This document shows, one piece after another, positions 1-64,000 of a stretch of DNA of 64,000 nucleotides (its first letter is position 1; every line of letters begins with the position of its first letter). The DNA lies in NCBI RefSeq assembly GCF_012689525.1, contig NZ_CP051514.1:1550001-1614000 (forward strand), given 5' to 3'. The notes under the pieces were generated by a model. That model was given only the letters and a program-made list of their open reading frames with translations, had not been told where the DNA came from and did no database searches. The DNA is from Paraburkholderia aromaticivorans. GTDB taxonomy: Bacteria > Pseudomonadota > Gammaproteobacteria > Burkholderiales > Burkholderiaceae. The position numbers were made by a program, and so were the translations under genes.

Positions 1-311
1 ACGGCCGAGCCGATATAGCCGAGCGCAACGTGACCTGCTTCTCCTCTTGCTGCCAGACGCCCGATGCGGTCGGCGCGCTCCAGTTGTCGCAGTGCGGCCT
101 TGGCTTCGACCAGAAAAACGTCCCCCGCATCGGTCAGCGTGATCGCCGCGCGTTTGTTGCGGTTGAGCAACCGTACGCCGAGATCGGTTTCAAGCCTCTT
201 GATCTGCTGGCTGAGCACCGATTGTGCGATATCGAGCCGGTCGGCTGTGCGAGCGAAGTGCAAATCTTCGGCCAACGCAACGAATAGTTTGAGTTGCCGG
301 CTATCGATCAT
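1..311 (-). CDS. LysR-type transcriptional regulator (N-terminal part, runs off the left edge)
   Basis: The minus strand from the ATG at 311 encodes about 103 residues beginning MIDSRQLKLFVALAEDLHFA, the classic LysR winged-helix N-terminus. It continues through the recognition helix region (IAQSVLSQQIKRLE, then LGVRLLNRN) and the wing into the linker helix; the effector-binding domain lies outside the window. It is divergent from glaH with a 99-nt gap, the usual arrangement for a LysR activator of the neighbouring operon. Pseudomonas glutarate genes are controlled by a LysR protein (GcdR) and a GntR protein (CsiR), so a glutarate-responsive role is a reasonable inference. The family is certain from sequence; the effector is not. 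Confidence 0.9.
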   Translation of the reverse strand, partial: MIDSRQLKLFVALAEDLHFARTADRLDIAQSVLSQQIKRLETDLGVRLLNRNKRAAITLTDAGDVFLVEAKAALRQLERADRIGRLAARGEAGHVALGYIGSA

Positions 312-410
312 TTTTAATCTCAATTTACGAACAAAAACACAGTTTATACGTGTTTAACGAATCACAGATAAGGAGTCAAATAGACATACTTTCTTCCCAA
401 GGACCCCTTC

Positions 411-1346
411 ATGAGCTCCGTCACAGCATTGCCGATGGCCGCAGCGGTCGATTCGCAACTGAAGTTTTCGATCGAGCGTCATCCGCATCACGAACGTCTG
501 CGTCATATCACGGTGCAACGTGACGCGTTGCAGAAGTTCTTCTCTTCAGTCAAAGACATCGATCTCCAGAACCTCGAATACGTGCCGTTCATGCGCTTTA
601 TGGTTGCGGACGCGCTCGAGCGCGCAGTCGGCGACGGTTTCGCCTCCGCACTTCGGCAACTCGTGCGGGACCGATCCACCGGCGGATTCACGCTGGGCGT
701 CCTGGACGCGACCACCGACCCTCGCGACTTCGTCCTTTTCGGAACGGCAGTCGGGTTCCTGCTTGGACCGGCGAATCACGATGCCATGTCCGGCACGTAC
801 TACGCGCGCTTCCTCGTGAAGGACACGGACAATAGCGACTCCTACCTGCGTCAGGCATACCGCCTGTTCACGCTGCACACAGACGGAACCTTTGTCGACG
901 AGCCGACCGAATGGCTGCTCATGATGAAGTTCGCGGAAGAGAACGCGGTCGGCGGCGAGTCGCGCTTCATGCATATCGACGACTGGAGCGAGCGCGACAC
1001 GTTCCTCGACGATCCACTCGGCACCCGGCCGTTTCTCTACAAGGCGCCCGGTTCGAAGAACGTCGACGCGCAGATCGAACGCCCTGTGTTCTTCCAGAGC
1101 GAGTACGGTCTCGCGATGTCGTTCATCGATCAATTCGTGCAACCCCGTTCATCAGCCGAAGCGGTTTATCTGCACGACTTGTCGGCGTCGATGGAAGCCT
1201 CGTCCGCGACGCGCGAAGTACCGCTTCCCGTGGGCGACCTCGTGGTCCTCAACAACTATTTCTGGCTGCACGGTCGGGCGCCGTTCCAGAAGCATCCTGC
1301 ACTTCATCGTGAACTGATGCGCCAACGCGGAGAGTTCGCAAAATGA
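411..1346 (+). CDS. glaH: Glutarate 2-hydroxylase, Fe(II)/2-oxoglutarate-dependent (GlaH/CsiD family)
   Basis: 311 residues, the normal length for GlaH (formerly CsiD). This cytoplasmic oxygenase hydroxylates glutarate to L-2-hydroxyglutarate using 2-oxoglutarate and O2. The iron ligands are visible as H156-x-D158 (LHTDG) and a distal His near residue 287 (WLHGR). AAGGA lies seven bases before the ATG. The stop overlaps the start of the next gene by 4 nt (ATGA), and that gene is the L-2-hydroxyglutarate dehydrogenase, which oxidises the product. This pairing is the diagnostic GlaH-LhgD arrangement of lysine/glutarate catabolism that bypasses glutaryl-CoA. The nearby class III CoA-transferase could serve the alternative CoA route, but it sits beyond an IS element and a pseudogene. 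Confidence 0.93.
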   Translation: MSSVTALPMAAAVDSQLKFSIERHPHHERLRHITVQRDALQKFFSSVKDIDLQNLEYVPFMRFMVADALERAVGDGFASALRQLVRDRSTGGFTLGVLDATTDPRDFVLFGTAVGFLLGPANHDAMSGTYYARFLVKDTDNSDSYLRQAYRLFTLHTDGTFVDEPTEWLLMMKFAEENAVGGESRFMHIDDWSERDTFLDDPLGTRPFLYKAPGSKNVDAQIERPVFFQSEYGLAMSFIDQFVQPRSSAEAVYLHDLSASMEASSATREVPLPVGDLVVLNNYFWLHGRAPFQKHPALHRELMRQRGEFAK

Positions 1347-2623
1347 CAATCGTCCAGCATCACCGCGGTTATGACGCAGATGTCCTCATCGTGGGCGGCG
1401 GCATCGTCGGCGTGTCGACGGCCATGCAACTGATCGAACGTCATCCGGGCCTCAGCGTGCTGCTGCTCGAGAAGGAGGCCTCACTCGCAGCTCACCAGTC
1501 CAGTCACAACAGCGGCGTGATCCACGCAGGCGTGTATTACGCGCCGGGAAGCCTCAAGGCCGAATTCTGCAGGCGAGGCGCCGCCGCGACCTATGAATTC
1601 GCCCGCCGCCATGATGTGCGGGTCGAGCGATGCGGCAAGCTGATCGTCGCGACCGAAGACGTCGAAGTCGAAAGGCTGAATGCGCTGTACGCACGTTGCG
1701 AGCAGAACCAGCTCGAACCGCAGATGCTCGATGAGGCGGCGTTGCGGGAGCTCGAACCGCGCATCGCGGGTCGCGCGGCGATCCGCGTGGCGGCGAGCGG
1801 CATCGCGGACTATCCGGGCATGACCACGACGATGGCCCGACTCGCGCAGGAGCAAGGCGCGCAGATTCTGCTGAACCAGCGTGTCGACGCACTCCACGAG
1901 GACGAAAACGGCATTACCGCGGAAACGTCGGGCGGACGCTTCCGGGCAAAGCACGCCATCGTCTGCGCGGGCCTGATGGCGGATCGCCTCGCGAAGATGT
2001 GCAATGTCGACCTCGATTTTCGGATCGTGCCGTTTCGCGGCGAATACTATCGGTTGCCGGCGGAGAAGAACGACGTCGTTAAGCACCTGGTCTATCCGGT
2101 GCCAGATCCCGCGCTGCCTTTTCTCGGCGTGCACCTGACGCGAATGATCGGAGGATATGTCACAGTGGGTCCAAACGCCGTGCTGGCGCTGGCGCGCGAG
2201 GGCTATCGCTGGCGCGACGCAAATCTGAAGGATCTCGCCGGCATGGCAGCGTTCCCGGGCTTCTGGAAGATGCTTGGAACACATGGAGCATCGGGGCTCA
2301 TCGAGATGCGCAACTCGCTGTGGAAAAGGGGTTACCTCGAACTGTGCCGCCGATACTGTCCGGAACTCGAACTGTCCGACCTCGAGCCTTACCCGTCCGG
2401 CGTACGCGCGCAGGCCGTGATGGCGGACGGCAGCATGGTGCATGACTTCCTGATCCGTTCGTCGCAGCGTAGCCTGCACGTATGCAACGCGCCTTCTCCG
2501 GCGGCAACCTCTGCGCTGCCCATCGGCGCCTATCTCGTCGACGAGTTCGACAAGCGTTTCGATCTTGCTCCTCTTACCCGTCCGCACTCTCCAGACCCGG
2601 TACATGGTCTGGCGATCGGGTAA
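1343..2623 (+). CDS. lhgO: L-2-hydroxyglutarate dehydrogenase/oxidase, FAD-dependent
   Basis: 426 residues of the DAO-type FAD oxidoreductase family. The N-terminal dinucleotide-binding motif GGGIVGVSTA is near residues 18-27, and the LhgO-typical stretch SSHNSGVIHAGVYY near residues 53-66 marks the covalent or near-flavin region of L-2-hydroxyglutarate oxidising enzymes. It returns L-2-hydroxyglutarate to 2-oxoglutarate and passes electrons to the membrane quinone pool. Translation is probably coupled to glaH through the ATGA overlap. The E. coli and Pseudomonas homologues (lhgO/lhgD) have similar length and gene order. The last ~15 residues (after LAPLT) are poorly conserved-looking, which is usual. 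Confidence 0.92.
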   Translation: MTIVQHHRGYDADVLIVGGGIVGVSTAMQLIERHPGLSVLLLEKEASLAAHQSSHNSGVIHAGVYYAPGSLKAEFCRRGAAATYEFARRHDVRVERCGKLIVATEDVEVERLNALYARCEQNQLEPQMLDEAALRELEPRIAGRAAIRVAASGIADYPGMTTTMARLAQEQGAQILLNQRVDALHEDENGITAETSGGRFRAKHAIVCAGLMADRLAKMCNVDLDFRIVPFRGEYYRLPAEKNDVVKHLVYPVPDPALPFLGVHLTRMIGGYVTVGPNAVLALAREGYRWRDANLKDLAGMAAFPGFWKMLGTHGASGLIEMRNSLWKRGYLELCRRYCPELELSDLEPYPSGVRAQAVMADGSMVHDFLIRSSQRSLHVCNAPSPAATSALPIGAYLVDEFDKRFDLAPLTRPHSPDPVHGLAIG

Positions 2624-2834
2624 GCACACGGCCAAGCGACCTTCTGCATTGGAGATCGAAGGGGCGAGCCTGTGCATGCCGTGCGCCATACGTATGACTT
2701 TGGGTCGCGGCCAGTGCGCACGGTGCATACTGCGACTCAAGCCGCGCTATATTGAGTCGGTACAGGAATCTGAGGCTTGACCCATTCAATTCAGAAGCTC
2801 GTCAGTCGGAACTCTCGCCGTCAGGAGGGAGTTA

Positions 2835-3961
2835 CTCAGCAGTCGCTAATATAGGCGACAGATGGAGCTTGGAAGAATGAACGGACAAGATGAGGCAGTT
2901 TCTTGATTCTCGTGAGTTGCTCGTCGATACGCTCGCGCAGTTTTTCGCCCTTGCGCAAAGGACGTCTTGCTGTGCCGGTGCGTTTTACGTGACTCCAGAC
3001 CAGTTCATCAGGATTCAGGTCGGGGGCGTAGCCCGGCAAAAAGTGCAGGGTCAACCGGCCGTTGGTCGACGCGACGTATTCGTGCACGATGGCCTTCTTA
3101 TGTGCGGGCAGGCTATCGAGCACCAGATGAACCGACTTCTTGCGCGATCGCATCATCTGCCTTAGCAGGTCCACAAACAGTTCAGCGTTGAGCGCGCCTT
3201 CGTAGGTACAGAACCAGAATGCCCCCTTGGCATTCACCGCCGACGCCGCGCTGATGGCTTGCCGTTGTCCCGGGCGTTCGACCACCGGCGTCTGGCCGCG
3301 TACGCCCCACGTCTTGCCATGCACCGTGTCTGCGCGAAACCCCGACTCGTCCCAGAAGAAGACCTCAGCTCCTTGCGCCCTGGCTTGCCGGGCGATGGCC
3401 GGCCAGGTTTCCCGCTGCCATTTCTCGACGGCCTGCGGGTCGCGTTGGTAGGCGCGTTGCAGCGGCTTCTGCGGCGTCAATCCAAGCTTCGCCAGCAGTT
3501 CGCCGATAGCCGTCAACCCCAGCTTCACGTCAAACTTCTGCTTGACCAGTTCGGCCACGACAGCACGTGTCCACAGGCCAAAGTCCAGACCGTACTGACG
3601 CGGATCGCGGCCATTGACCCAACGAAACACCTGTCCTTCCTGCCTGGGCGTCAGGCTACGCGGACGCCCCGTCGCTGGCCTCGAGCGCAATGCCTTGACC
3701 CCCATACCCGGGCGCAGGCTCGCCTGAATCCACTTGTAAATTGTCGTGCGATTGAAACCATAGGCGGCGATCACTTCTGACGCCCGCTCACCATCGCGTA
3801 CCCGTTCGATGGCCATGAGCCGGATTTCCTCCAGCGTCTGATGGTCGAATTTCCGTCCGTCTCGCTTCATGATCCCGTCCATCGACTTATCTCATGACCG
3901 ATGAGACCCGAGCACACTCCGTAAGTTTCTCAAATTGTCGACTTACTTAGCGACTGCTGAG
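2835..3961 (-). mobile_element. IS630-family insertion sequence with 26-bp imperfect inverted repeats
   Basis: The ends at 2835-2860 and 3936-3961 are inverted repeats that agree at 22 of 26 positions by my alignment, and each begins CTCAGCAGTCGCTAA. The left flank is TA (2833-2834), the expected IS630 target, but the right flank is GA, so the TA duplication is missing. That suggests recombination between two copies or an adjacent deletion rather than simple insertion. The neighbour to the right is a broken phaC. The single transposase gene fills the element. Confidence 0.85.
2836..3882 (-). CDS. IS630-family transposase
   Basis: 348 residues. An N-terminal helix-turn-helix (EVIAAYGFNRTTIYKWIQ, roughly residues 37-54) and a proline/arginine-rich linker (RPATGRPRSLTPRQ) precede a DDE nuclease domain with the IS630/Tc1 landmarks: FFWDESGFR (first Asp), HLVLDSLPAHK (second Asp) and YAPDLNPDELVWSHVK (Asn-Pro-Asp-Glu, third acidic residue). 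The frame is open and the acidic residues are present, so the enzyme may be active. A second in-frame Met four codons in (MKRDGRKF, 3870) is an alternative start. The stop codon lies inside the left inverted repeat. Confidence 0.93.
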   Translation of the reverse strand: MDGIMKRDGRKFDHQTLEEIRLMAIERVRDGERASEVIAAYGFNRTTIYKWIQASLRPGMGVKALRSRPATGRPRSLTPRQEGQVFRWVNGRDPRQYGLDFGLWTRAVVAELVKQKFDVKLGLTAIGELLAKLGLTPQKPLQRAYQRDPQAVEKWQRETWPAIARQARAQGAEVFFWDESGFRADTVHGKTWGVRGQTPVVERPGQRQAISAASAVNAKGAFWFCTYEGALNAELFVDLLRQMMRSRKKSVHLVLDSLPAHKKAIVHEYVASTNGRLTLHFLPGYAPDLNPDELVWSHVKRTGTARRPLRKGEKLRERIDEQLTRIKKLPHLVRSFFQAPSVAYISDC

Positions 3962-3995
3962 GAAGAGATGCTGACGACGTAACTCAGGAGATAGC

Positions 3996-5713
3996 ATGGC
4001 TTCTCCGTTCAATATGCCGGACGAGTTCGTCCAGGGTTTCTTCAAATCCGGGCAGAGCCTGCTGCACGCCTTCACCGGCATGAGCGGTTATGCACCGCCA
4101 GTGCAGGAAGCACGCCGGTGCCGGTGTTGGCATTGGCCCAGGCGCAAGCCCATTATTGGCAGCAGCAGATGGCCTTGTATATGGGCATGGTCGCGAGCGC
4201 TACCGGAAAAACCCCGGAGCCGACCGTCCAGCCCGAGCGCGGCGACCGGCGATTCAGCGCCGAGGCCTGGAACAACAATGCCTGGTACAGCCTTCTGAAA
4301 CAGACATACCTGCTCAACTCGCGCCTGCTCAACGACATGGTCGAAGCGGCGGGCCTCGGTGAGAAGGAAAAGCACAAGCTGCGTTTCTACGCGCGCCAGT
4401 TCATCGACTCGATGAGCCCGGCCAACTTCGCCGCCACCAACCCCGATGCGATGAAAACCGCGCTAGAGACGCAGGGCGAGAGCGTGCGTGCCGGTTTCGC
4501 CAATCTGCTCGAAGACCTGAAGCGCGGCCGGATCTCGATCACCGATGAAACTGCTTTCGAGGTAGGCCGCAACGTGGCCGTGTCAAAAGGCTCGGTGGTG
4601 TTTGAGAACGAACTGTTCCAGCTGATCCAGTACGCACCGCACACCGACGAGGTCGCCGAGCGGCCGCTCGTGATCGTGCCGCCCTGCATCAACAAGTTCT
4701 ACATCCTCGACCTCCAGTTGGAGAATTCGTTCGTGCGTTTCGCGTGCGAACAGGGGCAGACCGTGTTCCTCGTGTCATGGCGCAACCCTGACGCGCACCT
4801 GGGCCACATCACCTGGGACGACTACCTCGAAAAAGGCGCAATCAAGGCGATCGAGGTCGGTCGCGCGATCAGCGGTGCTGACAAGGTCAACACGGTCGGC
4901 TGGTGCGTGGGCGGCACGATCCTGTCGTCGGCGCTCGCGGTGTTGCGCGCGCGGGGCGACGATCCGGTGGAAAGTCTCACGCTCCTTACGACCATGCTCG
5001 ATTTCAGCGATCCGGGCGATCTCGGTGTGTTCATCGACGAACAAGGCGTGTCGCAGCGCGAGCAGACCATCGGACGCGGCGGCATTTATTCGGGTGGCGA
5101 ACTCGGCTTTGTCTTCCAGACCCTACGCGCCAACGATCTCATCTGGCCGTATGTCGTCAACAACTAGCTGAAGGGCGGTGCGCCGCAAGCGTTCGACCTG
5201 TTGTACTGGAACGCCGACGGCACTAACCTCCCGGGGCCGATGTACGCCTGCTATCTGCGCAACATGTACCTGGAAAATAACCTGTGCAAGGCAGGGCAGC
5301 TATCGATGTGCGGCACGCCGGGGGACCTCGGACGAATCGACATGCCGAGCTATATCTTCGGCACACAGGAAGATCACATCGTGCCGTGGCGGGGCGCGTA
5401 TCGCTCGACGCAACTGGTGGGCGGCGAGACGCAATTCGTGCTTGGCGCGAGTGGACATATCGCGGGCGTCATCAATCCGGCATCGAAGACCAAGCGCAGC
5501 TTCTGGACCGACGGCACGCTCGGCGATGACCCTGAGGCATGGCTTGCGACGGCGAAGTCGCAGCCGGGAAGCTGGTGGACGCACTGGATGAACTGGCTGA
5601 AACCGCATGCGGGCAAACAGATCAAAGCGCCTGAGCGGGCGGGCAATCGGAAATACAAGCCGATCGAGCCCGCGCCGGGGCGCTACGTCGCGAGGCACCC
5701 GCCGGAAGTGTGA
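3996..5713 (+). pseudogene. phaC: Class I poly(3-hydroxyalkanoate) synthase, broken by a frameshift and an amber codon
   Basis: Three pieces read together as a PhaC polymerase, which makes PHA granules from (R)-3-hydroxyacyl-CoA. The N-terminus (MASPFNMPDEFVQGFF) is in one frame. Near 4109-4112 a single-base loss shifts the frame, which continues PVLALAQAQAHYWQQQ. At 5165-5167 a TAG replaces the Tyr of the conserved VNNYLKG motif, after which the same frame continues to 5713. The nucleophile motif GWCVGGT (lipase-box-like with Cys) survives, as do the catalytic Asp (GTQEDHIVPW) and His (GASGHIAGV) regions. The 5' end follows directly after the IS630 element, so the promoter may also be lost. 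No phaA, phaB or phaR lies nearby. This is probably a redundant copy that decayed. Confidence 0.88.
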
Positions 5714-5829
5714 TGGGCACGTGACCGGCAAAGGCCTTTAGGCCGAGCGCTGCTGCGCCTGAGCGTTCTCGATGGCGATCGACAGCGCCTCCAGAGTCAG
5801 GAGGCGTAATGCTGCGTCCGCGCGCGACG

Positions 5830-7038
5830 TCAAATGACGCCGTCAGTCTTTAACCGGGAAAGCTGCTCACTGGACAGCCCGAGCAACGTCTGGAGCACGT
5901 CGTCCGTGCCTTCCCCCAGTCGAGGCGGCGCGCTTCGTACCGGCAAGCGCGCGCCGTCGAAGCGCCAGGGCGGAACGAGGACTTGCGTGCTGCCAACCTC
6001 CGGATGCGGATGCGTCGTCACGAGTCCGGCATCCCTTGCGCGCTTCGAGGTCAGCGCTTCGTGGAGCCCGAGAACTTCACCGCATGGAATGCCGGCCTGC
6101 GTCAGACGATCGAGCAGACTACGGCGCTCTCTCCGTCCGATCTCGCGATCGATTTCAGGCACCAGCACCGCCCGATTCGCGGCGCGGCCGATATTGGTCT
6201 TGAAGCGATCGTCCTCAGCAAGATCGGGCCGTTCGATCACGTCGCGGCAAAAGCGCTCAAACTGGTTATTGTTGCCGACCGTGATGACGAGCGACCCGTC
6301 CGCGGCATCGAACACACCGTAAGGCACGATTGAAGGATGCGCGTTTCCGTAACGCGGCGTGTCCTCGCCCGAGATCAGCGCTTCCATCCCGCAATACGAG
6401 GTGATCATCAATCCGCAATCGAACAGCGCCATTTCAATGTGGTGTCCCCCGCCGGTTCGTTGACGCTCGAAGAGCGCCGCCAGAATGGCCTGGGCCGAGT
6501 ACATCCCGGTGAACATGTCGACTGCGGCAATCCCGAACTTCAACGGGGGCTGTTTGGCCTCGCCGTTGAGCGCCATCAGCCCGGCCTCGCCCTGAACCAC
6601 CAGATCGTAGCCGGGACGTGCGGCTTCCGGTCCCGTGCGGTCGTAGCCGGAAATTGAGCAGTAGATCAGATCCTCGTGGTTCTGCTTCAGTTGCTCGTAT
6701 CCGAGACCCAGCTTCTCCATCCCGCCGAACTTGAAGTTCTGGATCACGACGTCGCTCTTCTGAGCCAGATCCCGGGCGATCTGCTGGCCTTCGGCGGTTT
6801 GCAGGTCGACGCTCACGGAGCGCTTGTTGCGGTTGACGCTATTGAAATAGGCCGTCTCGGTCGATCCGATGCGCAAGCCCCAATCGCGCGTGTCGTCGCC
6901 GCGTTTCGGGTGCTCGACCTTGATGACTTCGGCGCCGAGGTCGCCCAGCACCATGCCGCACCACGGGCCCGCCAGCACGCGGGAAAGATCGAGCACGCGC
7001 ACGCCCGCGAGCGGCAGCGATGGATTCAGGTTTGACAT
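5830..7038 (-). CDS. CaiB/BaiF (class III) CoA-transferase
   Basis: 402 residues, typical for family III CoA-transferases. The N-terminus has the diagnostic [32 protein letters not shown], and the catalytic Asp is expected in the [13 protein letters not shown] region. These cytosolic enzymes move CoA between carboxylic acids through an aspartyl-CoA thioester. Close family members include succinyl-CoA:glutarate CoA-transferase (SUGCT/GcdG), so a link to the glutarate genes 3 kb away is tempting. It could equally belong with the downstream transporter, GntR and dioxygenase cluster on the same strand. The substrate cannot be read from sequence alone. Confidence 0.88.
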   Translation of the reverse strand: [402 protein letters not shown]

Positions 7039-7171
7039 AGCAAGTCCGTATTTGCAGGAGTTTCTGGCTCACCCGGCGTAAGCGATGTAGCTGGCCCATC
7101 AAGGTGGACCACCCAGAACATGGACATCAGAAAACGTTCAGCCGATGAGATTTGCCACGTCGGCAGCACGC

Positions 7172-8467
7172 TCAGCCGCGTCGCGCTTCCGCGATGTGAC
7201 ACCACCGGCCAATTAGGTACACCGTGAAGGGCAGAACTGCTGCGAGCGGAAGCAAGCGCAACGCGCCTTGAAGACCCACCGCGTCCGCTACTACACCGGT
7301 GAAAAAGGGACCAGCCGCGAGGCCTAATATATTGTTGAACAGCGTCAGCGTGGCAAATGCCGAGCCATGGATAGCTGGCGGTGTGGCCCCAGCAATAATC
7401 GCGCTACACGTGCCGAACGAACTGGCAAGGAAAAACACCGCGGGCGCAAGGAGCGCGAGTTGCAGATTGCCCGGTGGCAAGCGGAACGCGACCGCCAGCA
7501 GGATGCCTAGCACGAGGCAATAACCAATGGCCATGTTCCACCGCTTAAGCGACGAGTCCCTGCTGATCCGGTCTGTGATCACACCGCACAGGAGTTGGCC
7601 CATGCCGCTGACAAGGACAAGGCCGGCCGCCACGACGGCTGCCTTGCTGACAGGCATGTCCCAGTAGCGATTCAGATAGCTGGGCAGCCACACGAAAAGC
7701 GTGCCCTGAATGAAGATCTGCAGGGCGCTGCCGAGGTACGCACAAAAGACGGAACGGGACGGAAACAGACCGGACAAAAGCGCTCGGGGCGTCAGTTTCA
7801 GACGCTCGGACACCGGCGTTCCGCTCGCATTGTCCGCATGCGCATGCGCGAGCCTTTTTTCCGTCACGACGAAGAAGTAAATGATCACCAGCACCAAACC
7901 AAAGATCGCCATCAGACCCATTGACCAGCGCCAGCCAAAGTGAGTCGCAACGACGCCGGAAAGCGAAACGCCGAGCACGGACCCAAAGGCAGCGGCAGAC
8001 GTAAAGCCGCCGGCAATGGTGGAGCGCAGACGCTTTGGAAAGATGCTCATGAGCATCGCGAGTCCGACACTTCCGTAAGCGGCCTCGCCGACACCAACGA
8101 AGATGCGCGCGATGAACATCTCGTTGTAGCTGCTGGCAATCGCGCACCCGAGCGTGGCAACGCTCCACAGCGCGGCCATCACTGCAATGCTTTTGACACG
8201 CCCCCAACGGTCCGCGATTATGGAAAACGGCAGGGTCAGCACGCCGACAGCCAGCGGCACCACGCCGCTGATCGAACCGAGCTTTGTATCGGTAAGCTGC
8301 CACTGCACTTTCAAGATCGGAAACAAGGCATTGAGCGCCTGCCGCGACATGTAGTCAGACAGCAAGAGGCAAAACATCAATGCAAATACCACCCACGCGT
8401 AGGCTCGGGCGCCACTGGTAACCGCCGCCGACTTGGCCGGCACTACGTTACTTGTATAAAGGTTCAA
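7172..8467 (-). CDS. Major facilitator superfamily transporter (organic acid type)
   Basis: About 432 residues with twelve predicted membrane segments. MFS signatures are DRWGRVKS in the loop between helices 2 and 3 and GVGEAAYGS in helix 4-5, with a long central cytoplasmic loop (EKRLAHAHADNASG). I chose a TTG start at 8467 because GGAGGA stands about six bases upstream. The open frame continues upstream to 8542, but those residues are hydrophilic and lack a ribosome site. An operator-like palindrome lies about 274 nt upstream (8741-8748). It sits between a CoA-transferase and a GntR regulator and probably imports the acid the island degrades. Start and substrate are uncertain. Confidence 0.85.
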   Translation of the reverse strand: MNLYTSNVVPAKSAAVTSGARAYAWVVFALMFCLLLSDYMSRQALNALFPILKVQWQLTDTKLGSISGVVPLAVGVLTLPFSIIADRWGRVKSIAVMAALWSVATLGCAIASSYNEMFIARIFVGVGEAAYGSVGLAMLMSIFPKRLRSTIAGGFTSAAAFGSVLGVSLSGVVATHFGWRWSMGLMAIFGLVLVIIYFFVVTEKRLAHAHADNASGTPVSERLKLTPRALLSGLFPSRSVFCAYLGSALQIFIQGTLFVWLPSYLNRYWDMPVSKAAVVAAGLVLVSGMGQLLCGVITDRISRDSSLKRWNMAIGYCLVLGILLAVAFRLPPGNLQLALLAPAVFFLASSFGTCSAIIAGATPPAIHGSAFATLTLFNNILGLAAGPFFTGVVADAVGLQGALRLLPLAAVLPFTVYLIGRWCHIAEARRG

Positions 8468-8542
8468 TTCTGTCTCCTCCGATGATTCACTAAATTCATA
8501 CTGAATCGTGCCGCTTGATGTCGTCTGGCCAGTGTGAAGCAA

Positions 8543-9293
8543 GACCCCTACGGCAAGACCGGCAGTGGTTTCTGCTGACCGTCAGCATCGCCGGACGCTT
8601 TCTTTGTGTCGCCGTGCGCGCTTTGGATTTCGACGCTTATTTCAGACGTCTTGATGAAAGTGTTACGCCAGAGCCTCCCCCGCGGCCGCAAAGCTCCAGA
8701 CGATGGACACTGATTTCAGGATAGCACTGAGAATTATTTTTGGCGACATTAATTATTAGACGCACGCGAAGCATCACGTCTGAACGTGGAGACGAGTTGT
8801 TGCGAAGCGACGTAAACCGGAAGCGAAGCTGAGGTTCGCGATATTGAGGGCACGACGAAACGCAATCACGTGCGCGACATGCCGACCAATTTGGGGCCAT
8901 TGTCAACGCCGGCCGTTTCGTTTGGTCCTGATGGACGTCTGGTATGTCACGTGTGAACTGAAGCGCTTCGTGGATTCGCTGAAGAAGAACGACAGATGCC
9001 CGTTACGCGCCGACCAGTTGGTCGACGACTCGGGCGCAAGATCCCCGCACCGGTGCGTAGCAAACAGCCGGAGGGGCTGGCATGCAGTGTCTGCTCCTGA
9101 GTGAGCGTACCCAACGTCGAGGAGAGGATGAATGAGCGGGAAGCGAAGTCGATTCCTACGACATGACATTCCACCGCATTCCAACTATGGAGGGAACGTC
9201 CCAATCAATTCATGCGACATCGCGGCCACGATAGACGGGCCGCCGCCAGTGGAAAACACGACGCGACGTTCCAAACGATGGAACGCCGAGTAA
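8543..9293. other. Intergenic region without a convincing gene; holds one operator-like site
   Basis: About 750 nt. Short frames exist on both strands, but none has a good ribosome site, family motif or normal codon use. The only clear signal is the imperfect palindrome near 8741. The rest may be the decayed end of an older gene. Confidence 0.5.
8735..8756. promoter_or_regulatory. Putative GntR-family operator, imperfect copy
   Basis: The sequence TTTTTGGCGACATTAAT matches the island consensus TTTTTGTCGACATTAAT at all but one position. It lies 274 nt before the chosen MFS start. It is the weakest of the five copies because the central palindrome is broken (TGGCGACA), but its AT-rich flanks are the same. 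Confidence 0.5.
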
Positions 9294-10154
9294 TCAGGAT
9301 TCAACCGTCCTAAGCACGCGGGGAGCGACTCGCTTTTTAGAGGCGGCCGGTACTTCGGGCTGCGCCGCCTTTGGGGCATGGACACGCCGACTGTCCGCCG
9401 GTTTTGCAGCGATTGCGCGAATGCCAGCATCTCTCGCGTCGTCCAGGCGCGAGGCCGCAAGCGAAAGCAGTAGTTCGTTGTCCCGCTTGATCGCGGCCTT
9501 CTGCAGCGCGTGCCAAACTTTTAGAGAAGCGCGAACCGATTGAGGCTTAGCCACAAATCCCAGACGGACATAGCGCAGGGTTCGCAATGAGATGGAGTGC
9601 AGGACATCGACCAGAAGCCGGTTGCGGCACAGATCGACCGTGTTGAAATTCAGAAGGAAGCTTTCCACGGCATAGGCGTCCACCGACTCCTCGGCCGCCT
9701 TGGTTAGCTTGGGCATATGCGCGGTCAGTAACGCCTCGAACTCGGCTGGGCTTTCGCGCGCCACCTGCTCCAACATCGTGACGTAAAGCACGCTGCGCAC
9801 GCGGAAAATGTCCCGAAGCTCATTCTCGTCGGGCGCCGTAACGATCGCCCCACGCCTGGCCTGAAACTCAACCAGGCGGTCCCGCTCCAGTATCCGCATC
9901 GCTTCGCGCACTGGAGCGCGGCTGACGTGCAGCACCTCGCTGATATCTTTCTCCAGCAAGCGTTGCCCCGACTTCACCAGGTCAAGCGTAATAACTCCAG
10001 CCAGCCGGGCAGCAATCTGCTCGGCAATCGGCACCGAGGCATACGCCCAGTCCTGCCCGCGCAGCACCGCCCGCTCGACTGCCAGCATCAGTGAATTCTT
10101 GGGCGTAAGGAGCGCGGAAAGATCGGGAAGGTTTTGCGTTTTATTTCGGGCCAT
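9294..10154 (-). CDS. GntR-family transcriptional regulator with FCD (FadR-type) ligand domain
   Basis: About 286 residues. An N-terminal winged helix (IAEQIAARLAGVITLDLVKSG, then VLHVSRAPVREAMRILERD) is followed by an all-helical FCD domain starting near ELRDIFRVRSVLY. The C-terminal tail is basic and proline/alanine-rich (HAPKAAQPEVPAASKKR), longer than usual. I set the start at the ATG at 10154; the frame can be opened 18 nt earlier only with a TTG. A perfect palindrome, the expected operator type for FadR/VanR-like GntR proteins, lies 67 nt upstream, so autoregulation is likely. Related palindromes precede the MFS, dioxygenase and porin genes, making this the best candidate for the island regulator. 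Confidence 0.88.
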   Translation of the reverse strand: MARNKTQNLPDLSALLTPKNSLMLAVERAVLRGQDWAYASVPIAEQIAARLAGVITLDLVKSGQRLLEKDISEVLHVSRAPVREAMRILERDRLVEFQARRGAIVTAPDENELRDIFRVRSVLYVTMLEQVARESPAEFEALLTAHMPKLTKAAEESVDAYAVESFLLNFNTVDLCRNRLLVDVLHSISLRTLRYVRLGFVAKPQSVRASLKVWHALQKAAIKRDNELLLSLAASRLDDARDAGIRAIAAKPADSRRVHAPKAAQPEVPAASKKRVAPRVLRTVES

Positions 10155-10212
10155 GGCGGATAGTGGAATCAATTTTCGTCGAATTTAATCCTTTGATCAT
10201 TATAGTCTCCGG

Positions 10213-10232
10213 CATTGTAATGTCGACAAAAA
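10213..10232. promoter_or_regulatory. Putative GntR operator upstream of gntR
   Basis: The core TGTCGACA is at 10221-10228. On the minus strand the context reads TTTTTGTCGACATTA, identical to the copy at 14277-14291. It sits 67 nt upstream of the regulator start, consistent with autorepression. Confidence 0.6.
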
Positions 10233-10290
10233 CTCCCTGGCCGCCCGCTGGAGCCCGAACCACTCAAACCTCGCCAGGACAAGCAAACTG

Positions 10291-11136
10291 TCAGTATGGT
10301 TTATCGCCTTCGATTCCTGCTCGCTCCATCTTGCGCGGAGCAGGCCAATAATCCATTACCGCGTAGTGCTGCGTGGGCCGGTTGTCCCAGACTGCAATAC
10401 TGTTCGGCTTCCACCGGAAACGAACCTGATACTCAGGGATCGATGCCTGGCTCTGCAGGTAACTGAGCAGAAGGCTCGCACCCGGCGTCTTGTCCAATCC
10501 GTAACGCACATTTTCAACCGTATGGTAGTTGACGAAATGCGTCGTGAAGCTGCTGACATATAGAATCTTTTCGCCAGTCTCTGGGTGCGTCCGCACGACA
10601 GGGTGCTCCACCTCCGGGTTCTGCACCGCCAGTTTTCTTCGCTCCTCCGGATCCATTGCCGCACCGAACGAGTGCTCAATGCTGCTTTTTGCTCTCAATC
10701 CCTCGATGCGCTTCTTGATGTCTTCTGGTAGTTGCTTATAGGCCTCTACCATGTTGACCCAGATGGTGTCACCCCCAACCTCTGGGCACTCGACACAGCG
10801 CAGCACGGCGCCCATAGATGGGTTCGGCCGCCAAAGCCCATCGCTATGATAATTGTTCTCGTAAGGATTTTTTGCTTCCGATCGATAGATCTGCACGAGG
10901 CCCGGGTGTTCCGGATCGCTTCCCGCAACGGGATGATCTTCCAATTTCCCGAAACGGCGCGCAAAGGAAACATGCTCTTCCCGAGAGATGTCCTGATCTC
11001 GAAAAAAGAGCACTCGGTGCTTAAGCAACAGCGCCTTGATCTCCGCGAACAGCGATGCATCTCGAGACGCATCCCCCAAGCTCACACCGGACACCTCGGC
11101 ACCAATGCAAGCGGTCAGTCTCTCTACTTTAATCAT
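10291..11136 (-). CDS. TauD/TfdA-family Fe(II)/2-oxoglutarate-dependent dioxygenase
   Basis: 281 residues from the ATG at 11136, chosen because AGGAGA lies eight bases upstream; an in-frame codon ten residues earlier has no such site. The 2-His-1-carboxylate iron triad is visible as H97-x-D99 (YHSDG) and H257 (NRPTQHYAV), and WDNRPTQH resembles the TfdA/TauD signature. Family members oxidise taurine, aryloxyacetates, alkyl sulfates and related compounds, releasing the polar group by hydroxylation next to it. An operator-like palindrome lies 136 nt upstream. With the transporter, porin and BKACE nearby, it likely starts degradation of an imported acid. The exact substrate is unknown. Confidence 0.9.
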   Translation of the reverse strand: MIKVERLTACIGAEVSGVSLGDASRDASLFAEIKALLLKHRVLFFRDQDISREEHVSFARRFGKLEDHPVAGSDPEHPGLVQIYRSEAKNPYENNYHSDGLWRPNPSMGAVLRCVECPEVGGDTIWVNMVEAYKQLPEDIKKRIEGLRAKSSIEHSFGAAMDPEERRKLAVQNPEVEHPVVRTHPETGEKILYVSSFTTHFVNYHTVENVRYGLDKTPGASLLLSYLQSQASIPEYQVRFRWKPNSIAVWDNRPTQHYAVMDYWPAPRKMERAGIEGDKPY

Positions 11137-11264
11137 GATCGATATCTCCTTGTATCTGGCAGGCATTTCACCAACTCACCCACCGTCACCGCGTGGCGAC
11201 GCAGCTTTACGAAACCGTGAAATATTGTTGCCCTGCATCTGTACAAATAAGATAGCAGATCACC

Positions 11265-11286
11265 ATATTTATGTCGACATTAATTT
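11265..11286. promoter_or_regulatory. Putative GntR operator upstream of the TauD-family dioxygenase
   Basis: The palindrome ATGTCGACAT at 11271-11280 is followed by TAATTTT, matching the island consensus. It lies 136 nt before the dioxygenase start in an AT-rich gap that contains no gene. Confidence 0.6.
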
Positions 11287-11485
11287 TACTACCTCTGGTT
11301 TGGAATGGCCGCAAAACACGATGGCAGGTATGAGTAGCCGTGCGCGGCGCCCGCCGCAGGCCGGGTTGATCGCGAGTTATTGACGCAGCCGCTCGCGCTG
11401 TCGGTAGTGCGTGAGCACTCATTTGATCGCACAACCGGAGCTTGAATAGTCGGATGAATCATCGCGACGCTGTCCGCTGAAGCAG

Positions 11486-11851
11486 TCATGGCGCGCGCCT
11501 CGCGAGCTCGCTGATCGACCGAAGCAGTTCCAGCGCCTGCGCTGCGGCGCGAGGACCGTCTGACAAGTCTCCCCGAACATAAAGAGGACGAAGCTCCTCG
11601 ATTTCGGTCAGCGCACCAAGCAGTTCGCCTTCCGCAAGGGAATACTTGCGCAGCATGTTAACGACCAGCATCGAGTTGTGGACGATGTCCTCACAGTCTG
11701 AAGTGACGCCGCGGCGATGCAGCGCGTAGTTCGCCCAGTGTGTGCCGGCCAACATCGCGGCCTCAATTTTCATTTCCCAGTCGTCTTCGCCGAGAAACCT
11801 CAGCGATGTCTCGATGTTCTCGGCTTTGGCCCGATGATTCTCGGTTTTCAT
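11486..11851 (-). CDS. Small alpha-helical hypothetical protein (possible HEPN-like fold)
   Basis: 121 residues, not recognised with certainty. It appears all-helical and contains AGTHWANYALHRRGVT, which resembles ASINVFNAALHLTGLT in the gene just upstream, so the two may be diverged paralogues. It starts at an ATG 89 nt inside the 3' end of that gene, in another frame; codon quality favours this frame in the overlap. It could be a nucleotide-handling or ribonuclease-associated helical protein, but nothing here proves that. Confidence 0.55.
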   Translation of the reverse strand: MKTENHRAKAENIETSLRFLGEDDWEMKIEAAMLAGTHWANYALHRRGVTSDCEDIVHNSMLVVNMLRKYSLAEGELLGALTEIEELRPLYVRGDLSDGPRAAAQALELLRSISELARRAP

Positions 11852-12302
11852 ACTTGGTACCCTTCAACACCCGTTCGAATGCGTACATGACTTGAGTAAA
11901 CGCTTGCTCACATTCGTCGACGATGGCATGGTTTGGAGCGCGATCTCCGCGAATGCATGGATCCCGGTGATGCTCGATGGTATGCAACGCGTATTCGAGT
12001 TGCCGTATAGCCTGAGGTACTTCTCCCTCGATTTCCGGCCAACCGACATGGCTCACATCGCCGAGCCCACGCAACTCGCGCGCGTAGCTGCCATCTGGTT
12101 GCTTCACAACGTGTACGCCGGGAATGGTCGAGAACACGGGATCGTCACGCGTCAGACCAGTGAGATGAAGTGCCGCGTTGAACACATTGATACTCGCGGT
12201 CAGCGTGCTCCAGAACCACAATTCGAAGTCGGCTAACGGGTCGAGGTGCTGTCGAAGCACCGCCAGGCGTCGCACCTTGTCGAGGTGAGAGATGACCTTC
12301 AT
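11763..12302 (-). CDS. Alpha-helical hypothetical protein, possible paralogue of the downstream gene
   Basis: 179 residues as read. The first ~150 look like a real soluble helical protein (FELWFWSTLTASINVFNAALHLTGLT). The last ~30 (ENRESSGQSREHRDIAEVSRRRRLG) are low quality and lie in the overlap with the next gene, so a frameshift may have extended the frame past its natural end near 11860. It is followed by the BON and porin genes on the same strand and shares the N-A-L-H-x-x-G-x-T motif with its neighbour. Function unknown. Confidence 0.55.
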   Translation of the reverse strand: MKVISHLDKVRRLAVLRQHLDPLADFELWFWSTLTASINVFNAALHLTGLTRDDPVFSTIPGVHVVKQPDGSYARELRGLGDVSHVGWPEIEGEVPQAIRQLEYALHTIEHHRDPCIRGDRAPNHAIVDECEQAFTQVMYAFERVLKGTKYENRESSGQSREHRDIAEVSRRRRLGNEN

Positions 12303-12344
12303 GACAGGATCCTCGTTACGTGAACGGCCGGCCTGTGCACCGCA

Positions 12345-12725
12345 CTACTGGCCGAACGGCCGTTGCACCGTGAGCTTGCTGGTCACCGACGTCACACCCG
12401 CGACGCCCTTCGCGACCTCGGCAACGGTGTTGATCTGCGACGCGTCCGGGACCGTGCCGGTGATCAGCACCGCGCCGCCTTTCGCGGTGATACTGATGTC
12501 GCCCGCGTCGATCTCCTTGTGCTTCGCGAGCGCCGCGTACACCTTGCGTCGCAGCGCGCGATTCGCTTGCCGCGCGGCTTTGGCCGTCACGCCGCCCGCG
12601 GTGACCGCCGCGCTGGCCGTGCCAGCCGATGCCTCCGCCGACGCGCCGTCCTGCGCCCACGCACCGATCGACACCGCCGCAACCGCAACGCCGAGCGCCA
12701 CCCTGAGTTCATTCATCGTTTTCAT
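12345..12725 (-). CDS. Periplasmic BON-domain protein
   Basis: 126 residues from the ATG at 12725, chosen because GGAG lies seven bases upstream; the frame opens eight codons earlier without support. A Sec signal peptide (VALGVAVAAVSIGAWAQ) is followed by an alanine-rich linker and one BON domain (LRRKVYAALAKHKEIDAGDISITAKGG then VLITGTVPDASQINTVAEVAKGVAGVTSV). BON domains bind phospholipid or stabilise the envelope (OsmY type). It lies 28 nt after the porin gene on the same strand and is probably cotranscribed with it. Confidence 0.85.
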   Translation of the reverse strand: MKTMNELRVALGVAVAAVSIGAWAQDGASAEASAGTASAAVTAGGVTAKAARQANRALRRKVYAALAKHKEIDAGDISITAKGGAVLITGTVPDASQINTVAEVAKGVAGVTSVTSKLTVQRPFGQ

Positions 12726-12753
12726 CGTTGTTCTCCGTTTCGATTTCAATTCA

Positions 12754-13875
12754 TCAGAAGCTGTGACGCAGGCCGATCATCGCGGCCGTGGTCGACACGC
12801 CCGGCGCGACGATCTGGCCGTACATGATCGTCTGGTTCATCGTCCCGCGGTTCGCGACGTACCCGACCTGCGCAGAGACGATTGTGCGCTTCGACAGGCT
12901 GTATTCCGCGCCCACCGCATATTCACTCGAATGGTTCGCCGAGTTGTTGCGGTCCTTAAGGTAGTAGAAGCCGGACGTGATTTTGAAGAATGGGGTGAAC
13001 TGATAGCCGAGGCCGCCCGAAATCATTTCGTAGTCCGCGAGGCTCGTCTTCGACGGATTCTTGCCGATCCCGTACGACGCCGACACCGATACGCCGCGGA
13101 AGGTGTACTTCGCGCCGAAATAGTAGAAGCGGTTGTTGTCGAGCCCGGTCGGCGCGGCGGCCGCGAGGTTCGTGTCGTGGGCGTTGTAGTAGACGGCGGA
13201 CAGATTGAGGCCGTAGTTCGAATACCTGAGCACCGCCGATTCACGCGTGCCGCCCTGAATCTGGCCCGGCACGCCGCCCGGCGCGTACTCGAGCGCGACC
13301 GACGCGCCGTAGAACTTCGGCGTCTGGTAGACGAGCGCGTTGCTGTCGTACAGCGCGCCGATCGGCACGTTCGTGTTCGTCCCGGGCCAGCCGGCGGCCT
13401 GGTTCAGCCCGAGCCATGCGCCCAGGATGCTGCCGAAGTACTGCGCCGCGCGGACGTCGGTATCGGCCATCGCGTAGATCATCGGCGTGTACTGTCGCCC
13501 GGCGTCAAACGTGCCGAACGGTCCGGAAAGGCCGACCGTCGACTGCTGGTTGAATACCGCGGTACCGCCCGTCGTGTCGGCCAACCCAAGCTTGCCGTTG
13601 CTGCTGTTGAACACGCCCTGCAGCCTGAAGTTGACCTTGTAGCCACCGCCGATGTCCTCGGCCCCCTTCATGCCCCAGAAACTCCCATAGAGGCTGCCGT
13701 CCTTGATGCCGTACACGTGCCCGTTGTTACGCGCGGTCGGCGCGAACGACGCCGCCGCCGTGCTCTGATAGAAAACGCCCGAATCGATTGCGCCGTACAA
13801 CGTAACCGACGACTGCGCATGCGACGCGCTAGCGAATACCGCCAGTACCGCAACTCCGCTCCACTTCAGTTTCAT
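12754..13875 (-). CDS. Gram-negative outer-membrane porin (OmpC/Burkholderia type)
   Basis: 373 residues. A signal peptide (VAVLAVFASASHAQ) is followed by the beta-proteobacterial porin start QSSVTLYGAIDSG, alternating beta strands, and the terminal Phe motif IGLRHSF needed for Bam-mediated assembly. It forms a trimeric diffusion channel. Catabolic islands often include a dedicated porin, and an operator-like palindrome lies 258 nt upstream (14133-14140), which would put it in the same regulon as the dioxygenase and transporter. Confidence 0.95.
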   Translation of the reverse strand: MKLKWSGVAVLAVFASASHAQSSVTLYGAIDSGVFYQSTAAASFAPTARNNGHVYGIKDGSLYGSFWGMKGAEDIGGGYKVNFRLQGVFNSSNGKLGLADTTGGTAVFNQQSTVGLSGPFGTFDAGRQYTPMIYAMADTDVRAAQYFGSILGAWLGLNQAAGWPGTNTNVPIGALYDSNALVYQTPKFYGASVALEYAPGGVPGQIQGGTRESAVLRYSNYGLNLSAVYYNAHDTNLAAAAPTGLDNNRFYYFGAKYTFRGVSVSASYGIGKNPSKTSLADYEMISGGLGYQFTPFFKITSGFYYLKDRNNSANHSSEYAVGAEYSLSKRTIVSAQVGYVANRGTMNQTIMYGQIVAPGVSTTAAMIGLRHSF

Positions 13876-14125
13876 TGACGTTTCCTCTGCTTTTTATGAT
13901 GACCGAGCGAGCCCGGCCGGATACCTGCCTGTTACCGAATGGCGCGGCGACGTCGCCGCCCCACTTCCGTCGCAACCGGCGCATGCGCAGGTCCTTGTAG
14001 CGAAAGATCCTCCCGCTAGTTTGGACGGGGTGCGTGACTTGACGATCACCCGACGATTCCGGGGCCTTCCTGCAACGGCCCTGTTTGCCGACGGAACACT
14101 GACAATACCGATCATCCTCTAAAAT

Positions 14126-14147
14126 TGTTGATGTCGACATTAATACT
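14126..14147. promoter_or_regulatory. Putative GntR operator upstream of the porin gene
   Basis: The palindrome ATGTCGACAT at 14132-14141 is followed by TAATACTTA. It is the same motif as at 11271 and lies 258 nt before the porin start. Confidence 0.55.
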
Positions 14148-14275
14148 TATACCGAGTCGACCTGGCAGGCAGAACGGTATATGGCTTCGCGACAAGCGAC
14201 CGCGCTCGGAACCCCAGATTCGTGCCGACGGAGTCAACAGCCGTCTGCCACACCCAGCGACAGACTCCGCCTCCT

Positions 14276-14297
14276 AATTTTTGTCGACATTATTTGT
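14276..14297. promoter_or_regulatory. Putative GntR operator in the porin-BKACE divergent gap
   Basis: The core TGTCGACA at 14282-14289 sits in TTTTTGTCGACATTATT. It is 86 nt before a small possible gene (14375) and about 0.7 kb before BKACE, so its target is presumably the rightward transcription unit. Confidence 0.55.
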
Positions 14298-14374
14298 TTG
14301 CGGAGATACACTGCGGATCACAGTGGCCTAGCACTGCTGCGGCCGATGTGAAGTCAATGAACGGAGGGATTTCA

Positions 14375-14647
14375 ATGCTGTCGACGCTTCCGATTGCGAA
14401 GATATTGGTGAACAAAACTCATGCCACTCGACGGATTGCGGCGCGGATTGCGTCGGAGTTTGTCCCGAGGGGGAATCTCACTCCAATGACTCATGACGCG
14501 CTTTGCTATGTGTGTATGACCGGCATTGTGATGCCGCCCCACCATGACATCACGCCGCGGGATCGTGGTCATGACAACCGGAGCCTCGAATTGAACGACG
14601 ACTCTATCGCTATGCCTGAACTACACAATTCCGGCGGAAAACGATAA
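14375..14647 (+). CDS. Small hypothetical protein (doubtful)
   Basis: 90 residues from an ATG with a strong GGAGGG ribosome site seven bases upstream. The protein is His/Arg-rich, begins MLSTLPIAKILVNKTH, and matches no family I know. It follows the operator-like palindrome at 14282. Support is the ribosome site and position only; codon use is mediocre, so it may be spurious. Confidence 0.3.
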   Translation: MLSTLPIAKILVNKTHATRRIAARIASEFVPRGNLTPMTHDALCYVCMTGIVMPPHHDITPRDRGHDNRSLELNDDSIAMPELHNSGGKR

Positions 14648-14999
14648 ACAGCAGCCACGATCGCGCGGCAAGCCTGGGGTTCATCAGGACCCCGATGAAA
14701 GACAGGCGCCGACAATGAACCCAATTGGCCTGCATATTGTGCACTTGATCCCGTTTTGTCCTGCCGTCGGCGATCGTGGATGCGGTAGTCGATGATCCGG
14801 CGCGCCTGCGTCAGCGGATTACTGTCATGAAAAGTCAAGCGCAAGGCATGCAATGTAAAGCAGGAAGTGGAGTCAGGCCAGATGATTCACTGGTCGCCTC
14901 AGACACTCAGACAACAACCGCTTAAAGAAGATGGGGATCTAAAGCTTTCTCATCCGGTTCGACATTCTCAATATTCACATTTCCACTTGGAGATCCATC
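14648..14999. other. Intergenic leader before the BKACE gene; nothing recognised
   Basis: About 350 nt with no convincing gene on either strand. GGAG precedes the BKACE ATG at good spacing. The promoter of the BKACE-oxidoreductase pair presumably lies here or near the palindrome at 14282. Confidence 0.4.
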
Positions 15000-16058
15000 A
15001 TGAACTTCCTTGACGGCCACCTGTATCCTGAGAACCAGCAGCCCCTGATCATCACAGCCGCTCCCTATGCGCCGGGCTGGATTCCCTCAGACTTCCCGGA
15101 AGATATCCCCGTCACAATGGAGGAGCAGATCCAGAAGGCGGTGGATTGCTACGAAGCCGGCGCCACCGTGCTGCATCTGCATGTGCGCGAAGCCGATGGC
15201 AAGGGCAGCAAGCGCCTGTCCATGTTCAATGAGCTAATCGCCGGGGTGCGCGCTCGCGTACCCGAGATGGTCATTCAGGTGGGCGGCTCCATCAGCTTCG
15301 CGCCTGAATCCGAGGGCCAGGCCGCCCAATGGCTAAGCGATGACACGCGGCATATGCTGGCCGAACTCGATCCGAAGCCCGACCAGGTGACTGTCACCGT
15401 CAACACTACGCAGATGAATGTGACAGAGCATGCCGGTATAGACGACTTCAAGGGAGTTTCACGGGGATTCCCGCACCTCTATGCGACCTACAAGGACATG
15501 ATCGTGCCCTCGAATCCCAGCTGGGCCGAAGAGCACATTCGACGCCTGACAGCCGCTGGAATCCAAAGTGAGTTTCAGTGCTACAACATCAACAGCTTTG
15601 AAACGATTGAGCGGATGATTCGCCGTGGCATCTACAAGGGGCCACTGGTGATGAACTGGGTAGCTATCAGCGGCGGCATGGATCAAGCGAATATCTACAA
15701 CCTGGCTAACTTCCTGCGCGCCGCGCCCGACGGCGCGGTGGTCACGGTGGAGAGTTCGGTGCTAAATGTGCTGCCGGTCAACATGATCGGCATTGCCTTG
15801 GGCTTGCATGTGCGGTGCGGCATCGAGGATGTGCTCTGGAATCAGACCCGCACGGGCAAGATGAGCTCCGTCGAGCAGATTAAGCAATTGGTGCGTATCG
15901 CAGGCGAATTTGGCCGCCCCATAGCGACAGCGAAGCAGGCACGGGAGATCATGAAGATTGGGGTCTTCTACGACACGGCGGACGAGACGCTTCAGGCCAA
16001 TGGCTTCGCGCCCAATCGTAACGGTGGCAACCAGGGATTCCTGCGCAAGCCGACCTGA
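15000..16058 (+). CDS. Beta-keto acid cleavage enzyme (BKACE, DUF849 family)
   Basis: 352 residues. The family converts a beta-keto acid plus acetyl-CoA into acetoacetate and a new CoA thioester; 3-keto-5-aminohexanoate cleavage in lysine fermentation is the best-known case. The Zn-binding motif is present as H59-x-H61 (VLHLHVRE) after the usual AVDCYEAGATV helix, and the barrel continues with QVGGSISF, VTVTVNTTQMN, FQCYNINSFETI and GIEDVLWNQ. It stands first in an apparent two-gene unit with the quinone oxidoreductase 91 nt downstream. Substrate classes depend on pocket residues I cannot assign here. It may handle the keto acid made downstream of the TauD-type dioxygenase. Confidence 0.88.
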   Translation: MNFLDGHLYPENQQPLIITAAPYAPGWIPSDFPEDIPVTMEEQIQKAVDCYEAGATVLHLHVREADGKGSKRLSMFNELIAGVRARVPEMVIQVGGSISFAPESEGQAAQWLSDDTRHMLAELDPKPDQVTVTVNTTQMNVTEHAGIDDFKGVSRGFPHLYATYKDMIVPSNPSWAEEHIRRLTAAGIQSEFQCYNINSFETIERMIRRGIYKGPLVMNWVAISGGMDQANIYNLANFLRAAPDGAVVTVESSVLNVLPVNMIGIALGLHVRCGIEDVLWNQTRTGKMSSVEQIKQLVRIAGEFGRPIATAKQAREIMKIGVFYDTADETLQANGFAPNRNGGNQGFLRKPT

Positions 16059-16149
16059 AGCCTATGTGGCGAATTGACATATCAAGGGTGAAGTAAGCGC
16101 TAGCGAGCCGCAGGCAAACTGCGGCAGTCAACGTATATCAGGAGACAAC

Positions 16150-17130
16150 ATGGCGAAAGTCGTTAAATTCTACGAAACCGGCGGTCCCGAGGTTCTTTGT
16201 TTTGAGGACGTTGACGTTGGAGAGCCGGGACCGGGAGAGGTGCGCGTCCGGCACGTGGCAGTTGGTCTTAACTTTGCGGACACCTACTTCCGCGGAGGTA
16301 CCTACGCGGTTCCGCTCCCCAGCGGCCTCGGCAACGAGGCAGCCGGTGTGGTCGAGGCCATCGGTGCCGGCGTGACCCATCTGGCGGTCGGCGACCGTGT
16401 GACCTACACGGGCTTCATCAACACGCTGGGCGCCTACAGCACTGAGCGGCTGATTTCTGCCGCGCTGCTGATCAAGCTGCCGGAGGCGATCAGTTGCGAG
16501 GTTGCGGCGGCCATGACCATGCGGGGCTTGTCCGCCGCCTACCTGGTGCGCCGAATCTACCCTTTCAAGGCGGGGGACGCCGTGCTGCTTCATGCCGCAG
16601 CAGGCGGTGTTGGCTTGATCGTTTCGCAGTGGGCCAAATTGCTCGGGCTGACGGTGATCGGCACGGTTTCGACTGACGTTAAAGCCGAGGTGGCGCGCGC
16701 TCACGGCTGTGATCACACGATCAACTACAGTCATGAGGATGTGGCCAAGCGCGTGCGGGAACTCACCAACGGAGTGGGCGTGTCCGTAGTCTTCGACAGC
16801 GTGGGCAAGGATACCTTCATGTCCTCGCTAGACTCCCTCAAGCGCCGCGGCCTAATGGTCTGCGTCGGCACCGCTTCCGGCAAAATCCCGCCGTTCGATC
16901 CACAAATTCTGGCCCGCAAGGGCTCGCTGTACCTGACCCGCCCGGGTCTTGCCGACTACATTGCCGATCCGGTCGAAAAGGCAGAACTGGTCGATGAGCT
17001 ATTCGGCCATGTGGCGGCAGGCCGCATCCGCATCGAGATTAATCAGCGGTACGCCTTGCAGGACGCGGTGCAGGCACATCAGGACCTGGAGGCTCGAAAA
17101 ACTACAGGCTCCTCCATTTTCGTGATTTGA
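16150..17130 (+). CDS. Zinc-independent quinone oxidoreductase (medium-chain dehydrogenase/reductase, QOR type)
   Basis: 326 residues, the standard QOR length. It has a GroES-like N-domain (GPGEVRVRHVAVGLNFADTYFR) lacking the zinc-binding Cys cluster, then a Rossmann fold with the NADPH motif HAAAGGVGLIVSQWAK near residues 149-164. It reduces quinones or other activated carbonyl compounds with NADPH in the cytosol. A ribosome site (AGGAGA) lies close before the ATG. It is probably cotranscribed with the BKACE gene, so it may act on an unsaturated intermediate of the same pathway. Confidence 0.9.
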   Translation: MAKVVKFYETGGPEVLCFEDVDVGEPGPGEVRVRHVAVGLNFADTYFRGGTYAVPLPSGLGNEAAGVVEAIGAGVTHLAVGDRVTYTGFINTLGAYSTERLISAALLIKLPEAISCEVAAAMTMRGLSAAYLVRRIYPFKAGDAVLLHAAAGGVGLIVSQWAKLLGLTVIGTVSTDVKAEVARAHGCDHTINYSHEDVAKRVRELTNGVGVSVVFDSVGKDTFMSSLDSLKRRGLMVCVGTASGKIPPFDPQILARKGSLYLTRPGLADYIADPVEKAELVDELFGHVAAGRIRIEINQRYALQDAVQAHQDLEARKTTGSSIFVI

Positions 17131-17330
17131 GTGTGCCAGGCTGTTTGTCCTGCGAAACGTAGCGCAGTGATTCGGCACGTCGAGTCAAGTCGTTCGGGAC
17201 TCGCTGCCGATAGCACTCTTCGTAGTACGCAGCGCCGGGATCTACATATTCCATGCCGTAGCGCAGTGTGTCGTAGAAGATCACCGCCTCGACGGAGTGC
17301 GCGACCAGCCCATACCCAATTGATATTTTT
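17128..17330 (-). mobile_element. Remnant of a transposase C-terminus (IS110-like)
   Basis: The minus frame reads AHSVEAVIFYDTLRYGMEYV then DPGAAYYEECYRQRV and LTRRAESLRYV, resembling the C-terminal tail of IS110-type transposases. The rest of the gene is absent. It abuts the end of the oxidoreductase gene. Family assignment is from memory of the tail motif, so it is moderate. Confidence 0.5.
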
Positions 17331-17345
17331 CACGGACCCTGGCCA

Positions 17346-17906
17346 ATGACGTCTTCTTCGCCACCAACCATATTGATCGTTCCCGGCCTACGGGACCACG
17401 TCGAGGATCACTGGCAGACGATACTCGCAAGCAAGCTGCCCAATGTGCGCGCGGTACCGCCGCTGGAGCACGACAAGCTCAGTTGCGCAGCCCGAATCGA
17501 GGCGCTCGACAAGGCACTCGCCAGCATCACCGGCCCCGTGGTGCTCGTGTCGCACAGTGCCGGGGTGATGATCACTGCGCACTGGGCGCAACATCATCAG
17601 CGCGAAATCAAGGGCGCGCTGCTCGCGGCGCCGCCGGATTTCGAATCGCCGCTGCCGGACGGCTATCCGACGATGGATGTCTTGCGTCAGCACGGTTGGT
17701 TGCCTACGCCGCGAACCAGGCTACCGTTTCCGAGCATCGTGGCGGCCAGTACGAATGACCCGCTCGCGCGAATCGAACAGGTCACACAACTGGCGAACGC
17801 TTGGGGCAGCCGTTTAGTTGACGTCGGCGCTGTCGGCCATCTCAACCCTGCCTCGGGGTTCGGGGAGTGGCCACGTGCTGTGGAATTCGTGAGCGAACTC
17901 AGTTGA
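17346..17906 (+). CDS. Small serine hydrolase of the RBBP9/YdeN alpha/beta-hydrolase family
   Basis: 186 residues, the usual length for the family. N-terminal TILIVPGLRDHVEDHWQT matches YdeN-like hydrolases, followed by the nucleophile elbow VLVSHSAGVM (Ser near residue 75), the acid in ASTNDPLA and the catalytic His in VGHLNPASGFGEWP. Cytosolic; substrates are poorly known. It begins just after the transposase remnant, so its native promoter may have been replaced. Confidence 0.88.
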   Translation: MTSSSPPTILIVPGLRDHVEDHWQTILASKLPNVRAVPPLEHDKLSCAARIEALDKALASITGPVVLVSHSAGVMITAHWAQHHQREIKGALLAAPPDFESPLPDGYPTMDVLRQHGWLPTPRTRLPFPSIVAASTNDPLARIEQVTQLANAWGSRLVDVGAVGHLNPASGFGEWPRAVEFVSELS

Positions 17907-17984
17907 GGAGCTAACGTAGCCAGTCAAAACATTTCCTCCATGGCTTGTGAGAAAGAGCGGACGACGTGCACCATTAGTGCCTCT

Positions 17985-18085
17985 GAACCTCTGCAGACAG
18001 TGAGAGAGCGTGAAACGCTGGCCGTGATAAAGCGATTTCGTCTGCTTCATCGCTTCATTCTACCGCCCCATCTCCAGCAACTTGA
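17985..18085 (-). mobile_element. IS6-family remnant: terminal repeat and first codons of a transposase
   Basis: Bases 18025-18075 closely match the end of the IS6-type copy at 32320-32370: AAGCGATTTCGTCT, CATCGCTTCATTCTACCGCC, then a GACA-containing terminus. On the minus strand it encodes KQTKSLYHGQRF, the start of that transposase. Nothing else of the element remains. Confidence 0.6.
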
Positions 18086-18093
18086 CAGTGCCC

Positions 18094-18330
18094 TTCGAAC
18101 GCTTCGGTACGGCCCGCGCCGACGAGGCCTGCAAAACCCATCACTTCGCCGGCGCGCATCTCGAAGCTCAGATCTTCCACCCAGTCCGGTACCGCGAGGC
18201 CTTCTACCTTCAATGCGATCGGCGCGTCGGCAGGCACGGTGATCTTGTCGGCGAACATATCGGACACGTCGCGACCGACCATCAAATTCGCCATCTGCTG
18301 CCGCGCGAGCCCCGCGGTTTCGCTGCGTGC
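18094..18330 (-). pseudogene. Fragment of a sugar ABC-transporter ATPase (RbsA/MglA type)
   Basis: The minus frame reads [16 protein letters not shown], then [20 protein letters not shown] and [20 protein letters not shown]. This is the junction between the two ATPase halves and the second Walker A region (GLVGAGRTE) of a two-domain carbohydrate importer ATPase. Both ends are missing; it is fused on one side to IS6 remnant and on the other to an unrelated fragment. Confidence 0.75.
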
Positions 18331-18570
18331 GACCTGCATCTGGTGCTGGAGCCCGCTCCAGATGGCAAGCCTGTCCGGTTGAGCGTCACGATCGACGGTC
18401 TGCCGCCGGGCGCATCGCATGGCGCCGACATCGCAGCCGACGGCAGCGGGACCGTGAAAAGCGTGCGTCTATATCAGTTGGTGCGTCAGACGGGGCCGAT
18501 ACGGGATCGGACATTCGCCGTCGAATTTCTCGATCCAGGCGTGAGCGCCTATGCATTCACGTTTGGCTAG
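18331..18570 (+). pseudogene. C-terminal fragment of a thioredoxin-like (DipZ-type) protein
   Basis: The plus frame reads [20 protein letters not shown], then [20 protein letters not shown] and FLDPGVSAYAFTFG and stops. This resembles the C-terminal beta domain of DipZ-like cytochrome c biogenesis/thioredoxin fusion proteins. The thioredoxin and membrane parts are absent. It is joined back-to-back to the ABC ATPase fragment. Confidence 0.65.
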
Positions 18571-18900
18571 ATCGCCATTTTTATCCGTAACCCGTCCGCC
18601 TGCCGACCTGGCGCAGCATTGAACCTGCGTTGCCTGCAATCGGGTCCGCGTGGCCGACGCAATCGCGGATTAACCTCGCGGTCAATCTTCCGACGATTTG
18701 TATTTCATCGTATTCGGAATGCGGATGGGACCTGGCAGTATCCGGTCGCCGTCTCTATTGTTGTCGTTTTGAAAACTGTGAATTCACCGTGGTTGCGTTG
18801 ATGCCCAGCGCATAGTGCTTAGAATCGACTCTGTGGACAAGCCGCTCACGCGCAGCAGAGTGCTAACAGAATCGCATGATTCAACGATGTGGAGCATCAG
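18571..18900. other. Intergenic region, no gene seen
   Basis: About 330 nt without convincing coding potential. The 3' half presumably carries the promoter of the small gene at 18901. Confidence 0.4.
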
Positions 18901-19065
18901 ATGGACATCCTCGACCTGGCTCGGAAATCGGGCATGACGGTGGTTCTTGACGCGAAGATTGGACGTCAGGAGTACCGCACAGTGCACGGCTCAGTCGCAG
19001 CGCTTGAGCGCTTGGCCGAGCTTCTCGCCGCGTCGATGCACGACGAGCTGGTGGAGCAGGATTGA
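18901..19065 (+). CDS. Small conserved-looking protein of 54 residues
   Basis: Begins MDILDLARKSGMTVVLDAKI and continues GRQEYRTVHGSVAALERLAE. GGAG lies six bases before the ATG, codon use is normal for the replicon, and the amphipathic C-terminal helix looks real. I recall similar 50-60 residue proteins as frequent small genes in Burkholderiaceae, but I know no function for them. The antisense frames are poor. Confidence 0.6.
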   Translation: MDILDLARKSGMTVVLDAKIGRQEYRTVHGSVAALERLAELLAASMHDELVEQD

Positions 19066-19099
19066 TACGCGTTGACAACAATCTCAAACAGGAACCGCA

Positions 19100-19309
19100 A
19101 TGAACTACGACTCATCGAAATCCAGAAACATCGGCCCCGCTGAGCGCACGAACGACAAGTACGACGGAGGTTCACCCTCCGACGAGGTCGCACAGGCGGT
19201 CGGCAAGAAACGTGAGACAGCAAGGAACTGGGCGTGGGCGCGCAGCAACGAATCGTACGACTGGATGGACTCGCATAGTCTCTTCAACACCCGGGACCCG
19301 ATTCATTGA
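19100..19309 (+). CDS. Small hydrophilic hypothetical protein (69 residues)
   Basis: Begins MNYDSSKSRNIGPAERTNDK; rich in Ser, Asn, Asp, Arg, with no membrane segment. AGGAA lies seven bases upstream of the ATG, and it follows the 54-residue gene by 34 nt, so the two could be cotranscribed. No family recognised; support is modest. Confidence 0.4.
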   Translation: MNYDSSKSRNIGPAERTNDKYDGGSPSDEVAQAVGKKRETARNWAWARSNESYDWMDSHSLFNTRDPIH

Positions 19310-20091
19310 ACGATTTACAAGGGGCGACGGTTTTGCGCGATCGCAGCGTTGAACTGTATCGATCTTTGAAGTTGGCTTAACCCATCTCGGGCAGCAGACT
19401 GTCCGCGTTAGTCTCGATCCACAACGCGGCGGTCTCCCACTCAGAACGCTGACGTTCAAATTCCTCCCTTCAGAAAGCCCCGCTTGCCGGTGAGCCGCGT
19501 CCGCCATCTCCAATCGCGTCGGCCTCCACTCACGCCGCTGCTGGTCCCGAGCGAATGTGTGTCCACTTAAGGGAGCACCGTAGTCGTCGCCTAAGCAGCG
19601 TCCCATCGTGCGGCGCGCGAGATGAAAGTAGAAGGACTTCTGCCTGAAGAGATAGCGCTGAAATCGTCCAAGTACCTGAAAACCGGATCGACCGGAATCA
19701 TCGCAACGTCAAATCGCGGGTGGACGTCATGCTCGGCTTTAAACGCTTCAGGGACTCCACCGTTACGATCTCCGGGATCGAACTGATGCATCGCATTCGC
19801 TGAGGCCAACTCGGTCTGACACTTGGGCCACCGCCGGATTCAACATCTTCATCGAGCTTTCATTCGTTCGTGTTGTTCCGCGCATCATAGCGCCCGCATT
19901 ATTGCAACAGAATCGCCGGTGTCGTCACTACGGTTCCAGCAGGCACTGCGCAGTATGGACATCCCGTTAACGGCAGCGGAGAGTAAAGCGCGAACGGACT
20001 GATGTTGGTCCTGTACAACGTACTCCTGTCAATTGCGACGTCTGGTTGCTTCCCTGCATCTGCTCGTACGCCAGTGTCTCTTCCGATCCCG
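19310..20091. other. Intergenic region, no convincing gene
   Basis: About 780 nt. Short frames on both strands lack ribosome sites and family motifs. Probably decayed sequence between the small genes and the K+ channel. Confidence 0.45.
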
Positions 20092-20472
20092 CTAATTTTC
20101 TGCGCCCGCCCGGCGCGCGGCTTCCTGTACACCCCTGACGGCTGCTGCGACGATCAACCCCGTGAACACCACGCCGATCAGGCCGAGCAAGATCGCATCG
20201 ATCCGGCCGAACGTCGAGGTCGGCACCACGTCGCCGTACCCGATCGTCAGGGCCGTGATCGCGCAGAAGTACACGGTTTCCCCCATCGGCGAGGGCGTCC
20301 GGTTCGCCGTCTCGACGGGGCCGCCGAAGTAGTACATTCCTACCGTCAGCAGAACATACAACACCAGAAGGCCGACCAGGATCGAACGCAGGTACCAGAG
20401 AGTCCAGCCCATTTCCCGCAAGACCTCGCGCGCCCGCACGCGGACGACGGTATCGTTTGTCTCCTTTCGCAT
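20092..20472 (-). CDS. Two-TM potassium channel (ion channel family 2)
   Basis: 126 residues from the ATG at 20472, preceded by GAGGT at six bases. Two membrane helices (LVGLLVLYVLLTVGMYYFGG and IDAILLGLIGVVFTGLIVAAAV) bracket a pore loop with the selectivity filter TIGYGD. No RCK or cyclic-nucleotide domain follows, so it is a minimal KcsA-like pore assembling as a tetramer in the inner membrane. It follows the efflux operon on the same strand with a gap of about 95 nt. Confidence 0.9.
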   Translation of the reverse strand: MRKETNDTVVRVRAREVLREMGWTLWYLRSILVGLLVLYVLLTVGMYYFGGPVETANRTPSPMGETVYFCAITALTIGYGDVVPTSTFGRIDAILLGLIGVVFTGLIVAAAVRGVQEAARRAGAEN

Positions 20473-20567
20473 TGCCGTTACCTCACAGATTGAGCTGGAT
20501 CGCTTTTGGCAAAACATCATCGGGAAAGACTCCAGTCTGCGCGGCTGGGGCATGTCAACGGGAAGCG

Positions 20568-21581
20568 TCATCGCACGCCGCCCCGTTGCTCGAAAATCAG
20601 AAGCATCAAACACGCGTAGACTGTCACGGCCAGAAAGAGCCCCATACGCACCGCGAATGCGGTGTAGACATCCTTGCCTGCTACGCTGTCCTGCACCGAC
20701 TGGCCGAGCAGGATGATCATGGTAACGAGGCTGTTCAGCCAGAAACCCGGCGAGTAATGCGTCGGACTGATGCCATGAAGCCTGCGTCCCACCAGCAGGC
20801 CGAACAGCAGCATCCACAGGAAGAACATCCAAAGATGTACAAAGAGCCTGAGTGCAAACCAGAACGCGATCGCGAGCAGGCCGCCTAGCAGCGTGGATCC
20901 GATGAGATCACGCGCTGCGCTGCGCGCCGTCGTTGTGCAGCTCTGTCTGCCGAGGCTGACGGACTTCATGATGATCGGCATGTAGCCCGCGGGATCGGCC
21001 ATCGCAAGCAGGTAGGCCGGCATCACCACGAGCGCGGCTCGTAGCGCGATGCGTGAGGCCTGTTCGTTGGGTATCACCCGCGCGGCAGGCTGTGGCCGCG
21101 CGCTCTTGGGTTCGGGAAACAGTCGGTGAGTCAGGGCCGACACCAACACGGCAAGCAGAAGCCCCTTCACTAAGGCGCCGACGACCGTCACGGCCAACTG
21201 GAAGTCAGCCGTACCCGCTGCCGAGATCATCGTCAGCCCGGCCACCAGGAAGGTCGCGACCAGATTGTTCCCGCCGCGCAGTCCGTAGCGAAAGGCGAGA
21301 TAGAGCATGAGGCTAGTGATCATCACGCCAGCGAACGCGTAATGACGAAGCAGCGGAACAAGTAGCAGGCCGCTGCCTGTGGTCAACGCCACGACCAGCG
21401 CGAAAGCCACGCCCGCCTTGAATGACAGTGGCCGGTTTTGCGTCGCGAGAAGAAAGGCGGCGAACACCGGCGCGACGACGGGGATCGATAGGTCCAGCGC
21501 GAAACTGATCGCGAGACAGAGTGCCGTCCCTGTGGCAACGCGCAATATACGCCTACCGGGAGGCTGGAGCCTGTTTTCCAT
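20568..21581 (-). CDS. DUF2955 inner-membrane protein of an aromatic/organic acid efflux system
   Basis: 337 residues with about ten hydrophobic segments in two blocks separated by a hydrophilic linker (HRLFPEPKSARPQPAARVIPN), similar in layout to the FUSC/AaeB exporters. It is cotranscribed with an HlyD adaptor (8-nt gap) and a NodT outer-membrane factor, so it should be the inner-membrane pump of a proton-driven tripartite exporter of aromatic acids or antimicrobials. Substrate unproven. Confidence 0.82.
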   Translation of the reverse strand: MENRLQPPGRRILRVATGTALCLAISFALDLSIPVVAPVFAAFLLATQNRPLSFKAGVAFALVVALTTGSGLLLVPLLRHYAFAGVMITSLMLYLAFRYGLRGGNNLVATFLVAGLTMISAAGTADFQLAVTVVGALVKGLLLAVLVSALTHRLFPEPKSARPQPAARVIPNEQASRIALRAALVVMPAYLLAMADPAGYMPIIMKSVSLGRQSCTTTARSAARDLIGSTLLGGLLAIAFWFALRLFVHLWMFFLWMLLFGLLVGRRLHGISPTHYSPGFWLNSLVTMIILLGQSVQDSVAGKDVYTAFAVRMGLFLAVTVYACLMLLIFEQRGGVR

Positions 21582-21589
21582 TGACGCAG

Positions 21590-22717
21590 TCAGTAAAGGT
21601 AGGAGACCCAGCTCAGCACGCGCAAAAACACGCGGCCCAGCGGATTGAGCGGATTGCCCTGACCCGGAAACGCCATTACCTCGGCCTGCCCGCCAACACG
21701 AATATTGTGTAGACGCGCGCGCTCATCCGGTTCGAACTCAACGATCACCGGAAAGCGTTGAGCGGGACGCAACCAGTCGCGGCTATTTTGCACCGTGGGC
21801 AGCGTGCCAGGCGGCGTGCTTTGGCCCACGCTCACACCGTAGCCGATACTGCGAACCCGCCCCTCGAAGACTTCACCCGGCAGCGCGTCCAGCGCGATGG
21901 CCACAGGGGTGCCCGGCTGGAGATGGCCGAGGTTGTTCTCGGTCATGTCAGCACTGATCCAAACGTCGCGAATCGCGATCAGTGTCATGACCGGGTTGCC
22001 CGCTGCGGTGAACTGCCCGACTTCGGCACGCAGGTCGGTGATGACGCCGCCTGAGCGGGCCTTTATCCGCGTGTTGGCCAGGTCGAGTTCTGCCTTTTCC
22101 ACGGTGGCGGCCGCGCTGCGCAACTGCGCGTTCTCCGCCTCGCTGCCGCCCTGCTGCTCGCGTGCGCGCTCCACTTCGGCACGCGCTGCGGCAACCTGGC
22201 TCTGGGCCTGCTCGTGCGTCGCTCGCGCCACCTCGAGGCGTCGCAGTGAGACCGTGCCCTCGTCTTCGCGGTATAGCCGTTCGAGGCGCTCGCTGTCTTG
22301 TCGCGCCTTGACCTCGTTCGCGATCGCCGCCCGTAGCGATGCGAGCGCCGAATCGATGCCGGCCGTGCTAGCGCCCACCTGACGGCGCGTGGACTCGAGA
22401 TCGGCCCGCGCGCGATCTGCGGCAATACGGTATTGGTCGTTATCGACTTCGAAGAGCACATCACCCGCGTTGACTTCCTCGTTGTTGTGCACGAGGACGC
22501 GCGTCACCCGTCCCGAGACTTCCGCGGCGACCGGGACGACGTAGGCCTGCACGCGCGCCTGATGCGTATAAGGGGTAAAGCGGTCGGCGAGCAGATACCA
22601 GATCAAACTCACGACGATCAGGCAGACAACCCACTTCACCGCCTTGCCCGATGGATCAGCGGCCGGTGCCGACGACCGCGTCGGCGTGCCATTGGTAGGT
22701 TCAGGCGTATCGCTCAT
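21590..22717 (-). CDS. HlyD/EmrA-type periplasmic adaptor (membrane fusion protein)
   Basis: 375 residues. One N-terminal membrane anchor (WVVCLIVVSLIWYLLADRF) is followed by a lipoyl half-motif (VAAEVSGRVTRVLVHNNEEV), a long coiled-coil hairpin (about residues 95-205), the second lipoyl half (ARSGGVITDLRAEVGQFTA) and a beta-barrel domain. It links the inner-membrane DUF2955 protein to the NodT channel. Its start overlaps the end of nodT by 4 nt. Confidence 0.92.
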   Translation of the reverse strand: MSDTPEPTNGTPTRSSAPAADPSGKAVKWVVCLIVVSLIWYLLADRFTPYTHQARVQAYVVPVAAEVSGRVTRVLVHNNEEVNAGDVLFEVDNDQYRIAADRARADLESTRRQVGASTAGIDSALASLRAAIANEVKARQDSERLERLYREDEGTVSLRRLEVARATHEQAQSQVAAARAEVERAREQQGGSEAENAQLRSAAATVEKAELDLANTRIKARSGGVITDLRAEVGQFTAAGNPVMTLIAIRDVWISADMTENNLGHLQPGTPVAIALDALPGEVFEGRVRSIGYGVSVGQSTPPGTLPTVQNSRDWLRPAQRFPVIVEFEPDERARLHNIRVGGQAEVMAFPGQGNPLNPLGRVFLRVLSWVSYLY

Positions 22718-24264
22718 CGGGACGGACCTTCGGACGGGCTGGCGGCGGTCGACGGCGCGCTCGCCTCCTTCAGCAGGTCGCCCCAGTCGGTGCGTTGCTG
22801 CATCTGCGCGCGGGTCGCCGGGTCGACGAGCGGCTGCTCCGAGTACCAGCCTCCCCCGAGCGCCTTGTACAGGGCGATCAGGCTGCCTACGGCATTGCTG
22901 CGGTTGACGACGTAGGCGTCCTGCTGTGCGAACAGCGCACGCTGCGCATCGAGTACGCGCTGGAAGTCCGAATACCCTTCGCGGTAGATCGTATTGGCGA
23001 GCGTGAGAGAGCGGCGCGCAGCGCCTTGCGCGTCGTTCAGGATGGTGTCCCGCTGCAGCGCGGCGATCAGCGCCGTGGCGGCATCATCGGCCTCGCGCGC
23101 TGCTTCGCGCACGGTGTTCTGGTAAGCGACGGTCAACTGTTGCAGCCGGGCGTCCTGCACGCGCACGTTGTTTGTGATCCTGCCGTGATCGAACACGTTC
23201 CAGGTGATGCTTGGGCCCGCGACCAGGGCTAGCGTGTTCGGTGAGCCGGTGAGCGAACTCGCGCTCCACACAAGCGAGCCCAGCAACGACACGGACGGAT
23301 AGAGATCAGCCTTCGCCACACCGATAAGTGCCGACTGCGCGGCCATCTGATACTCTGCGGCGCGAACGTCGGGGCGACGCAATAGCAGATCGGCTGGCAC
23401 GTCCTGCAACACGGCATGGCCCACCAGCGGAATCACGCCTTCTTTGCCGGACTGTAGGTCGAGTTCCGGCAGCGGGCCAGGCGGTCGTCCCATCAGCACG
23501 GACAGTGCGTGACGCGATAGCACGATCTGGCTTTCGAGATCGGGGATGCTGCTCAGGGTACCCAGATACTGTGTCTTTGCCTGCTGGAGATCCAGTTCAT
23601 CGGTCTCGCCACTCTTGAAGAGCTTTTGCGCGATCTGGTAGCTGCGCTTTTGCAATTGGGCGTTCTCACGCGCAATGCGCAGCCGTGCCTCGGCGGTGCG
23701 CAGCGTGAAATACGTATCTGCGACCTGCGCGTGCAACAGGACCAGCGCGGCATCGTGGTTGGCTTGCGCGGCGAAGAACGCAGCGTCTGCGGACTCGACT
23801 GCACGGCTGAAACGCCCCCAGAAATCCAATTCCCAACCGATACTGAAACCCGCGCCGTACTGCCAATACCCGCCCGAGCGCGGGTTGAATCCATCCGAGC
23901 GCTTGCGCGCCGAGTACAGTACGTCCGCATTCGCCTGCTGCACCTGGGGATAGCGCCCCGCAAGCGCGACGCCGACCTGCGCGCGGGCCTCGAGGACGCG
24001 CAGGCCGGCGATCTTCAGATCGCCGTTGTCGGCATCTGCTTCGGCAATCAGGCGTTCGAGGTTCTGGTCCCCGAAAATCTGCCACCATTGGCGGACGTCA
24101 GGCTGCGTTGCCTGCTGCGTGACCTGCCCGAGCGATGCGCTGCTCCAGTGCTTGCTCCAGGCCTCATGCTGTGGCTGAAAGTCCGGTCCGACACTCATGC
24201 ATCCGCTCAGGCAACCTGCTCCAAGCAGTACCGCCATACCGTACGGGCGCATGAAAGGCGACAC
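22714..24264 (-). CDS. NodT-family outer-membrane efflux lipoprotein (TolC-like)
   Basis: 516 residues. The lipobox LSGC lies about 20 residues in, followed by MSVGPDFQPQ, the standard NodT/OprM opening. Two repeated OEP units follow (for instance RIARENAQLQKRSYQIAQKL and TVAYQNTVREAAREADDAAT). It forms the trimeric exit duct. The precise start among three Met codons (residues 1, 5, 10) is not settled. The 4-nt overlap with the adaptor gene implies coupled translation. Confidence 0.93.
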   Translation of the reverse strand: MSPFMRPYGMAVLLGAGCLSGCMSVGPDFQPQHEAWSKHWSSASLGQVTQQATQPDVRQWWQIFGDQNLERLIAEADADNGDLKIAGLRVLEARAQVGVALAGRYPQVQQANADVLYSARKRSDGFNPRSGGYWQYGAGFSIGWELDFWGRFSRAVESADAAFFAAQANHDAALVLLHAQVADTYFTLRTAEARLRIARENAQLQKRSYQIAQKLFKSGETDELDLQQAKTQYLGTLSSIPDLESQIVLSRHALSVLMGRPPGPLPELDLQSGKEGVIPLVGHAVLQDVPADLLLRRPDVRAAEYQMAAQSALIGVAKADLYPSVSLLGSLVWSASSLTGSPNTLALVAGPSITWNVFDHGRITNNVRVQDARLQQLTVAYQNTVREAAREADDAATALIAALQRDTILNDAQGAARRSLTLANTIYREGYSDFQRVLDAQRALFAQQDAYVVNRSNAVGSLIALYKALGGGWYSEQPLVDPATRAQMQQRTDWGDLLKEASAPSTAASPSEGPSR

Positions 24265-24282
24265 GGCACCATCCCTGCAGCT

Positions 24283-25386
24283 TCAACGCCGCCTCTGTTC
24301 CTGGGCCGGCTCGGGTTGCGGCTGGTCTCTCACCCATCGCCAGAAGAGCTGATACCCGACCGCGAGCACCACGGGGCCGATGAACAGGCCAATGACGCCG
24401 CCCGTCACCATGCCCCCGAGCGCGCCGATCAGCACCACAGGCATCGGCACCGCGACGCCCCGGCCTAGCAGCAATGGCTTCAGCACGTTATCGGCGAGAC
24501 CCGCGACGAACACATACACCGAGAAGATGACCGTCGCCGCGCTCACGCCCTCGGTGACAAGCACGAAGATGATCACGGGAACGGTGATGAGCGTCGCCGG
24601 CAACTGCATGATGCCGATCAGCAACACGGCGAGCGCCAGCAGACCCGCGCCGGGAATGCCCATGACGATGAACGCGATGCCAATCAGCAACATCTGGATG
24701 AACGCAATACCGACCACGCCCTGGGCAACCGCGCGAATCGTCGACGTGCACAGATCGGCGATCTGCGGGCCGCTCTCCGGGCCGGAGATGCGCGAGGCAA
24801 TCTGCTTTGCACTCGCGTAACCCTTCTCTCCATGCGCCATGAGAATGCCCGCGACGATCAGCGCGACGAAGAAGATGAGCAGCCCTGCACCCAGACCGGT
24901 GACCGTGCCGAGCAACGCCAGGCCGGCTTCCTTGAGCTGAGGTGCGAACCTGTGCACGAGACCGGTGAGATCGGTCGAGGCCTGCGCCCAGAAGTCGTGA
25001 ACCCGCTGGCCGACCAGCGGCCAGGCAGCGACGGATTCGGCGGGTGGCGGAATCTGGAAACTGCCACTTCTGAATATGGCCATTGCGCGCTCAAGCGAAT
25101 TGGCCACTGCGACCCCCAGCAGATACGTCGGCACGAGAATGACGGCAAACGCGAGGAGGATAATCAGTGAGGCGATCAGGCCATCCCTATCGCCGAGCGG
25201 CCCCCGCAGTCTGACCTGGAGAGGATACAGCGTGATCGCGAGGATCAGCGCCCACACCATCAGGTTCAGGAACGGGACGAAGATCCTGAAACAGAAAATG
25301 GCCAGAACAGCAATGAGCCCAGCGCGGATCAGTACATCGAGTAGTTGTCTGGACAGCACCCGTTGGGTAATCGGTGTGAGCGGCAT
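24283..25386 (-). CDS. AI-2E/PerM-family membrane transporter
   Basis: About 367 residues from the ATG at 25386 (GGGAG seven bases upstream; the frame opens 22 codons earlier with no site). Around eight membrane helices are grouped as in PerM/TqsA proteins, with the conserved C-terminal PVVLIGALGGMVTGGVIGLFIGPV. Family members export small molecules or couple Na+/H+ transport. It leads the efflux operon, 18 nt before nodT; this pairing is seen in some beta-proteobacteria but its meaning is unknown. Confidence 0.88.
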   Translation of the reverse strand: MPLTPITQRVLSRQLLDVLIRAGLIAVLAIFCFRIFVPFLNLMVWALILAITLYPLQVRLRGPLGDRDGLIASLIILLAFAVILVPTYLLGVAVANSLERAMAIFRSGSFQIPPPAESVAAWPLVGQRVHDFWAQASTDLTGLVHRFAPQLKEAGLALLGTVTGLGAGLLIFFVALIVAGILMAHGEKGYASAKQIASRISGPESGPQIADLCTSTIRAVAQGVVGIAFIQMLLIGIAFIVMGIPGAGLLALAVLLIGIMQLPATLITVPVIIFVLVTEGVSAATVIFSVYVFVAGLADNVLKPLLLGRGVAVPMPVVLIGALGGMVTGGVIGLFIGPVVLAVGYQLFWRWVRDQPQPEPAQEQRRR

Positions 25387-25519
25387 AACTATTCTCCCGG
25401 CAGGTCGCCTCGCGGATCTGTCAGCAACAAACCATGTCATGTCCATGGCCATGCTTGCAGAAACAGAACCACGCTGCCAGGCCCGTCGATTATGAAAGCA
25501 TTCGACTCGTCGACCGGCT

Positions 25520-25745
25520 TACTTGTTCGTGCCGAATGTGACGGATATCACAACCGCTTCCGTGTGCACGACCTCGATCCAATCGCCCTTGCGAACGTTT
25601 TTCATCTGCTCGGGGCCCTCAACTATCACATCCCCCATGTTGCCCTGCGAGATCTTTCAGACGAAAAGCGCGCCCTTTGAGCCCGTATCGCTTCACTATT
25701 GGACCTGGTCCCACGCTAAACAATTGGACTTTGGTCTCATATACG
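25520..25745 (-). pseudogene. Frameshifted remnant of a small beta-rich hypothetical protein
   Basis: Two minus frames join naturally near 25645: one gives YGLKGRAFRLKDLAG, the other GNMGDVIVEGPEQMKNVRKG then VVHTEAVVISVTFGTNK and a stop. The pattern of a short OB-like domain (LKD-x-x-GN... VEGPE...KGD...YTEAV) resembles a family of periplasmic hypothetical proteins. The 5' part is missing or unrecognisable. Low to moderate confidence. Confidence 0.4.
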
Positions 25746-25974
25746 ATCAAAGGCCACCAGCATTTGCAACTCAGTATTTGATGTCGCGAGCCGTGTGTCG
25801 CCCCTGCTGCTTGTCTGCCGCTTGTCCTGCCGACATTGCGAGTTGCTTTTCTGGTCAGCGGCGCGACATTCCTGCTTGGTGTGCCGCGCACCCTGACGAG
25901 TGTCCTGACGGACCTCACGTCCGGCGCGGCGTTGTCGGGCCTGCTCAAGACCCTCAAGCAACCGGCCTGCTTAC

Positions 25975-26290
25975 CCGCTCAAGGCGTTCGATACCCTGTT
26001 CGCGGCGCGCACCAGGGTGGGCGCACTGGTGCGCTGGTACAACCATGAACATCGTCACAGCGCGATCCGGGTCGTGACGCCGGCGCAGCGTCATGCCAAC
26101 CTCGATCAGGGCATTCTGGATCGACGCGCGGCGCTCTACGAGGCAGCAACGTAGCGCAATCCGCTCCGATGGAAAGGCCGCACGCGCAACTGGCAGCGCG
26201 TACGGCAATCGAGCACAAGAGACAGAGAGCGCGCTCGAAGTTGCGCAGCCAACAACGTTGCCGTTACAGCGCCCGACCGAAGCCCTCTGC
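25975..26290 (+). mobile_element. IS3-family transposase (OrfB) C-terminal remnant
   Basis: The frame reads FAARTRVGALVRWYNHEHRH, SAIRVVTPAQRHANLDQGIL, DRRAALYEAAT, a TAG, then RNPLRWKGRTRNWQRV. This is the end of the IS3 integrase core (the WYN-H-RH-S-I motif) with an in-frame amber where a Lys-Ala is usual. The catalytic core is absent. Confidence 0.8.
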
Positions 26291-27019
26291 GCCAACCCTT
26301 AGCCGATTGCGAGTGCCAGAATATAGCGATCTCGGGATAGCGTCATAGCGTTGCAAGCTATCCGTGCGATCGTAGCCCTCGTCTGCGAGTCGCCTATTGA
26401 CACAGATGTGCGACCGGGTGTGTTGTAAATGAATCGTGGCCGCCGAGTTTCATCCAGAGATTTTCCAGACCTCTCGAATCGGTCTCGCCATCGCTACAAT
26501 GGGTCCTCTCCCGACAACAGACAATACGACCTTGGTCTCACGAACCCTCCCCGGGTTGTCCAGACCAGGAAGAATAGGGCCAGGTCGCGTCGTAGGAAGC
26601 GCAGCTCCGGTAGCTGGTCCATGCAAGGAGCGACCGGCCCCGGCCATGCCCGGCTGGCGACTGAGAGCAACGAATCCAGCTCATGCCCGAATCAAACCAG
26701 GCATCCGATGACTCCTTCGCTTCCGCGGTGGCGTCTGTCATCCTAAACTGAAAGTCAACTGCGCGAATGCCGGGGGACATTAATGAAACGATCTGAATTT
26801 CAAATCGGCTGTGCGGCGGTCGGCGACTTCATTTGGCTCGGGGGACTCTACGCGGCGATCCGGGGTCTGGTCTATGTGGAGTTGACCCGAAAAAATGGAC
26901 ACCTATCCTTTTGATAAGGAGGAGCCGTGTTGAACAAGCGTAGCCTGCGCACCGGCAAGCCGCATTCGGCTCACGAAGCTGACCGAAGCCTCGAAAAACG
27001 AACGCGGCCATCGCTGCAC
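26291..27019. other. Intergenic, with an IS3-like left end near 26870-26945
   Basis: No intact gene. TTGACCCGAAAAAATGGACA at about 26880 followed by a GGAGG-GTG-like start resembles the left end and OrfA leader of an IS3 element, cut after about 60 nt. A short frame from 26783 (MKRSEFQIGCAAVGDFIWLG) runs into this end and may be a truncated gene. Nothing else was recognised. Confidence 0.45.
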
Positions 27020-27604
27020 TCAAATTTTTAGTCGCGAGACCTTGGTTCCTGAAAGCGACAAATCTCCCATCAGACCGGCATTGGTCAGCACGATCGCATT
27101 GACTGGTGCGGTTGCCGTTGTCGTATCGAGCGCCCCGTTCGCACCGACCTTCAACAGCGCGACCGACCCTTCTCCACCGACCGACCAGCCTTTGGAATGG
27201 CGAAAGCTGTTGAGCGCATCATGTGTCATGAACAGGAAGATGACGGCCTTCGATTGAGCACCCGCCTGCAGGCCAAATGACCCCGATGCGGTGCTGTAGT
27301 AGCCAACGGACTTCCCGCCAACGCGCAATGCGCCTTCGCCGTACTCGCCACCGGCGACGAAGCCAGCCTTGATCACCGATGGGAACACCAGCACACCGTT
27401 CGCCTTGTCGACCAGTTCCCTGGAACCCTTGACGTTCGCGTACAGCTTCGACAAGGTTCCATGGACTTTTGCATCGATCTCCCGCCGCTTCGAATCGTTG
27501 GGCTCGTTGGCTGTGGCATCGCTTACCGCCCCCAGGGAGACTATGAGCGCAAGACCCGCGCCAACCAGCACTGTGCCACTCTGTACAAATCCTCTTCTGT
27601 TCAT
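27020..27604 (-). CDS. SYLF-domain (Ysc84-type) lipid-binding protein, exported
   Basis: 194 residues. A Tat/Sec-like N-terminus (MNRRGFVQSGTVLVGAGLAL) is followed by the SYLF core: VDKANGVLVFPSVIKAGFVA, GEYGEGALRV, YYSTASGSFGLQAGAQSKAV and the closing VLTNAGLMGDLSLSGTKVSRL. The domain binds phosphoinositides in eukaryotes; bacterial members are secreted or periplasmic proteins of unclear role. It appears monocistronic, with a reasonable GAGG site before the ATG. Confidence 0.9.
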   Translation of the reverse strand: MNRRGFVQSGTVLVGAGLALIVSLGAVSDATANEPNDSKRREIDAKVHGTLSKLYANVKGSRELVDKANGVLVFPSVIKAGFVAGGEYGEGALRVGGKSVGYYSTASGSFGLQAGAQSKAVIFLFMTHDALNSFRHSKGWSVGGEGSVALLKVGANGALDTTTATAPVNAIVLTNAGLMGDLSLSGTKVSRLKI

Positions 27605-27803
27605 CGCTACCTCCGTCGTCGTTGTTGCATGGGTTAGCTAATGAGGCTGTTCATCCATAGTAGCTGTTTAACAGCAGGTGAATCGCCCTCGGGAGAAACC
27701 GCAGTTCGCGTTCAGCCTCCTATGGCGTCTGTACGGCAGCGAACAGTACCGGGCGCGAGGCAGGTGAATAGTGGCAATTTATGCGGCCAACGAGAGGATC
27801 TTG

Positions 27804-28187
27804 ATGCGCGCCCACCTCTATCTTCCCCTGTGTATCTTGCCATTTCTGCTCGTCGGCTGTAACACGCCGCCGATTCCACCCGGTAGGTCAGTTGATATTC
27901 CGACCGCCCTGGAGCAGGTTTTGGAGGGCCTTTGCAGTGCCAGGAAGAATATGGCGGCACGGAAGCAGGACTTTGGCGTCGCTATTGACTCGATCACAGT
28001 GGAGCTTGATCTGACCGTGGACGGAACAAAGAATCCTCCGGTGGCAGTTGCGCCAGACATTCAGTTTATACCGACCGTCAGCTACGGACAGATCATCACG
28101 GCAACCAAAGGAAGCAGGCTTATGCTTACGCTGAAGAATACCGGTTCCGCTGGCGTCGACTGTACTGCGTCCAAGCGGGCCAACTAG
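27804..28187 (+). CDS. Small lipoprotein of unknown function
   Basis: 127 residues from the ATG at 27804 (GAGAGG six bases upstream; an earlier in-frame codon has no site). The signal peptide LYLPLCILPFLLVGC ends in a lipobox with Cys near residue 19. The mature part has mixed alpha/beta character (LDLTVDGTKNPPVAVAPDIQ). The C-terminus (DCTASKRAN) ends where HU-gene debris begins, so the natural end may have been lost. Confidence 0.6.
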   Translation: MRAHLYLPLCILPFLLVGCNTPPIPPGRSVDIPTALEQVLEGLCSARKNMAARKQDFGVAIDSITVELDLTVDGTKNPPVAVAPDIQFIPTVSYGQIITATKGSRLMLTLKNTGSAGVDCTASKRAN

Positions 28188-28209
28188 GCGGGCAACGAAA
28201 AGGCGTTGA

Positions 28210-28315
28210 CGATGGCGAGTCACCGCTTCCTTGAATGCCTTGCCCGCCGTGACCTTGACAGTCTTCGCCGCAGGGATCTGGATCTCGGCGGGTTGTGTCG
28301 CGCTAAGGGTGCAGG
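28210..28315 (-). pseudogene. C-terminal scrap of an HU-family DNA-binding protein
   Basis: The minus frame reads PAEIQIPAAKTVKVTAGKAF then KEAV, the conserved C-terminal arm of HU/IHF proteins (EIQIPAAKTVKFTAGKAFKD). The reading runs on past the usual end and the N-terminal dimerisation part is missing. Confidence 0.75.
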
Positions 28316-28347
28316 AGTAAAATCCAGGCGGACATTTTCCTGAAGTG

Positions 28348-28497
28348 AAGCGTGATATGAAGAAGGCGACTGCGAGAAAAGCCCTACCTGCCGGCGTAGC
28401 GAAGGTACTCAAACGCCTGCACTATCCGCTGGACGTGATCCTGCTGTGTGTGCGGTGGTATGTCGCCTACCCGCTGAGCCTACGCCATCTGGAGGAA
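28348..28497 (+). mobile_element. IS6-family transposase N-terminal fragment
   Basis: The frame reads MKKATARKALPAGVAKVLKR then LHYPLDVILLCVRWYVAYPL and SLRHLEE before a stop. It is similar to the N-terminus of the IS6 copy at 53549-54217 (LDVILLYVRWYVAYSLSLRN). The DDE domain is gone; an IS110 element follows. Confidence 0.8.
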
Positions 28498-28542
28498 TGA
28501 AATGAACGCGTCCCACCCCGTGGCCGAGTGAGCAAAGCAAGG

Positions 28543-28618
28543 TGGATCCTCACGGGCCAACGGCATCGATGTGCCCACGTGGAAAATAGAGATTTTTCCA
28601 AGGCAACCGGAGGATCCA
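28543..28618 (+). ncRNA. Structured leader of the IS110 transposase; possible bridge-RNA region or ribosome-site hairpin
   Basis: TGGATCCTC (28543-28551) pairs perfectly with GAGGATCCA (28610-28618) and the stem extends by CGG/CCG past one bulged A. Inside lies a second hairpin (GGAAAA at 28581 with TTTTCC at 28594). The outer stem covers the GGAGG of the GTG start at 28622, so folding would block translation. IS110-group elements encode a bridge RNA upstream of the transposase, and this position fits, but length and loops have not been tested. Confidence 0.45.
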
Positions 28619-28621
28619 GTG

Positions 28622-29641
28622 GTGAATCGTACAGCAGTCGGTATAGACATCGCGAAAAACGTGTTCCAGGTGCATTACATCGATCAGGAAACCGGCGAGA
28701 TTGTGAACAAGCCGGTCAAGCGGGCAAAGTTCCTTGAGCACTTCGCGAACCGTGCGCCGTGCCTGATCGGGATGGAAGCTTGCGGTGGTGCGCACCACTG
28801 GGCCAGGCAACTGACGAAGATGGGCCACGAGGTGAAGCTGATGCCTGGGGAGTTCGTGAAGGCGTTCAACATCCGTAACAAGAACGATGCGGCGGACGCC
28901 CGGGCGATCTGGCTGGCGGTGCAGCAGCCAGGCAAGCCGGTCGCGGTAAAAACCGAGATGCAGCAGGCGATGCTTGGGCTGCACCGGATGAGGCAGCAAC
29001 TGATCAAGTTCCGAACGATGCAGATCAATAACCTGCGAGGACTGCTGACGGAATACGGCGAAGTGATGAGCAAGGGCCGGAGCAAGCTGGACAATGAGAT
29101 ACCGGTGGTGCTCGAACGGATCGCCGAGCATCTGCCTGCTGTGATCATTGACACGTTTCGCGAGCAGTGGAACGGACTGGCGAAGCTGGACGACCAGATA
29201 GCACAGATTGAGCGCCGCATGAGCGAGTGGAAGAAGGAAGACAAATCGGTAAAGGCAATCGGCGAGATCCCCGGCGTCGGACTGCTGACGGCAACAGCGG
29301 CGGTCGCGATGATGGGCGACCCGAAAGCGTTCAGTTCGGGGCGGGAGTTTGCCGCGTGGGTTGGGATCGTACCGAGGCAGACGGGTTCGGGCGGCAAAGT
29401 GAATCTGCACGGGATCAGCAAGAGGGGGGACACGTATCTGCGCACACTGCTGATCCACGGTGCACGTAGCGTCCTTGAGCACGCAAAGGAGCCAGGTGAG
29501 TGGCTCGAGCAGATGAAGAAGCGGCGGCCAAAGAATGTCGTGATAGTCGCACTGGCCAACAAGATGGCGCGGACGATCTGGGCCGTACTGGCCCATGACC
29601 GGCCATACCGGAAGGACTATGTGAGCGTAAAACCGGCCTGA
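28622..29641 (+). CDS. IS110-family transposase (DEDD recombinase), intact
   Basis: 339 residues from the GTG at 28622 (GGAGG eight bases upstream). The RuvC-like DEDD domain shows AVGIDIAKNVFQVHYID (first Asp), GMEACGGAHHW (Glu) and RNKNDAADARAI (Asp pair). The C-terminal Transposase_20 domain (VKAIGEIPGVGLLTATAAVA) and the tail GISKRGDTYLRTLLIHGARS follow. The element lands between an IS6 fragment and non-coding sequence. No interruption was found, so it may be active. Confidence 0.93.
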   Translation: MNRTAVGIDIAKNVFQVHYIDQETGEIVNKPVKRAKFLEHFANRAPCLIGMEACGGAHHWARQLTKMGHEVKLMPGEFVKAFNIRNKNDAADARAIWLAVQQPGKPVAVKTEMQQAMLGLHRMRQQLIKFRTMQINNLRGLLTEYGEVMSKGRSKLDNEIPVVLERIAEHLPAVIIDTFREQWNGLAKLDDQIAQIERRMSEWKKEDKSVKAIGEIPGVGLLTATAAVAMMGDPKAFSSGREFAAWVGIVPRQTGSGGKVNLHGISKRGDTYLRTLLIHGARSVLEHAKEPGEWLEQMKKRRPKNVVIVALANKMARTIWAVLAHDRPYRKDYVSVKPA

Positions 29642-30118
29642 ATGACTCACGCGATGTAGAAGATCAACGTTTGACACAGGGTGAACGTCGAAAGGTTGCG
29701 CAGCAATCGAGTGTGATGACACCCATTAGCGGGTTCGTGTCAAGCGAGCAAGCAAAACCCACGGCTGTCAGCAGCCGGGTTCGATGCCTGATTGCAGTAG
29801 CTGAGCGCGCCCGTTTCTTCAATTCCTGGCTTGCGACGGATCGCGCCAGACACCCATCAGGATCAAGCGATCGGCGTACTGCGGTTGCCTGTCGCCCTGG
29901 TGGCTGCGCCACCCCAGAAGAACTTTGGTACCGCAATGCGTCCATGGGGTTCGCACAAGTGCAAGGGCTGCCGGGTTGTCGGCGCCAATCCACAGCTGGC
30001 TCGCATTGCGGGCGATCCGCTTTTACTGCATATCGGGGACGGCGGCACAGCATCCTATTCAAACCAAAGTGGTTGAATACCAGTCATCACATGAGGCTTG
30101 CGGCCGCCGTCGTTAGCT
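29642..30118. other. Non-coding stretch between two IS110 elements
   Basis: About 475 nt. Frames on both strands are short and lack motifs. It presumably contains the right end of the first IS110 and the right end of the second; IS110 elements have no long terminal repeats, so the borders cannot be placed by eye. Confidence 0.4.
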
Positions 30119-31132
30119 CTACGTAAAGCAGCGCGTTATATCGAATGGCTTGTGCTCCTTCAGCATGTGGAAGCATGCGCGGGCGAGCTTGTGCGCCAAA
30201 GCTTTGCGCGCCAGGATGGTATTGGTCTTGACCTTCTTTCGCTCGTAGAATCGTTTGGCCTCAGCGCAATAGCGCAGCGCGAAGTTGGCCGCTTCGATGA
30301 ACGCCCAGGACAGATACGGGTTGCCATTCTTTGTATTGCCTTCGCCTTTCTTCTTGCCGTTGCTCATGTGCTGGCTGTCGACGCAGCGCGCATAGGAAGC
30401 AAAGGTGCCGGCGCTGGCGAACCGCTCAATAGTGCCCACCTCCAGCAGAATGACGGTTGCAAGAGTCTGACCTATGCCCGGCACCGTCGTCAGCAACGTG
30501 TAGTCAGGGTTCGGTGCGACTTTTTCGTGAAGACGTTTTTCCAGGAGGTCGATCTGCGTGCAAAGCGTTGTTATGACCGCGACGTTGGCCTGAACCGCGA
30601 GTGCGATGTCGTCTGGCAGGTGCATTTGTTTGATGGTTTCTCCGTCCAGTCGCTTGACCTGGTTGCTCGTGATTCGCTTGCCGAACTGGCGTGCCGTAAT
30701 GTTCTCGACCGCGAGGATGTGGCTGGTGCGACTTCGTACGAGTTGCATCCGTTTCCTTGCAAGATCACGAACGGCACGCTGTTGTGGCGGCAGGATGGTC
30801 CCTGTCGGAAGTATCCCCAGCCGCAGCAGGTGAGCCAGGTAACGCGCATCGGTCTCATCGCCGCTGTGTTTGAGTCCATCGTATTTCTTGATAGCCGTCG
30901 TATTGGCGAGATGCACTTTGAAGCCCGCTTCCTGCAACCCGTCGACAAGCCAGTACCAGTTGAAGGTGGATTCGACCACGACGCCGGCCAGCTCCGCTCG
31001 CCATGGTGAAAGAAACGCAAGGATTTTTGGCAAGTCGTTAGGCATGCGCTTTTCCGCGACCACCCGGTCCGCCTCATCGGTCACAGTCACGACGCTGTTA
31101 TTCGAATGCAGGTCAATTCCGCTATATTTCAT
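30119..31132 (-). CDS. IS110-family transposase (DEDD recombinase), second and different copy
   Basis: 337 residues from the ATG at 31132, with GGGAGG five bases upstream. DEDD residues are visible in KYSGIDLHSNNSVVTV, GVVVESTFNWYWLV and GDETDARYLAHLLR. The C-terminal domain has LLTTVPGIGQTLATVILLE and KNGNPYLSWAFIEAANFALR. It is clearly divergent from the copy at 28622, so the two arrived separately. The frame is intact. Confidence 0.93.
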   Translation of the reverse strand: MKYSGIDLHSNNSVVTVTDEADRVVAEKRMPNDLPKILAFLSPWRAELAGVVVESTFNWYWLVDGLQEAGFKVHLANTTAIKKYDGLKHSGDETDARYLAHLLRLGILPTGTILPPQQRAVRDLARKRMQLVRSRTSHILAVENITARQFGKRITSNQVKRLDGETIKQMHLPDDIALAVQANVAVITTLCTQIDLLEKRLHEKVAPNPDYTLLTTVPGIGQTLATVILLEVGTIERFASAGTFASYARCVDSQHMSNGKKKGEGNTKNGNPYLSWAFIEAANFALRYCAEAKRFYERKKVKTNTILARKALAHKLARACFHMLKEHKPFDITRCFT

Positions 31133-31146
31133 CACAGCCTCCCTTC

Positions 31147-31206
31147 GGTTAAAGCAGTTGGCAAACTCACTTTAACCCCGCCGCCTCCATGACGACGGTG
31201 GGAGGC
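31147..31206 (-). ncRNA. Two-hairpin leader upstream of the second IS110 transposase (possible bridge-RNA part)
   Basis: On the plus strand GGTTAAAG (31147-31154) pairs with CTTTAACC (31170-31177), with a smaller AGTT/AACT pairing inside. Next to it GCCTCC (31183-31188) pairs with GGAGGC (31201-31206). Both lie within 75 nt upstream of the ATG. Position matches where IS110-group bridge RNAs are encoded, but the borders are unknown. Confidence 0.4.
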
Positions 31207-31417
31207 CCGCTAGATGATTTTCAAGCCAGGTAGGACCGGGGCCCGCCAAGCCTGAATCATCTCCAGAGCTTCGAGCTCGTTGGAAGAATGAGGCGCGGGC
31301 CAGCGGATTTCAAGGGGGCCGCAGCCTGTTGGGCTGCAATAAGCCCGGATATAGAGCAGCAGCCGATCCTGTCTGTCACAACAAGCGAGAACTAGCGCAA
31401 AGGGACGCGTTCATATA

Positions 31418-31563
31418 GAGATGATGGCCGAACGGGGTTTCGAGGTTGATCATTCCAGCGTGCATCGCTGGGTGATCAAACTGGTGCCGTTGTTCGAGAA
31501 GGCCTTTCGCAGACACAAACGCCCACTCGGCAAGAGTTGGAGAATGGATGAAACGGCATTGTC
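31418..31563 (+). mobile_element. IS6-family transposase internal fragment
   Basis: The frame reads MMAERGFEVDHSSVHRWVIK then LVPLFEKAFRRHKRPLGKSW and RMDETAL. This is the end of the N-terminal HTH region up to the first catalytic Asp (MDET) of an IS6-type enzyme. It then breaks at a TGA. Confidence 0.8.
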
Positions 31564-31612
31564 AAGTTGACGGGTGCCACCGACAAACGCCCTTAAAATA
31601 TAGTTATCCTTA

Positions 31613-32346
31613 TCAGATAGTGTTAGATACCGCGGTGGTGACTGTCCAGTCATACCATTTGGCGAAGCGTTCCTGCAGCATTCCGCGATGACATGCTGCG
31701 TTCATCAGATGTCTGGGCAACGCGAAGTGCTGCCGGATCGGTCCGAAGCATGAGAGAAACGCCTGCGTGCGACGCGCATCGCGAAAGCCACACATCTGCC
31801 GTTCGCGCCTGCGGGTCGGTTGGTGGCTGTTCTCTGCGCGGTTGTTCACCCGTGCAGCCGCCTTGACGAAAACGTGCTTCACATGAACAAGCTCGGGAAT
31901 CTCTGCCTTTGCCGCTGGATAGCTGCGTAGCTGGTCGGTGACGATCTTGCGCGGCACCGGGTTTGAACGTAGCACCCTCCGGAAAAAGCGCTTTGCCGCA
32001 GCCTTGTCGCGCCGCTTTTGCACCAGCACGTCGAGTTCAGCACCATGCTAGTCGACCGCTCGCCACAGCAGATACGGCTCGCCGCGCAGCGTCACGAACA
32101 TTTCGTCCAGATGCCATGTGCTACCCGGCTTGCGCCGTCCGGCTTTGGCGCGCTGGGCGAATCCAGCGCCAAACTTCTCGCACCAGCAACGGATCGTTTC
32201 GTAGCTGACCACGACACCGCGTTCGAGCACAACTCCTCGATATCGCGCAGGCTCAGGTTGAACCGGAAATACCAGCGAACCGCGCAGCTGATGACGATGG
32301 CGGGGAAACGGTAACCGTGGTAAAGCGATTTCGTCTTCTTCATCAC
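31613..32346 (-). pseudogene. IS6-family transposase pseudogene with a frameshift and an amber codon
   Basis: N-terminal part (MKKTKSLYHGYRFPAIVISC, AVRWYFRFNLSLRDIEEL) is shifted near 32225 into the frame VVVSYETIRCWCEKFGAGFA and TWHLDEMFVTL. A TAG at 32048-32050 then replaces the expected Gln in LLWRAVD-[stop]-HGAELDVLVQKRRDK, and the rest runs to 31613 with the Asp (IVTDQLRSY) and Glu (RAENSH) catalytic regions intact. The terminal sequence near 32370 matches that at 18070. Not functional without recoding. Confidence 0.85.
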
Positions 32347-32507
32347 TTCATTCTACCGCCGCCTCCCCTCAACCTGACAAAGCCCTTGTGACCGCCCCTT
32401 TGACGGTCGTGCTCAAGGGATGCGCATGCCGATCTCTGCCTCTCTGGTAAATGTTTGGCCGATGGGCTCGATGTCGGCACAAGCGCTTAATAAGCGCAGG
32501 CCACCAA

Positions 32508-32535
32508 AAAGGGTTCGCAGAAATGCGAGCCCTTT
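32508..32535 (-). terminator. Rho-independent terminator for the SBP/sensor-MFS transcript
   Basis: AAAGGGTTCGCA (32508-32519), loop GAAA, and TGCGAGCCCTTT (32524-32535) form a 12-bp stem with one G-U pair. On the minus strand it is followed by a T-rich run (CCCTTTTTGG). It lies 28 nt after the SBP stop and could work in both directions. Confidence 0.75.
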
Positions 32536-32562
32536 TGTTTTGCCTTGCCACTGTCGGGGCAC

Positions 32563-33567
32563 TCATTTTCCTACAATCTCTGCCCCTTGAAGGATCGAAA
32601 TTGGGGGAAAGCGGTCTAGTTGCCTTGCCACTTTCATATTGACCACGTACGCAAACTTGGTTGCCCGCACTACTGGGAGATCACCGGGTTTCGCGCCATC
32701 CCTAAGGATCTTCAAGGCCTGATCGGCTGCAAGTCGGCCGACATCCTCCAGCCGCGCCGCGATGGACAGGAGGGCGTGCTTGTCGCGGACGAGATCCTCA
32801 TAGGGGCTTACGACCGCAATACCGCTGTCAACCGCAGAGGCAGTGAACACTTCTCCATTGGCGCGTAGATATGCGCTTGAACCCACGTAGAGCCATTTGA
32901 CGCCCTTGTCCTTTAGCTGGCGAAGGCGAACTGGAATCAACGCCGGATCCGGCGCACCCGAATTTCCAGGGTCAATCTCGAGGGCCACAAGTTCCACGCC
33001 CAGCTTCGGGGCGACTACGCTCAGCTCCTGCATTTTCAGGACCGAGTTCTTTTCATTGGAATTGTAGAGGAGGCCGAGCTTCTTGAATGCCGGATCGTAT
33101 TTCCGGATGATGTCGATGTTCATGGCCTCCGGCACCCTGTTGAACGTTCCTGCCACATTGGGCCGGCCACTGCGCTCAAAGCTCTCAGCAATGTGGGCGC
33201 CGAAGGGATCAGCCACCACTGTGAAGACAACCGGAATGTCATGGAGGTAGCGCGGGTCGTCGCGATCGTCGAGTGTGCCAATTAGTCCAAGCGTAGCGTT
33301 GGTTCCATAGACCACCACCAGATCGGCCTTCATGTCACGTGCCATCTTGACGGCTTCCGGCAGTTGCGACTTGTTCTCTTTCAGATCGAGAACCGTGACC
33401 TCCGCATTGAAGCCGCTCTCCGCAATCTCGGCTTTGAATCCCTGGCATGTATTCTCGCAACCGTCATAGAACGCGCCAAGGATTCGCTTCTTTTCTCCCG
33501 TATGTGCCGCGCCGGAGAAGGCGCAAATGAGCACCAGAAGAATGACCCTACTGAAAAGCATCTTCAT
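32563..33567 (-). CDS. ABC-type periplasmic substrate-binding protein (ABC_sub_bind family) without an ABC transporter
   Basis: 334 residues. A Sec signal peptide (MLFSRVILLVLICAFSGAAH) has no lipobox, so the protein is probably soluble in the periplasm. The mature part has two Rossmann-like lobes: KRILGAFYDGCENTCQGFKA, DLVVVYGTNATLGLIG, IPVVFTVVADPFGAHI and, in the second lobe, KKLGLLYNSNEKNS and AVDSGIAVVSPYEDLVRDKH. The family (TrpX-like) normally feeds an ABC importer, yet no ATPase or permease lies nearby. It follows the sensor-MFS gene by 63 nt on the same strand, before a terminator, so it may deliver ligand to that protein. GGGAGATAGGAT precedes the ATG. Confidence 0.85.
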   Translation of the reverse strand: MKMLFSRVILLVLICAFSGAAHTGEKKRILGAFYDGCENTCQGFKAEIAESGFNAEVTVLDLKENKSQLPEAVKMARDMKADLVVVYGTNATLGLIGTLDDRDDPRYLHDIPVVFTVVADPFGAHIAESFERSGRPNVAGTFNRVPEAMNIDIIRKYDPAFKKLGLLYNSNEKNSVLKMQELSVVAPKLGVELVALEIDPGNSGAPDPALIPVRLRQLKDKGVKWLYVGSSAYLRANGEVFTASAVDSGIAVVSPYEDLVRDKHALLSIAARLEDVGRLAADQALKILRDGAKPGDLPVVRATKFAYVVNMKVARQLDRFPPISILQGAEIVGK

Positions 33568-33630
33568 ATCCTATCTCCCTGTATTGGTTCGGGACCAGGG
33601 ATCATGGAACAATGACTAAGGCCGCCTCGG

Positions 33631-36492
33631 CTATAGTGATGTCGGCGTCCCGCGATCGATACGCGCCGGTCTGGGCCGGCTGGAAATTGCAAAAAGAACG
33701 CCACCAGCTATCGACCAGAAGGCGACTGTGGCAGTGGCAACCGCATAACCGGCCTCTCCGGCAAGTGCCGCGATCGCAATAAGTCCCACAATGCTTCCTA
33801 GTCGTTCCATTGTTCTGAGTGCCGCAAGCGCCACGCTTGAGCCCAAACGTCTCAAGTCGGTTTCGGCCATCGACATGGCAACCGAAACCTGCGCCCCACG
33901 CACCAGTCCATGACCGAAGCCGGCACCAAGGACGGCGAAGATCATCGAAATTTTGCCTGGCCCAAAGGCAACAGGCAGAAGAGAAAGCCCGGCAACGAGG
34001 CTTCCGGCCAGCGCGATCAAGGTCACCGGCACGCCTCGCTCGGCTACCCGTCCGCCAAATGAGCCAACGATTGCAACCGCAATGAAATAGATCATTAGCG
34101 TACGTCCAATATCCGCTGGCGGGGCACCGAGCGCACTGAGACTCAAAGTCACAAGATAGCAAATGAAAGCCTGCAACAAGACGTTGGCCGGTATTGCCAC
34201 GCCAAAGACGAGACTGGCAAAGTGTGTGTCCCGAAGCGCCGCAAAGATTGGAATCTTCGAGGATTTCGGCGAATCCGCCTGGTGGCTCCCGGCTACAGGC
34301 TTGACGAACCAAAGCGTCAGCATGGCCGATGTAGCGACCAGCGTCGCGCTGAAGAGAAATACATTCGACGGCCCAAGCCTGTCGGCAAGAACGCCGCCGA
34401 GCGCCGCTCCACAGAAAATGCCGCCAAAGAGTGCTGCGGAAAACATGCCAAGGGACCGGTCACGCTCTTCTCTCAGAGTTGTGTCGATGACATAGTCCTG
34501 GCAGGCCAGCGTCACCAGTGCGTATCCCGCCCCGATGATGGTGCGCGCCGCGACGATCTCTGGAACGGAAGTAGCGAAGTAAAGGAGAAGATGCGCCGCA
34601 AAGACAGGAATGGCTGAAAGAAACAACAGCATCCGCCTTCCCAACCGCTGTGCCAAAGGGGCTGCGAAAGGCGAGATGAAGACGATTGCGCTCAAATAGC
34701 CTGCCAACGGGAGACTGACCAGCACACTCTCATCTACCCATTTCCAGGGATTGTCGGCTGCCCGCGTATAGAGTGGCAAAAAGGAAAGCGGTAGCTCGTC
34801 GGCCGCGGCGAAGAGGAACAGGGCTAGGCGCAAGTCGGTGAAATAAGAGAAGCGCAGGGTTGTTGGCCCTCTCTCCGAAAGACAATAGTGCTCGCGCAAG
34901 TTTTCCAGCAGAGCGCGCCTTCTGTCTGAGTGCAACATCGCCGCATGGAGAGTCGCGAATCGCGCATTGAGCGCCTCGGCGCGTTCGATCAGGTTCCTCG
35001 CGGCGCGGTCCACCGAATTCCTGGTGGAAACACTCGCCCTTTTCGAAAAATTCCCGACCGCCTGCATGGCCGCAATCCGCTGCAACCTGTCGAGAGGTGC
35101 TGTTAAGGCCCGGCTGGTCATCAAAACCATGATCTCGAATGCCAGTAATATTGCGGCAAGGACGATGACACCCATGTCGAGAAATACATCGAGAAACTTC
35201 CTGGCGATGAAAGCGGGATCAATATCGATGATGACATAGGCAATCTCCTTGCCGTCGACGACGATCGGATGGCTGCGGGCATCCTTGCGCTCACGACGCA
35301 GCGCGAGATCGGGGGCGATGCGTTTCCCAGCTTCGAGCACCACGTGTCCCGTGACAATGGCGATATAAGCCACTTCCGGAAGTTGCTGAAGCATGTCGCC
35401 AAAATATCGCTCCGCCCCCACCAGACGTTCGAGAGGCACGCCAGCAGTCACCGCGCGTTGCACATTCTCGCTTACTACGGTGCCAATTAGGTTGCTGCGG
35501 GCGGCAAGCTCGGGTTCGATGGAATGGTTGACCGCGCTGAGTATTGTGTTGCCAAGCAACATCGCCGAAACGAAAATGAACACGGCTGCGAGGAGGGTCA
35601 GCCGTGAGGCGATTCGACGTGCCAGCGAACGAGTAGAACTGGACGCAACCACGGATTCCTGCGAACGCGCCTCCTGGCTTTCACCCGTATGAACCGGTGA
35701 ACTGGAGGCATTGGATTCGACGGACGAAAGTGCAGTAAGCGATTCACACGCCTGGTCATATTTGCGTTTTGCTTCAACGAGGTTGCTTCTGAGGTGTTCT
35801 ATCTCAGGCCCAAACAGGTTGCGCCAAAACGTCAGGGCCGGCACGGCTTGAGTCACCGACGTGTTGTCGGCCGCGAACTCGCCCCGTGACAACGACTCGA
35901 TGTGTAAAACGGCTCGATCTGGCGCGGCGAGAATGGGGCGCAGTAGCAGGAACGCAATGAGCGAGGATGCGGCCCAGATCAGCAGCGCCGTTCTTACGAT
36001 GCCGCCGATGAAGGACATGGAGGCCGCTTTAAGGCGCGCTTTGGGGTAGGCGACGACCACGGCACCATTCACGCGGTCGTCCGCCCCCACAATATTGAAG
36101 CCGCTGAGAATTTCGTCCGACGTTTCCGTGTTCCATGGATTGTTGCGCGACAGCTTCATCACCTGCAAAACATGCGGAGGTAGCGGGCGAAGCGTGCTTC
36201 TTGTGCTGAAGATCACGTCGCCATCCGGGCTCAGTGCATCTACGCCCGCGATCTCGTGATCCATTTCCCGAGCACGTGCAACGATTTCGCTTCCGTTGCG
36301 GATCATCGAAAGTGGGATTCCCAGGTCGGTGATAGGCTTAAAGGAAGAGGCGGTTGTCTGGGCAATGACCGAGATGCGCTGGCGCAGAAGATCCGAGAAA
36401 ATCGCGTTGCGCTGAAGTGTAGAGAGCGAGCCGAGGATTGCGAGCAAAAGCGCGATGGCAGCTGAAAAGGTCAACCACGTACGCGGAAGCAT
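33631..36492 (-). CDS. Fusion of two membrane sensor modules (TM-periplasmic-TM-HAMP, twice) with an MFS permease
   Basis: 953 residues. TM1 (about 7-25), periplasmic domain 1 (26-158), TM2 (162-184) and a HAMP-like stretch (185-210) are followed by a coiled-coil (225-255) and Ser-rich linker (255-290). TM3 (297-318), periplasmic domain 2 (319-435), TM4 (440-460) and a clearer HAMP helix pair (RALTAPLDRLQRIAAMQAVG, to about 515) come next. From about 548 to 940 there is a 12-helix MFS domain (RLGRRMLLFLSAIPVF, GAGYALVTLACQDYV, GGIFCGAALGGVLADRLGPS). Periplasmic domain 1 has a PAS/Cache-like VDALSPDGDVIFST. No kinase, cyclase or methyl-accepting domain is present. It is cotranscribed with the substrate-binding protein, suggesting ligand-gated transport. 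The gene is one uninterrupted frame. Confidence 0.85.
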   Translation of the reverse strand: MLPRTWLTFSAAIALLLAILGSLSTLQRNAIFSDLLRQRISVIAQTTASSFKPITDLGIPLSMIRNGSEIVARAREMDHEIAGVDALSPDGDVIFSTRSTLRPLPPHVLQVMKLSRNNPWNTETSDEILSGFNIVGADDRVNGAVVVAYPKARLKAASMSFIGGIVRTALLIWAASSLIAFLLLRPILAAPDRAVLHIESLSRGEFAADNTSVTQAVPALTFWRNLFGPEIEHLRSNLVEAKRKYDQACESLTALSSVESNASSSPVHTGESQEARSQESVVASSSTRSLARRIASRLTLLAAVFIFVSAMLLGNTILSAVNHSIEPELAARSNLIGTVVSENVQRAVTAGVPLERLVGAERYFGDMLQQLPEVAYIAIVTGHVVLEAGKRIAPDLALRRERKDARSHPIVVDGKEIAYVIIDIDPAFIARKFLDVFLDMGVIVLAAILLAFEIMVLMTSRALTAPLDRLQRIAAMQAVGNFSKRASVSTRNSVDRAARNLIERAEALNARFATLHAAMLHSDRRRALLENLREHYCLSERGPTTLRFSYFTDLRLALFLFAAADELPLSFLPLYTRAADNPWKWVDESVLVSLPLAGYLSAIVFISPFAAPLAQRLGRRMLLFLSAIPVFAAHLLLYFATSVPEIVAARTIIGAGYALVTLACQDYVIDTTLREERDRSLGMFSAALFGGIFCGAALGGVLADRLGPSNVFLFSATLVATSAMLTLWFVKPVAGSHQADSPKSSKIPIFAALRDTHFASLVFGVAIPANVLLQAFICYLVTLSLSALGAPPADIGRTLMIYFIAVAIVGSFGGRVAERGVPVTLIALAGSLVAGLSLLPVAFGPGKISMIFAVLGAGFGHGLVRGAQVSVAMSMAETDLRRLGSSVALAALRTMERLGSIVGLIAIAALAGEAGYAVATATVAFWSIAGGVLFAISSRPRPARIDRGTPTSL

Positions 36493-37339
36493 TGCGATTG
36501 CCCTCGGCAGGAGAAGTTGTCAGGGCCTGCGCGGTGCGCGGTCTTGACGTGGTATCACTTCTAACCGTAATCCGACCATCCGTTTCGGCATACCCGGCCA
36601 ATGCCAGGGTGGACGTGCATCTGGTAAGGGCATCGAGTTTCGCGCGTGGCTGAGTTTGGCGGCATTGACAACCGAGCGCGACGTCGGCGCAGTGAGCGCC
36701 GTCCTCCACGCCGGCGCGACTAGCCGTCAGCGGGATGCAATATGCGCTGGGGCCTGGCCAAGCCAGCTTGGACCAATGCTACCAGTGTAGTGTGTGGGTC
36801 ACGATGTGCAAATCCGGCATCGCCCGCTCGCTGATGTCGCCGATGCTAGTTTTATCCGCATGCCCAACGACGCCTGACCAGCCAGATGTTCGCAAAGGCC
36901 GTAATTTACCGGTAGGTCATCGGGCAGCGATCGGTTGGGACCGGTCGTCGGAGCCGGTGCCGCACAAACGTATTGCCGATCTGCCTCTTGCGCCCAGAAG
37001 TCGCTGCTGAAGCCGTCACTTCCAGACTCGTAGCGGGCATCACACATCCATTCACGCAAGCACGGCCGGGCCTCGGCTGCATGCGTCACGGTCGCTCTCG
37101 CGACCCATCGGCGCGCGACGATTTTCGCTCATTCCGACGCTCTCCTTGCCTCGGGTGACCCCGCCGTTGAGCGCGCAGCCACACGGCTCCGCGGGTCCCT
37201 CCGGCATGCCTTAACCCCACGCATTAGGGTAAACACAGATTCGGGCCGGCCAAAAACTGCATAAAATCACAAACATTAGCAAGGAGCAAACATACTTGCC
37301 ATAGATTAATCTAGTTGACCCGCAGCACACGGAGACACA
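36493..37339. other. Intergenic region between the sensor-MFS gene and the mha operon
   Basis: About 850 nt. No gene is supported; frames are short and poor on both strands. The left part presumably carries the promoter for the leftward sensor-MFS unit, the last 130 nt the promoter of the mha operon. The palindrome AGATTAATCT lies near 37301-37310. Confidence 0.45.
37224..37234 (+). promoter_or_regulatory. Shared 11-bp motif in the mhaA promoter (candidate IclR site)
   Basis: TTAGGGTAAAC stands about 105 nt before the mhaA start. The same 11 bp appear inverted at 44429-44439 between the upstream iclR gene and the MBL gene of this cluster. Two tandem IclR regulators are encoded in the cluster, so one may bind here. 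Confidence 0.5.
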
Positions 37340-39031
37340 ATGCAAATCGATTATCAAACGATGCGGTTTGACTACGAACGAGCCGCCGACCACGATGCCG
37401 CCACGCCTGCCACGTATCCGGTGGTCGTGATCGGAGCGGGCCCTGTCGGACTGAGCGCCGCGATCGATCTGGCGCAGCAGGGTGTTCGTACCGTGCTCGT
37501 CGATAACGACGACACACTGTCGAGCGGCTCGCGCGCCATCTGTTTCGCCAAGCGGACGCTGGAAATTTTCGACCGCCTCGGCTGCGGCGCGCAGATGGTG
37601 GACAAAGGCGTGAGCTGGAACGTCGGCAAGGTGTTCCTGCAGGACAAGCTGATCTACACGTTCAATCTGCTGCCAGAAACGGGCCACGCCCGCCCCGCTT
37701 TCATCAACTTGCAGCAGTACTACGTCGAAGGCTATCTGGCCGATCGCGCGCGGCAGACCGCCAATCTGCAGATGCGCTGGAAAAGCAACGTCATCGGTCT
37801 GACGCAGCACGACGGCTTTGTCGAATTGCAGATCGAAACCCCGGACGGCGTCTATCCGATGCGCGCGCAATACGTGATCGCCGCCGATGGCTCGCGCAGC
37901 GCGGTGCGCAAGGCGCTCGGTCTCGATAGCCGTGGGCGTACGTTCAAGGACCGCTTCCTGATCGCCGACGTGAAGATGAAAGCGCCATTTCCGACCGAGC
38001 GCTGGTTCTGGTTCGATCCGCCGTTTCACCGCAATCAGTCGGTGTTGCTGCATCGTCAGCCAGACAACGTCTGGCGCATCGATTTCCAGCTTGGCTGGGA
38101 CGCCGACCCAGTTGCGGAAAAGCAGCCGGAAAAGGTGATTCCGCGCGTGAAGGCATTGCTGGGCGAAGACGTCGAGTTCGAACTCGAATGGGTCAGTGTC
38201 TATACGTTCTCGTGTCTGCGCATGGACAGCTTCCGGCACGGTCGTGTGCTGTTCGCGGGCGATTCGGCGCATGGCGTGTCGCCGTTCGGCGCACGCGGCG
38301 CGAATAGCGGCGTACAGGACGCCGACAACCTCGCATGGAAGCTGCGGCTGGTGGTCAACGGCAATGCACCGCCGTCGCTGCTAGACACCTACGCATCGGA
38401 GCGCGAATACGCGGCCGATGAGAACATCCTGAACTCGTCGCGCGCAACCGACTTCATCACACCAAAGAGCGCGATTTCGCGGATGTTCCGCGATGCGACG
38501 CTGAAGCTCGCGAAGGACTACCCGTTCGCGCGACGTATTGTCAACAGCGGGCGTCTATCTGTTCCCGCCGTCTTGCGCGACTCGACGCTGAACACGCCCG
38601 ACGCCGCCGACGCCGCGTTCCGCTGCACGACGGTGCCCGGCGCGGTCTGCACAGACGCGCCCGTCAAGGTGCAAGGCGACGACGCGTGGTTCCTCCATCA
38701 GACGAGCCATGGCGGTTTTACGGGCGTGCATTTCTGCGACCATGGCGACGATCTTCCGGCGTGTGCCAAACAGCTTGCCGCGCTTGCCCGGCTCGCGGTT
38801 CCGGTCCGCACAGTGATCGTCGTGCCGCGCGGCGCTGCGGTGACGGCCTTGCCGGGTGTGCCAGATATCACTGTGGTCGAGGACGTCGAGGGCATCGTCG
38901 CGCATCGCTTCGATGCGCGTCCCGGCACCTTCTATCTGCTGCGACCCGATCAGCATGTCTGCGCACGCTGGCGTGCGTTCGACATCGGATCAGTCGCGAA
39001 AGCAGTCAATCGCGCTACGTGCAACGGATGA
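37340..39031 (+). CDS. mhaA: 3-Hydroxyphenylacetate 6-hydroxylase, FAD flavoprotein component
   Basis: 563 residues (about 62 kDa), a flavoprotein monooxygenase of the FAD_binding_3/PheA family. The FAD motif IGAGPVGLSAAIDLAQQG is at about 31-48 and the second FAD contact GDSAHGVSPFGARGANSG starts near 307; a thioredoxin-like C-domain follows. In Pseudomonas putida, MhaA with the small coupling protein MhaB turns 3-hydroxyphenylacetate into homogentisate. Here the next gene is a 79-residue protein and then hmgA, fahA and maiA follow, which makes this assignment likely. Other ring hydroxylases (MhpA-like, 3-hydroxybenzoate) are similar in sequence; the operon decides. NADH-dependent, cytosolic. 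Confidence 0.85.
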   Translation: MQIDYQTMRFDYERAADHDAATPATYPVVVIGAGPVGLSAAIDLAQQGVRTVLVDNDDTLSSGSRAICFAKRTLEIFDRLGCGAQMVDKGVSWNVGKVFLQDKLIYTFNLLPETGHARPAFINLQQYYVEGYLADRARQTANLQMRWKSNVIGLTQHDGFVELQIETPDGVYPMRAQYVIAADGSRSAVRKALGLDSRGRTFKDRFLIADVKMKAPFPTERWFWFDPPFHRNQSVLLHRQPDNVWRIDFQLGWDADPVAEKQPEKVIPRVKALLGEDVEFELEWVSVYTFSCLRMDSFRHGRVLFAGDSAHGVSPFGARGANSGVQDADNLAWKLRLVVNGNAPPSLLDTYASEREYAADENILNSSRATDFITPKSAISRMFRDATLKLAKDYPFARRIVNSGRLSVPAVLRDSTLNTPDAADAAFRCTTVPGAVCTDAPVKVQGDDAWFLHQTSHGGFTGVHFCDHGDDLPACAKQLAALARLAVPVRTVIVVPRGAAVTALPGVPDITVVEDVEGIVAHRFDARPGTFYLLRPDQHVCARWRAFDIGSVAKAVNRATCNG

Positions 39032-39267
39032 CCATCATGACCACACTGAACATCGAAACCAATATCGCCGACCCTGACGCGTTCTACGAAAAGCTGATCG
39101 ACGCACACAACGGCCTGACCGACGAACAAAGTCATTTCATGAATGCGAAGCTGGTGCTGTTGCTCACCAACCACATCGGTGATGTTGCCGTGCTGGCCGA
39201 AGCGCTCGCCATTGCCCGCGCAGGCGTCGCGGACGATAACGACGCCGCGCCGCAACAGCCGCATTGA
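39028..39267 (+). CDS. mhaB: Small coupling protein of 3-hydroxyphenylacetate hydroxylase (DUF2783 family)
   Basis: 79 residues (or 76 from the second Met, 39037). Core: NIADPDAFYEKLIDAHNGLT then QSHFMNAKLVLLLTNHIGD and LAEALAIARAG, the DUF2783 pattern. The ATG overlaps the mhaA stop (ATGA). P. putida MhaB is likewise a very small protein that couples NADH use to hydroxylation. Its place between the flavoprotein and hmgA fits. Confidence 0.82.
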   Translation: MTIMTTLNIETNIADPDAFYEKLIDAHNGLTDEQSHFMNAKLVLLLTNHIGDVAVLAEALAIARAGVADDNDAAPQQPH

Positions 39268-39297
39268 TCCACCATTTCCAGTTCCACGGAGAAACAG

Positions 39298-40632
39298 ATG
39301 CCGGAAAACACAGATGGACTGACACGGGCCTCAGACAACCGATACCAGTCCGGCTTTGGCAACGAGTTCGCCACCGAAGCGTTGCCAGGCGTGCTGCCCG
39401 TTGGCCGCAACTCGCCTCAGCAGGTCGCGAGAGGGCTTTACGCCGAGCAGTTGTCCGGCACCGCGTTCACCGCGCCGCGTGCGCATAATCGTCGTTCGTG
39501 GCTCTACCGGATTCGTCCGGCCGCCGTTCACAAGCCTTTCACACGTCTCTCGAACGATCGCCTGGTTGGCGACTTTTCGACCGTGCCGACGACCCCGCCC
39601 AACCAGTTGCGCTGGGACCCGCTGCCAATGCCGAATGGACCGGTGGACTTCGTCGATTCGCTGGTGACAATGGCGGGCAATGGATCGGTGGCGTCGATGA
39701 GCGGCTGCGCGATCCATCTGTACGCGGCCACTGCATCGATGCGTGACCGCTTCTTCTATTCCGCCGACGGCGAATTCCTGATCGTGCCGCAGCAAGGTCG
39801 CCTGACGATTTCGACCGAACTCGGCGTGGTGGATGTCGAGCCGTTCGAGATTGCCGTGATTCCGCGTGGCGTGCGTTTTTCGGTTGCGCTGCCGGACGGC
39901 GAGGCGCGCGGCTACGTCTGCGAAAACTTCGGCGCGTTACTCGCACTGCCGGACTTGGGCCCGATTGGCTCCAACGGCCTTGCGAATCCGCGCGACTTCC
40001 TGACGCCGAAGGCAGCTTTCGAAGACCGCGAAGGCGACTTCGAACTGGTCGCGAAGTTCGACGGTCATCTGTGGCGCGCGAATATTGGTCACTCGCCGCT
40101 CGACGTCGTTGCATGGCACGGTAATTACGCACCGTACAAATACGACCTGCGGCACTTCAACACGATCGGCTCGATCAGCTTCGACCATCCCGATCCGTCC
40201 ATCTTCCTCGTGCTGCAATCCCCGAGCGATACGGAGGGCGTTCATTCGCTCGACTTCGTGATCTTCCCGCCGCGCTGGCTGGCGGCCGAAGATACGTTCC
40301 GTCCGCCCTGGTTCCACCGTAACGTCGCGAGCGAGTTCATGGGACTCGTACACGGCGCGTACGACGCAAAGGAAGAAGGCTTCGTGCCGGGTGGCGCGAG
40401 TCTGCATAACTGCATGTCTGGGCATGGTCCGGATGCGGAAACGTTCCGGAAAGCATCGGCATCGGACACGACGAAACCGCATAAGGTGGACAACACGCTC
40501 GCGTTCATGTTCGAGACGCCGCGCGTGATTCGCCCGACCGCGTTCGCACTGGAAACCTCGCAATTGCAGGCCGAGTATTTCGAATGCTGGCAAGGTCTGC
40601 GGAAAAACTTCACGGCGGAGAAACAAGCATGA
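39298..40632 (+). CDS. hmgA: Homogentisate 1,2-dioxygenase
   Basis: 444 residues, the standard length. It opens homogentisate to maleylacetoacetate with non-haem Fe(II). The N-terminus [16 protein letters not shown] is diagnostic. The iron ligands are expected in [15 protein letters not shown] (His and Glu) and [12 protein letters not shown] (His), all present. It overlaps fahA by 4 nt. Confidence 0.97.
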
Positions 40633-41936
40633 CGCACCCCACTCCGATGACGCGGCAAGCGTCCAATGATCCGCGCCGTAAAAGCTGGGTCGAAGCTGCG
40701 AACGATGCAGCCAGCGACTTTCCGATCCAGAACTTGCCGTTCGGCGTGTTCAGCGACAGCGGCAATCCGACGCCACGCGTCGGTGTCGCGATCGGCGATT
40801 GCATCGTCGATCTCGCTGTGCTCGCGGATAACGGTTTGCTGACGCAAAGCCGTGACGTGTTCGCGTGTGCGTCGCTAAACCGCTTTATCGCGCTCGGACA
40901 GGAGCAGTGGCGTGCAGTGCGCGCGCAACTGTCGACGCTGCTCGACGCAAATACTGCCTCGTTGCGCGACGACACTTCACTGCGCGAGAAGGCGCTGGTC
41001 GCGCAAGCTGATGCCAGGATGCATCTGCCCGTCGAGATTCCGGGCTATACGGATTTCTATTCGTCCAGGGAACACGCAACCAACGTCGGCTCGATGTTCC
41101 GCGACCCGAAGAACGCCCTCCTGCCTAACTGGCTCGAAATCCCGATCGGTTATAACGGCCGCGCGTCGTCGGTGATCGTCAGCGAAACCCCGGTCAGGCG
41201 ACCCAATGGCCAGATCAAGACGCCCGACAGCGATCGCCCGAATTACAGCGCGTGCCGCAAGCTCGATATCGAGCTCGAGACCGGTTTTATCGTCGGCACG
41301 AATACGACCCTCGGCGAGCCGGTTGCGTGTGAAGAGGCCGAAGCGCATATCTTCGGCATGGTGCTGCTCAATGACTGGAGCGCGCGCGACATCCAGCAGT
41401 GGGAATACGTGCCGCTCGGTCCGTTCAATTCGAAAGGCTTCGCCACAACGATCTCGCCGTGGATCGTGACGCTCGATGCGCTCGACCCGTTTCGCTGCGC
41501 GCAGCCCGAACAGTCGCCGCAGCCCCTGCCGTATCTGCGCCATACCGGTCAGCACGGCTTCGATATCCGGCTCGAGGTCGATCTGCTCGGCGCGGGCGAA
41601 CGCGAGACATCTACGATTGCGCGGACCAACTTCAAGTACATGTACTGGACGATGGCGCAGCAACTCGCGCATCACACCGCGTCCGGTTGCAACGTGCGGG
41701 TCGGCGACCTGATGGGCTCGGGGACGATCAGCGGCCCGACGCCGGATTCATGCGGCTCGCTGCTCGAATCGACGTGGAACGGCCAGCGCCCGCTCGCGCT
41801 GCCTTCCGGCAACGCGCGCGCGTTCCTTCAGGACGGCGACGAAGTGGCGATACGCGGATGGTGTCAGGGCGACGGCTATCGCGTCGGCTTCGGCACATGC
41901 TCAGGCAAGATCCTGCCCGCACCGGAGCTTGCATGA
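40629..41936 (+). CDS. fahA: Fumarylacetoacetase
   Basis: 435 residues from the ATG at 40629 that overlaps the hmgA stop; an upstream in-frame Met lies inside hmgA and is not used. The hydrolase splits fumarylacetoacetate to fumarate and acetoacetate with a metal ion. Metal and catalytic residues are in [19 protein letters not shown] (Asp), [11 protein letters not shown] (two Glu) and [19 protein letters not shown] (Asp). Confidence 0.97.
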
Positions 41937-42616
41937 GCGATCCCACGCTGCATGGCTACTTTCGTAGCTCGGCGTCGTATCGGGTGCGGATTGCGCTGGC
42001 GTTGAAAGCGATTCCGTTCGATCAGGCGCCGGTCCATCTCGTGCGCGACGGAGGCGAGCAGTTGAGGCCCGCGTATCGGGTGATCAATCCCGATGGGCTC
42101 GTGCCGTCGCTGACGCACAACGTTGGCGATGAGACCCAAGTGCTCACGCAGTCGCTTGCGATCATCGACTATCTGGACGAGGTTTATCCGGAGCCGCCAC
42201 TGTTGCCTCGCTCGGCGCTGGATCGCGCGTATGTGCGCTCCGTGGCATTGCAGGTGGCGTGCGACATTCATCCAGTGAATAACCTGCGCGTGCTGAAGTA
42301 CCTGACCAGCACGCTCGGTATCACGGACGAGGAGAAGACCGCGTGGTACCGACACTGGATCGATCTTGGCTTTACGTCGCTTGAGAAGCGGCTGTCAGTC
42401 GATCCGCGTGTCGGCACACTCATCTTCGGCGATACGCCGACGCTCGCCGACCTCTGCCTCGTTCCGCAGGTCTGGAACGCGCGACGCTTCAACGTGTCGC
42501 TCGACGCCTATCCGGCGATTGTCAGGCTCGCCGATCACGCAATGGCCCTTCCCGCTTTCACAGCGGCCGAGCCGTCCGTGCAGCCCGATGCGGAGCTGCC
42601 GCCCCGCTCCGCTTGA
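41933..42616 (+). CDS. maiA: Maleylacetoacetate isomerase (zeta-class glutathione transferase)
   Basis: 227 residues from the ATG in the 4-nt overlap with fahA. The zeta-class signature YFRSSASYRVRIALALK opens the thioredoxin fold and is followed by the all-helical domain (DIHPVNNLRVLKYL). It isomerises maleylacetoacetate to fumarylacetoacetate with glutathione. Last gene of the mha-hmg operon. Confidence 0.96.
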   Translation: MSDPTLHGYFRSSASYRVRIALALKAIPFDQAPVHLVRDGGEQLRPAYRVINPDGLVPSLTHNVGDETQVLTQSLAIIDYLDEVYPEPPLLPRSALDRAYVRSVALQVACDIHPVNNLRVLKYLTSTLGITDEEKTAWYRHWIDLGFTSLEKRLSVDPRVGTLIFGDTPTLADLCLVPQVWNARRFNVSLDAYPAIVRLADHAMALPAFTAAEPSVQPDAELPPRSA

Positions 42617-42659
42617 CCCGCACCGAGCACAGGGGTGAGCGGCGCAGTCAGTAATAAAG

Positions 42660-43514
42660 TCAGTCGCCGATCCAACCAAAGCGCCACGACAGCCGGCGCG
42701 TCGCCGCGAGCAGTTTTCGCGCGATCGCGCCGTCGAGACTGTGATCGAAGCTGCCCGACGGCCCGATCAACGCGACCACAAGGCTAATGCTGCCGGTGTG
42801 ATCAAATACGGGCGCAGCCAGCGTACCGATACCCGGCACCGGCGCATCGAGTGCATTGTCGATGCTGTCTTTCATGATCTTCGTGCGCCGTGCCTGATAA
42901 GTTTGAGCCAACGACGGCACGGCTTTTTTCGCAGACACGACCACGTCGGCCGGATTCGCACCCGCCAGCCGGATCGATTCCTGCGCCAGCAGGCCAATTA
43001 GCACATCGTCAGATAGGTATGCAGCAAACATCCGCCCGATCGCCGTATTCACCAGCGACATCACCGTTCCCAGCCGCAAGCTGACGTGCTGTGGTCGCGC
43101 GGACTCTTCAAAGCGGATCACGGTCGGCCCAAGCGGCCCGAGAATCGCGACCGCGACGCTCATCCCCGACTCGGCGGCCAAGGCGACGATTTCGGGTTCG
43201 GCGTCGCGTATCGGCGACATCCGCTGCAATGCGATCAGACCCAACTCCATGCTGAGCGGCCCCGAATTGAAATAGCCCGCGTCGTCGCGACTGAGCAGCC
43301 CCACCTTGAGCAAACTCACGAGGTGCGGGAACGCCTTGGCGGCGGGCATATCGGCGGCGGCGGCCAGATCGCGCAGCGACAGCGGGCGTCCTGCGCAAAC
43401 TAGCGCAAGCAACAGTTCGCCCGTGCTGTCGAGCGCGCTGATGCCGCGCTGCGCTTTCGGATCGCTGGTTTGGGTCACGCTGAAGTCGGACGTGTCCGGA
43501 GTGTCGGTCTGCAT
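42660..43514 (-). CDS. IclR-family transcriptional regulator (first of a tandem pair)
   Basis: 284 residues. A winged helix (LRDLAAAADMPAAKAFPHLV) is followed by a GAF-like effector domain (GMSVAVAILGPLGPTVIRFE, LRLGTVMSLVNTAIGRMFAA and IGTLAAPVFDHTGSISLVVA). It converges on maiA and stands 4 nt from its paralogue. IclR proteins often control homogentisate and hydroxyphenylacetate genes. Two similar regulators side by side could sense different intermediates or form mixed tetramers; that is inference. Confidence 0.92.
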   Translation of the reverse strand: MQTDTPDTSDFSVTQTSDPKAQRGISALDSTGELLLALVCAGRPLSLRDLAAAADMPAAKAFPHLVSLLKVGLLSRDDAGYFNSGPLSMELGLIALQRMSPIRDAEPEIVALAAESGMSVAVAILGPLGPTVIRFEESARPQHVSLRLGTVMSLVNTAIGRMFAAYLSDDVLIGLLAQESIRLAGANPADVVVSAKKAVPSLAQTYQARRTKIMKDSIDNALDAPVPGIGTLAAPVFDHTGSISLVVALIGPSGSFDHSLDGAIARKLLAATRRLSWRFGWIGD

Positions 43515-43518
43515 GGTT

Positions 43519-44364
43519 TCAATTCAAGCTGATGAGCGCTTCGGTGACTTGCCGGGAGGTTTCGAGTAACTGACGGGCGACGTCGCCATCCCAGCCGACG
43601 TCGATCGATCCCGAAGAACCGATTGCCGTCAACGCAAGCTGCATCCGCTTTCGCGCATCGAACACCGGCACGCTCAGGCTGCTAATGCCCGGACTCGGCG
43701 CGTCGATGCCCCGCTCGATCCCGCGCGCGCGGATGGCATCGAAGCGTTTGAACCATTGCGCATCAACTTTCGGCGTCTTGGCCGCGCTGCCGTCCGGCGA
43801 CGATGCACCGGGCGCGAGCGCCTGACTCCGCGCCATCTGGCCGATCTGGTCGTGCGCGTAGAAGGCACAGAAGACGCGGCCCGTGGACGTGGCCTCGAGC
43901 GACATCACCGTACCGATATGCAGATTCACGTGCAGCGGAAAACCACCGCGCTCATATCGCACGATGGTCGGCCCTTGCGCGCCCGCCACGCAGATCGCCA
44001 CGCTAAAGCCGATTTGCTCGGCCAGCGTTGCCGCATAGGGCGTGGCGATCCGGTACACCGGTTGCTGTTCGATATGCATGAGCCCGAGACGCAACGACAG
44101 CGGGCCCGGCTCGTAATTGCCCGTCAGCGCGTCGCGCTTGACGAGGCCAAGACGCGTCAGGCTCACCAGATACGTGTGGGCCTGCGCGGAAGACAGGTGT
44201 GCCTCGCCCGCCAGTTCGGTGAGGCCGAGCGGCACGCGATTGCGCGCCAGCGCTTCGAGTAGACGTCCGCCCACCTCGACGCTTTGAATACCCCGTTGCT
44301 TTTTCTCGACCGACGCGTCAGCCGTCGTATGACCCGGACCTTCGCCCGTAGCGGATTTGACCAA
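43519..44364 (-). CDS. IclR-family transcriptional regulator (second of a tandem pair)
   Basis: 281 residues with the same layout as its neighbour: winged helix (LTELAGEAHLSSAQAHTYLV), then effector domain (GFSVAICVAGAQGPTIVRYE, LHIGTVMSLEATSTGRVFCA, SPGISSLSVPVFDARKRMQL). It is transcribed divergently from the MBL gene, and the 168-nt gap holds the inverted TTAGGGTAAAC motif. The pair arose by duplication; residues 75-130 align closely. Confidence 0.92.
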   Translation of the reverse strand: MVKSATGEGPGHTTADASVEKKQRGIQSVEVGGRLLEALARNRVPLGLTELAGEAHLSSAQAHTYLVSLTRLGLVKRDALTGNYEPGPLSLRLGLMHIEQQPVYRIATPYAATLAEQIGFSVAICVAGAQGPTIVRYERGGFPLHVNLHIGTVMSLEATSTGRVFCAFYAHDQIGQMARSQALAPGASSPDGSAAKTPKVDAQWFKRFDAIRARGIERGIDAPSPGISSLSVPVFDARKRMQLALTAIGSSGSIDVGWDGDVARQLLETSRQVTEALISLN

Positions 44365-44428
44365 TTCGGAGCCTCGCGATGGAAGGAATAGATGTTATCC
44401 GATTGAGCCCCTTCGCCCAACTGATGGA

Positions 44429-44439
44429 GTTTACCCTAA
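44429..44439 (-). promoter_or_regulatory. Inverted copy of the TTAGGGTAAAC motif in the iclR/MBL divergent promoter
   Basis: GTTTACCCTAA is the exact reverse complement of the motif at 37224-37234. It lies 65 nt upstream of the iclR start and 93 nt before the MBL start, where an IclR tetramer could control both directions. Confidence 0.5.
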
Positions 44440-44531
44440 GTTAATTATAGACAAGCTATTTTGCTATTGACAAACTTTTGCATAGCGACGACCATGACTC
44501 ATCCCCATCGAGTCGTATAACGGAGACAGAT

Positions 44532-45491
44532 ATGGCAAAGGCTTTTGCATCCCAGGCCGACCTGGAAGTCAAGAAAATCACGTGGACCCAACTGTCCGAA
44601 AACGCGTATGCGTACACGGCGGAAGGCGACCCGAATTCGGGCGTCATCATTGGCGACGACGGCGTGCTGATTGTCGATACGACTGCCACGCCTGCGATGG
44701 CGCAAGACCTGATCGCGAAGATCCGCAGCGTCACCGACAAGCCGATCAAATACGTCGTGCTGTCGCACTATCACGCGGTTCGCGTGCTCGGCGCGTCGGC
44801 GTATTTCAACGAAGGCGCACAACAGGTGATCGCGAGCCGCGGCACCTATGAAATGATTGTCGAGCGCGGCGAAGCCGATATGAAATCGGAAATCGAGCGC
44901 TTTCCGCGTCTTTTCGCCGGCGTCGAAACTGTCCCCGGTCTAACGTGGCCGACTCTCGTGTTCGAAAAGGAAATGACGCTATTTCTCGGCAAGCTGGAAG
45001 TGCGCATTGCGCATCTCGGCTCGGGCCACACGAAGGGCGATACGGTCGTCTGGTTGCCGTCGCAGAAAGTGCTGTTCTCCGGCGATCTGGTCGAATACGA
45101 CGCGGCCTGCTATTGCGGCGACGCGCAACTCGAACAATGGCCCGCGACGCTCGAAGCACTGCGCGCGCTGAATGCGGATAAGCTCGTGCCGGGACGTGGC
45201 CCCGCGCTGCTGAACCCGGCTGACGTGAACAAGGGCCTCGACTACACGAAAGACTTCGTGACGACTCTGCTGCAAGCCGGCCGCGACGCCTACAAGGACA
45301 AGCTCGATCTGAAGGGCGCCATGGCGCTCACGCGCAATACGATGGACCCGAAGTTCGGCCAGGTGTTCATCTACGAACATTGCCTGCCGTTCGACGTTTC
45401 GCGCGCTTACGACGAAGCGAGCGGTATCACGCATCCGCGTATCTGGACCGCGCAACGCGACAAGGAAATGTGGGCCGCGTTGCAGGACTAA
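44532..45491 (+). CDS. MBL-fold metallo-hydrolase with an atypical metal motif
   Basis: 319 residues from the ATG at 44532 (GGAGACAGAT upstream; an earlier ATG at 44478 lacks a site). Metallo-beta-lactamase layout: GVIIGDDGVLIVDTTATP, then SHYHAVRVLG (H79, H81), GSGHTKGDTVVWLP and FSGDLVEYD. The canonical HxHxDH is HYHAVR, so the Asp and third His are replaced by Val and Arg, which should remove one metal site. It sits between the IclR pair and the MFS permease and may hydrolyse a lactone or ester linked to hydroxyphenylacetate use. Substrate unknown. Confidence 0.85.
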   Translation: MAKAFASQADLEVKKITWTQLSENAYAYTAEGDPNSGVIIGDDGVLIVDTTATPAMAQDLIAKIRSVTDKPIKYVVLSHYHAVRVLGASAYFNEGAQQVIASRGTYEMIVERGEADMKSEIERFPRLFAGVETVPGLTWPTLVFEKEMTLFLGKLEVRIAHLGSGHTKGDTVVWLPSQKVLFSGDLVEYDAACYCGDAQLEQWPATLEALRALNADKLVPGRGPALLNPADVNKGLDYTKDFVTTLLQAGRDAYKDKLDLKGAMALTRNTMDPKFGQVFIYEHCLPFDVSRAYDEASGITHPRIWTAQRDKEMWAALQD

Positions 45492-45649
45492 TCGCGGAAC
45501 AGAGCGCGGCATCCACTGCGCACTGATCGCACGAAGCACACCTGGAAAGGCCGTCCGGTCTTTCCTCTCACCGTTCAAAACATGAAGGCGCACAGACGCC
45601 TTGGGCTTGCCCGTCTCCAGTCAGGCGCGCAACGCATATGGAGCGAGAC

Positions 45650-46975
45650 ATGCAAAATTCCCTCAATGGCGACGCCATTCGGCAAGTCGCGCCTGTCGCT
45701 GACGATCACCTGATGTTTCAGAAGGTGGCGTGGCGCATCATCCCGTTTCTGTTTCTCTGTTATGTCGTGTCCTTTCTGGACCGCATCAATATCGGTTTTG
45801 CGCAACTGCAGATGAAGCACGACCTCGGCTTCAGCGATGCAATGTATGGCCTCGGCGCGGCCGTGTTCTATATCGGCTATGTGCTGTGTGAAGTGCCGAG
45901 CAACATCCTGCTCGCCCGATACGGCGCGCGCAAGACCTTCATGCGAATCATGCTGCTATGGGGCATCGCGTCGATGTGCATGATGTTCGTATCGAAGCCC
46001 GTGCATTTTTACGTCTTGCGATTCATGCTCGGCGTGTTCGAGGCGGGCTTCTTCCCCGGCATCGTGCTGTATCTGACGTACTGGTTTCCGGCTAATCGTC
46101 GCGCGGCGGTGATGTCCGTGTTCTTTGCGGGCGTTGCGGTAGCGGGCGTGCTGGGCGGCCTGTTTTCCGGCTGGATCATGCGCGATATGAGCGGCGTGAT
46201 GGGTCTGTTCGGCTGGCAATGGATGTTCGCAATCGAAGGCGCGCCCGCCGTGATTCTCGCGTTTCTCACGTGGCGTTACCTGGTCGACAAGCCGCACAAT
46301 GCGAGCTGGCTCACGCACGTAGAGAAGGACCGGCTCGTTGCCCTCTGCGCGCAAGGCCAGGCGAAGGACGGCAAGCACGATGGTCGCAGTTTCGCGGCAG
46401 CGCTGCTCAATCCGCGCGTCTATCTGTTCGCGTTCATCTACTTTTCGCTGACCTGCGCGTCACTCACGCTGAACTTCTGGATGCCGCTGATGATCCGCGA
46501 TTTCGGCATCAAGGATGTCGTGTCGGTGAGTCTCTATACCGTCGTGCCGAATGCGATTGGCGCGATCGGTCTGATGTTGATTGCGCGTCGTTCGGACCGC
46601 ACGGGTGAGCGACGCAAGCACTTTGCGTTTTGCACGTTCGGCGGCGGGCTGGCGCTGGCGGCACTGACGCTGCATCTGCACAGCTTTCCCGCGATGCTGG
46701 CGATTCTCTCGCTTGCCGCCGTATTGATCTTCGCCGCACTGCCAATCTTCTGGTCCGTGCCAACGAGCTATCTTTCCGGCAAGGCCGCAGCATCCGGCAT
46801 TGCGTTTATCAGCAGCATTGGGATTACAAGCGGCATCGTCAGTCCGTGGGTGATCGGCCAGATTCGCACGAGTACGGGCAGCATGGATCTCGCAGTCTAC
46901 CTTCTCGCAGGCTTACTGCTGTTGAGCGGGCTGGCGTTGATGGTCGGTATCAAGGCCGAGGCGGTGAAGGCTTAG
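45650..46975 (+). CDS. MFS transporter of the anion:cation symporter family (hydroxyphenylacetate/phthalate permease type)
   Basis: 441 residues from the second ATG (45650), which has GGAG six bases upstream; the first at 45638 lacks a site. Twelve TM helices. ACS-family marks are FLDRINIGFAQLQMKHDLGF after TM1 and VPSNILLARYGARKT between TM2 and TM3. Likely imports the aromatic acid feeding mhaAB (HpaX-like). Last gene of the cluster. Confidence 0.92.
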   Translation: MQNSLNGDAIRQVAPVADDHLMFQKVAWRIIPFLFLCYVVSFLDRINIGFAQLQMKHDLGFSDAMYGLGAAVFYIGYVLCEVPSNILLARYGARKTFMRIMLLWGIASMCMMFVSKPVHFYVLRFMLGVFEAGFFPGIVLYLTYWFPANRRAAVMSVFFAGVAVAGVLGGLFSGWIMRDMSGVMGLFGWQWMFAIEGAPAVILAFLTWRYLVDKPHNASWLTHVEKDRLVALCAQGQAKDGKHDGRSFAAALLNPRVYLFAFIYFSLTCASLTLNFWMPLMIRDFGIKDVVSVSLYTVVPNAIGAIGLMLIARRSDRTGERRKHFAFCTFGGGLALAALTLHLHSFPAMLAILSLAAVLIFAALPIFWSVPTSYLSGKAAASGIAFISSIGITSGIVSPWVIGQIRTSTGSMDLAVYLLAGLLLLSGLALMVGIKAEAVKA

Positions 46976-47079
46976 GCGCTCAGTCGCATTCAGGCATCGC
47001 CTGCAATGACGCCGCGGACGACTTTCACCTTTGTCGATATCTGTTTTGCGAGCTTGTTGTTGAAGTTCGCAAATTTTGC
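46976..47079. other. Short gap between the MFS gene and the IS5 remnant
   Basis: No gene or terminator seen. AAGGAACGCTGATTAAT at about 47080 looks like the IS5-type terminal repeat and marks the border with the wrecked region. Confidence 0.4.
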
Positions 47080-47690
47080 TAAGGAACGCTGATTAATGGT
47101 TCATCGCCGGTGTTGCGAGCAAAACGACCCGCAACGCTCGGCATAAAGAAGGCAATGGATGGCCATTGAAGTGAGTTTGGCTTGAAGGCGGGCCTCACTT
47201 CTCGGCTTTTTCGCACTCACGACGGATTTCCCCCATGAGCATGAGCCGGCCGCAACCGATTCCTCGCGATCACCAGGTTCGCCAGACCGAACAGGCTGAA
47301 CAGCTGCGCGGTGTTCTTGACCAAGCCTTTGTAGCGAACCTTGCAATGACGAAACAGATTCTTGATGACGTGGAACGGATGCTCGACCCGAGCGCGAATC
47401 TGCGCCTTGGTCCGTTCGAGTTCGACCAGCAGTTCCTTCAACGGCCCCTCTTGCATCGCCTTGATCTTCCCGCGCTTGGCAGTGACCTGCCATTTCACCA
47501 ACTTGCCTTGCATCTCGTCGCGCTTATCCACGCCCGTGTAGCCGGCGTCGCCAAACACCTGCTCAGGCACGAGCTTGCGACACGTCCGAGACATTCGCGG
47601 CGGTACCGACCACCCTATGCACCAGGCCCGACTCGGCATCGACACCAATGTCGGGTAGCGGTAGCGCATTGCTGCGCCACCGCCCCCTAA
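47080..47690 (-). mobile_element. IS5-family transposase remnant
   Basis: One minus frame gives LPDIGVDAESGLVHRVVGTA (about 47660-47580); a frameshift near 47575 leads to KLVPEQVFGDAGYTGVDKRD then RARVEHPFHVIKNLFRHCKV and LFSLFGLANLVIARNRL. These are the DDE and C-terminal landmarks of IS5/IS1182-like enzymes. The N-terminal part is absent and the element is joined on that side to group II intron sequence. Confidence 0.8.
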
Positions 47691-47802
47691 GGTAGGGTCG
47701 AGAACTGGCGCGCGCACCGGTAGGCGCCGGTGGTGATTCCCTCGCTTTCGCGATGGCCCGCAATCCGGCAACCGTAGTCACGTTTCCAGCTCCCGCCACG
47801 TC

Positions 47803-47835
47803 GAACGCAGCGGGCCGATTTCCGGCACTACGCTC
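47803..47835 (-). ncRNA. Group II intron domain V hairpin
   Basis: On the minus strand GAGCGTAGTGCCG, loop GAAA, then TCGGCCCGCTGCGTTC fold into the two-part hairpin with GNRA loop typical of group II domain V. It lies 35 nt after the stop of the intron-encoded reverse transcriptase, as expected. Confidence 0.7.
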
Positions 47836-47870
47836 TCCTGTGTGCTTCATGCCAAGATTTATGCGACCTA

Positions 47871-48790
47871 TCAGGCTGGGCGCGCTTTCGGTGCGGCAGC
47901 ACGACGAACACGATAGCCATTGAACAGCTTCAGTTCCTCATACAGCCAGCGCCTACTCCACCGCTTCCAGCCGAAGCCCCGCCGATTCCGGGAACGCCCC
48001 ATATGGCGCCTGATCTTCTTTTCTACCCAGTCTTTGATGAAGCTGAAGCACTCGCTGGAATGTCCAACAGCGAAGTAATTCACCCAACCGCGTAACACCG
48101 GATTGATCAGCTCTACCACCCGATCTACCGGCTGCGACTGGTATCGCCGGAACACCTCTTTGCGCTTGCGCAATAACGCCGTGCGCTTCTTCAGCTTTGG
48201 CGTATAGTGCGCCCGCCACACCTGCCTCTGTACGCTGCGGAGTCGACGGAAGTCGAATCCCAGGAAGCCGAAGCTCTCTGCGCGGTCTAGATTAACGGTG
48301 CGGCTCTTCTCTTCATTGACCTCGACCTGCAGATTGGTAAACTCTTCCCGAAGTCGCCGGATCACCGCCCCCAGCAACCAACCATGGCGCAGATGGGCAT
48401 CGATCAGCACGACCAGATCGTCAGCGAATCGGACATACTCGACGTAGGTGTACTTCCCGTTACGCGTGGCTTCTTTCGCCCGCTCCAGCATGCGGTCTAC
48501 CTCGGTGAGATAGATGTTGCTGAGCAGCGGCGAAATCACCCCGCCTTGCGGAACGCCTTGTTTGCCCGACGCCGCCAGCATCAGCTTCAGCAGATGCATC
48601 ACGTCGTCGTCCTTGATCCGACGCGCCACTTTTTCATGCAGTAGATGATGCCGAACTGTGTCAAAGTAGGCGCGCAAATCAAGGTCTATGACGCGGGTCT
48701 TGCACTGAACAATCGCCGTCGCCACCCGATGCACCGCTTCATGCGCGGTACGCTTGGGACGATACGTGTTGAATATAGTCCGCGGATCGG
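47871..48790 (-). pseudogene. ltrA: Group II intron reverse transcriptase/maturase, 5'-truncated
   Basis: About 300 residues remain. The family sequence begins at YRPKRTAHEAVHRVATAIVQ (RT motif 1-2 region) and includes QGGVISPLLSNIYL, the catalytic YVRFADDLVV, and the maturase domain (VVELINPVLRGWVNYFAVGH, SRRWLYEELKLFNGYRV). RT motif 0 and the N-terminal ~90 residues are missing, as are intron domains I-IV. The short upstream extension (to 48872) does not look like family sequence. The intron cannot splice or move by itself. Confidence 0.85.
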
Positions 48791-49145
48791 TCCCAGTGGA
48801 AACAATTGACGGAATTTTCATGGGGGATGTCGTATCACCTGGCTTATCCAATAGCCAGCACCTCGCGGACATCTGCAGGACCCGCCGGTTTCGCCGGCGC
48901 TTGCTCCTTCAGGTATCCACGGCGAGCTGCTTCTCCAGAACATGAGCATCAAGAGGCAGGTTTTCTAGGCTCGCGGTTTGACTGCTAAGGGCGGCAGTGT
49001 TTGTGGGCTGGGTAAAGGGTGCGTTCGGTTAAGCCCGTCGGGCGTATGGCCCGTCTGTCGAATCATCGGTCGTCGTCGCTTTGCAAAATGGCCGCTCGTC
49101 CCTCGTCAGCAGACGTTTGTCAACAGAGTGCGAAGGACCGTTCTT

Positions 49146-49312
49146 GGCCGATGCTGTTGAAAAAGTCGCCGTTGGTCTCTCTTGCGAAGTTTTCAGGGGT
49201 CTTCATACCCTTGACCGATGGTCGCGAGCGGCTTGCAGGGCGATCTGAGAGGTCGATTTTTGCGCGAGCGAACGGAAAAAATCACGAAGCGACTTTTTCA
49301 ACAACATCGGCC
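49146..49312. repeat. MITE-like element with 24-bp inverted repeats
   Basis: GGCCGATGCTGTTGAAAAAG at 49146 continues to TCGC (49169); its inverted partner spans 49289-49312. The arms differ at one base of 24. The 119-nt interior has no gene. The ends resemble those of IS5/IS1182-type elements, suggesting a non-autonomous derivative. No target duplication was visible. Confidence 0.75.
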
Positions 49313-49516
49313 GTCACCTGCCCGCCTCGGTCTTCCGAAATTGGGCTAACCAGCTACTGAAAAAGTGATCTTTAATTATGTCAATTTGCACCGTAACAAA
49401 CGCCGGGCTCGTTCGTTCGCACGGACTGCCTTCCATGAAGGCTGTGCTCGACCACACCTGGTGAGTTCTCCCCGGCCAGTTCTGAAAAAGGTGTTCGACA
49501 TCTTGACGCCGCTTGC

Positions 49517-49931
49517 TCACATCCATGGATCAATCGACTCCACACCGCATTCCGCGAAGTCCCTGATATTGCGAGTGGCGACTGACGCTTCGCGCGAGCG
49601 TGCGATCGAAGCAATCATTGCGTCGATCTGGCTGACGGGGATCATGCAAGCCGGCGCTCGCTCACGATCTCAGCGTAGGCATCTGCAGCATCCCGATCGA
49701 AGCTGAGAACACGCCCGGCGAAGTCCGCGTCAAACATTGCGCGAACCGCCTGGGCGAGACCGTCGCGCCGCGCCCAACCGGCAGAAGTCGCACGCCGTAA
49801 AGTATCTCGCCGCGCGTCAGGGCAGTCGTAAATAACGCGGCGCGGGACTGGCGGCCAACCCAGGCGACCACCCGTTCGTCCGGGGCGGGCCGCAACAGTT
49901 CAGACAGAACGTTGGTATCAAGAACGATCAT
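49517..49931 (-). pseudogene. FitB-type PIN-domain toxin, broken by two frameshifts
   Basis: The start is MIVLDTNVLSELLRPAPDER then LTRGEILYGVRLLPVG. A shift near 49780 continues RDGLAQAVRAMFDADFAGRV, FDRDAADAYAEIVSERRLA, and another near 49650 gives MIPVSQIDAMIASIARSREA then VATRNIRDFAECGVESIDPW and a stop at 49517. All three conserved acidic positions of a PIN ribonuclease (DTN, E of GEI, and D of RNIRDF) can be seen across the three frames. The toxin is dead. It begins in a 4-nt overlap with the antitoxin stop. Confidence 0.85.
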
Positions 49932-50140
49932 GCGCTAAAACCGTCCGGGTCACGAATCGCCTCACATGCGGGCAGATCGAGCTCCACGCCCCCGAACGAT
50001 ACGATACGTCGACGGATCGATTCGACGAGCGTGTCGCCCTGCGGCGGTTCGACTGCCAGCGCACTGCGCAGAATATCGCGGGCTTCCTCTTCCATGGAAC
50101 GACCGTTGCGAATCAAGCGCCTGGCCACGTGCCGGTCGCG
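49928..50140 (-). pseudogene. FitA-type antitoxin lacking its N-terminal DNA-binding segment
   Basis: The frame has NGRSMEEEARDILRSALAVE and then LPACEAIRDPDGFSA, the C-terminal part of FitA/VapB antitoxins. The Arc-like ribbon-helix N-terminus (usually M-x-x-ITIRNLDE) is gone, replaced by IS6 transposase sequence (DVLVQSRRDRHVARR) that runs into it in the same frame. This leaves neither partner of the pair intact. Confidence 0.8.
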
Positions 50141-50557
50141 CCGGCTTTGCACCAGCACATCGAGCACCGCGCCATGCTAGTCCACTGGCCGCCAAAGCCA
50201 GTGCTTCCTGCCGTTGATCGTGACAACCACTTCATCAAGGTGCCATTTGTCGCCCCGAGATAGGGCGGTGGAGCGGATACGCCGGGCAATGCCCAGACCG
50301 AACTTCACCGCCCAGCGCCGCACCGTCTCGTAGGTAAGTTCGATGCCGTGTGCGGCCAGCAGTTCCTCTACCTTGCGCAAGCTCAGCGGAAAACGGTAGT
50401 ACAGCCACACCGCGTAGCTGATCACATCAGGCGGAAACCGATAGCCGGCATTGGAAATGGTGTCGGTGGCCGGCGCGCGCCGCAGCAATGTGGTTCGTTT
50501 CATACGCGAGATTGTCGCCGCATCTCCCTCAACGTGCCAACAACGTGACAATGCCGC
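50130..50557 (-). mobile_element. IS6-family element, 5' half, with an amber codon at the same site as another copy
   Basis: The transposase starts at 50503 (MKRTTLLRRAPATD) and runs through PPDVISYAVWLYYRFPLSLR and KWHLDEVVVTINGRKHW to PVD, then a TAG at 50177-50179, then HGAVLDVLVQSRRDRHVARR before joining the FitA fragment. The terminus near 50555 (GGCATTGTCACGTTGTTGGC on the minus strand) is an IS6-like end. The 3' half, with the last two catalytic residues, is lost. Confidence 0.82.
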
Positions 50558-50690
50558 AGGAAGGCCTATCACGTGCGTCGCCCGCTGTACGGAAGACCTC
50601 GCGTATCAGCAGGCGCAACACGGATGACGAAACCCACGAAATTGCGTAATGCAGACATTCCGCCAATCATCGCTCAATAGAACCGGCCTT

Positions 50691-51452
50691 TTACTGAGCC
50701 GACAAATAGAACGCCCGGTCCCGTTGCGGCGTCACACCGACAACAGTGAGCTGGCCGTTCACGACGGTTGCTTCGACGGGCATCGACACGTTGTTGAGAA
50801 AACACAAAGAGCCCGCGAAGTTCAGCGTGCCGTCGAGCAGATGCTTGCCGGTCGAGCGTGGCCTGAAGCTGCCGGTAAACGTGCAGGCGCTCTGCGTGCC
50901 CTTTGCCGTGCCGTCCGCGGCGAACGTGATCGTCGAGATCGGCGTGACGCCCGAGCCGCTGTTCCACGTGCGCGCGACGTCGCTGAGTGCGATCGGCGTG
51001 TCGTACGTGGCGTTGTAGCTGCCGTTGAAACTCGTGGCTGTCGTATCGGGACTGACGAAGAGGCTGGTCGTCGCGGTGAGCGCACTTCTGGTTGTGAAGG
51101 TGCCGGACAGCGTTCCGGCGCGAATCGCGCCCAAAGAATGGAAGCCGACCGTCGTCGAATCGCTGAACGCGCCGTTGGTCGCCGTCATGATGCCCTCGAT
51201 CAACCAGACGAACGAGCCGTCCTGCGTGTAGATGCTGTAATACTGTCCTGATTCGAGGATGATGGTTTGCGCTGCGAGCGACTGCCCCGAATTCACCGAG
51301 CCGTACCAAAGTCCTTCGGGCAATGCGTACGAGGGGTTGGCGACGCACGACTTGCTTAGATTGCCGAGGTCGGTCGTGCAGGTCTTGCCATCGCCACCGC
51401 AGGCGGCGAGTACGGGCAGGGTCAGCAGCATGAGCTTCGAGAGCAGTTTCAT
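50691..51452 (-). CDS. Outer-membrane-type lipoprotein of unknown function
   Basis: 253 residues from the ATG at 51452. Signal peptide and lipobox LLTLPVLAACGG, then a Ser/Thr-rich beta protein with repeats of the type GTLSGTFTTRSALTATTSLF and SSFNGSY (GLWYGSV...YTQDGSFVWLIEG). It resembles small Burkholderiaceae lipoproteins with a beta-barrel or lipocalin-like fold, but I cannot name a family. The gene seems intact and ends just before the IS6-antitoxin wreck. Codon use is normal for the replicon. Confidence 0.8.
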   Translation of the reverse strand: MKLLSKLMLLTLPVLAACGGDGKTCTTDLGNLSKSCVANPSYALPEGLWYGSVNSGQSLAAQTIILESGQYYSIYTQDGSFVWLIEGIMTATNGAFSDSTTVGFHSLGAIRAGTLSGTFTTRSALTATTSLFVSPDTTATSFNGSYNATYDTPIALSDVARTWNSGSGVTPISTITFAADGTAKGTQSACTFTGSFRPRSTGKHLLDGTLNFAGSLCFLNNVSMPVEATVVNGQLTVVGVTPQRDRAFYLSAQ

Positions 51453-51884
51453 GAGGTTTTTGTTTTCCCGGTCTGCAGAGTGAGCACAGGTCGCCGTCCT
51501 TTTACGGCGAGCCGACAATCAGATAACGGAACATTGCCGGAAAACTTTAGTGCGGAAAAACGAGGCATGGCTCGTCCGGCGGAACGTTTGTGCGACATGC
51601 TCGATGAACGTCTTTCATCCAGACGATTGACCTACGGCCTTGAACGCCGGGTCGCTGACGATCGAATGAGCGTCGGCGCGCGAAGAAAACGAAGACGCGC
51701 GCATCGCTCGTCTCTTGCCCGCTCTAATGCGAGAGGCAAAGTCGATGGACCAGCGGGCGCGTCCGACCCGCTATCGACGTGATACGGTCACTAAGTATCG
51801 CCCACTGTCGCGAGGCCACGGTCCGATTGTTCGTCGAGGTCCGATACACGCGGAATACCGGTCGTTCGAAGGTCTATTAACCGC
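51453..51884. other. Intergenic, no gene seen
   Basis: About 430 nt upstream of the lipoprotein gene; contains its presumed promoter and nothing else I can support. Confidence 0.4.
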
Positions 51885-52067
51885 GTGACCAGTTCCTTCC
51901 ACTCGCAGCCCAGATAAAACACTTTCAGGATGTAGTTGAAGACGTGCGCAGGGGCGGCTTCGGCGCCGGACCGCGGCACCCATGCGTGAGATGGGGCAAG
52001 CCAATTCTTCAAACTGAGCATCGCTCAATTTCACTGGGATCACTTGCCGCTGCTGGCCTCGCGCCAT
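51885..52067 (-). mobile_element. IS5-family transposase N-terminal remnant
   Basis: MARGQQRQVIPVKLSDAQFE (from 52067) shifts frame near 52010 into HVFNYILKVFYLGCEWKEL. This is the conserved N-terminal helical region of IS5/IS1182-type transposases with the DDE part deleted. Confidence 0.7.
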
Positions 52068-52297
52068 ATCGACCGCCAAAGGAACCAGATTCTAGCGAAT
52101 TCGCCCGATTCTGGCGAAGGCATGCCCACAAAGGCTCCCAGACAAATCCGGGTGGCGGAAAAACCCGCAGCCAGTAGCATATCGCGACACAGCGCCGACC
52201 AATCAGCAGCGCGCTCCATTGTCGCGTGCACGCTGCACAAACTTGCGCATTTCCAGATGCTGCGCATCCGGATTCGTGACTTCGATCGGATGATACT

Positions 52298-52633
52298 TTA
52301 TGCCGAATTTTTGCAGTTTCCGCAATAGCGGTTCAGTACATCATTCCGGTTATACGAGGTCGTGTGGCAGTTGGCGCAGCGTATCGCAAGGCCGCCATCC
52401 ACCATGACATAAGTCTTGTCGTATTCGCGCGGACGTTTCGGGCCTTCAGTCCAATGCGTGACACGCCGACCCTCGCCGTGGTCCTTGACCCATGTTCCGC
52501 TCGTCGTATCGTATTGATCGGCCTGCCAAAATTCGATGCCGTTATCGCACACGATCCATACGACGACATAGCGCGAAAAGCTATGCCCTGCGGTGGCTCG
52601 CGGCGTCTTTTCCGTCACACTGAACCAGCGCAT
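52298..52633 (-). CDS. Small protein with a C-terminal zinc ribbon
   Basis: 111 residues. The N-terminal two-thirds is a beta-rich domain (YVVVWIVCDNGIEFWQADQY). The end has GLAIRCANCHTTSYNRNDVL NR then YCGNCK, two CxxC pairs for one zinc. The ATG overlaps the stop of the HTH gene by one base (TAATG), implying coupled translation. Phage and genomic-island proteins often end with a similar ribbon. Function unknown. Confidence 0.65.
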   Translation of the reverse strand: MRWFSVTEKTPRATAGHSFSRYVVVWIVCDNGIEFWQADQYDTTSGTWVKDHGEGRRVTHWTEGPKRPREYDKTYVMVDGGLAIRCANCHTTSYNRNDVLNRYCGNCKNSA

Positions 52634-52869
52634 TATGGGAAAGCCCTCCCAAGTTCACGCGTGCGCCCGTACGTTTTCGACGTCTTGTCGTATTCCGTGT
52701 TATGCGACGCAATCTGTTGATACTTCGCGAAGTCGTGCGACGCTTGCGGCATCGACAGCGCAAAGAAAGGGCAGATCGCGCTGAGGTTGATCGTTCCGTA
52801 CTCGGCTAACAGGAAGTCAATAAAGCGCCAGCGATGCGCGGGCGCAAACGTGATTTTGTCTTCGTCCAT
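52633..52869 (-). CDS. Small helix-turn-helix protein resembling the N-terminus of WYL-type regulators
   Basis: 78 residues. HRWRFIDFLLAEYGTINLSA then FALSMPQASHDFAKYQQIAS and YDKTSKTY match the winged HTH that opens many WYL regulators (the SMPQAS-D-x-x-RYQ pattern), but the WYL domain is absent. It may be a stand-alone regulator or a truncation. It begins 25 nt after the H-NS-like gene and runs into the zinc-ribbon gene. Confidence 0.6.
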   Translation of the reverse strand: MDEDKITFAPAHRWRFIDFLLAEYGTINLSAICPFFALSMPQASHDFAKYQQIASHNTEYDKTSKTYGRTRELGRAFP

Positions 52870-52894
52870 TACGCCGCTCTTTTACTCGGCACCA

Positions 52895-53245
52895 TTAATC
52901 AGGAACGCTGTGCGGTCCTCCGCCCGCAATCCGTGCGGGCACGCGCGCCAGCCCCGACCAAGTAGCTCCGCTTTCGAAGTCGCGATACTTCGCCGGTTGC
53001 GGGCCACTGCGAACGCCTTTGCGCGTTGTTTTCTTCGCGGTCTTCACAAGATTAGCGTCTTGCTTTTCCATGGTCTTTGCCAATTGCTTAATGAGCTTGA
53101 TAGCGGTCAGGTCATCGCGCGTCAAGCCATATTCAGCGGGCACGCCAGTAACGGAGACCTTTGTGGCGGCGATGAAACGCGCGTGTTCCTCATCAATCCG
53201 TTTCGTGAGCTTTGCCAGTTTTGATTCGATGCTCGTTCCATTCAT
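52895..53245 (-). CDS. H-NS-family nucleoid protein with an unusual N-terminus
   Basis: 116 residues. The C-terminal DNA-binding region is clear: KYRDFESGATWSGLARVPAR then IAGG, the H-NS/BpH3 loop (normally KYRDPxTGATWSGRGRxPxWI). Two residues of the AT-hook-like loop are changed (GRG to GLA), which may weaken minor-groove binding. The N-terminal 70 residues are helical (LAKLTKRIDEEHARFIAATK) and unlike standard H-NS oligomerisation domains. It probably silences AT-rich or foreign DNA or regulates this small operon. Confidence 0.65.
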   Translation of the reverse strand: MNGTSIESKLAKLTKRIDEEHARFIAATKVSVTGVPAEYGLTRDDLTAIKLIKQLAKTMEKQDANLVKTAKKTTRKGVRSGPQPAKYRDFESGATWSGLARVPARIAGGGPHSVPD

Positions 53246-53597
53246 TATGCGTCTCTACTAGGTTGGTGAAATGCAACTTGACTAGAATTCCAGTCAGCAA
53301 CGAGCGGTATTCGCCGCCCTCATTTCGTAAGCCAAGGGCCATGCGTGTCACCAACCCATGTTGTTCGCGTTGTGCAGGCTCCGCCGACACGATGATGCCG
53401 GCACGTTCCTTTTCGTCTTTGAGGCGCAAGCGGAGATCTTCCAGTGCAACGAAGGGCTTTTGTCGCGGTAAGTACCGATAGGCGAGCGAGATGGTTGTGT
53501 CGCGATAAGGAAAGCGGCGCAAGCAAGTCGCAGTATGATTAGGTATGCTTATATTGGCGGCGAATAGAATTGCGAGGCAACCGTTTGGTCGACGCAT
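53193..53597 (-). CDS. Hypothetical protein, 5' end doubtful
   Basis: Up to 134 residues. The plausible part is VALEDLRLRLKDEKERAGII then EPAQREQHGLVTRMALGLRN and RSLLTGILVKLHFTNLVETH. It overlaps the H-NS-like gene by 53 nt and at its 5' side overlaps the IS6 transposase, so the start was probably cut by that element. No family recognised. Confidence 0.4.
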   Translation of the reverse strand: MRRPNGCLAILFAANISIPNHTATCLRRFPYRDTTISLAYRYLPRQKPFVALEDLRLRLKDEKERAGIIVSAEPAQREQHGLVTRMALGLRNEGGEYRSLLTGILVKLHFTNLVETHNEWNEHRIKTGKAHETD

Positions 53598-54217
53598 TTT
53601 TTTGAACCCATCACCGGCCTGACGATTCGCTTGATGGCACGGTGGTCTTGCTCGACGATTTTATTCAGATACTTGTTCTGCCGAACCTTGATCGGTGTCG
53701 ATCGCCCCGCACTCAGTGCTTCGAGCGCCGCCAGATTGGCAGCGCTCTTGTCTACGATAGTCGTTCCAGGCTCACCGCTCTGCTCAATGGCTTTTTTCGA
53801 AATTGCGGCGAGCAACGCCTTGTCAGGATGGGCTCGCAGCGGGAAAACTACCGTGCTACCAGCCTTGTCGACTGCATGGTGGAGGAACTTCCACTGGACT
53901 TTGACCTTGATGTAGGTCTCGGCCACACGCCAGGTCCTGCCCACTGGCCGTTTGTGTCGGCGAAATACCTTGTCAAGCACCAGCGGGAGATTGATGACCC
54001 AGCGACGCCCGCTCGAATGTTCGACCGCCATAACACGCTCGGCCATCATTTCCTCGAGGTTGCGCAGACTCAGCGAGTACGCAACATACCAGCGAACATA
54101 CAACAGAATCACGTCCAGTGGAAGGTGCGGCCGCCTCAGAACGTTGCCAATGCCTGCAGACAGCGCCTTACCTGGCGTCTTCGTCTTTGCCCTCATGCAC
54201 ACAATGCATTTCGGCAC
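53549..54217 (-). pseudogene. IS6-family transposase with a mutated catalytic Asp
   Basis: 222 residues in one frame: LPLDVILLYVRWYVAYSLSL, MMAERVMAVEHSSGRRWVIN, and then RTWRVAETYIKVKVQWKFLH, where the family has WRMDETYIKV. The first DDE Asp is therefore Ala. Further on DKAGSTVVFPLRAHPDKALL also lacks an expected Asp, while VDKSAANLAAL and EQDHRAIKR remain. The C-terminus ends early (SQFYSPPI). It is not expected to transpose. Confidence 0.8.
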
Positions 54218-54238
54218 GACAGATTCTACCGGATCGCG

Positions 54239-55234
54239 TTAGTGCGGCAGAACCCTTTCGATAGCTGCAACGGCAGAGGCGCTGGCAGTTCGGCGGCGGT
54301 AGCCCGTTCTCAACATCTGAATAGTTAAAGCAGCGAGGAGCAATCCCCCGACGACGTCGGCTAAGTAATGCCCTCCTTGCGTCGGCGTAGAAATAATCAT
54401 CGTCAAATTGAGAGCAGCGGCGAAGCCGAAAAACCAGGGCATGCGGCGAAGTGAGTACGTGAATAGAACAGCCAGCGCAGCATGAAAGGACGGCATCGAG
54501 ACGAGACCTTGTGAGTTAGCCAGGTCGATCGCTCGCAATGTTCCGTTCCGCAATGGCGCGAAATCCGACACGGTGGCCACCACGTTGGGGTCGCCAATAT
54601 TGAAATATACAAAAGCACTCGCTGCCGGGAAAGGCGTCGACGAAACAAGAAGCAAGATGCTCGCAAGTGCCAGGAGGAAGAAAAAATCTGATAACGCTTC
54701 GCGTCTTCCGGATAACCCGAGAATGAAGGGGATAGTGAGCAGTTGCCACCGCCCACTATCATAGGCAAGTGCCAGGACTCGCAGAACATGGGGGTGAGTC
54801 TGCACCCATTGATACGCGGCGACCCAATCGAAGCCGACTGCGAGATCGAAGCGAACCAAATTCCTTTCCACGAGCGGCGCGTTGACTGATACACAAAGGT
54901 AAGACAGGACGCACATCGACGACACAAAGCACACAAGTAAAGCGCACCAGGCGGCGATGTCTGAAGTTTCCGCATACCGAAACTTAACCGTTGTCGACCC
55001 ATAGCGCGGAATCGCCCGTAGTATTCGCAATATCACAGCAATACAAGCTAAGATTCCAACACCTTTGCAAGCAGCAACGATGCCATCCATTTGCACGGTG
55101 TAATCAGCGACGCAGAGCCAAATCGCATCGACAAGAATAATACCGCCGGCGATTAGCCACCCGCATAGATAGCGAGTCATCATGGACGGCCGCGGCTGTA
55201 CGAAGCGCACACCGATATTCTTGTATTGAGGCAT
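54239..55234 (-). CDS. PAP2-superfamily membrane phosphatase (PAP2_3/AUR1-like), paralogue A
   Basis: 331 residues from the Met at 55234 (CGGAG nine bases upstream; the frame opens 26 codons earlier). About eight TM helices. PAP2 motifs: SMPSFHAALAVLFTYSLRR (C2, with His) and STPTQGGHYLADVVGGLLLA (C3, with His and Asp). Such proteins dephosphorylate lipid phosphates or transfer phosphoinositol head groups. It is paralogous to the gene at 56525, divergent from the methyltransferase between them. Probable inner-membrane enzyme; substrate unknown. Confidence 0.85.
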   Translation of the reverse strand: MPQYKNIGVRFVQPRPSMMTRYLCGWLIAGGIILVDAIWLCVADYTVQMDGIVAACKGVGILACIAVILRILRAIPRYGSTTVKFRYAETSDIAAWCALLVCFVSSMCVLSYLCVSVNAPLVERNLVRFDLAVGFDWVAAYQWVQTHPHVLRVLALAYDSGRWQLLTIPFILGLSGRREALSDFFFLLALASILLLVSSTPFPAASAFVYFNIGDPNVVATVSDFAPLRNGTLRAIDLANSQGLVSMPSFHAALAVLFTYSLRRMPWFFGFAAALNLTMIISTPTQGGHYLADVVGGLLLAALTIQMLRTGYRRRTASASAVAAIERVLPH

Positions 55235-55690
55235 ACACTCGACTCCGGAAAAATTCGGCTTATGGATTTCCTTTCGCCTTGACGACCGAGCGATAAGGTG
55301 CGGAGCCGGCATACACCCTGTAACGGCGCAGATGACTCAAACTTTAGAGCTTCACCGCCGAAGCGCCGAGTCGCCGCTTCTGGCGCTCCAGATTCCGCGG
55401 CGAACTTCCGTACGTGCGCAACGCATCATTTGATTTTTGGCAGTCGTCGTTCGCGAGTACACGCCGTTTTGCGAATCGGCGAAATTTTGACAGCATCCTC
55501 GAAGCAGTCACCGCACAGAGCTAAAGAAAATGTGCTGTCAGCCGTTAAAACGTCTGAACACCGAAATCAACTGCAAAAAAGGATCGGACCGGCAATAAAT
55601 GCCGTTCAGGAATGGATTCTTAAGCACTAGCCTTGTGCGCCTGGCGACGGCCATTCCTAACACCGACATGCACCGTCAAGGCGACCTAAC
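55235..55690. other. Divergent promoter region between PAP2 paralogue A and the methyltransferase
   Basis: About 455 nt (about 380 if the longer start of paralogue A is used). No gene is supported. Presumably carries promoters in both directions. Confidence 0.4.
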
Positions 55691-56404
55691 ATGAAACCAG
55701 AAATCCTAGGGACAGCAGGCGTGCCTGCTGTCTCGATCAGCTTCGATGGCCCAGCGCCTGTACCTCCTTCGCCACCCCGCGTGCGCCTGACGCGCAGACA
55801 ACTAGGAATTGAGATTGCTTTGCGTGTCTTTAGCGTGACGGCGCTTTTATCGTTTCTTGCTTCCGCACTCTTCCAGTTCATGAAGAACCCTGCGCGGATC
55901 ACGTTGTTACTTCTAGTAGTCACCGCATTGCTGGACATCGGCCTGGTCGTGTCTACCCGCATTGCTCGCGAGCGGGACTGGGCTCCGCTCAGCGTGGCAA
56001 TGACAGTGTTCGGGACGTTCTACTACCTCGCCTTTCGAATCGATCCCGGCTACCACCTCATCCCGGAGGCGGTAGCCGTCGCATTGCAAATCACCGGCAT
56101 CCTCATCCAGATTTGCGCAAAACTCACGCTGCGACGCTCATTCGGCTTTCTGCCCGCGAATCGAGGCGTTGTCGTGGGCGGCCCATATCGTATCGTGCGC
56201 CACCCGATCTATTTCGGGTATGTCATCAGGGATCTCGGATTTCTGCTTCCGAACTTCGGGATTCAGAACGCCGCTGTGCTTGCGGTACACCTCGGCGTGC
56301 AGGTCTGTCGAGTCGTTCGGGAAGAACGCGTGCTTTCGAAGGACAGTAGCTACCGTGAATACATGAGCCGCGTGCGGTATCGGTTGATCGTCGGCGTGTT
56401 CTAA
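55691..56404 (+). CDS. Isoprenylcysteine carboxyl methyltransferase-like membrane protein
   Basis: 237 residues, four to five TM helices. The ICMT/PEMT C-terminal signature is present: VVVGGPYRIVRHPIYFGYVI, then CRVVREERVLSKDSSYREYM with RVRYRLI, which bind S-adenosylmethionine and the acceptor. Bacterial members methylate lipids or unknown small acceptors because prenylated proteins are absent. It lies between two PAP2-type phosphatases and may modify the same lipid. Confidence 0.85.
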   Translation: MKPEILGTAGVPAVSISFDGPAPVPPSPPRVRLTRRQLGIEIALRVFSVTALLSFLASALFQFMKNPARITLLLLVVTALLDIGLVVSTRIARERDWAPLSVAMTVFGTFYYLAFRIDPGYHLIPEAVAVALQITGILIQICAKLTLRRSFGFLPANRGVVVGGPYRIVRHPIYFGYVIRDLGFLLPNFGIQNAAVLAVHLGVQVCRVVREERVLSKDSSYREYMSRVRYRLIVGVF

Positions 56405-56524
56405 ACGTCTGCCAGAGGCACTTTGTCTTCAGAGCACCTGACGGTCCAAAATGAACCTCGTGATTGACCCTCACCATGCTGCGACTGGGGTAAGGTACGC
56501 CTTCAGCGCAAACCACGCTAACAC

Positions 56525-57502
56525 ATGAGCGCTTCGCAAAGCTCCGCCATCCTTGGCCGTTCCCCAAACTGTCGTTGGAACAGCTCGCCATACCTTGTCA
56601 CGTGGATCGTAATCGCACTAGTCATTGCCGCCGATCTTGCAGGACTGTATTGGCTGGATTGTAGCGTTGTGCCTGGGCGCGCATCACGCGATCTGTCAGG
56701 GTTTTTGGCGATCGTACTGGTCATCGTCTGGGTCAATGTCAGAACCAGATCAGTCCGGGATAGGGAGACCAGGTGGGCGCGCCGCCAGCTCGATCTGGCA
56801 AACACCGCTCGGTGGATGATCGCGCTTGCCGCGTTCTGCATGGCGGCCAGCATATTGAGCCACCTGTCCGTTGCGGCAGCCTACCCGTTGATCGACCCAC
56901 AACTCACCAGAATCGACGAAGCGATCGGGTTCGATTGGGTAGCCTGGTATCACTGGGTTCGACAGCACCCCACACTCTTTTTCACCCTGAATCTGGCGTA
57001 CGGCAGTGGCCTCGCGCAGACCATCGCGGTTCCATTGGTACTCGGCCTGAGTGGCGCCAGGCTGGAGCTTGCAAACCATGTGATGCGGTTCATGCTGGCT
57101 ACATTAATTTGCCTTGTCGTCGCGACGCTATTGCCGGCAGCAAGTGCGTTTTTGCACTTTCACATCGCTGACCCTGGTACGTCGTCGACGGTCTCCACCT
57201 TCTTTCCCATTCGGAACGGTACCCTTCGTGTCTTCGATCTGGGCGATCAACAAGGATTAGTTTCAATGCCTTCAATGCATACCGCAATGGCTATTCTGTT
57301 TGCCTATGCGCTTCGCCGCGTTCCCGTGGTCGCGTACGTTGCGGCAATTCTTAACGCTGTCATGATCGCTTCAACACCAACGCACGGCGGGCACTACCTG
57401 ATCGATGTTGTCGCGGGCGTATTGCTTGCTGTGACGACGATCATGCTTGTAAAGCGTCTGCGCATTCACGATTCATCGGTCGATGCCCTCAAGGAGTCGT
57501 AG
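56525..57502 (+). CDS. PAP2-superfamily membrane phosphatase (PAP2_3/AUR1-like), paralogue B
   Basis: 325 residues with about eight TM helices. Motifs SMPSMHTAMAILFAYALRRV and STPTHGGHYLIDVVAGVLLA correspond to those of paralogue A. The two also share GFDWVAxYxWVxxHP and TLPAASAFLHFHIADPGT-like segments, so they come from a duplication. It follows the methyltransferase by 120 nt on the same strand. Confidence 0.85.
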   Translation: MSASQSSAILGRSPNCRWNSSPYLVTWIVIALVIAADLAGLYWLDCSVVPGRASRDLSGFLAIVLVIVWVNVRTRSVRDRETRWARRQLDLANTARWMIALAAFCMAASILSHLSVAAAYPLIDPQLTRIDEAIGFDWVAWYHWVRQHPTLFFTLNLAYGSGLAQTIAVPLVLGLSGARLELANHVMRFMLATLICLVVATLLPAASAFLHFHIADPGTSSTVSTFFPIRNGTLRVFDLGDQQGLVSMPSMHTAMAILFAYALRRVPVVAYVAAILNAVMIASTPTHGGHYLIDVVAGVLLAVTTIMLVKRLRIHDSSVDALKES

Positions 57503-57586
57503 AAGACGTCTTCGTTGCACGTGTCGACGTCCTAACCCTTTCTCACGCAAATCCTTGGTGCCGATCGACGCACTTGCCTTCCTCCC

Positions 57587-59413
57587 TCACTGGGTCAATC
57601 GAAGCACGCCGAGGTTGCCGGCAATCTGCTGAAAGATCGCGTCGAGCGTCGCGTTGGTCGGCGCGTGATAGTAGTTACCCGGCGACGCGCAGCTCTGCAT
57701 CGCCTGCTGCGCCACGGGGCTCGCTGCATCGCTTCCGAATGTGATCGCGTAGATAATGATTCCGCTATTCTTCATCGCGGTACAGACACCAAGCTGGAAC
57801 GCATTGATGTCGGTGACCGATGTCGTCGAACCATTGACGAGTGAGGAGCCGTCCGACCGCGTCACGGTCGGTGCCTGCAACGCGCTGCTCCCAACGCCCG
57901 ACAAGCCATTGAACGATGGCGGCGGCATCATGCCGTTCGCACTGCCCGGATCGTTTTCGCCATCGGTCAGGACAATCGCGACCCGCTGCAATCCCTGGGT
58001 GGTTTCCGGATGGGGCAAGGTGCCGTCGGACGATACCCAGCCATTGCCATTCGACACATTGTTCGACCAGTCCGACGACAGCATACGCCAGCCCCACAGC
58101 AAACCAGTCGGAATGATCGTCGAGCCCGCTGCCTTCATGTTGCCGATAGCGGTAGTCAGCGAGTTCGCATCCTTGGTGAGGAATTTCACCGGCGCGATAG
58201 AGCAGGGACTGCCGTTCCCGTTAATGTTGCCGTTCTGATCGTACGTCTTCATGCTGGGGTTAGTCGTGCTCGGCTGGCCCCAGGCCGCAGCGATCCCCAC
58301 CCCGGTTCCGATGCTGCAGGTCGTTGTCGAACCGTTGGACTGCAAGGTCAGCGGAACGCCGGTTACTTTAGTGGAACTCGACACCACGCAATTGTTGCGG
58401 CCGCCACTCGTACTTTTGTAGGTCGTAACCTGAAAACCATTGTTTGGAACGTTGTAGAAGAACGGCGTGAACCCGGGTACGTTCTTCGGCGCATAGGCTT
58501 TCGGATACAGATTAAGCCCTGCATCGCGCGGCTCGACAGCGCAACCGCCCCAACCCGACCCGGTCACGCCTGATTTGGCCGTCATCGAGACATTGGTGGG
58601 GTTGTAAGTGAAGTTCGGCGTCATCCAGCTGCCGCCCGGAAGCAGCGATCCGCCGACGTTCACCATAGTGGTGAAGGGCACGAGCCCGATGTAGGAATTG
58701 TTGTTCTGCACGCCCAAGATGTCGTTCACCAAGCTGGTGGCCGCAGTCCGCAGCCCCTGGATCTTCGTACCCTGCGTCGTGTCGCTGCTCGCGTAGTCTG
58801 ACATCGAGCCCGTGTTGTCGAGCACCAGCACCAGTTCGAGCTGACTCTGCGGCAGGCGCAGTCCCGTGTTGCTGGCGGTGATGGTCACTGTATCGGGCGA
58901 TGCTCCAGGCGAACCAGAACCGGAACCCGAACCACTGCTCGACGTGCCCGTACCGAAGATGACCGGCGCCAGCAGCGGAGCCGAGCCTGTCGCCGAGAGC
59001 TGGATGGTCTGGCCGGTGGAAGGCACGCCGCTGACTGTCGCCGAGAACTTGGCGTCAGGCATGGTGAAGTCCATGTAGCCCGACGGCATATTCGCGTTGT
59101 AGTAAGCGCGTGCGTCCGCCTGCCATTGCGTGAGATTGTTTCCAGTGGTCGAGTTGTAGTGCGCGAGGTTGACACCTGAGGACAGCGTGGCAACGTCGAG
59201 CGCCATCTGAACCCGAGTCTGCGTCATCTGGTAGTGAATCGTGTCGATGGCAGTGCACATCGCGCCGATCATCAGGGTCGCGCACATCGCAAACATGACT
59301 GTGATGGCCCCCTCATCGCCCTTGAGCAGCGTGGAGAGAGATCGAGGCTGTGCCGGAACCACGCGACGGGTGGACCTGCCAGCTGTTCTTGCCGCGACAG
59401 GATCGGTAATCAT
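57587..59413 (-). CDS. tadG: Tad-locus pseudopilin-like protein with von Willebrand A domain (TadG type)
   Basis: 608 residues. An N-terminal TadE-like segment (KGDEGAITVMFAMCATLMIG, one TM) is followed by a Ser/Gly-rich linker and a vWA domain with MIDAS motif LVLDNTGSMSD near residue 201. The closing part has VCTAMKNSGIIIYAITFGSD and ASPGNYYHAPTNATLDAIFQ. It sits in the periplasm, anchored in the inner membrane, and may act in pilus assembly or adhesion. Last gene of the operon; no terminator was seen after it. Confidence 0.9.
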   Translation of the reverse strand: MITDPVAARTAGRSTRRVVPAQPRSLSTLLKGDEGAITVMFAMCATLMIGAMCTAIDTIHYQMTQTRVQMALDVATLSSGVNLAHYNSTTGNNLTQWQADARAYYNANMPSGYMDFTMPDAKFSATVSGVPSTGQTIQLSATGSAPLLAPVIFGTGTSSSGSGSGSGSPGASPDTVTITASNTGLRLPQSQLELVLVLDNTGSMSDYASSDTTQGTKIQGLRTAATSLVNDILGVQNNNSYIGLVPFTTMVNVGGSLLPGGSWMTPNFTYNPTNVSMTAKSGVTGSGWGGCAVEPRDAGLNLYPKAYAPKNVPGFTPFFYNVPNNGFQVTTYKSTSGGRNNCVVSSSTKVTGVPLTLQSNGSTTTCSIGTGVGIAAAWGQPSTTNPSMKTYDQNGNINGNGSPCSIAPVKFLTKDANSLTTAIGNMKAAGSTIIPTGLLWGWRMLSSDWSNNVSNGNGWVSSDGTLPHPETTQGLQRVAIVLTDGENDPGSANGMMPPPSFNGLSGVGSSALQAPTVTRSDGSSLVNGSTTSVTDINAFQLGVCTAMKNSGIIIYAITFGSDAASPVAQQAMQSCASPGNYYHAPTNATLDAIFQQIAGNLGVLRLTQ

Positions 59414-60105
59414 GACGCCACCAGCGGGAGCGGCGTTCCCATACGCGGGCGCACATAGACACGCTCATAGATGGTCTGTGTGCCCGGCGCGTTCGTCCAG
59501 AACGGCATGGTCATCGAGAAGGGAGTGTATGAATAGAACACCTCCACCACGATCGCGGAATCGCCGTTACGGAACGGCCACGTCGCCGGCAAGAGGTTGC
59601 CGCCGGTTTCCTGCGACTTCATACCCGACAATGTCCATGGCGCGCTCTGCTGCCAGAACTTCAGCGGCGTGCCCGCGGCCATCGTCGGCGGGTTAGGCTG
59701 GACGGGCGGATTGGCCGGGTTGGCTGCGTTGCAGCCTGTCGTCTGGTCGCAGATAGACGTGATGTACACGCCCCCCCTCGCTTGCAAATTGTTTGGCGCG
59801 GCGATCAGGGTCGCGGCGCTCCAGATCGAGCCGAGGCTGTTCGAAGAACTCGTGGTGGGGTCGTTGATAACGGAGCTCATCTGTCCCAGCGAATCAGCAA
59901 GTGTGAAGGCGGTATGCTCGACGAGACTCACTGCTCGCATGTACATGTATATCTCGCTGAAACCGAGCATCGCCAGCAGCATCAGCGGAACGATAATCAC
60001 GAACTCGATTGTCACGCTGCCGCGATCGGATCGCAGAAGGGCGCGCAATCGTCTTCGCCAGGTGGAGCGTGTAGCCGATGGTACTGTCTGTAGCGTGCCT
60101 TTCAT
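59410..60105 (-). CDS. tadF: Tad minor pseudopilin (TadF/TadE-like)
   Basis: 231 residues. The prepilin-like signature SDRGSVTIEFVIIVPLMLLA with Glu at position 5 of the mature part starts near residue 30, and GFSEIYMYMRAVSLVEHTAF follows. It is a minor pseudopilin processed by TadV. Start and stop both lie in 4-nt overlaps. Confidence 0.85.
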   Translation of the reverse strand: MKGTLQTVPSATRSTWRRRLRALLRSDRGSVTIEFVIIVPLMLLAMLGFSEIYMYMRAVSLVEHTAFTLADSLGQMSSVINDPTTSSSNSLGSIWSAATLIAAPNNLQARGGVYITSICDQTTGCNAANPANPPVQPNPPTMAAGTPLKFWQQSAPWTLSGMKSQETGGNLLPATWPFRNGDSAIVVEVFYSYTPFSMTMPFWTNAPGTQTIYERVYVRPRMGTPLPLVAS

Positions 60106-60596
60106 TTTTCGTTCTGCACAAGGTAGTTGCGTTGGAACGTCAGCGGTAAAGGGACGCCGAAATACTTGGGTAAGCCCGTGAAGCCGGTCGGCAACGTGAC
60201 GGTGATCTGATAAGAGACAACATCACCAAAGCCGCCCATGTTCGCCTGATAGCCCGACGTACCGACATTGTTGTAAGTGCCATAGTTCAGCGTGTTGATC
60301 GTCACCGTGCCGCCGATTTTTTGCCAGCCTCCGAGCGTGTTCATCACGATGCTTTGTGCCTGATCTGAACGCGTGCCGGTGGCCGGATTAGTCGTGGTTA
60401 GCCCAACGCGCGATGCGGACTCCGCCGCGATCTGCACCGATGCATCCACGATCATGTCGAGTGCGAGTTCAAGAGTGCCCATAATGAGGAAGAACACCAC
60501 CGGCGACAGAAGCGCGAACTCGATTGCCGACACCCCGCCGTCGTCAGAAAGCGGGCCGACCACCCCGCGACGCCGCAGCCAGGCCACTGCCCTCAT
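60102..60596 (-). CDS. tadE: Tad minor pseudopilin TadE
   Basis: 164 residues. N-terminal GGVSAIEFALLSPVVFFLIM (TadE/TadG consensus with the Glu after the cleavage Gly/Ser) followed by GTLELALDMIVDASVQIAAE and a beta-rich body. Overlaps by 4 nt on both sides. Confidence 0.88.
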   Translation of the reverse strand: MRAVAWLRRRGVVGPLSDDGGVSAIEFALLSPVVFFLIMGTLELALDMIVDASVQIAAESASRVGLTTTNPATGTRSDQAQSIVMNTLGGWQKIGGTVTINTLNYGTYNNVGTSGYQANMGGFGDVVSYQITVTLPTGFTGLPKYFGVPLPLTFQRNYLVQNEK

Positions 60597-61504
60597 CGGA
60601 GGCTCGCGGCCTGCACGGAAGCGCTTGGCACGGCCACGACTTTTGCCGTCCCCCGCCGCGGCTCGAGACGCTCGCGCTGGATCTCGTAGAAGCGCAAATT
60701 GTCCTGCACCGACGCTTTAGGCAGATCGCGTCCGAGGATTTCCGCTGCCGCTTCCGTATTGCCGAGCAAACCGTACGCCAGCGCGAGATCCTGACGCGCC
60801 TGCGGGGGCGCGGCCGGATAACGCGTAACGTCGAGCAGCACGTTCGCACCTTCGCGCGGATTACCGCTCAAGATGAGCGACAATCCGAGGTTCACGCTCA
60901 GCATCGGATCGCCGGGATTCCTTTCCAACGCGTCGCGCAGCACGGCCTGCGCGCCCAGATGATCGCCCTCGAGATCGAACGCCGCGCCGAGGCCCGCCAA
61001 CGCCATCGGATCGTTGGGTGTCACCACGAGCACGCGGTGATAGGTGGCGATTGCGGTGTCAAAGCGGCGCTGGTGAATGGCCACACGCGCAATGCCGATC
61101 AGCGGCGCGGTCGCCGCCGGATCGATCTGGCTCGCGTGGTCGTAGTAGACCCCGGCCCGCGTGAAGTCGCCCACCGCGTAAAGTGTATTGCCGAGCCCGG
61201 TCAAGCCCTCGACCGAACGCGGATCGGCCTTCACGATCTTGTCGTAAAGCGTCGTCGCCAGTTCGAGGTTGCCCGAGTCGAGCGCGGTATCCGCGATACG
61301 AAGCTCGCTCATGCTGCTCGGCGTCGAGTTCCGCGTGACGGGCCGCGTCTCGGAGACGCGCTGGGTCGTCGTGGTACAGGCAGCGGTTGCCGCCAGCAGT
61401 GATATGCCGCAGGCCACCAGCCCAGTGTGCCGGGCAATGCGCAGGAGCTTTGCTCCCCGAGCGAAGAGTGTGCGTCGTGCGAAGGTGAATTGAGCGATTT
61501 TCAT
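60593..61504 (-). CDS. tadD: Tad lipoprotein with TPR repeats (TadD)
   Basis: 303 residues from the ATG in the overlap with tadC; a longer open frame upstream lies over tadC and is not used. Signal peptide and lipobox LLAATAACTTTT, then four to five TPR units (for instance LELATTLYDKIVKADPRSVE, RFDTAIATYHRVLVVTPNDP). TadD is the pilotin-like assembly factor for the outer-membrane part. Confidence 0.9.
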   Translation of the reverse strand: MKIAQFTFARRTLFARGAKLLRIARHTGLVACGISLLAATAACTTTTQRVSETRPVTRNSTPSSMSELRIADTALDSGNLELATTLYDKIVKADPRSVEGLTGLGNTLYAVGDFTRAGVYYDHASQIDPAATAPLIGIARVAIHQRRFDTAIATYHRVLVVTPNDPMALAGLGAAFDLEGDHLGAQAVLRDALERNPGDPMLSVNLGLSLILSGNPREGANVLLDVTRYPAAPPQARQDLALAYGLLGNTEAAAEILGRDLPKASVQDNLRFYEIQRERLEPRRGTAKVVAVPSASVQAASLR

Positions 61505-62463
61505 TGCTTGGCAATAGCGTCCATCAGTTGAATAACGGCCGGGCCAGCCGCGATCGCGACGACTGCGGGAAGAATGAACAGCATCATCGGTACGACCATC
61601 TTCGGGGCGAGCTTGGCGGCCTTCTCTTCCAGCGACACAATGTGCGCGAGACGCTCCGTGCGCGACAGCGTACGCAGTGCCTGCGTGATTGGCGTGCCGT
61701 AACGCATGGATTGGGTCAGCGTGGCAATCAGCGCGCGGATCGACGGCAGGTTGATGCGCTCGGCCAACCCGTGCAGCGCACGCGTGCTGTCGCCGGAAAG
61801 TTTCAGTTCGTCGGCGGTTAAGGCAAATTCGCTTGCGAGCGGCGGACAGATCGTCGCGAGTTCGTCGGCTACGCGCCGGATGCTCACGCCGAGACTGTTG
61901 CCGGCGTTCGTGCAGATCACGAGCAGGTCGAGCGCGTCGGGCAGGCACCCCGCCATCGCCTTGCGACGTCGCGATGCACGAAACGCCATGATGTATTCGG
62001 GAATGATCATCCCGGTGATGAACACGAAGAGCATCATCGCGCCGCGAATGGCCGGATACGCGCCAATGACCGGAATGTGCGAGCCCAGCATGACCGTCAG
62101 CGCGGCACAGATCAGGCCGGTAGCGAATTTGACCGCGAGCATGATCGATACGGCGGCCCGGCTGCGATAGCCGCTCCGCAGCATTTCCTTCTGCAGCTTC
62201 AGGCGATATTTCGCATCGAAAAGCGGAAGGCGGTCGCCGATGATTGTCAGGCGACGCACGAGGCGCTGACGAAACGCGCTCCCCTCCTCGACTTCCTCTA
62301 CCGCCATGCTGTCGACTCGCTGGGTGAGCGCCGCCTGCCGGGCGCGCTCGGCGATCCGCCCACGCCGGCCGCCATGCTTTGTCGCCCACCAGATCGCGAG
62401 CGCGGCGAACAGCGCCAGCAGCATCAGCAGGTTGATCAATGTTTCGAAGTTGGCCTGGTTCAT
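61501..62463 (-). CDS. tadC: Tad inner-membrane platform protein TadC (GspF/type II secretion F domain)
   Basis: 320 residues: one N-terminal TM (ETLINLLMLLALFAALAIWW), a cytoplasmic part, and the T2SSF domain with TMs near residues 100-145 and the final helix (MVVPMMLFILPAVVAIAAGP). Pairs with TadB to connect the ATPase to the growing pilus. Confidence 0.92.
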   Translation of the reverse strand: MNQANFETLINLLMLLALFAALAIWWATKHGGRRGRIAERARQAALTQRVDSMAVEEVEEGSAFRQRLVRRLTIIGDRLPLFDAKYRLKLQKEMLRSGYRSRAAVSIMLAVKFATGLICAALTVMLGSHIPVIGAYPAIRGAMMLFVFITGMIIPEYIMAFRASRRRKAMAGCLPDALDLLVICTNAGNSLGVSIRRVADELATICPPLASEFALTADELKLSGDSTRALHGLAERINLPSIRALIATLTQSMRYGTPITQALRTLSRTERLAHIVSLEEKAAKLAPKMVVPMMLFILPAVVAIAAGPAVIQLMDAIAKQ

Positions 62464-63434
62464 CGCGACGTATCCAGTTTAGACATCTTGCCGATCACCA
62501 GCAGCCCGAACACCATGGAGGTCGCGCCGAACGACAGCAGTTTCTGTCCGGGATGTGTGTCGAACAGAATAAAGAGGTAATTTCGATTCAGAACGTACAT
62601 GGACAGCATGATGACCGCCGGAATGGAAGCCATGATCTTGGTCGTGATGCGGGCTTCGCCGGTCAGAGCTTTCGTTTTCTGACGGATCTCGCGCCGGGTC
62701 CGGACGATCGTGGCCAGACCCTCGAGCGTCTCACCGAGCTGACCGCCGGTTTCCCGCTGCAGCAGCAAACAGACGCAGAAGAACGAGAAGTCTGCGATTT
62801 CGATGCGCCTGACCGCGACCGCCAACACCTCTTCCAGATCGAGACCCACCTGGAGCGAATCGCTCATCAATTTGAACTCGTGCCGTATCGGCTCGGCACA
62901 TTCGCTCGACACAGTACCGATTACCTGCGTCACTGGGACGCCCGCGCGCACCGCGCGCACGATCAGGTCGATCACGTCCGGAAAGCCATCGAGAAAGCGC
63001 CGGCGAAAGCGCTGGACCAGAAAACCATACGAGCGGACTACCGCGAACGCAGGTAAGCCGAGAACGAGCAGCGGCTTGGCGAAGTCGGGCAGTGGCATGA
63101 GGCGCGTCATCAGCAGGGCGAGCAGTTCGCCAGCCACCGCTGCCGCGAACACGATGCGAATGCCATTTTTCCCGGCGACGGTGCGAAGGCGTGCCACCTT
63201 CGGACCATACCAGCGGCTGAACACGTTTTCTCTTTTACTGACCGTGAACAGGTCCGTGTCGTGTGCCCTGACGTCCCTGGTTCGGACGCTATGTGCAGCG
63301 AACGTATCCTCCATCCGCGCCTTGATCCTCGCGTGCGGCTGCTTTTTGCGCATGTCCTGCACAGTCAGCCACATCACGCCGAGCATGAGTACAAGGATGA
63401 AGGCGCACACAGTCAGGAGGTCGACCCTGTTCAT
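62460..63434 (-). CDS. tadB: Tad inner-membrane platform protein TadB (GspF domain)
   Basis: 324 residues: N-terminal TM ([20 protein letters not shown]), two TMs near residues 95-130, and the T2SSF domain ([40 protein letters not shown]) ending with TMs. Partner of TadC. Confidence 0.93.
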
Positions 63435-64000
63435 GGCCTCATCGCCTCCAGCAACGCGTCCTCGAGCCCGTAATACGCCGCGCGCGCAGAGAACGCCGGC
63501 CGCACCAGCGCCGACTCGTAAGCGCCCTTGACCTCCTCGCTATAGGCAGTCGCATCGTAGCGAAACGTGAACAGATCCTGGGTAATGATGACGTCGCCTT
63601 CCATGCCGACGAGTTCGGTGATCCGCGTCACTCGGCGCATGCCGTCACGCATCCGCTCTATCTGCACGATCAGGTGCACCGCGCTCGCGATCTGCCGGCG
63701 AATGGACAGAAGCGGCAGATTCCCGTTCGCCATCATCACCATGCTCTCGAGCCGCGTAATGCCGTCACGAGGGGTGTTCGCGTGGATCGTGGTCATCGAG
63801 CCATCGTGGCCCGTGTTCATCGCCTGCAAAACGTCGAAGGCTTCCGGGCCGCGCGTTTCGCCGAGGATAATCCGGTCGGGGCGCATCCGCAGCGCATTAC
63901 GCACGAGATCGCGCTGCGCAACGCCGCCGAGCCCTTCGGCATTCTCGGGCCGCGTCTCGAGGCTCACGACGTGCGGCTGCACGAGCTGAAGTTCGGCCGC
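63431..64000 (-). CDS. cpaF: Tad secretion ATPase CpaF/TadA (C-terminal part, runs off the right edge)
   Basis: About 189 residues are visible: [20 protein letters not shown] then the Walker-B/Asp-box region [20 protein letters not shown] and the His-box [20 protein letters not shown]. This is the VirB11-like hexameric ATPase that powers Flp pilus assembly. The N-terminal part and Walker A lie outside the window. Confidence 0.95.

Follow-up and report, generated by a model that had tools for sequence, protein, structure and literature searches.

A sensor-fused MFS transporter paired with a lone substrate-binding protein: a possible receptor whose output is transport

The stretch of Paraburkholderia aromaticivorans DNA analyzed here (64,000 nucleotides, hereafter the window) encodes an MFS transporter with built-in sensor modules next to a lone periplasmic substrate-binding protein (SBP), which raises the question of what output these sensors serve. 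The ORF of the sensor-fused transporter (33631-36492, minus strand) is intact, yields a product of 953 aa and is delineated by an MFS_1 match, a full-length family and an AlphaFold2 (AF2) model. It is followed after a gap of 63 nt by the SBP gene (32563-33567, minus strand; 334 aa), which is assigned by its match to Pfam family PF04392 and has the sensor-MFS gene as a neighbor in almost every relative examined; both genes lie where the original prediction had placed them. A clear terminator had also been proposed behind the SBP gene. A terminator-like hairpin of 13 pairs is indeed found 3' of it (32507-32536, no strand assigned), but solely as a consensus match, and such sites occur at chance level in the region (6 seen, 6.2 expected), hence are not over-represented. 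ABC domains were absent from the sensor-MFS protein, the SBP and the seven flanking ORFs scanned. Among gene clusters common to at least four loci, no conserved third gene was found beside the close family; besides MFS and SBP, only cluster 5 (the window, in whose flank it is represented by an IS240-type fragment, L042, L046 and L055) and cluster 7 (L044, L051, L062 and L063) reach it.

The AF2 model of the 953-aa protein (pLDDT 83.9, pTM 0.81) displays four N-terminal membrane helices and two Cache/PAS-like periplasmic domains at about residues 28-151 and 320-425. Module 1 (residues 1-190; 35923-36492, minus strand) comprises TM1, a stalk helix, a Cache/extracytoplasmic PAS domain and TM2, and is followed by a weakly scoring, degenerate HAMP-like stretch (residues 181-250; 35743-35952, minus strand) and a disordered inter-module linker with a pLDDT below 50 over most of its length (residues 260-287; 35632-35715, minus strand). 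Module 2 (residues 290-460; 35113-35625, minus strand), consisting of TM3, a Cache domain and TM4 in the AF2 model, leads into HAMP 2 (residues 451-520; 34933-35142, minus strand). Profile comparison of module 2 with sCache_3_2-HAMP of histidine kinases gave 98.3%, part of this score being due to the HAMP contained in the kinase profile, and a sliding-window Cache comparison gave 92% for module 2 and 74% for module 1. Pfam Cache models did not match the window protein at E <= 1, dCache_1 was matched at E <= 0.1 in 3 of 43 members, and no solved Cache domain was found with a module-1 sequence profile in the PDB. Foldseek with the sensor model gave a single match with E below 0.001, to an integrative model of WalK, and in VIA-align rows the sensor 1 fold resembles CitA, KinD, DcuS and WalK. 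Both modules are predicted to adopt the Cache/extracytoplasmic PAS fold, an assignment that rests mainly on the VIA-align rows, module 1 having been tested far more than module 2. No kinase or MCP output domain was matched by Pfam in the 953-aa protein.

The original prediction had the order TM-periplasmic domain-TM-HAMP occurring twice. Pfam HAMP (PF00672) did not match the whole 953-aa protein up to E 1; on the module-2 slice alone it reached 15.7 bits, below the gathering cut-off of 25, and matches were obtained at E <= 0.5 in 4 of 18 slices, the window's among them, and at E <= 0.1 in 3 of 43 full-length members. When hhalign was used with HAMPs taken from three kinases, three SpoIIE proteins and one MCP as reference, the best segments were residues 451-520, directly after the last sensor TM (score 42.1, 95%), and residues 181-250 (score 25.0, 65%), compared to at most 12.9 among 34 segments that begin within the MFS part. 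In the 12 close members aligned, the HAMP does not have the DE with which helix 2 usually starts. The hhalign result at 451-520 relative to the MFS part, together with the sub-cut-off Pfam scores, indicates by profile that HAMP 2 is real but divergent, whereas HAMP 1 is degenerate and its HAMP identity just suggestive. Two TM-Cache-TM modules and HAMP homology in the second thus held up, while the first HAMP, expected at 185-210, is degenerate.

The C-terminal part of the protein is a DHA1-like MFS domain with the 12 helices that had been predicted (residues 552-937; 33682-34839, minus strand). MFS_1 (PF07690) matches residues 557-888 (E 3e-29; 102.4 bits, cut-off 33.4), the AF2 helices at 552-937 are consistent with a 12-TM MFS fold, and Foldseek target TM-scores to VMAT, MdfA and NorA range from 0.73 to 0.84. 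R650, D666, R797, E877, R893, E896 and R897 are invariant in 43 of 43 members and D565 is kept in 41 of 43, and because of these invariant charged residues the transporter does not look degenerate. The top-scoring solved MFS relatives are the exporters or antiporters NorA, MdfA and VMAT, with the symporters XylE and DgoT further down the same lists, and export would be the likelier direction of transport. The DHA1-like fold and the similarity of the sensor 1 fold to small-molecule sensor domains would fit an efflux pump that uses its sensors to monitor how much of its own substrate, or of a toxin, is present outside, the SBP merely raising sensitivity. This is a narrower form of the gating model developed below, with direction and feedback specified, and we regard it as improbable: no finding ties the sensed ligand to the transported substrate. 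In addition, antiporter motif C, which we take to be GPxxGG in TM5 of DHA1 drug:H+ antiporters, is incomplete, as its G residues are invariant but the proline is absent at position 696 in 43 of 43 close members, though present in the distant loci L069 and L077.

The sensor-MFS arrangement is real and is broader than first noted: 43 representatives of a full-length family align end to end, 42 of them sharing 43-63% identity with the window protein. Out of 71 matching genomes, 30 loci were examined, 9 of them being MFS proteins, one the window's. Over four pairs, dN/dS was 0.03-0.12 for sensor 2, 0.07-0.17 for HAMP 2 and 0.11-0.15 for the MFS part, where the pair L053/L057 (dS 0.07 or less) was left out of the summary and L047/L048 has saturated dS (1.8-2.6) with two regions lacking a usable value. 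Judged from these ratios, purifying selection on sensor 2 and HAMP 2 is about equal to that on the MFS domain. An assembly error joining two genes at about residue 530, against which the original prediction had cautioned, and likewise a chance fusion are excluded by the dozens of full-length relatives. Two relatives, P0055 and P0070, terminate in unrelated sequence and look frameshifted, as a misassembly or a dead fusion would; set against the full-length family and dN/dS well under 1, such an artefact has a negligible probability.

The pairing with the SBP is similarly widespread. In 34 of 38 judgeable loci, the sensor-MFS gene is immediately followed downstream by a PF04392 SBP gene of the same orientation (46 loci minus L079-L084, which match only as ordinary MFS proteins, and L066 and L068, which are truncated by contig ends; among the sampled loci, the sequence of L061 and L075 starts within the MFS protein, and the reading frames of L043 and L078 are broken or split). 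In a second genome set, all 10 of 10 loci have it on the same strand at a distance of at most one gene, and L047 and L054 show a 4-nt overlap of the two genes. After dereplication at 60% MFS identity, the SBP was present in 23 of 25 loci, including a convergent one in L051 and one found by tblastn in L056, the exceptions being L066, where it is cut off by the contig end, and L067, where it is absent. No PF04392 SBP occurs in the sequence examined beside L058, L059 and L067, the first two of which were folded into L056 on dereplication; in L059, an SBP_bac_3 gene that might be a replacement is found downstream, on the opposite strand. Tree distances of MFS and SBP correlate (r 0.80, n=22, 0 of 2000 permutations), a value that retains shared species history, as it carries no species-tree correction. 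The locus counts, this correlation and the presence of one intact PF04392 gene, the SBP described here, plus one match in two pieces in the window's 10.8-Mb genome rule out chance adjacency. The two genes are thus regular neighbors, a point on which the original prediction had staked its case.

The SBP had been described as TrpX-like. PF04392 spans residues 35-319 of its 334 aa (E 6e-29; 101.6 bits, cut-off 25.9) and its closest solved relatives, SP1069 (3LFT), VC_1101 (3LKV) and CD0873 (6HNI), are TrpX-like, but it scores 88 bits on the TrpX NCBIfam equivalog NF041285, far below the 390-bit cut-off. According to PMC6816091, all three relatives hold an aromatic amino acid. By alignment reading, the CD0873 selectivity positions Glu263 and Tyr279 correspond to Tyr256 and Leu273, so that both selectivity residues of the window SBP differ from those of SP1069, VC_1101 and CD0873. 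The closest SBPs bind Trp, Phe or Tyr; in view of the two differing positions, we did not carry these ligands over to the window SBP. The exact peptide patterns used for the SBP gave zero matches in viral contigs.

The SBP might also hand its cargo to the MFS domain, which would carry the same molecule, with Cache serving mainly as a docking platform and HAMP only holding a dimer; such an SBP-dependent secondary transporter would function like TRAP or TTT systems, but be built on MFS. The tight pairing with a lone SBP, the lack of ABC domains in both proteins and the seven flanking ORFs, and the purifying selection on the sensors all speak for this possibility. We nevertheless consider it unlikely, as the best solved MFS relatives have the wrong polarity for uptake and the symporters rank lower, the SBP is missing beside three loci, and the same sensor-SBP pairing is used by histidine kinases. 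In three other genomes (L125-L127), a PF04392 SBP adjoins an sCache-HAMP hybrid histidine kinase; these SBPs exceed the Pfam PF04392 cut-off in 3 of 3 cases and score 54-67 bits on the family SBP profile, lower than the MFS-linked SBPs. The sensor is, by profile, homologous to these Cache-HAMP kinases that also adjoin PF04392 SBPs.

Some distant relatives bear on whether the permease is the only possible output, as had been claimed. STAS, HATPase_c_2 and SpoIIE profiles all match in L069-L074, L076, L077, L119 and L124, and SpoIIE and HATPase_c_2 in L120 (matches verified by Pfam in part); in L073, a single ORF consists of HATPase_c_2 followed by the module-1 sensor, and type VI secretion (T6SS) clusters contain the module in L117, L118, L121 and L123. 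The sensor-MFS protein could accordingly be a transceptor, chiefly a signaling receptor in which a solute is sensed or moved by the MFS part and the complex passes this information on to partners in the cytoplasm, namely a SpoIIE/STAS/HATPase switch or T6SS in distant relatives and some other partner in the window. Against this, the SpoIIE proteins of L069, L119 and L120 themselves match HAMP, in each case slightly below the Pfam cut-off, none of the three profiles matched in the 27 closer loci L039-L065 (some contigs being short), and SpoIIE had no match in the window's genome, which rules out partner switching via SpoIIE in this organism. The claim therefore fits the window and its close relatives; for the family at large, the distant operons, the T6SS clusters and the L073 fusion hint that a signaling output may exist. 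The L073 ORF counts slightly in favor of the transceptor, which we still rate as rather unlikely, and slightly against the gating model, to which we give a shade under an even chance.

In this gating model, a two-gene system would couple a ligand to transport from SBP via Cache and HAMP to MFS. The secreted PF04392 SBP would capture a small molecule and, once loaded, present it to the two Cache domains that the 953-aa protein exposes in the periplasm, or dock on them. As happens in histidine kinases and chemoreceptors, the resulting change would travel via TM4 into the helices of HAMP, and HAMP, which a linker of about 30 residues connects with the start of the MFS domain at its first helix, would open, close or dimerize the DHA1-like transporter. 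To the observed domain anatomy, conservation, SBP pairing and selection on sensor and HAMP, the model adds a contact between SBP and Cache, gating by HAMP, coupling to protons and the nature of ligand and substrate, all of which we infer. It is coherent, is supported in part and has a parallel in L125-L127, where PF04392 SBPs adjoin hybrid kinases of the sCache-HAMP type. The near-constant pairing with a lone SBP and the built-in sensors suggest a receptor whose output is transport.

More tentatively, SBP, Cache, HAMP and MFS might constitute a new class of membrane receptor in which the HAMP output is a secondary transporter. It would be an old module of several phyla (some represented by MAG contigs alone), occurring either as two genes (fused) or as three (sensor 1 apart), and would have become linked to partner-switching operons in some lineages and to T6SS clusters in two sequence types. 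If HAMP drives a secondary transporter, an outside ligand could switch uptake or export without gene regulation, HAMP coupling would be directly readable as flux, and a lone SBP would have a new way to work with a secondary transporter. The arrangement would also offer a clue to the presence of the module in certain T6SS clusters and partner-switching operons.

HAMP domains are known to drive kinases, cyclases, phosphatases and chemoreceptors. Cache-HAMP sensors such as the kinases CitA, DcuS and WalK, chemoreceptors and SpoIIE phosphatases share the TM-Cache-TM(-HAMP) input but differ in output, as the window protein ends in MFS. A survey lists MCP, HK, GCD, SP, AC/GC, STK, TF and ion-channel as Cache outputs, and its main text contains none of the words 'MFS', 'transporter' and 'permease' (PMC4822843). 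The hybrid kinases of L125-L127 share the SBP family, the sensor type and the gene adjacency, with kinase and receiver in place of MFS. In the SLC5/STAC histidine kinases CbrA, CrbS and RpuS, as described in PMC9100948, a secondary transporter is fused to signaling parts in one chain, but the output there is a kinase, whereas in the window protein the sensor precedes the transporter and there is no kinase domain. Neither HAMP-MFS proteins nor a sensor-MFS/SBP pair were described in the literature searched, most subscription journals being outside its scope, in keeping with the original view that no characterized system of this design is known. The DHA1 antiporters and VMAT (NorA, MdfA, VMAT2) share the 12-helix fold and sequence similarity in the transport domain, but they are not known to carry sensor modules in the periplasm, a HAMP or an SBP. 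Like the window pair, TRAP and TTT systems consist of a secondary transporter and a lone SBP, but the membrane part of the window pair is MFS_1, DctQM or TctAB subunits being absent, and Cache-HAMP sensors are added to it.

Both gene positions proposed in the original prediction were confirmed. The sensor-MFS gene (window 33631-36492, reverse strand) is a single unbroken open reading frame of 953 codons, and the gene of the lone periplasmic binding protein (SBP; 32563-33567, same strand) starts 63 nt past its stop codon. The C-terminal half of the sensor-MFS protein matched the Pfam profile MFS_1, and the SBP matched PF04392. Hydropathy analysis placed four N-terminal transmembrane peaks (residues 8-26, 170-188, 300-318 and 440-458) ahead of the MFS helices, and residues 403-523, the region of the second sensor's transmembrane segment and HAMP domain (HAMP 2), gave weak NCBIfam matches to the BaeS, PhyK, WalK, CpxA and NarX kinase models. 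About 30 residues join HAMP to MFS helix 1.

A protein search in which 8000 candidates were scored yielded 135 relatives of the sensor-MFS protein (E <= 1e-3); among the 120 listed, identity ranged from 42 to 93%, and most spanned >95% of the query. For P0055 and P0070 (Burkholderia sp. YR290 and Undibacterium arcticum), the sensor part alone matched, followed by unrelated, frameshift-like C-terminal ends. Forty-three representatives were aligned end to end; each of the two sensor modules, like the MFS domain, contains invariant positions. Scanning of genome contigs provided 46 loci, 40 of which are members of this family or remote relatives; their sources include Mesorhizobium, Ruegeria, Roseovarius, Defluviimonas, Labrenzia, Sneathiella, Kiloniella, Ensifer, Pseudomonas and a Spirochaetaceae MAG. 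Among 98 related genomes, including 57 others of the genus, a full-length match occurred only in the window's own genome, and two diverged matches came from G079, a genome of the same order but a different family.

The two genes were neighbours in most loci: in 34 of 38 loci of the named-record set in which the downstream side can be judged, the PF04392 gene was next downstream on the same strand. In L051 it was adjacent but convergent, in L056 the gene is truncated by the end of the contig, and in L058, L059 and L067 no PF04392 gene was present within the locus DNA examined. In L042, a 403-nt gap before the intact SBP gene holds the remnant of another SBP copy (10940-11050). In a second set of ten loci, the PF04392 gene was on the same strand in all ten and adjacent except in L120, where the SBP is one gene away from the MFS (order SBP, sensor 1, MFS); Pfam confirmed PF04392 in 7/7 tested MFS-adjoining SBPs from this set. 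Dereplication at 60% MFS identity left 25 loci, with the SBP present in 23, cut in L066 and absent in L067; in this step L058 and L059, both without a PF04392 neighbour, were folded into L056, which has one. MFS and SBP tree distances were correlated (r 0.80, n 22, 0/2000 permutations), to which shared species history contributes. In the window's genome, the paired SBP is the one intact PF04392 gene; the only other matches were a pair of neighbouring fragments, each in its own open frame (G000:C1:28289-29106), probably a broken SBP gene. In addition, L044 and L050 carry two SBP genes in tandem, an SBP_bac_3 gene lies downstream on the other strand in the Kiloniella locus L059 (11022-11825), which lacks a PF04392 neighbour, and an SBP_bac_3-like gene directly follows the PF04392 gene in L121 (6581-7306).

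In four pairs, one with saturated dS, dN/dS was 0.03-0.12 for sensor 2, 0.07-0.17 for TM4-HAMP 2, 0.09-0.27 for sensor 1 and 0.11-0.15 for the MFS; the tail of module 1 and the linker from HAMP to MFS had higher values (0.22-0.49 in three pairs). Constraint on sensor 2 and HAMP 2 is thus about that on the transporter, as expected if the three work jointly.

On one side, the pair is adjoined by two IS110-family transposase genes and an IS240-type transposase fragment (window 28571-31135 and 31613-32029), and because of these flanking elements it looks horizontally acquired. On the other flank, genes for an FAD-dependent hydroxylase, homogentisate dioxygenase and fumarylacetoacetase (37340-41936) lie on the opposite strand, a neighbourhood of aromatic amino-acid catabolism.

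In many loci, module 1 is encoded by a separate upstream ORF of ~250-285 codons (L010/L085, L063-L065, L069-L072, L074, L076-L078, L086, L117-L120 and L122; aligned for L010, L063, L064, L069, L077, L117-L120 and L122 only), so that the window form is a fused version of a more widespread two-gene sensor. Profiles for SpoIIE, STAS and HATPase_c_2 matched together within the Spirochaetaceae MAG locus L069, the alphaproteobacterial MAG loci L070-L074, L076 and L077, and L119 and L124, and those for SpoIIE and HATPase_c_2 in L120; Pfam checks covered part of these loci. A single ORF in L073 (661-1959) encodes an anti-sigma-type HATPase_c_2 followed by the module-1 sensor, which in one MAG ties the sensor directly to partner switching. 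None of the 27 closer-relative loci (L039-L065) matched the partner-switching profiles, and SpoIIE had no match in the window's genome. Next to the partner-switching form, L069 (5573-6955), L077 (3194-4606) and relatives carry a gene for an ammonium transporter (five loci, Pfam for two). Four loci have the sensor-MFS and SBP genes embedded in type VI secretion clusters: VgrG-like, DUF6931, TssA-like and Hcp genes come after the SBP gene in L117/L118 (Pfam for L117, homology for L118), whereas the module in L121/L123 is flanked by ClpV/TssG/TssF/VipB genes on one side and an FHA gene on the other (Pfam for L121, homology for L123). These two sequence types share 34-36% identity across the C-terminal 400 residues of the MFS protein, and two separate recruitments are possible.

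The original prediction held that the periplasmic domains sense the loaded SBP or the ligand and gate the permease through HAMP; the underlying observation was confirmed, and the interpretation was supported in part and extended. In the simplest reading, the PF04392 SBP would be a soluble co-receptor of the Cache-HAMP sensor, whose output domain would be swapped, a kinase in some bacteria and the MFS in the window protein. Invariant charged residues suggest that the MFS is a working transporter, and because of its DHA1-like kinship, export is the more likely direction than uptake. The closest solved SBPs hold Trp, Phe or Tyr (PMC6816091), whereas the two selectivity positions differ in the window SBP. 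The best structural hit to module 1 was PDB 5ere residues 353-505, which form the C-terminal portion of a chain of 540 residues named 'extracellular ligand binding receptor'; 5ere did not match the SBP profile and would be an SBP-Cache fusion if the remainder of the chain is a binding protein.

Among the outputs listed in the available text of a Cache survey (PMC4822843) there is no secondary transporter, and our literature search found no paper on a sensor-HAMP-MFS architecture. The architecture is already recorded, however, because automated annotation sometimes names both domains, as for P0008 ('MFS family arabinose efflux permease/HAMP domain-containing protein'); as far as found, it is unstudied. 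Lone PF04392 SBP genes, confirmed by Pfam in 3/3 cases, also adjoin sCache-HAMP hybrid histidine kinases in L125 (6698-10731), L126 (6109-9245) and L127 (6097-10046), three of the 21 non-MFS loci among 30 loci examined. Compared with the window pair, the input pair is of the same type, but the output differs. If transport gating were shown, there would be a real chance of a new kind of system; the window system is a variant on known Cache-HAMP receptors and on known secondary transporters with an SBP.
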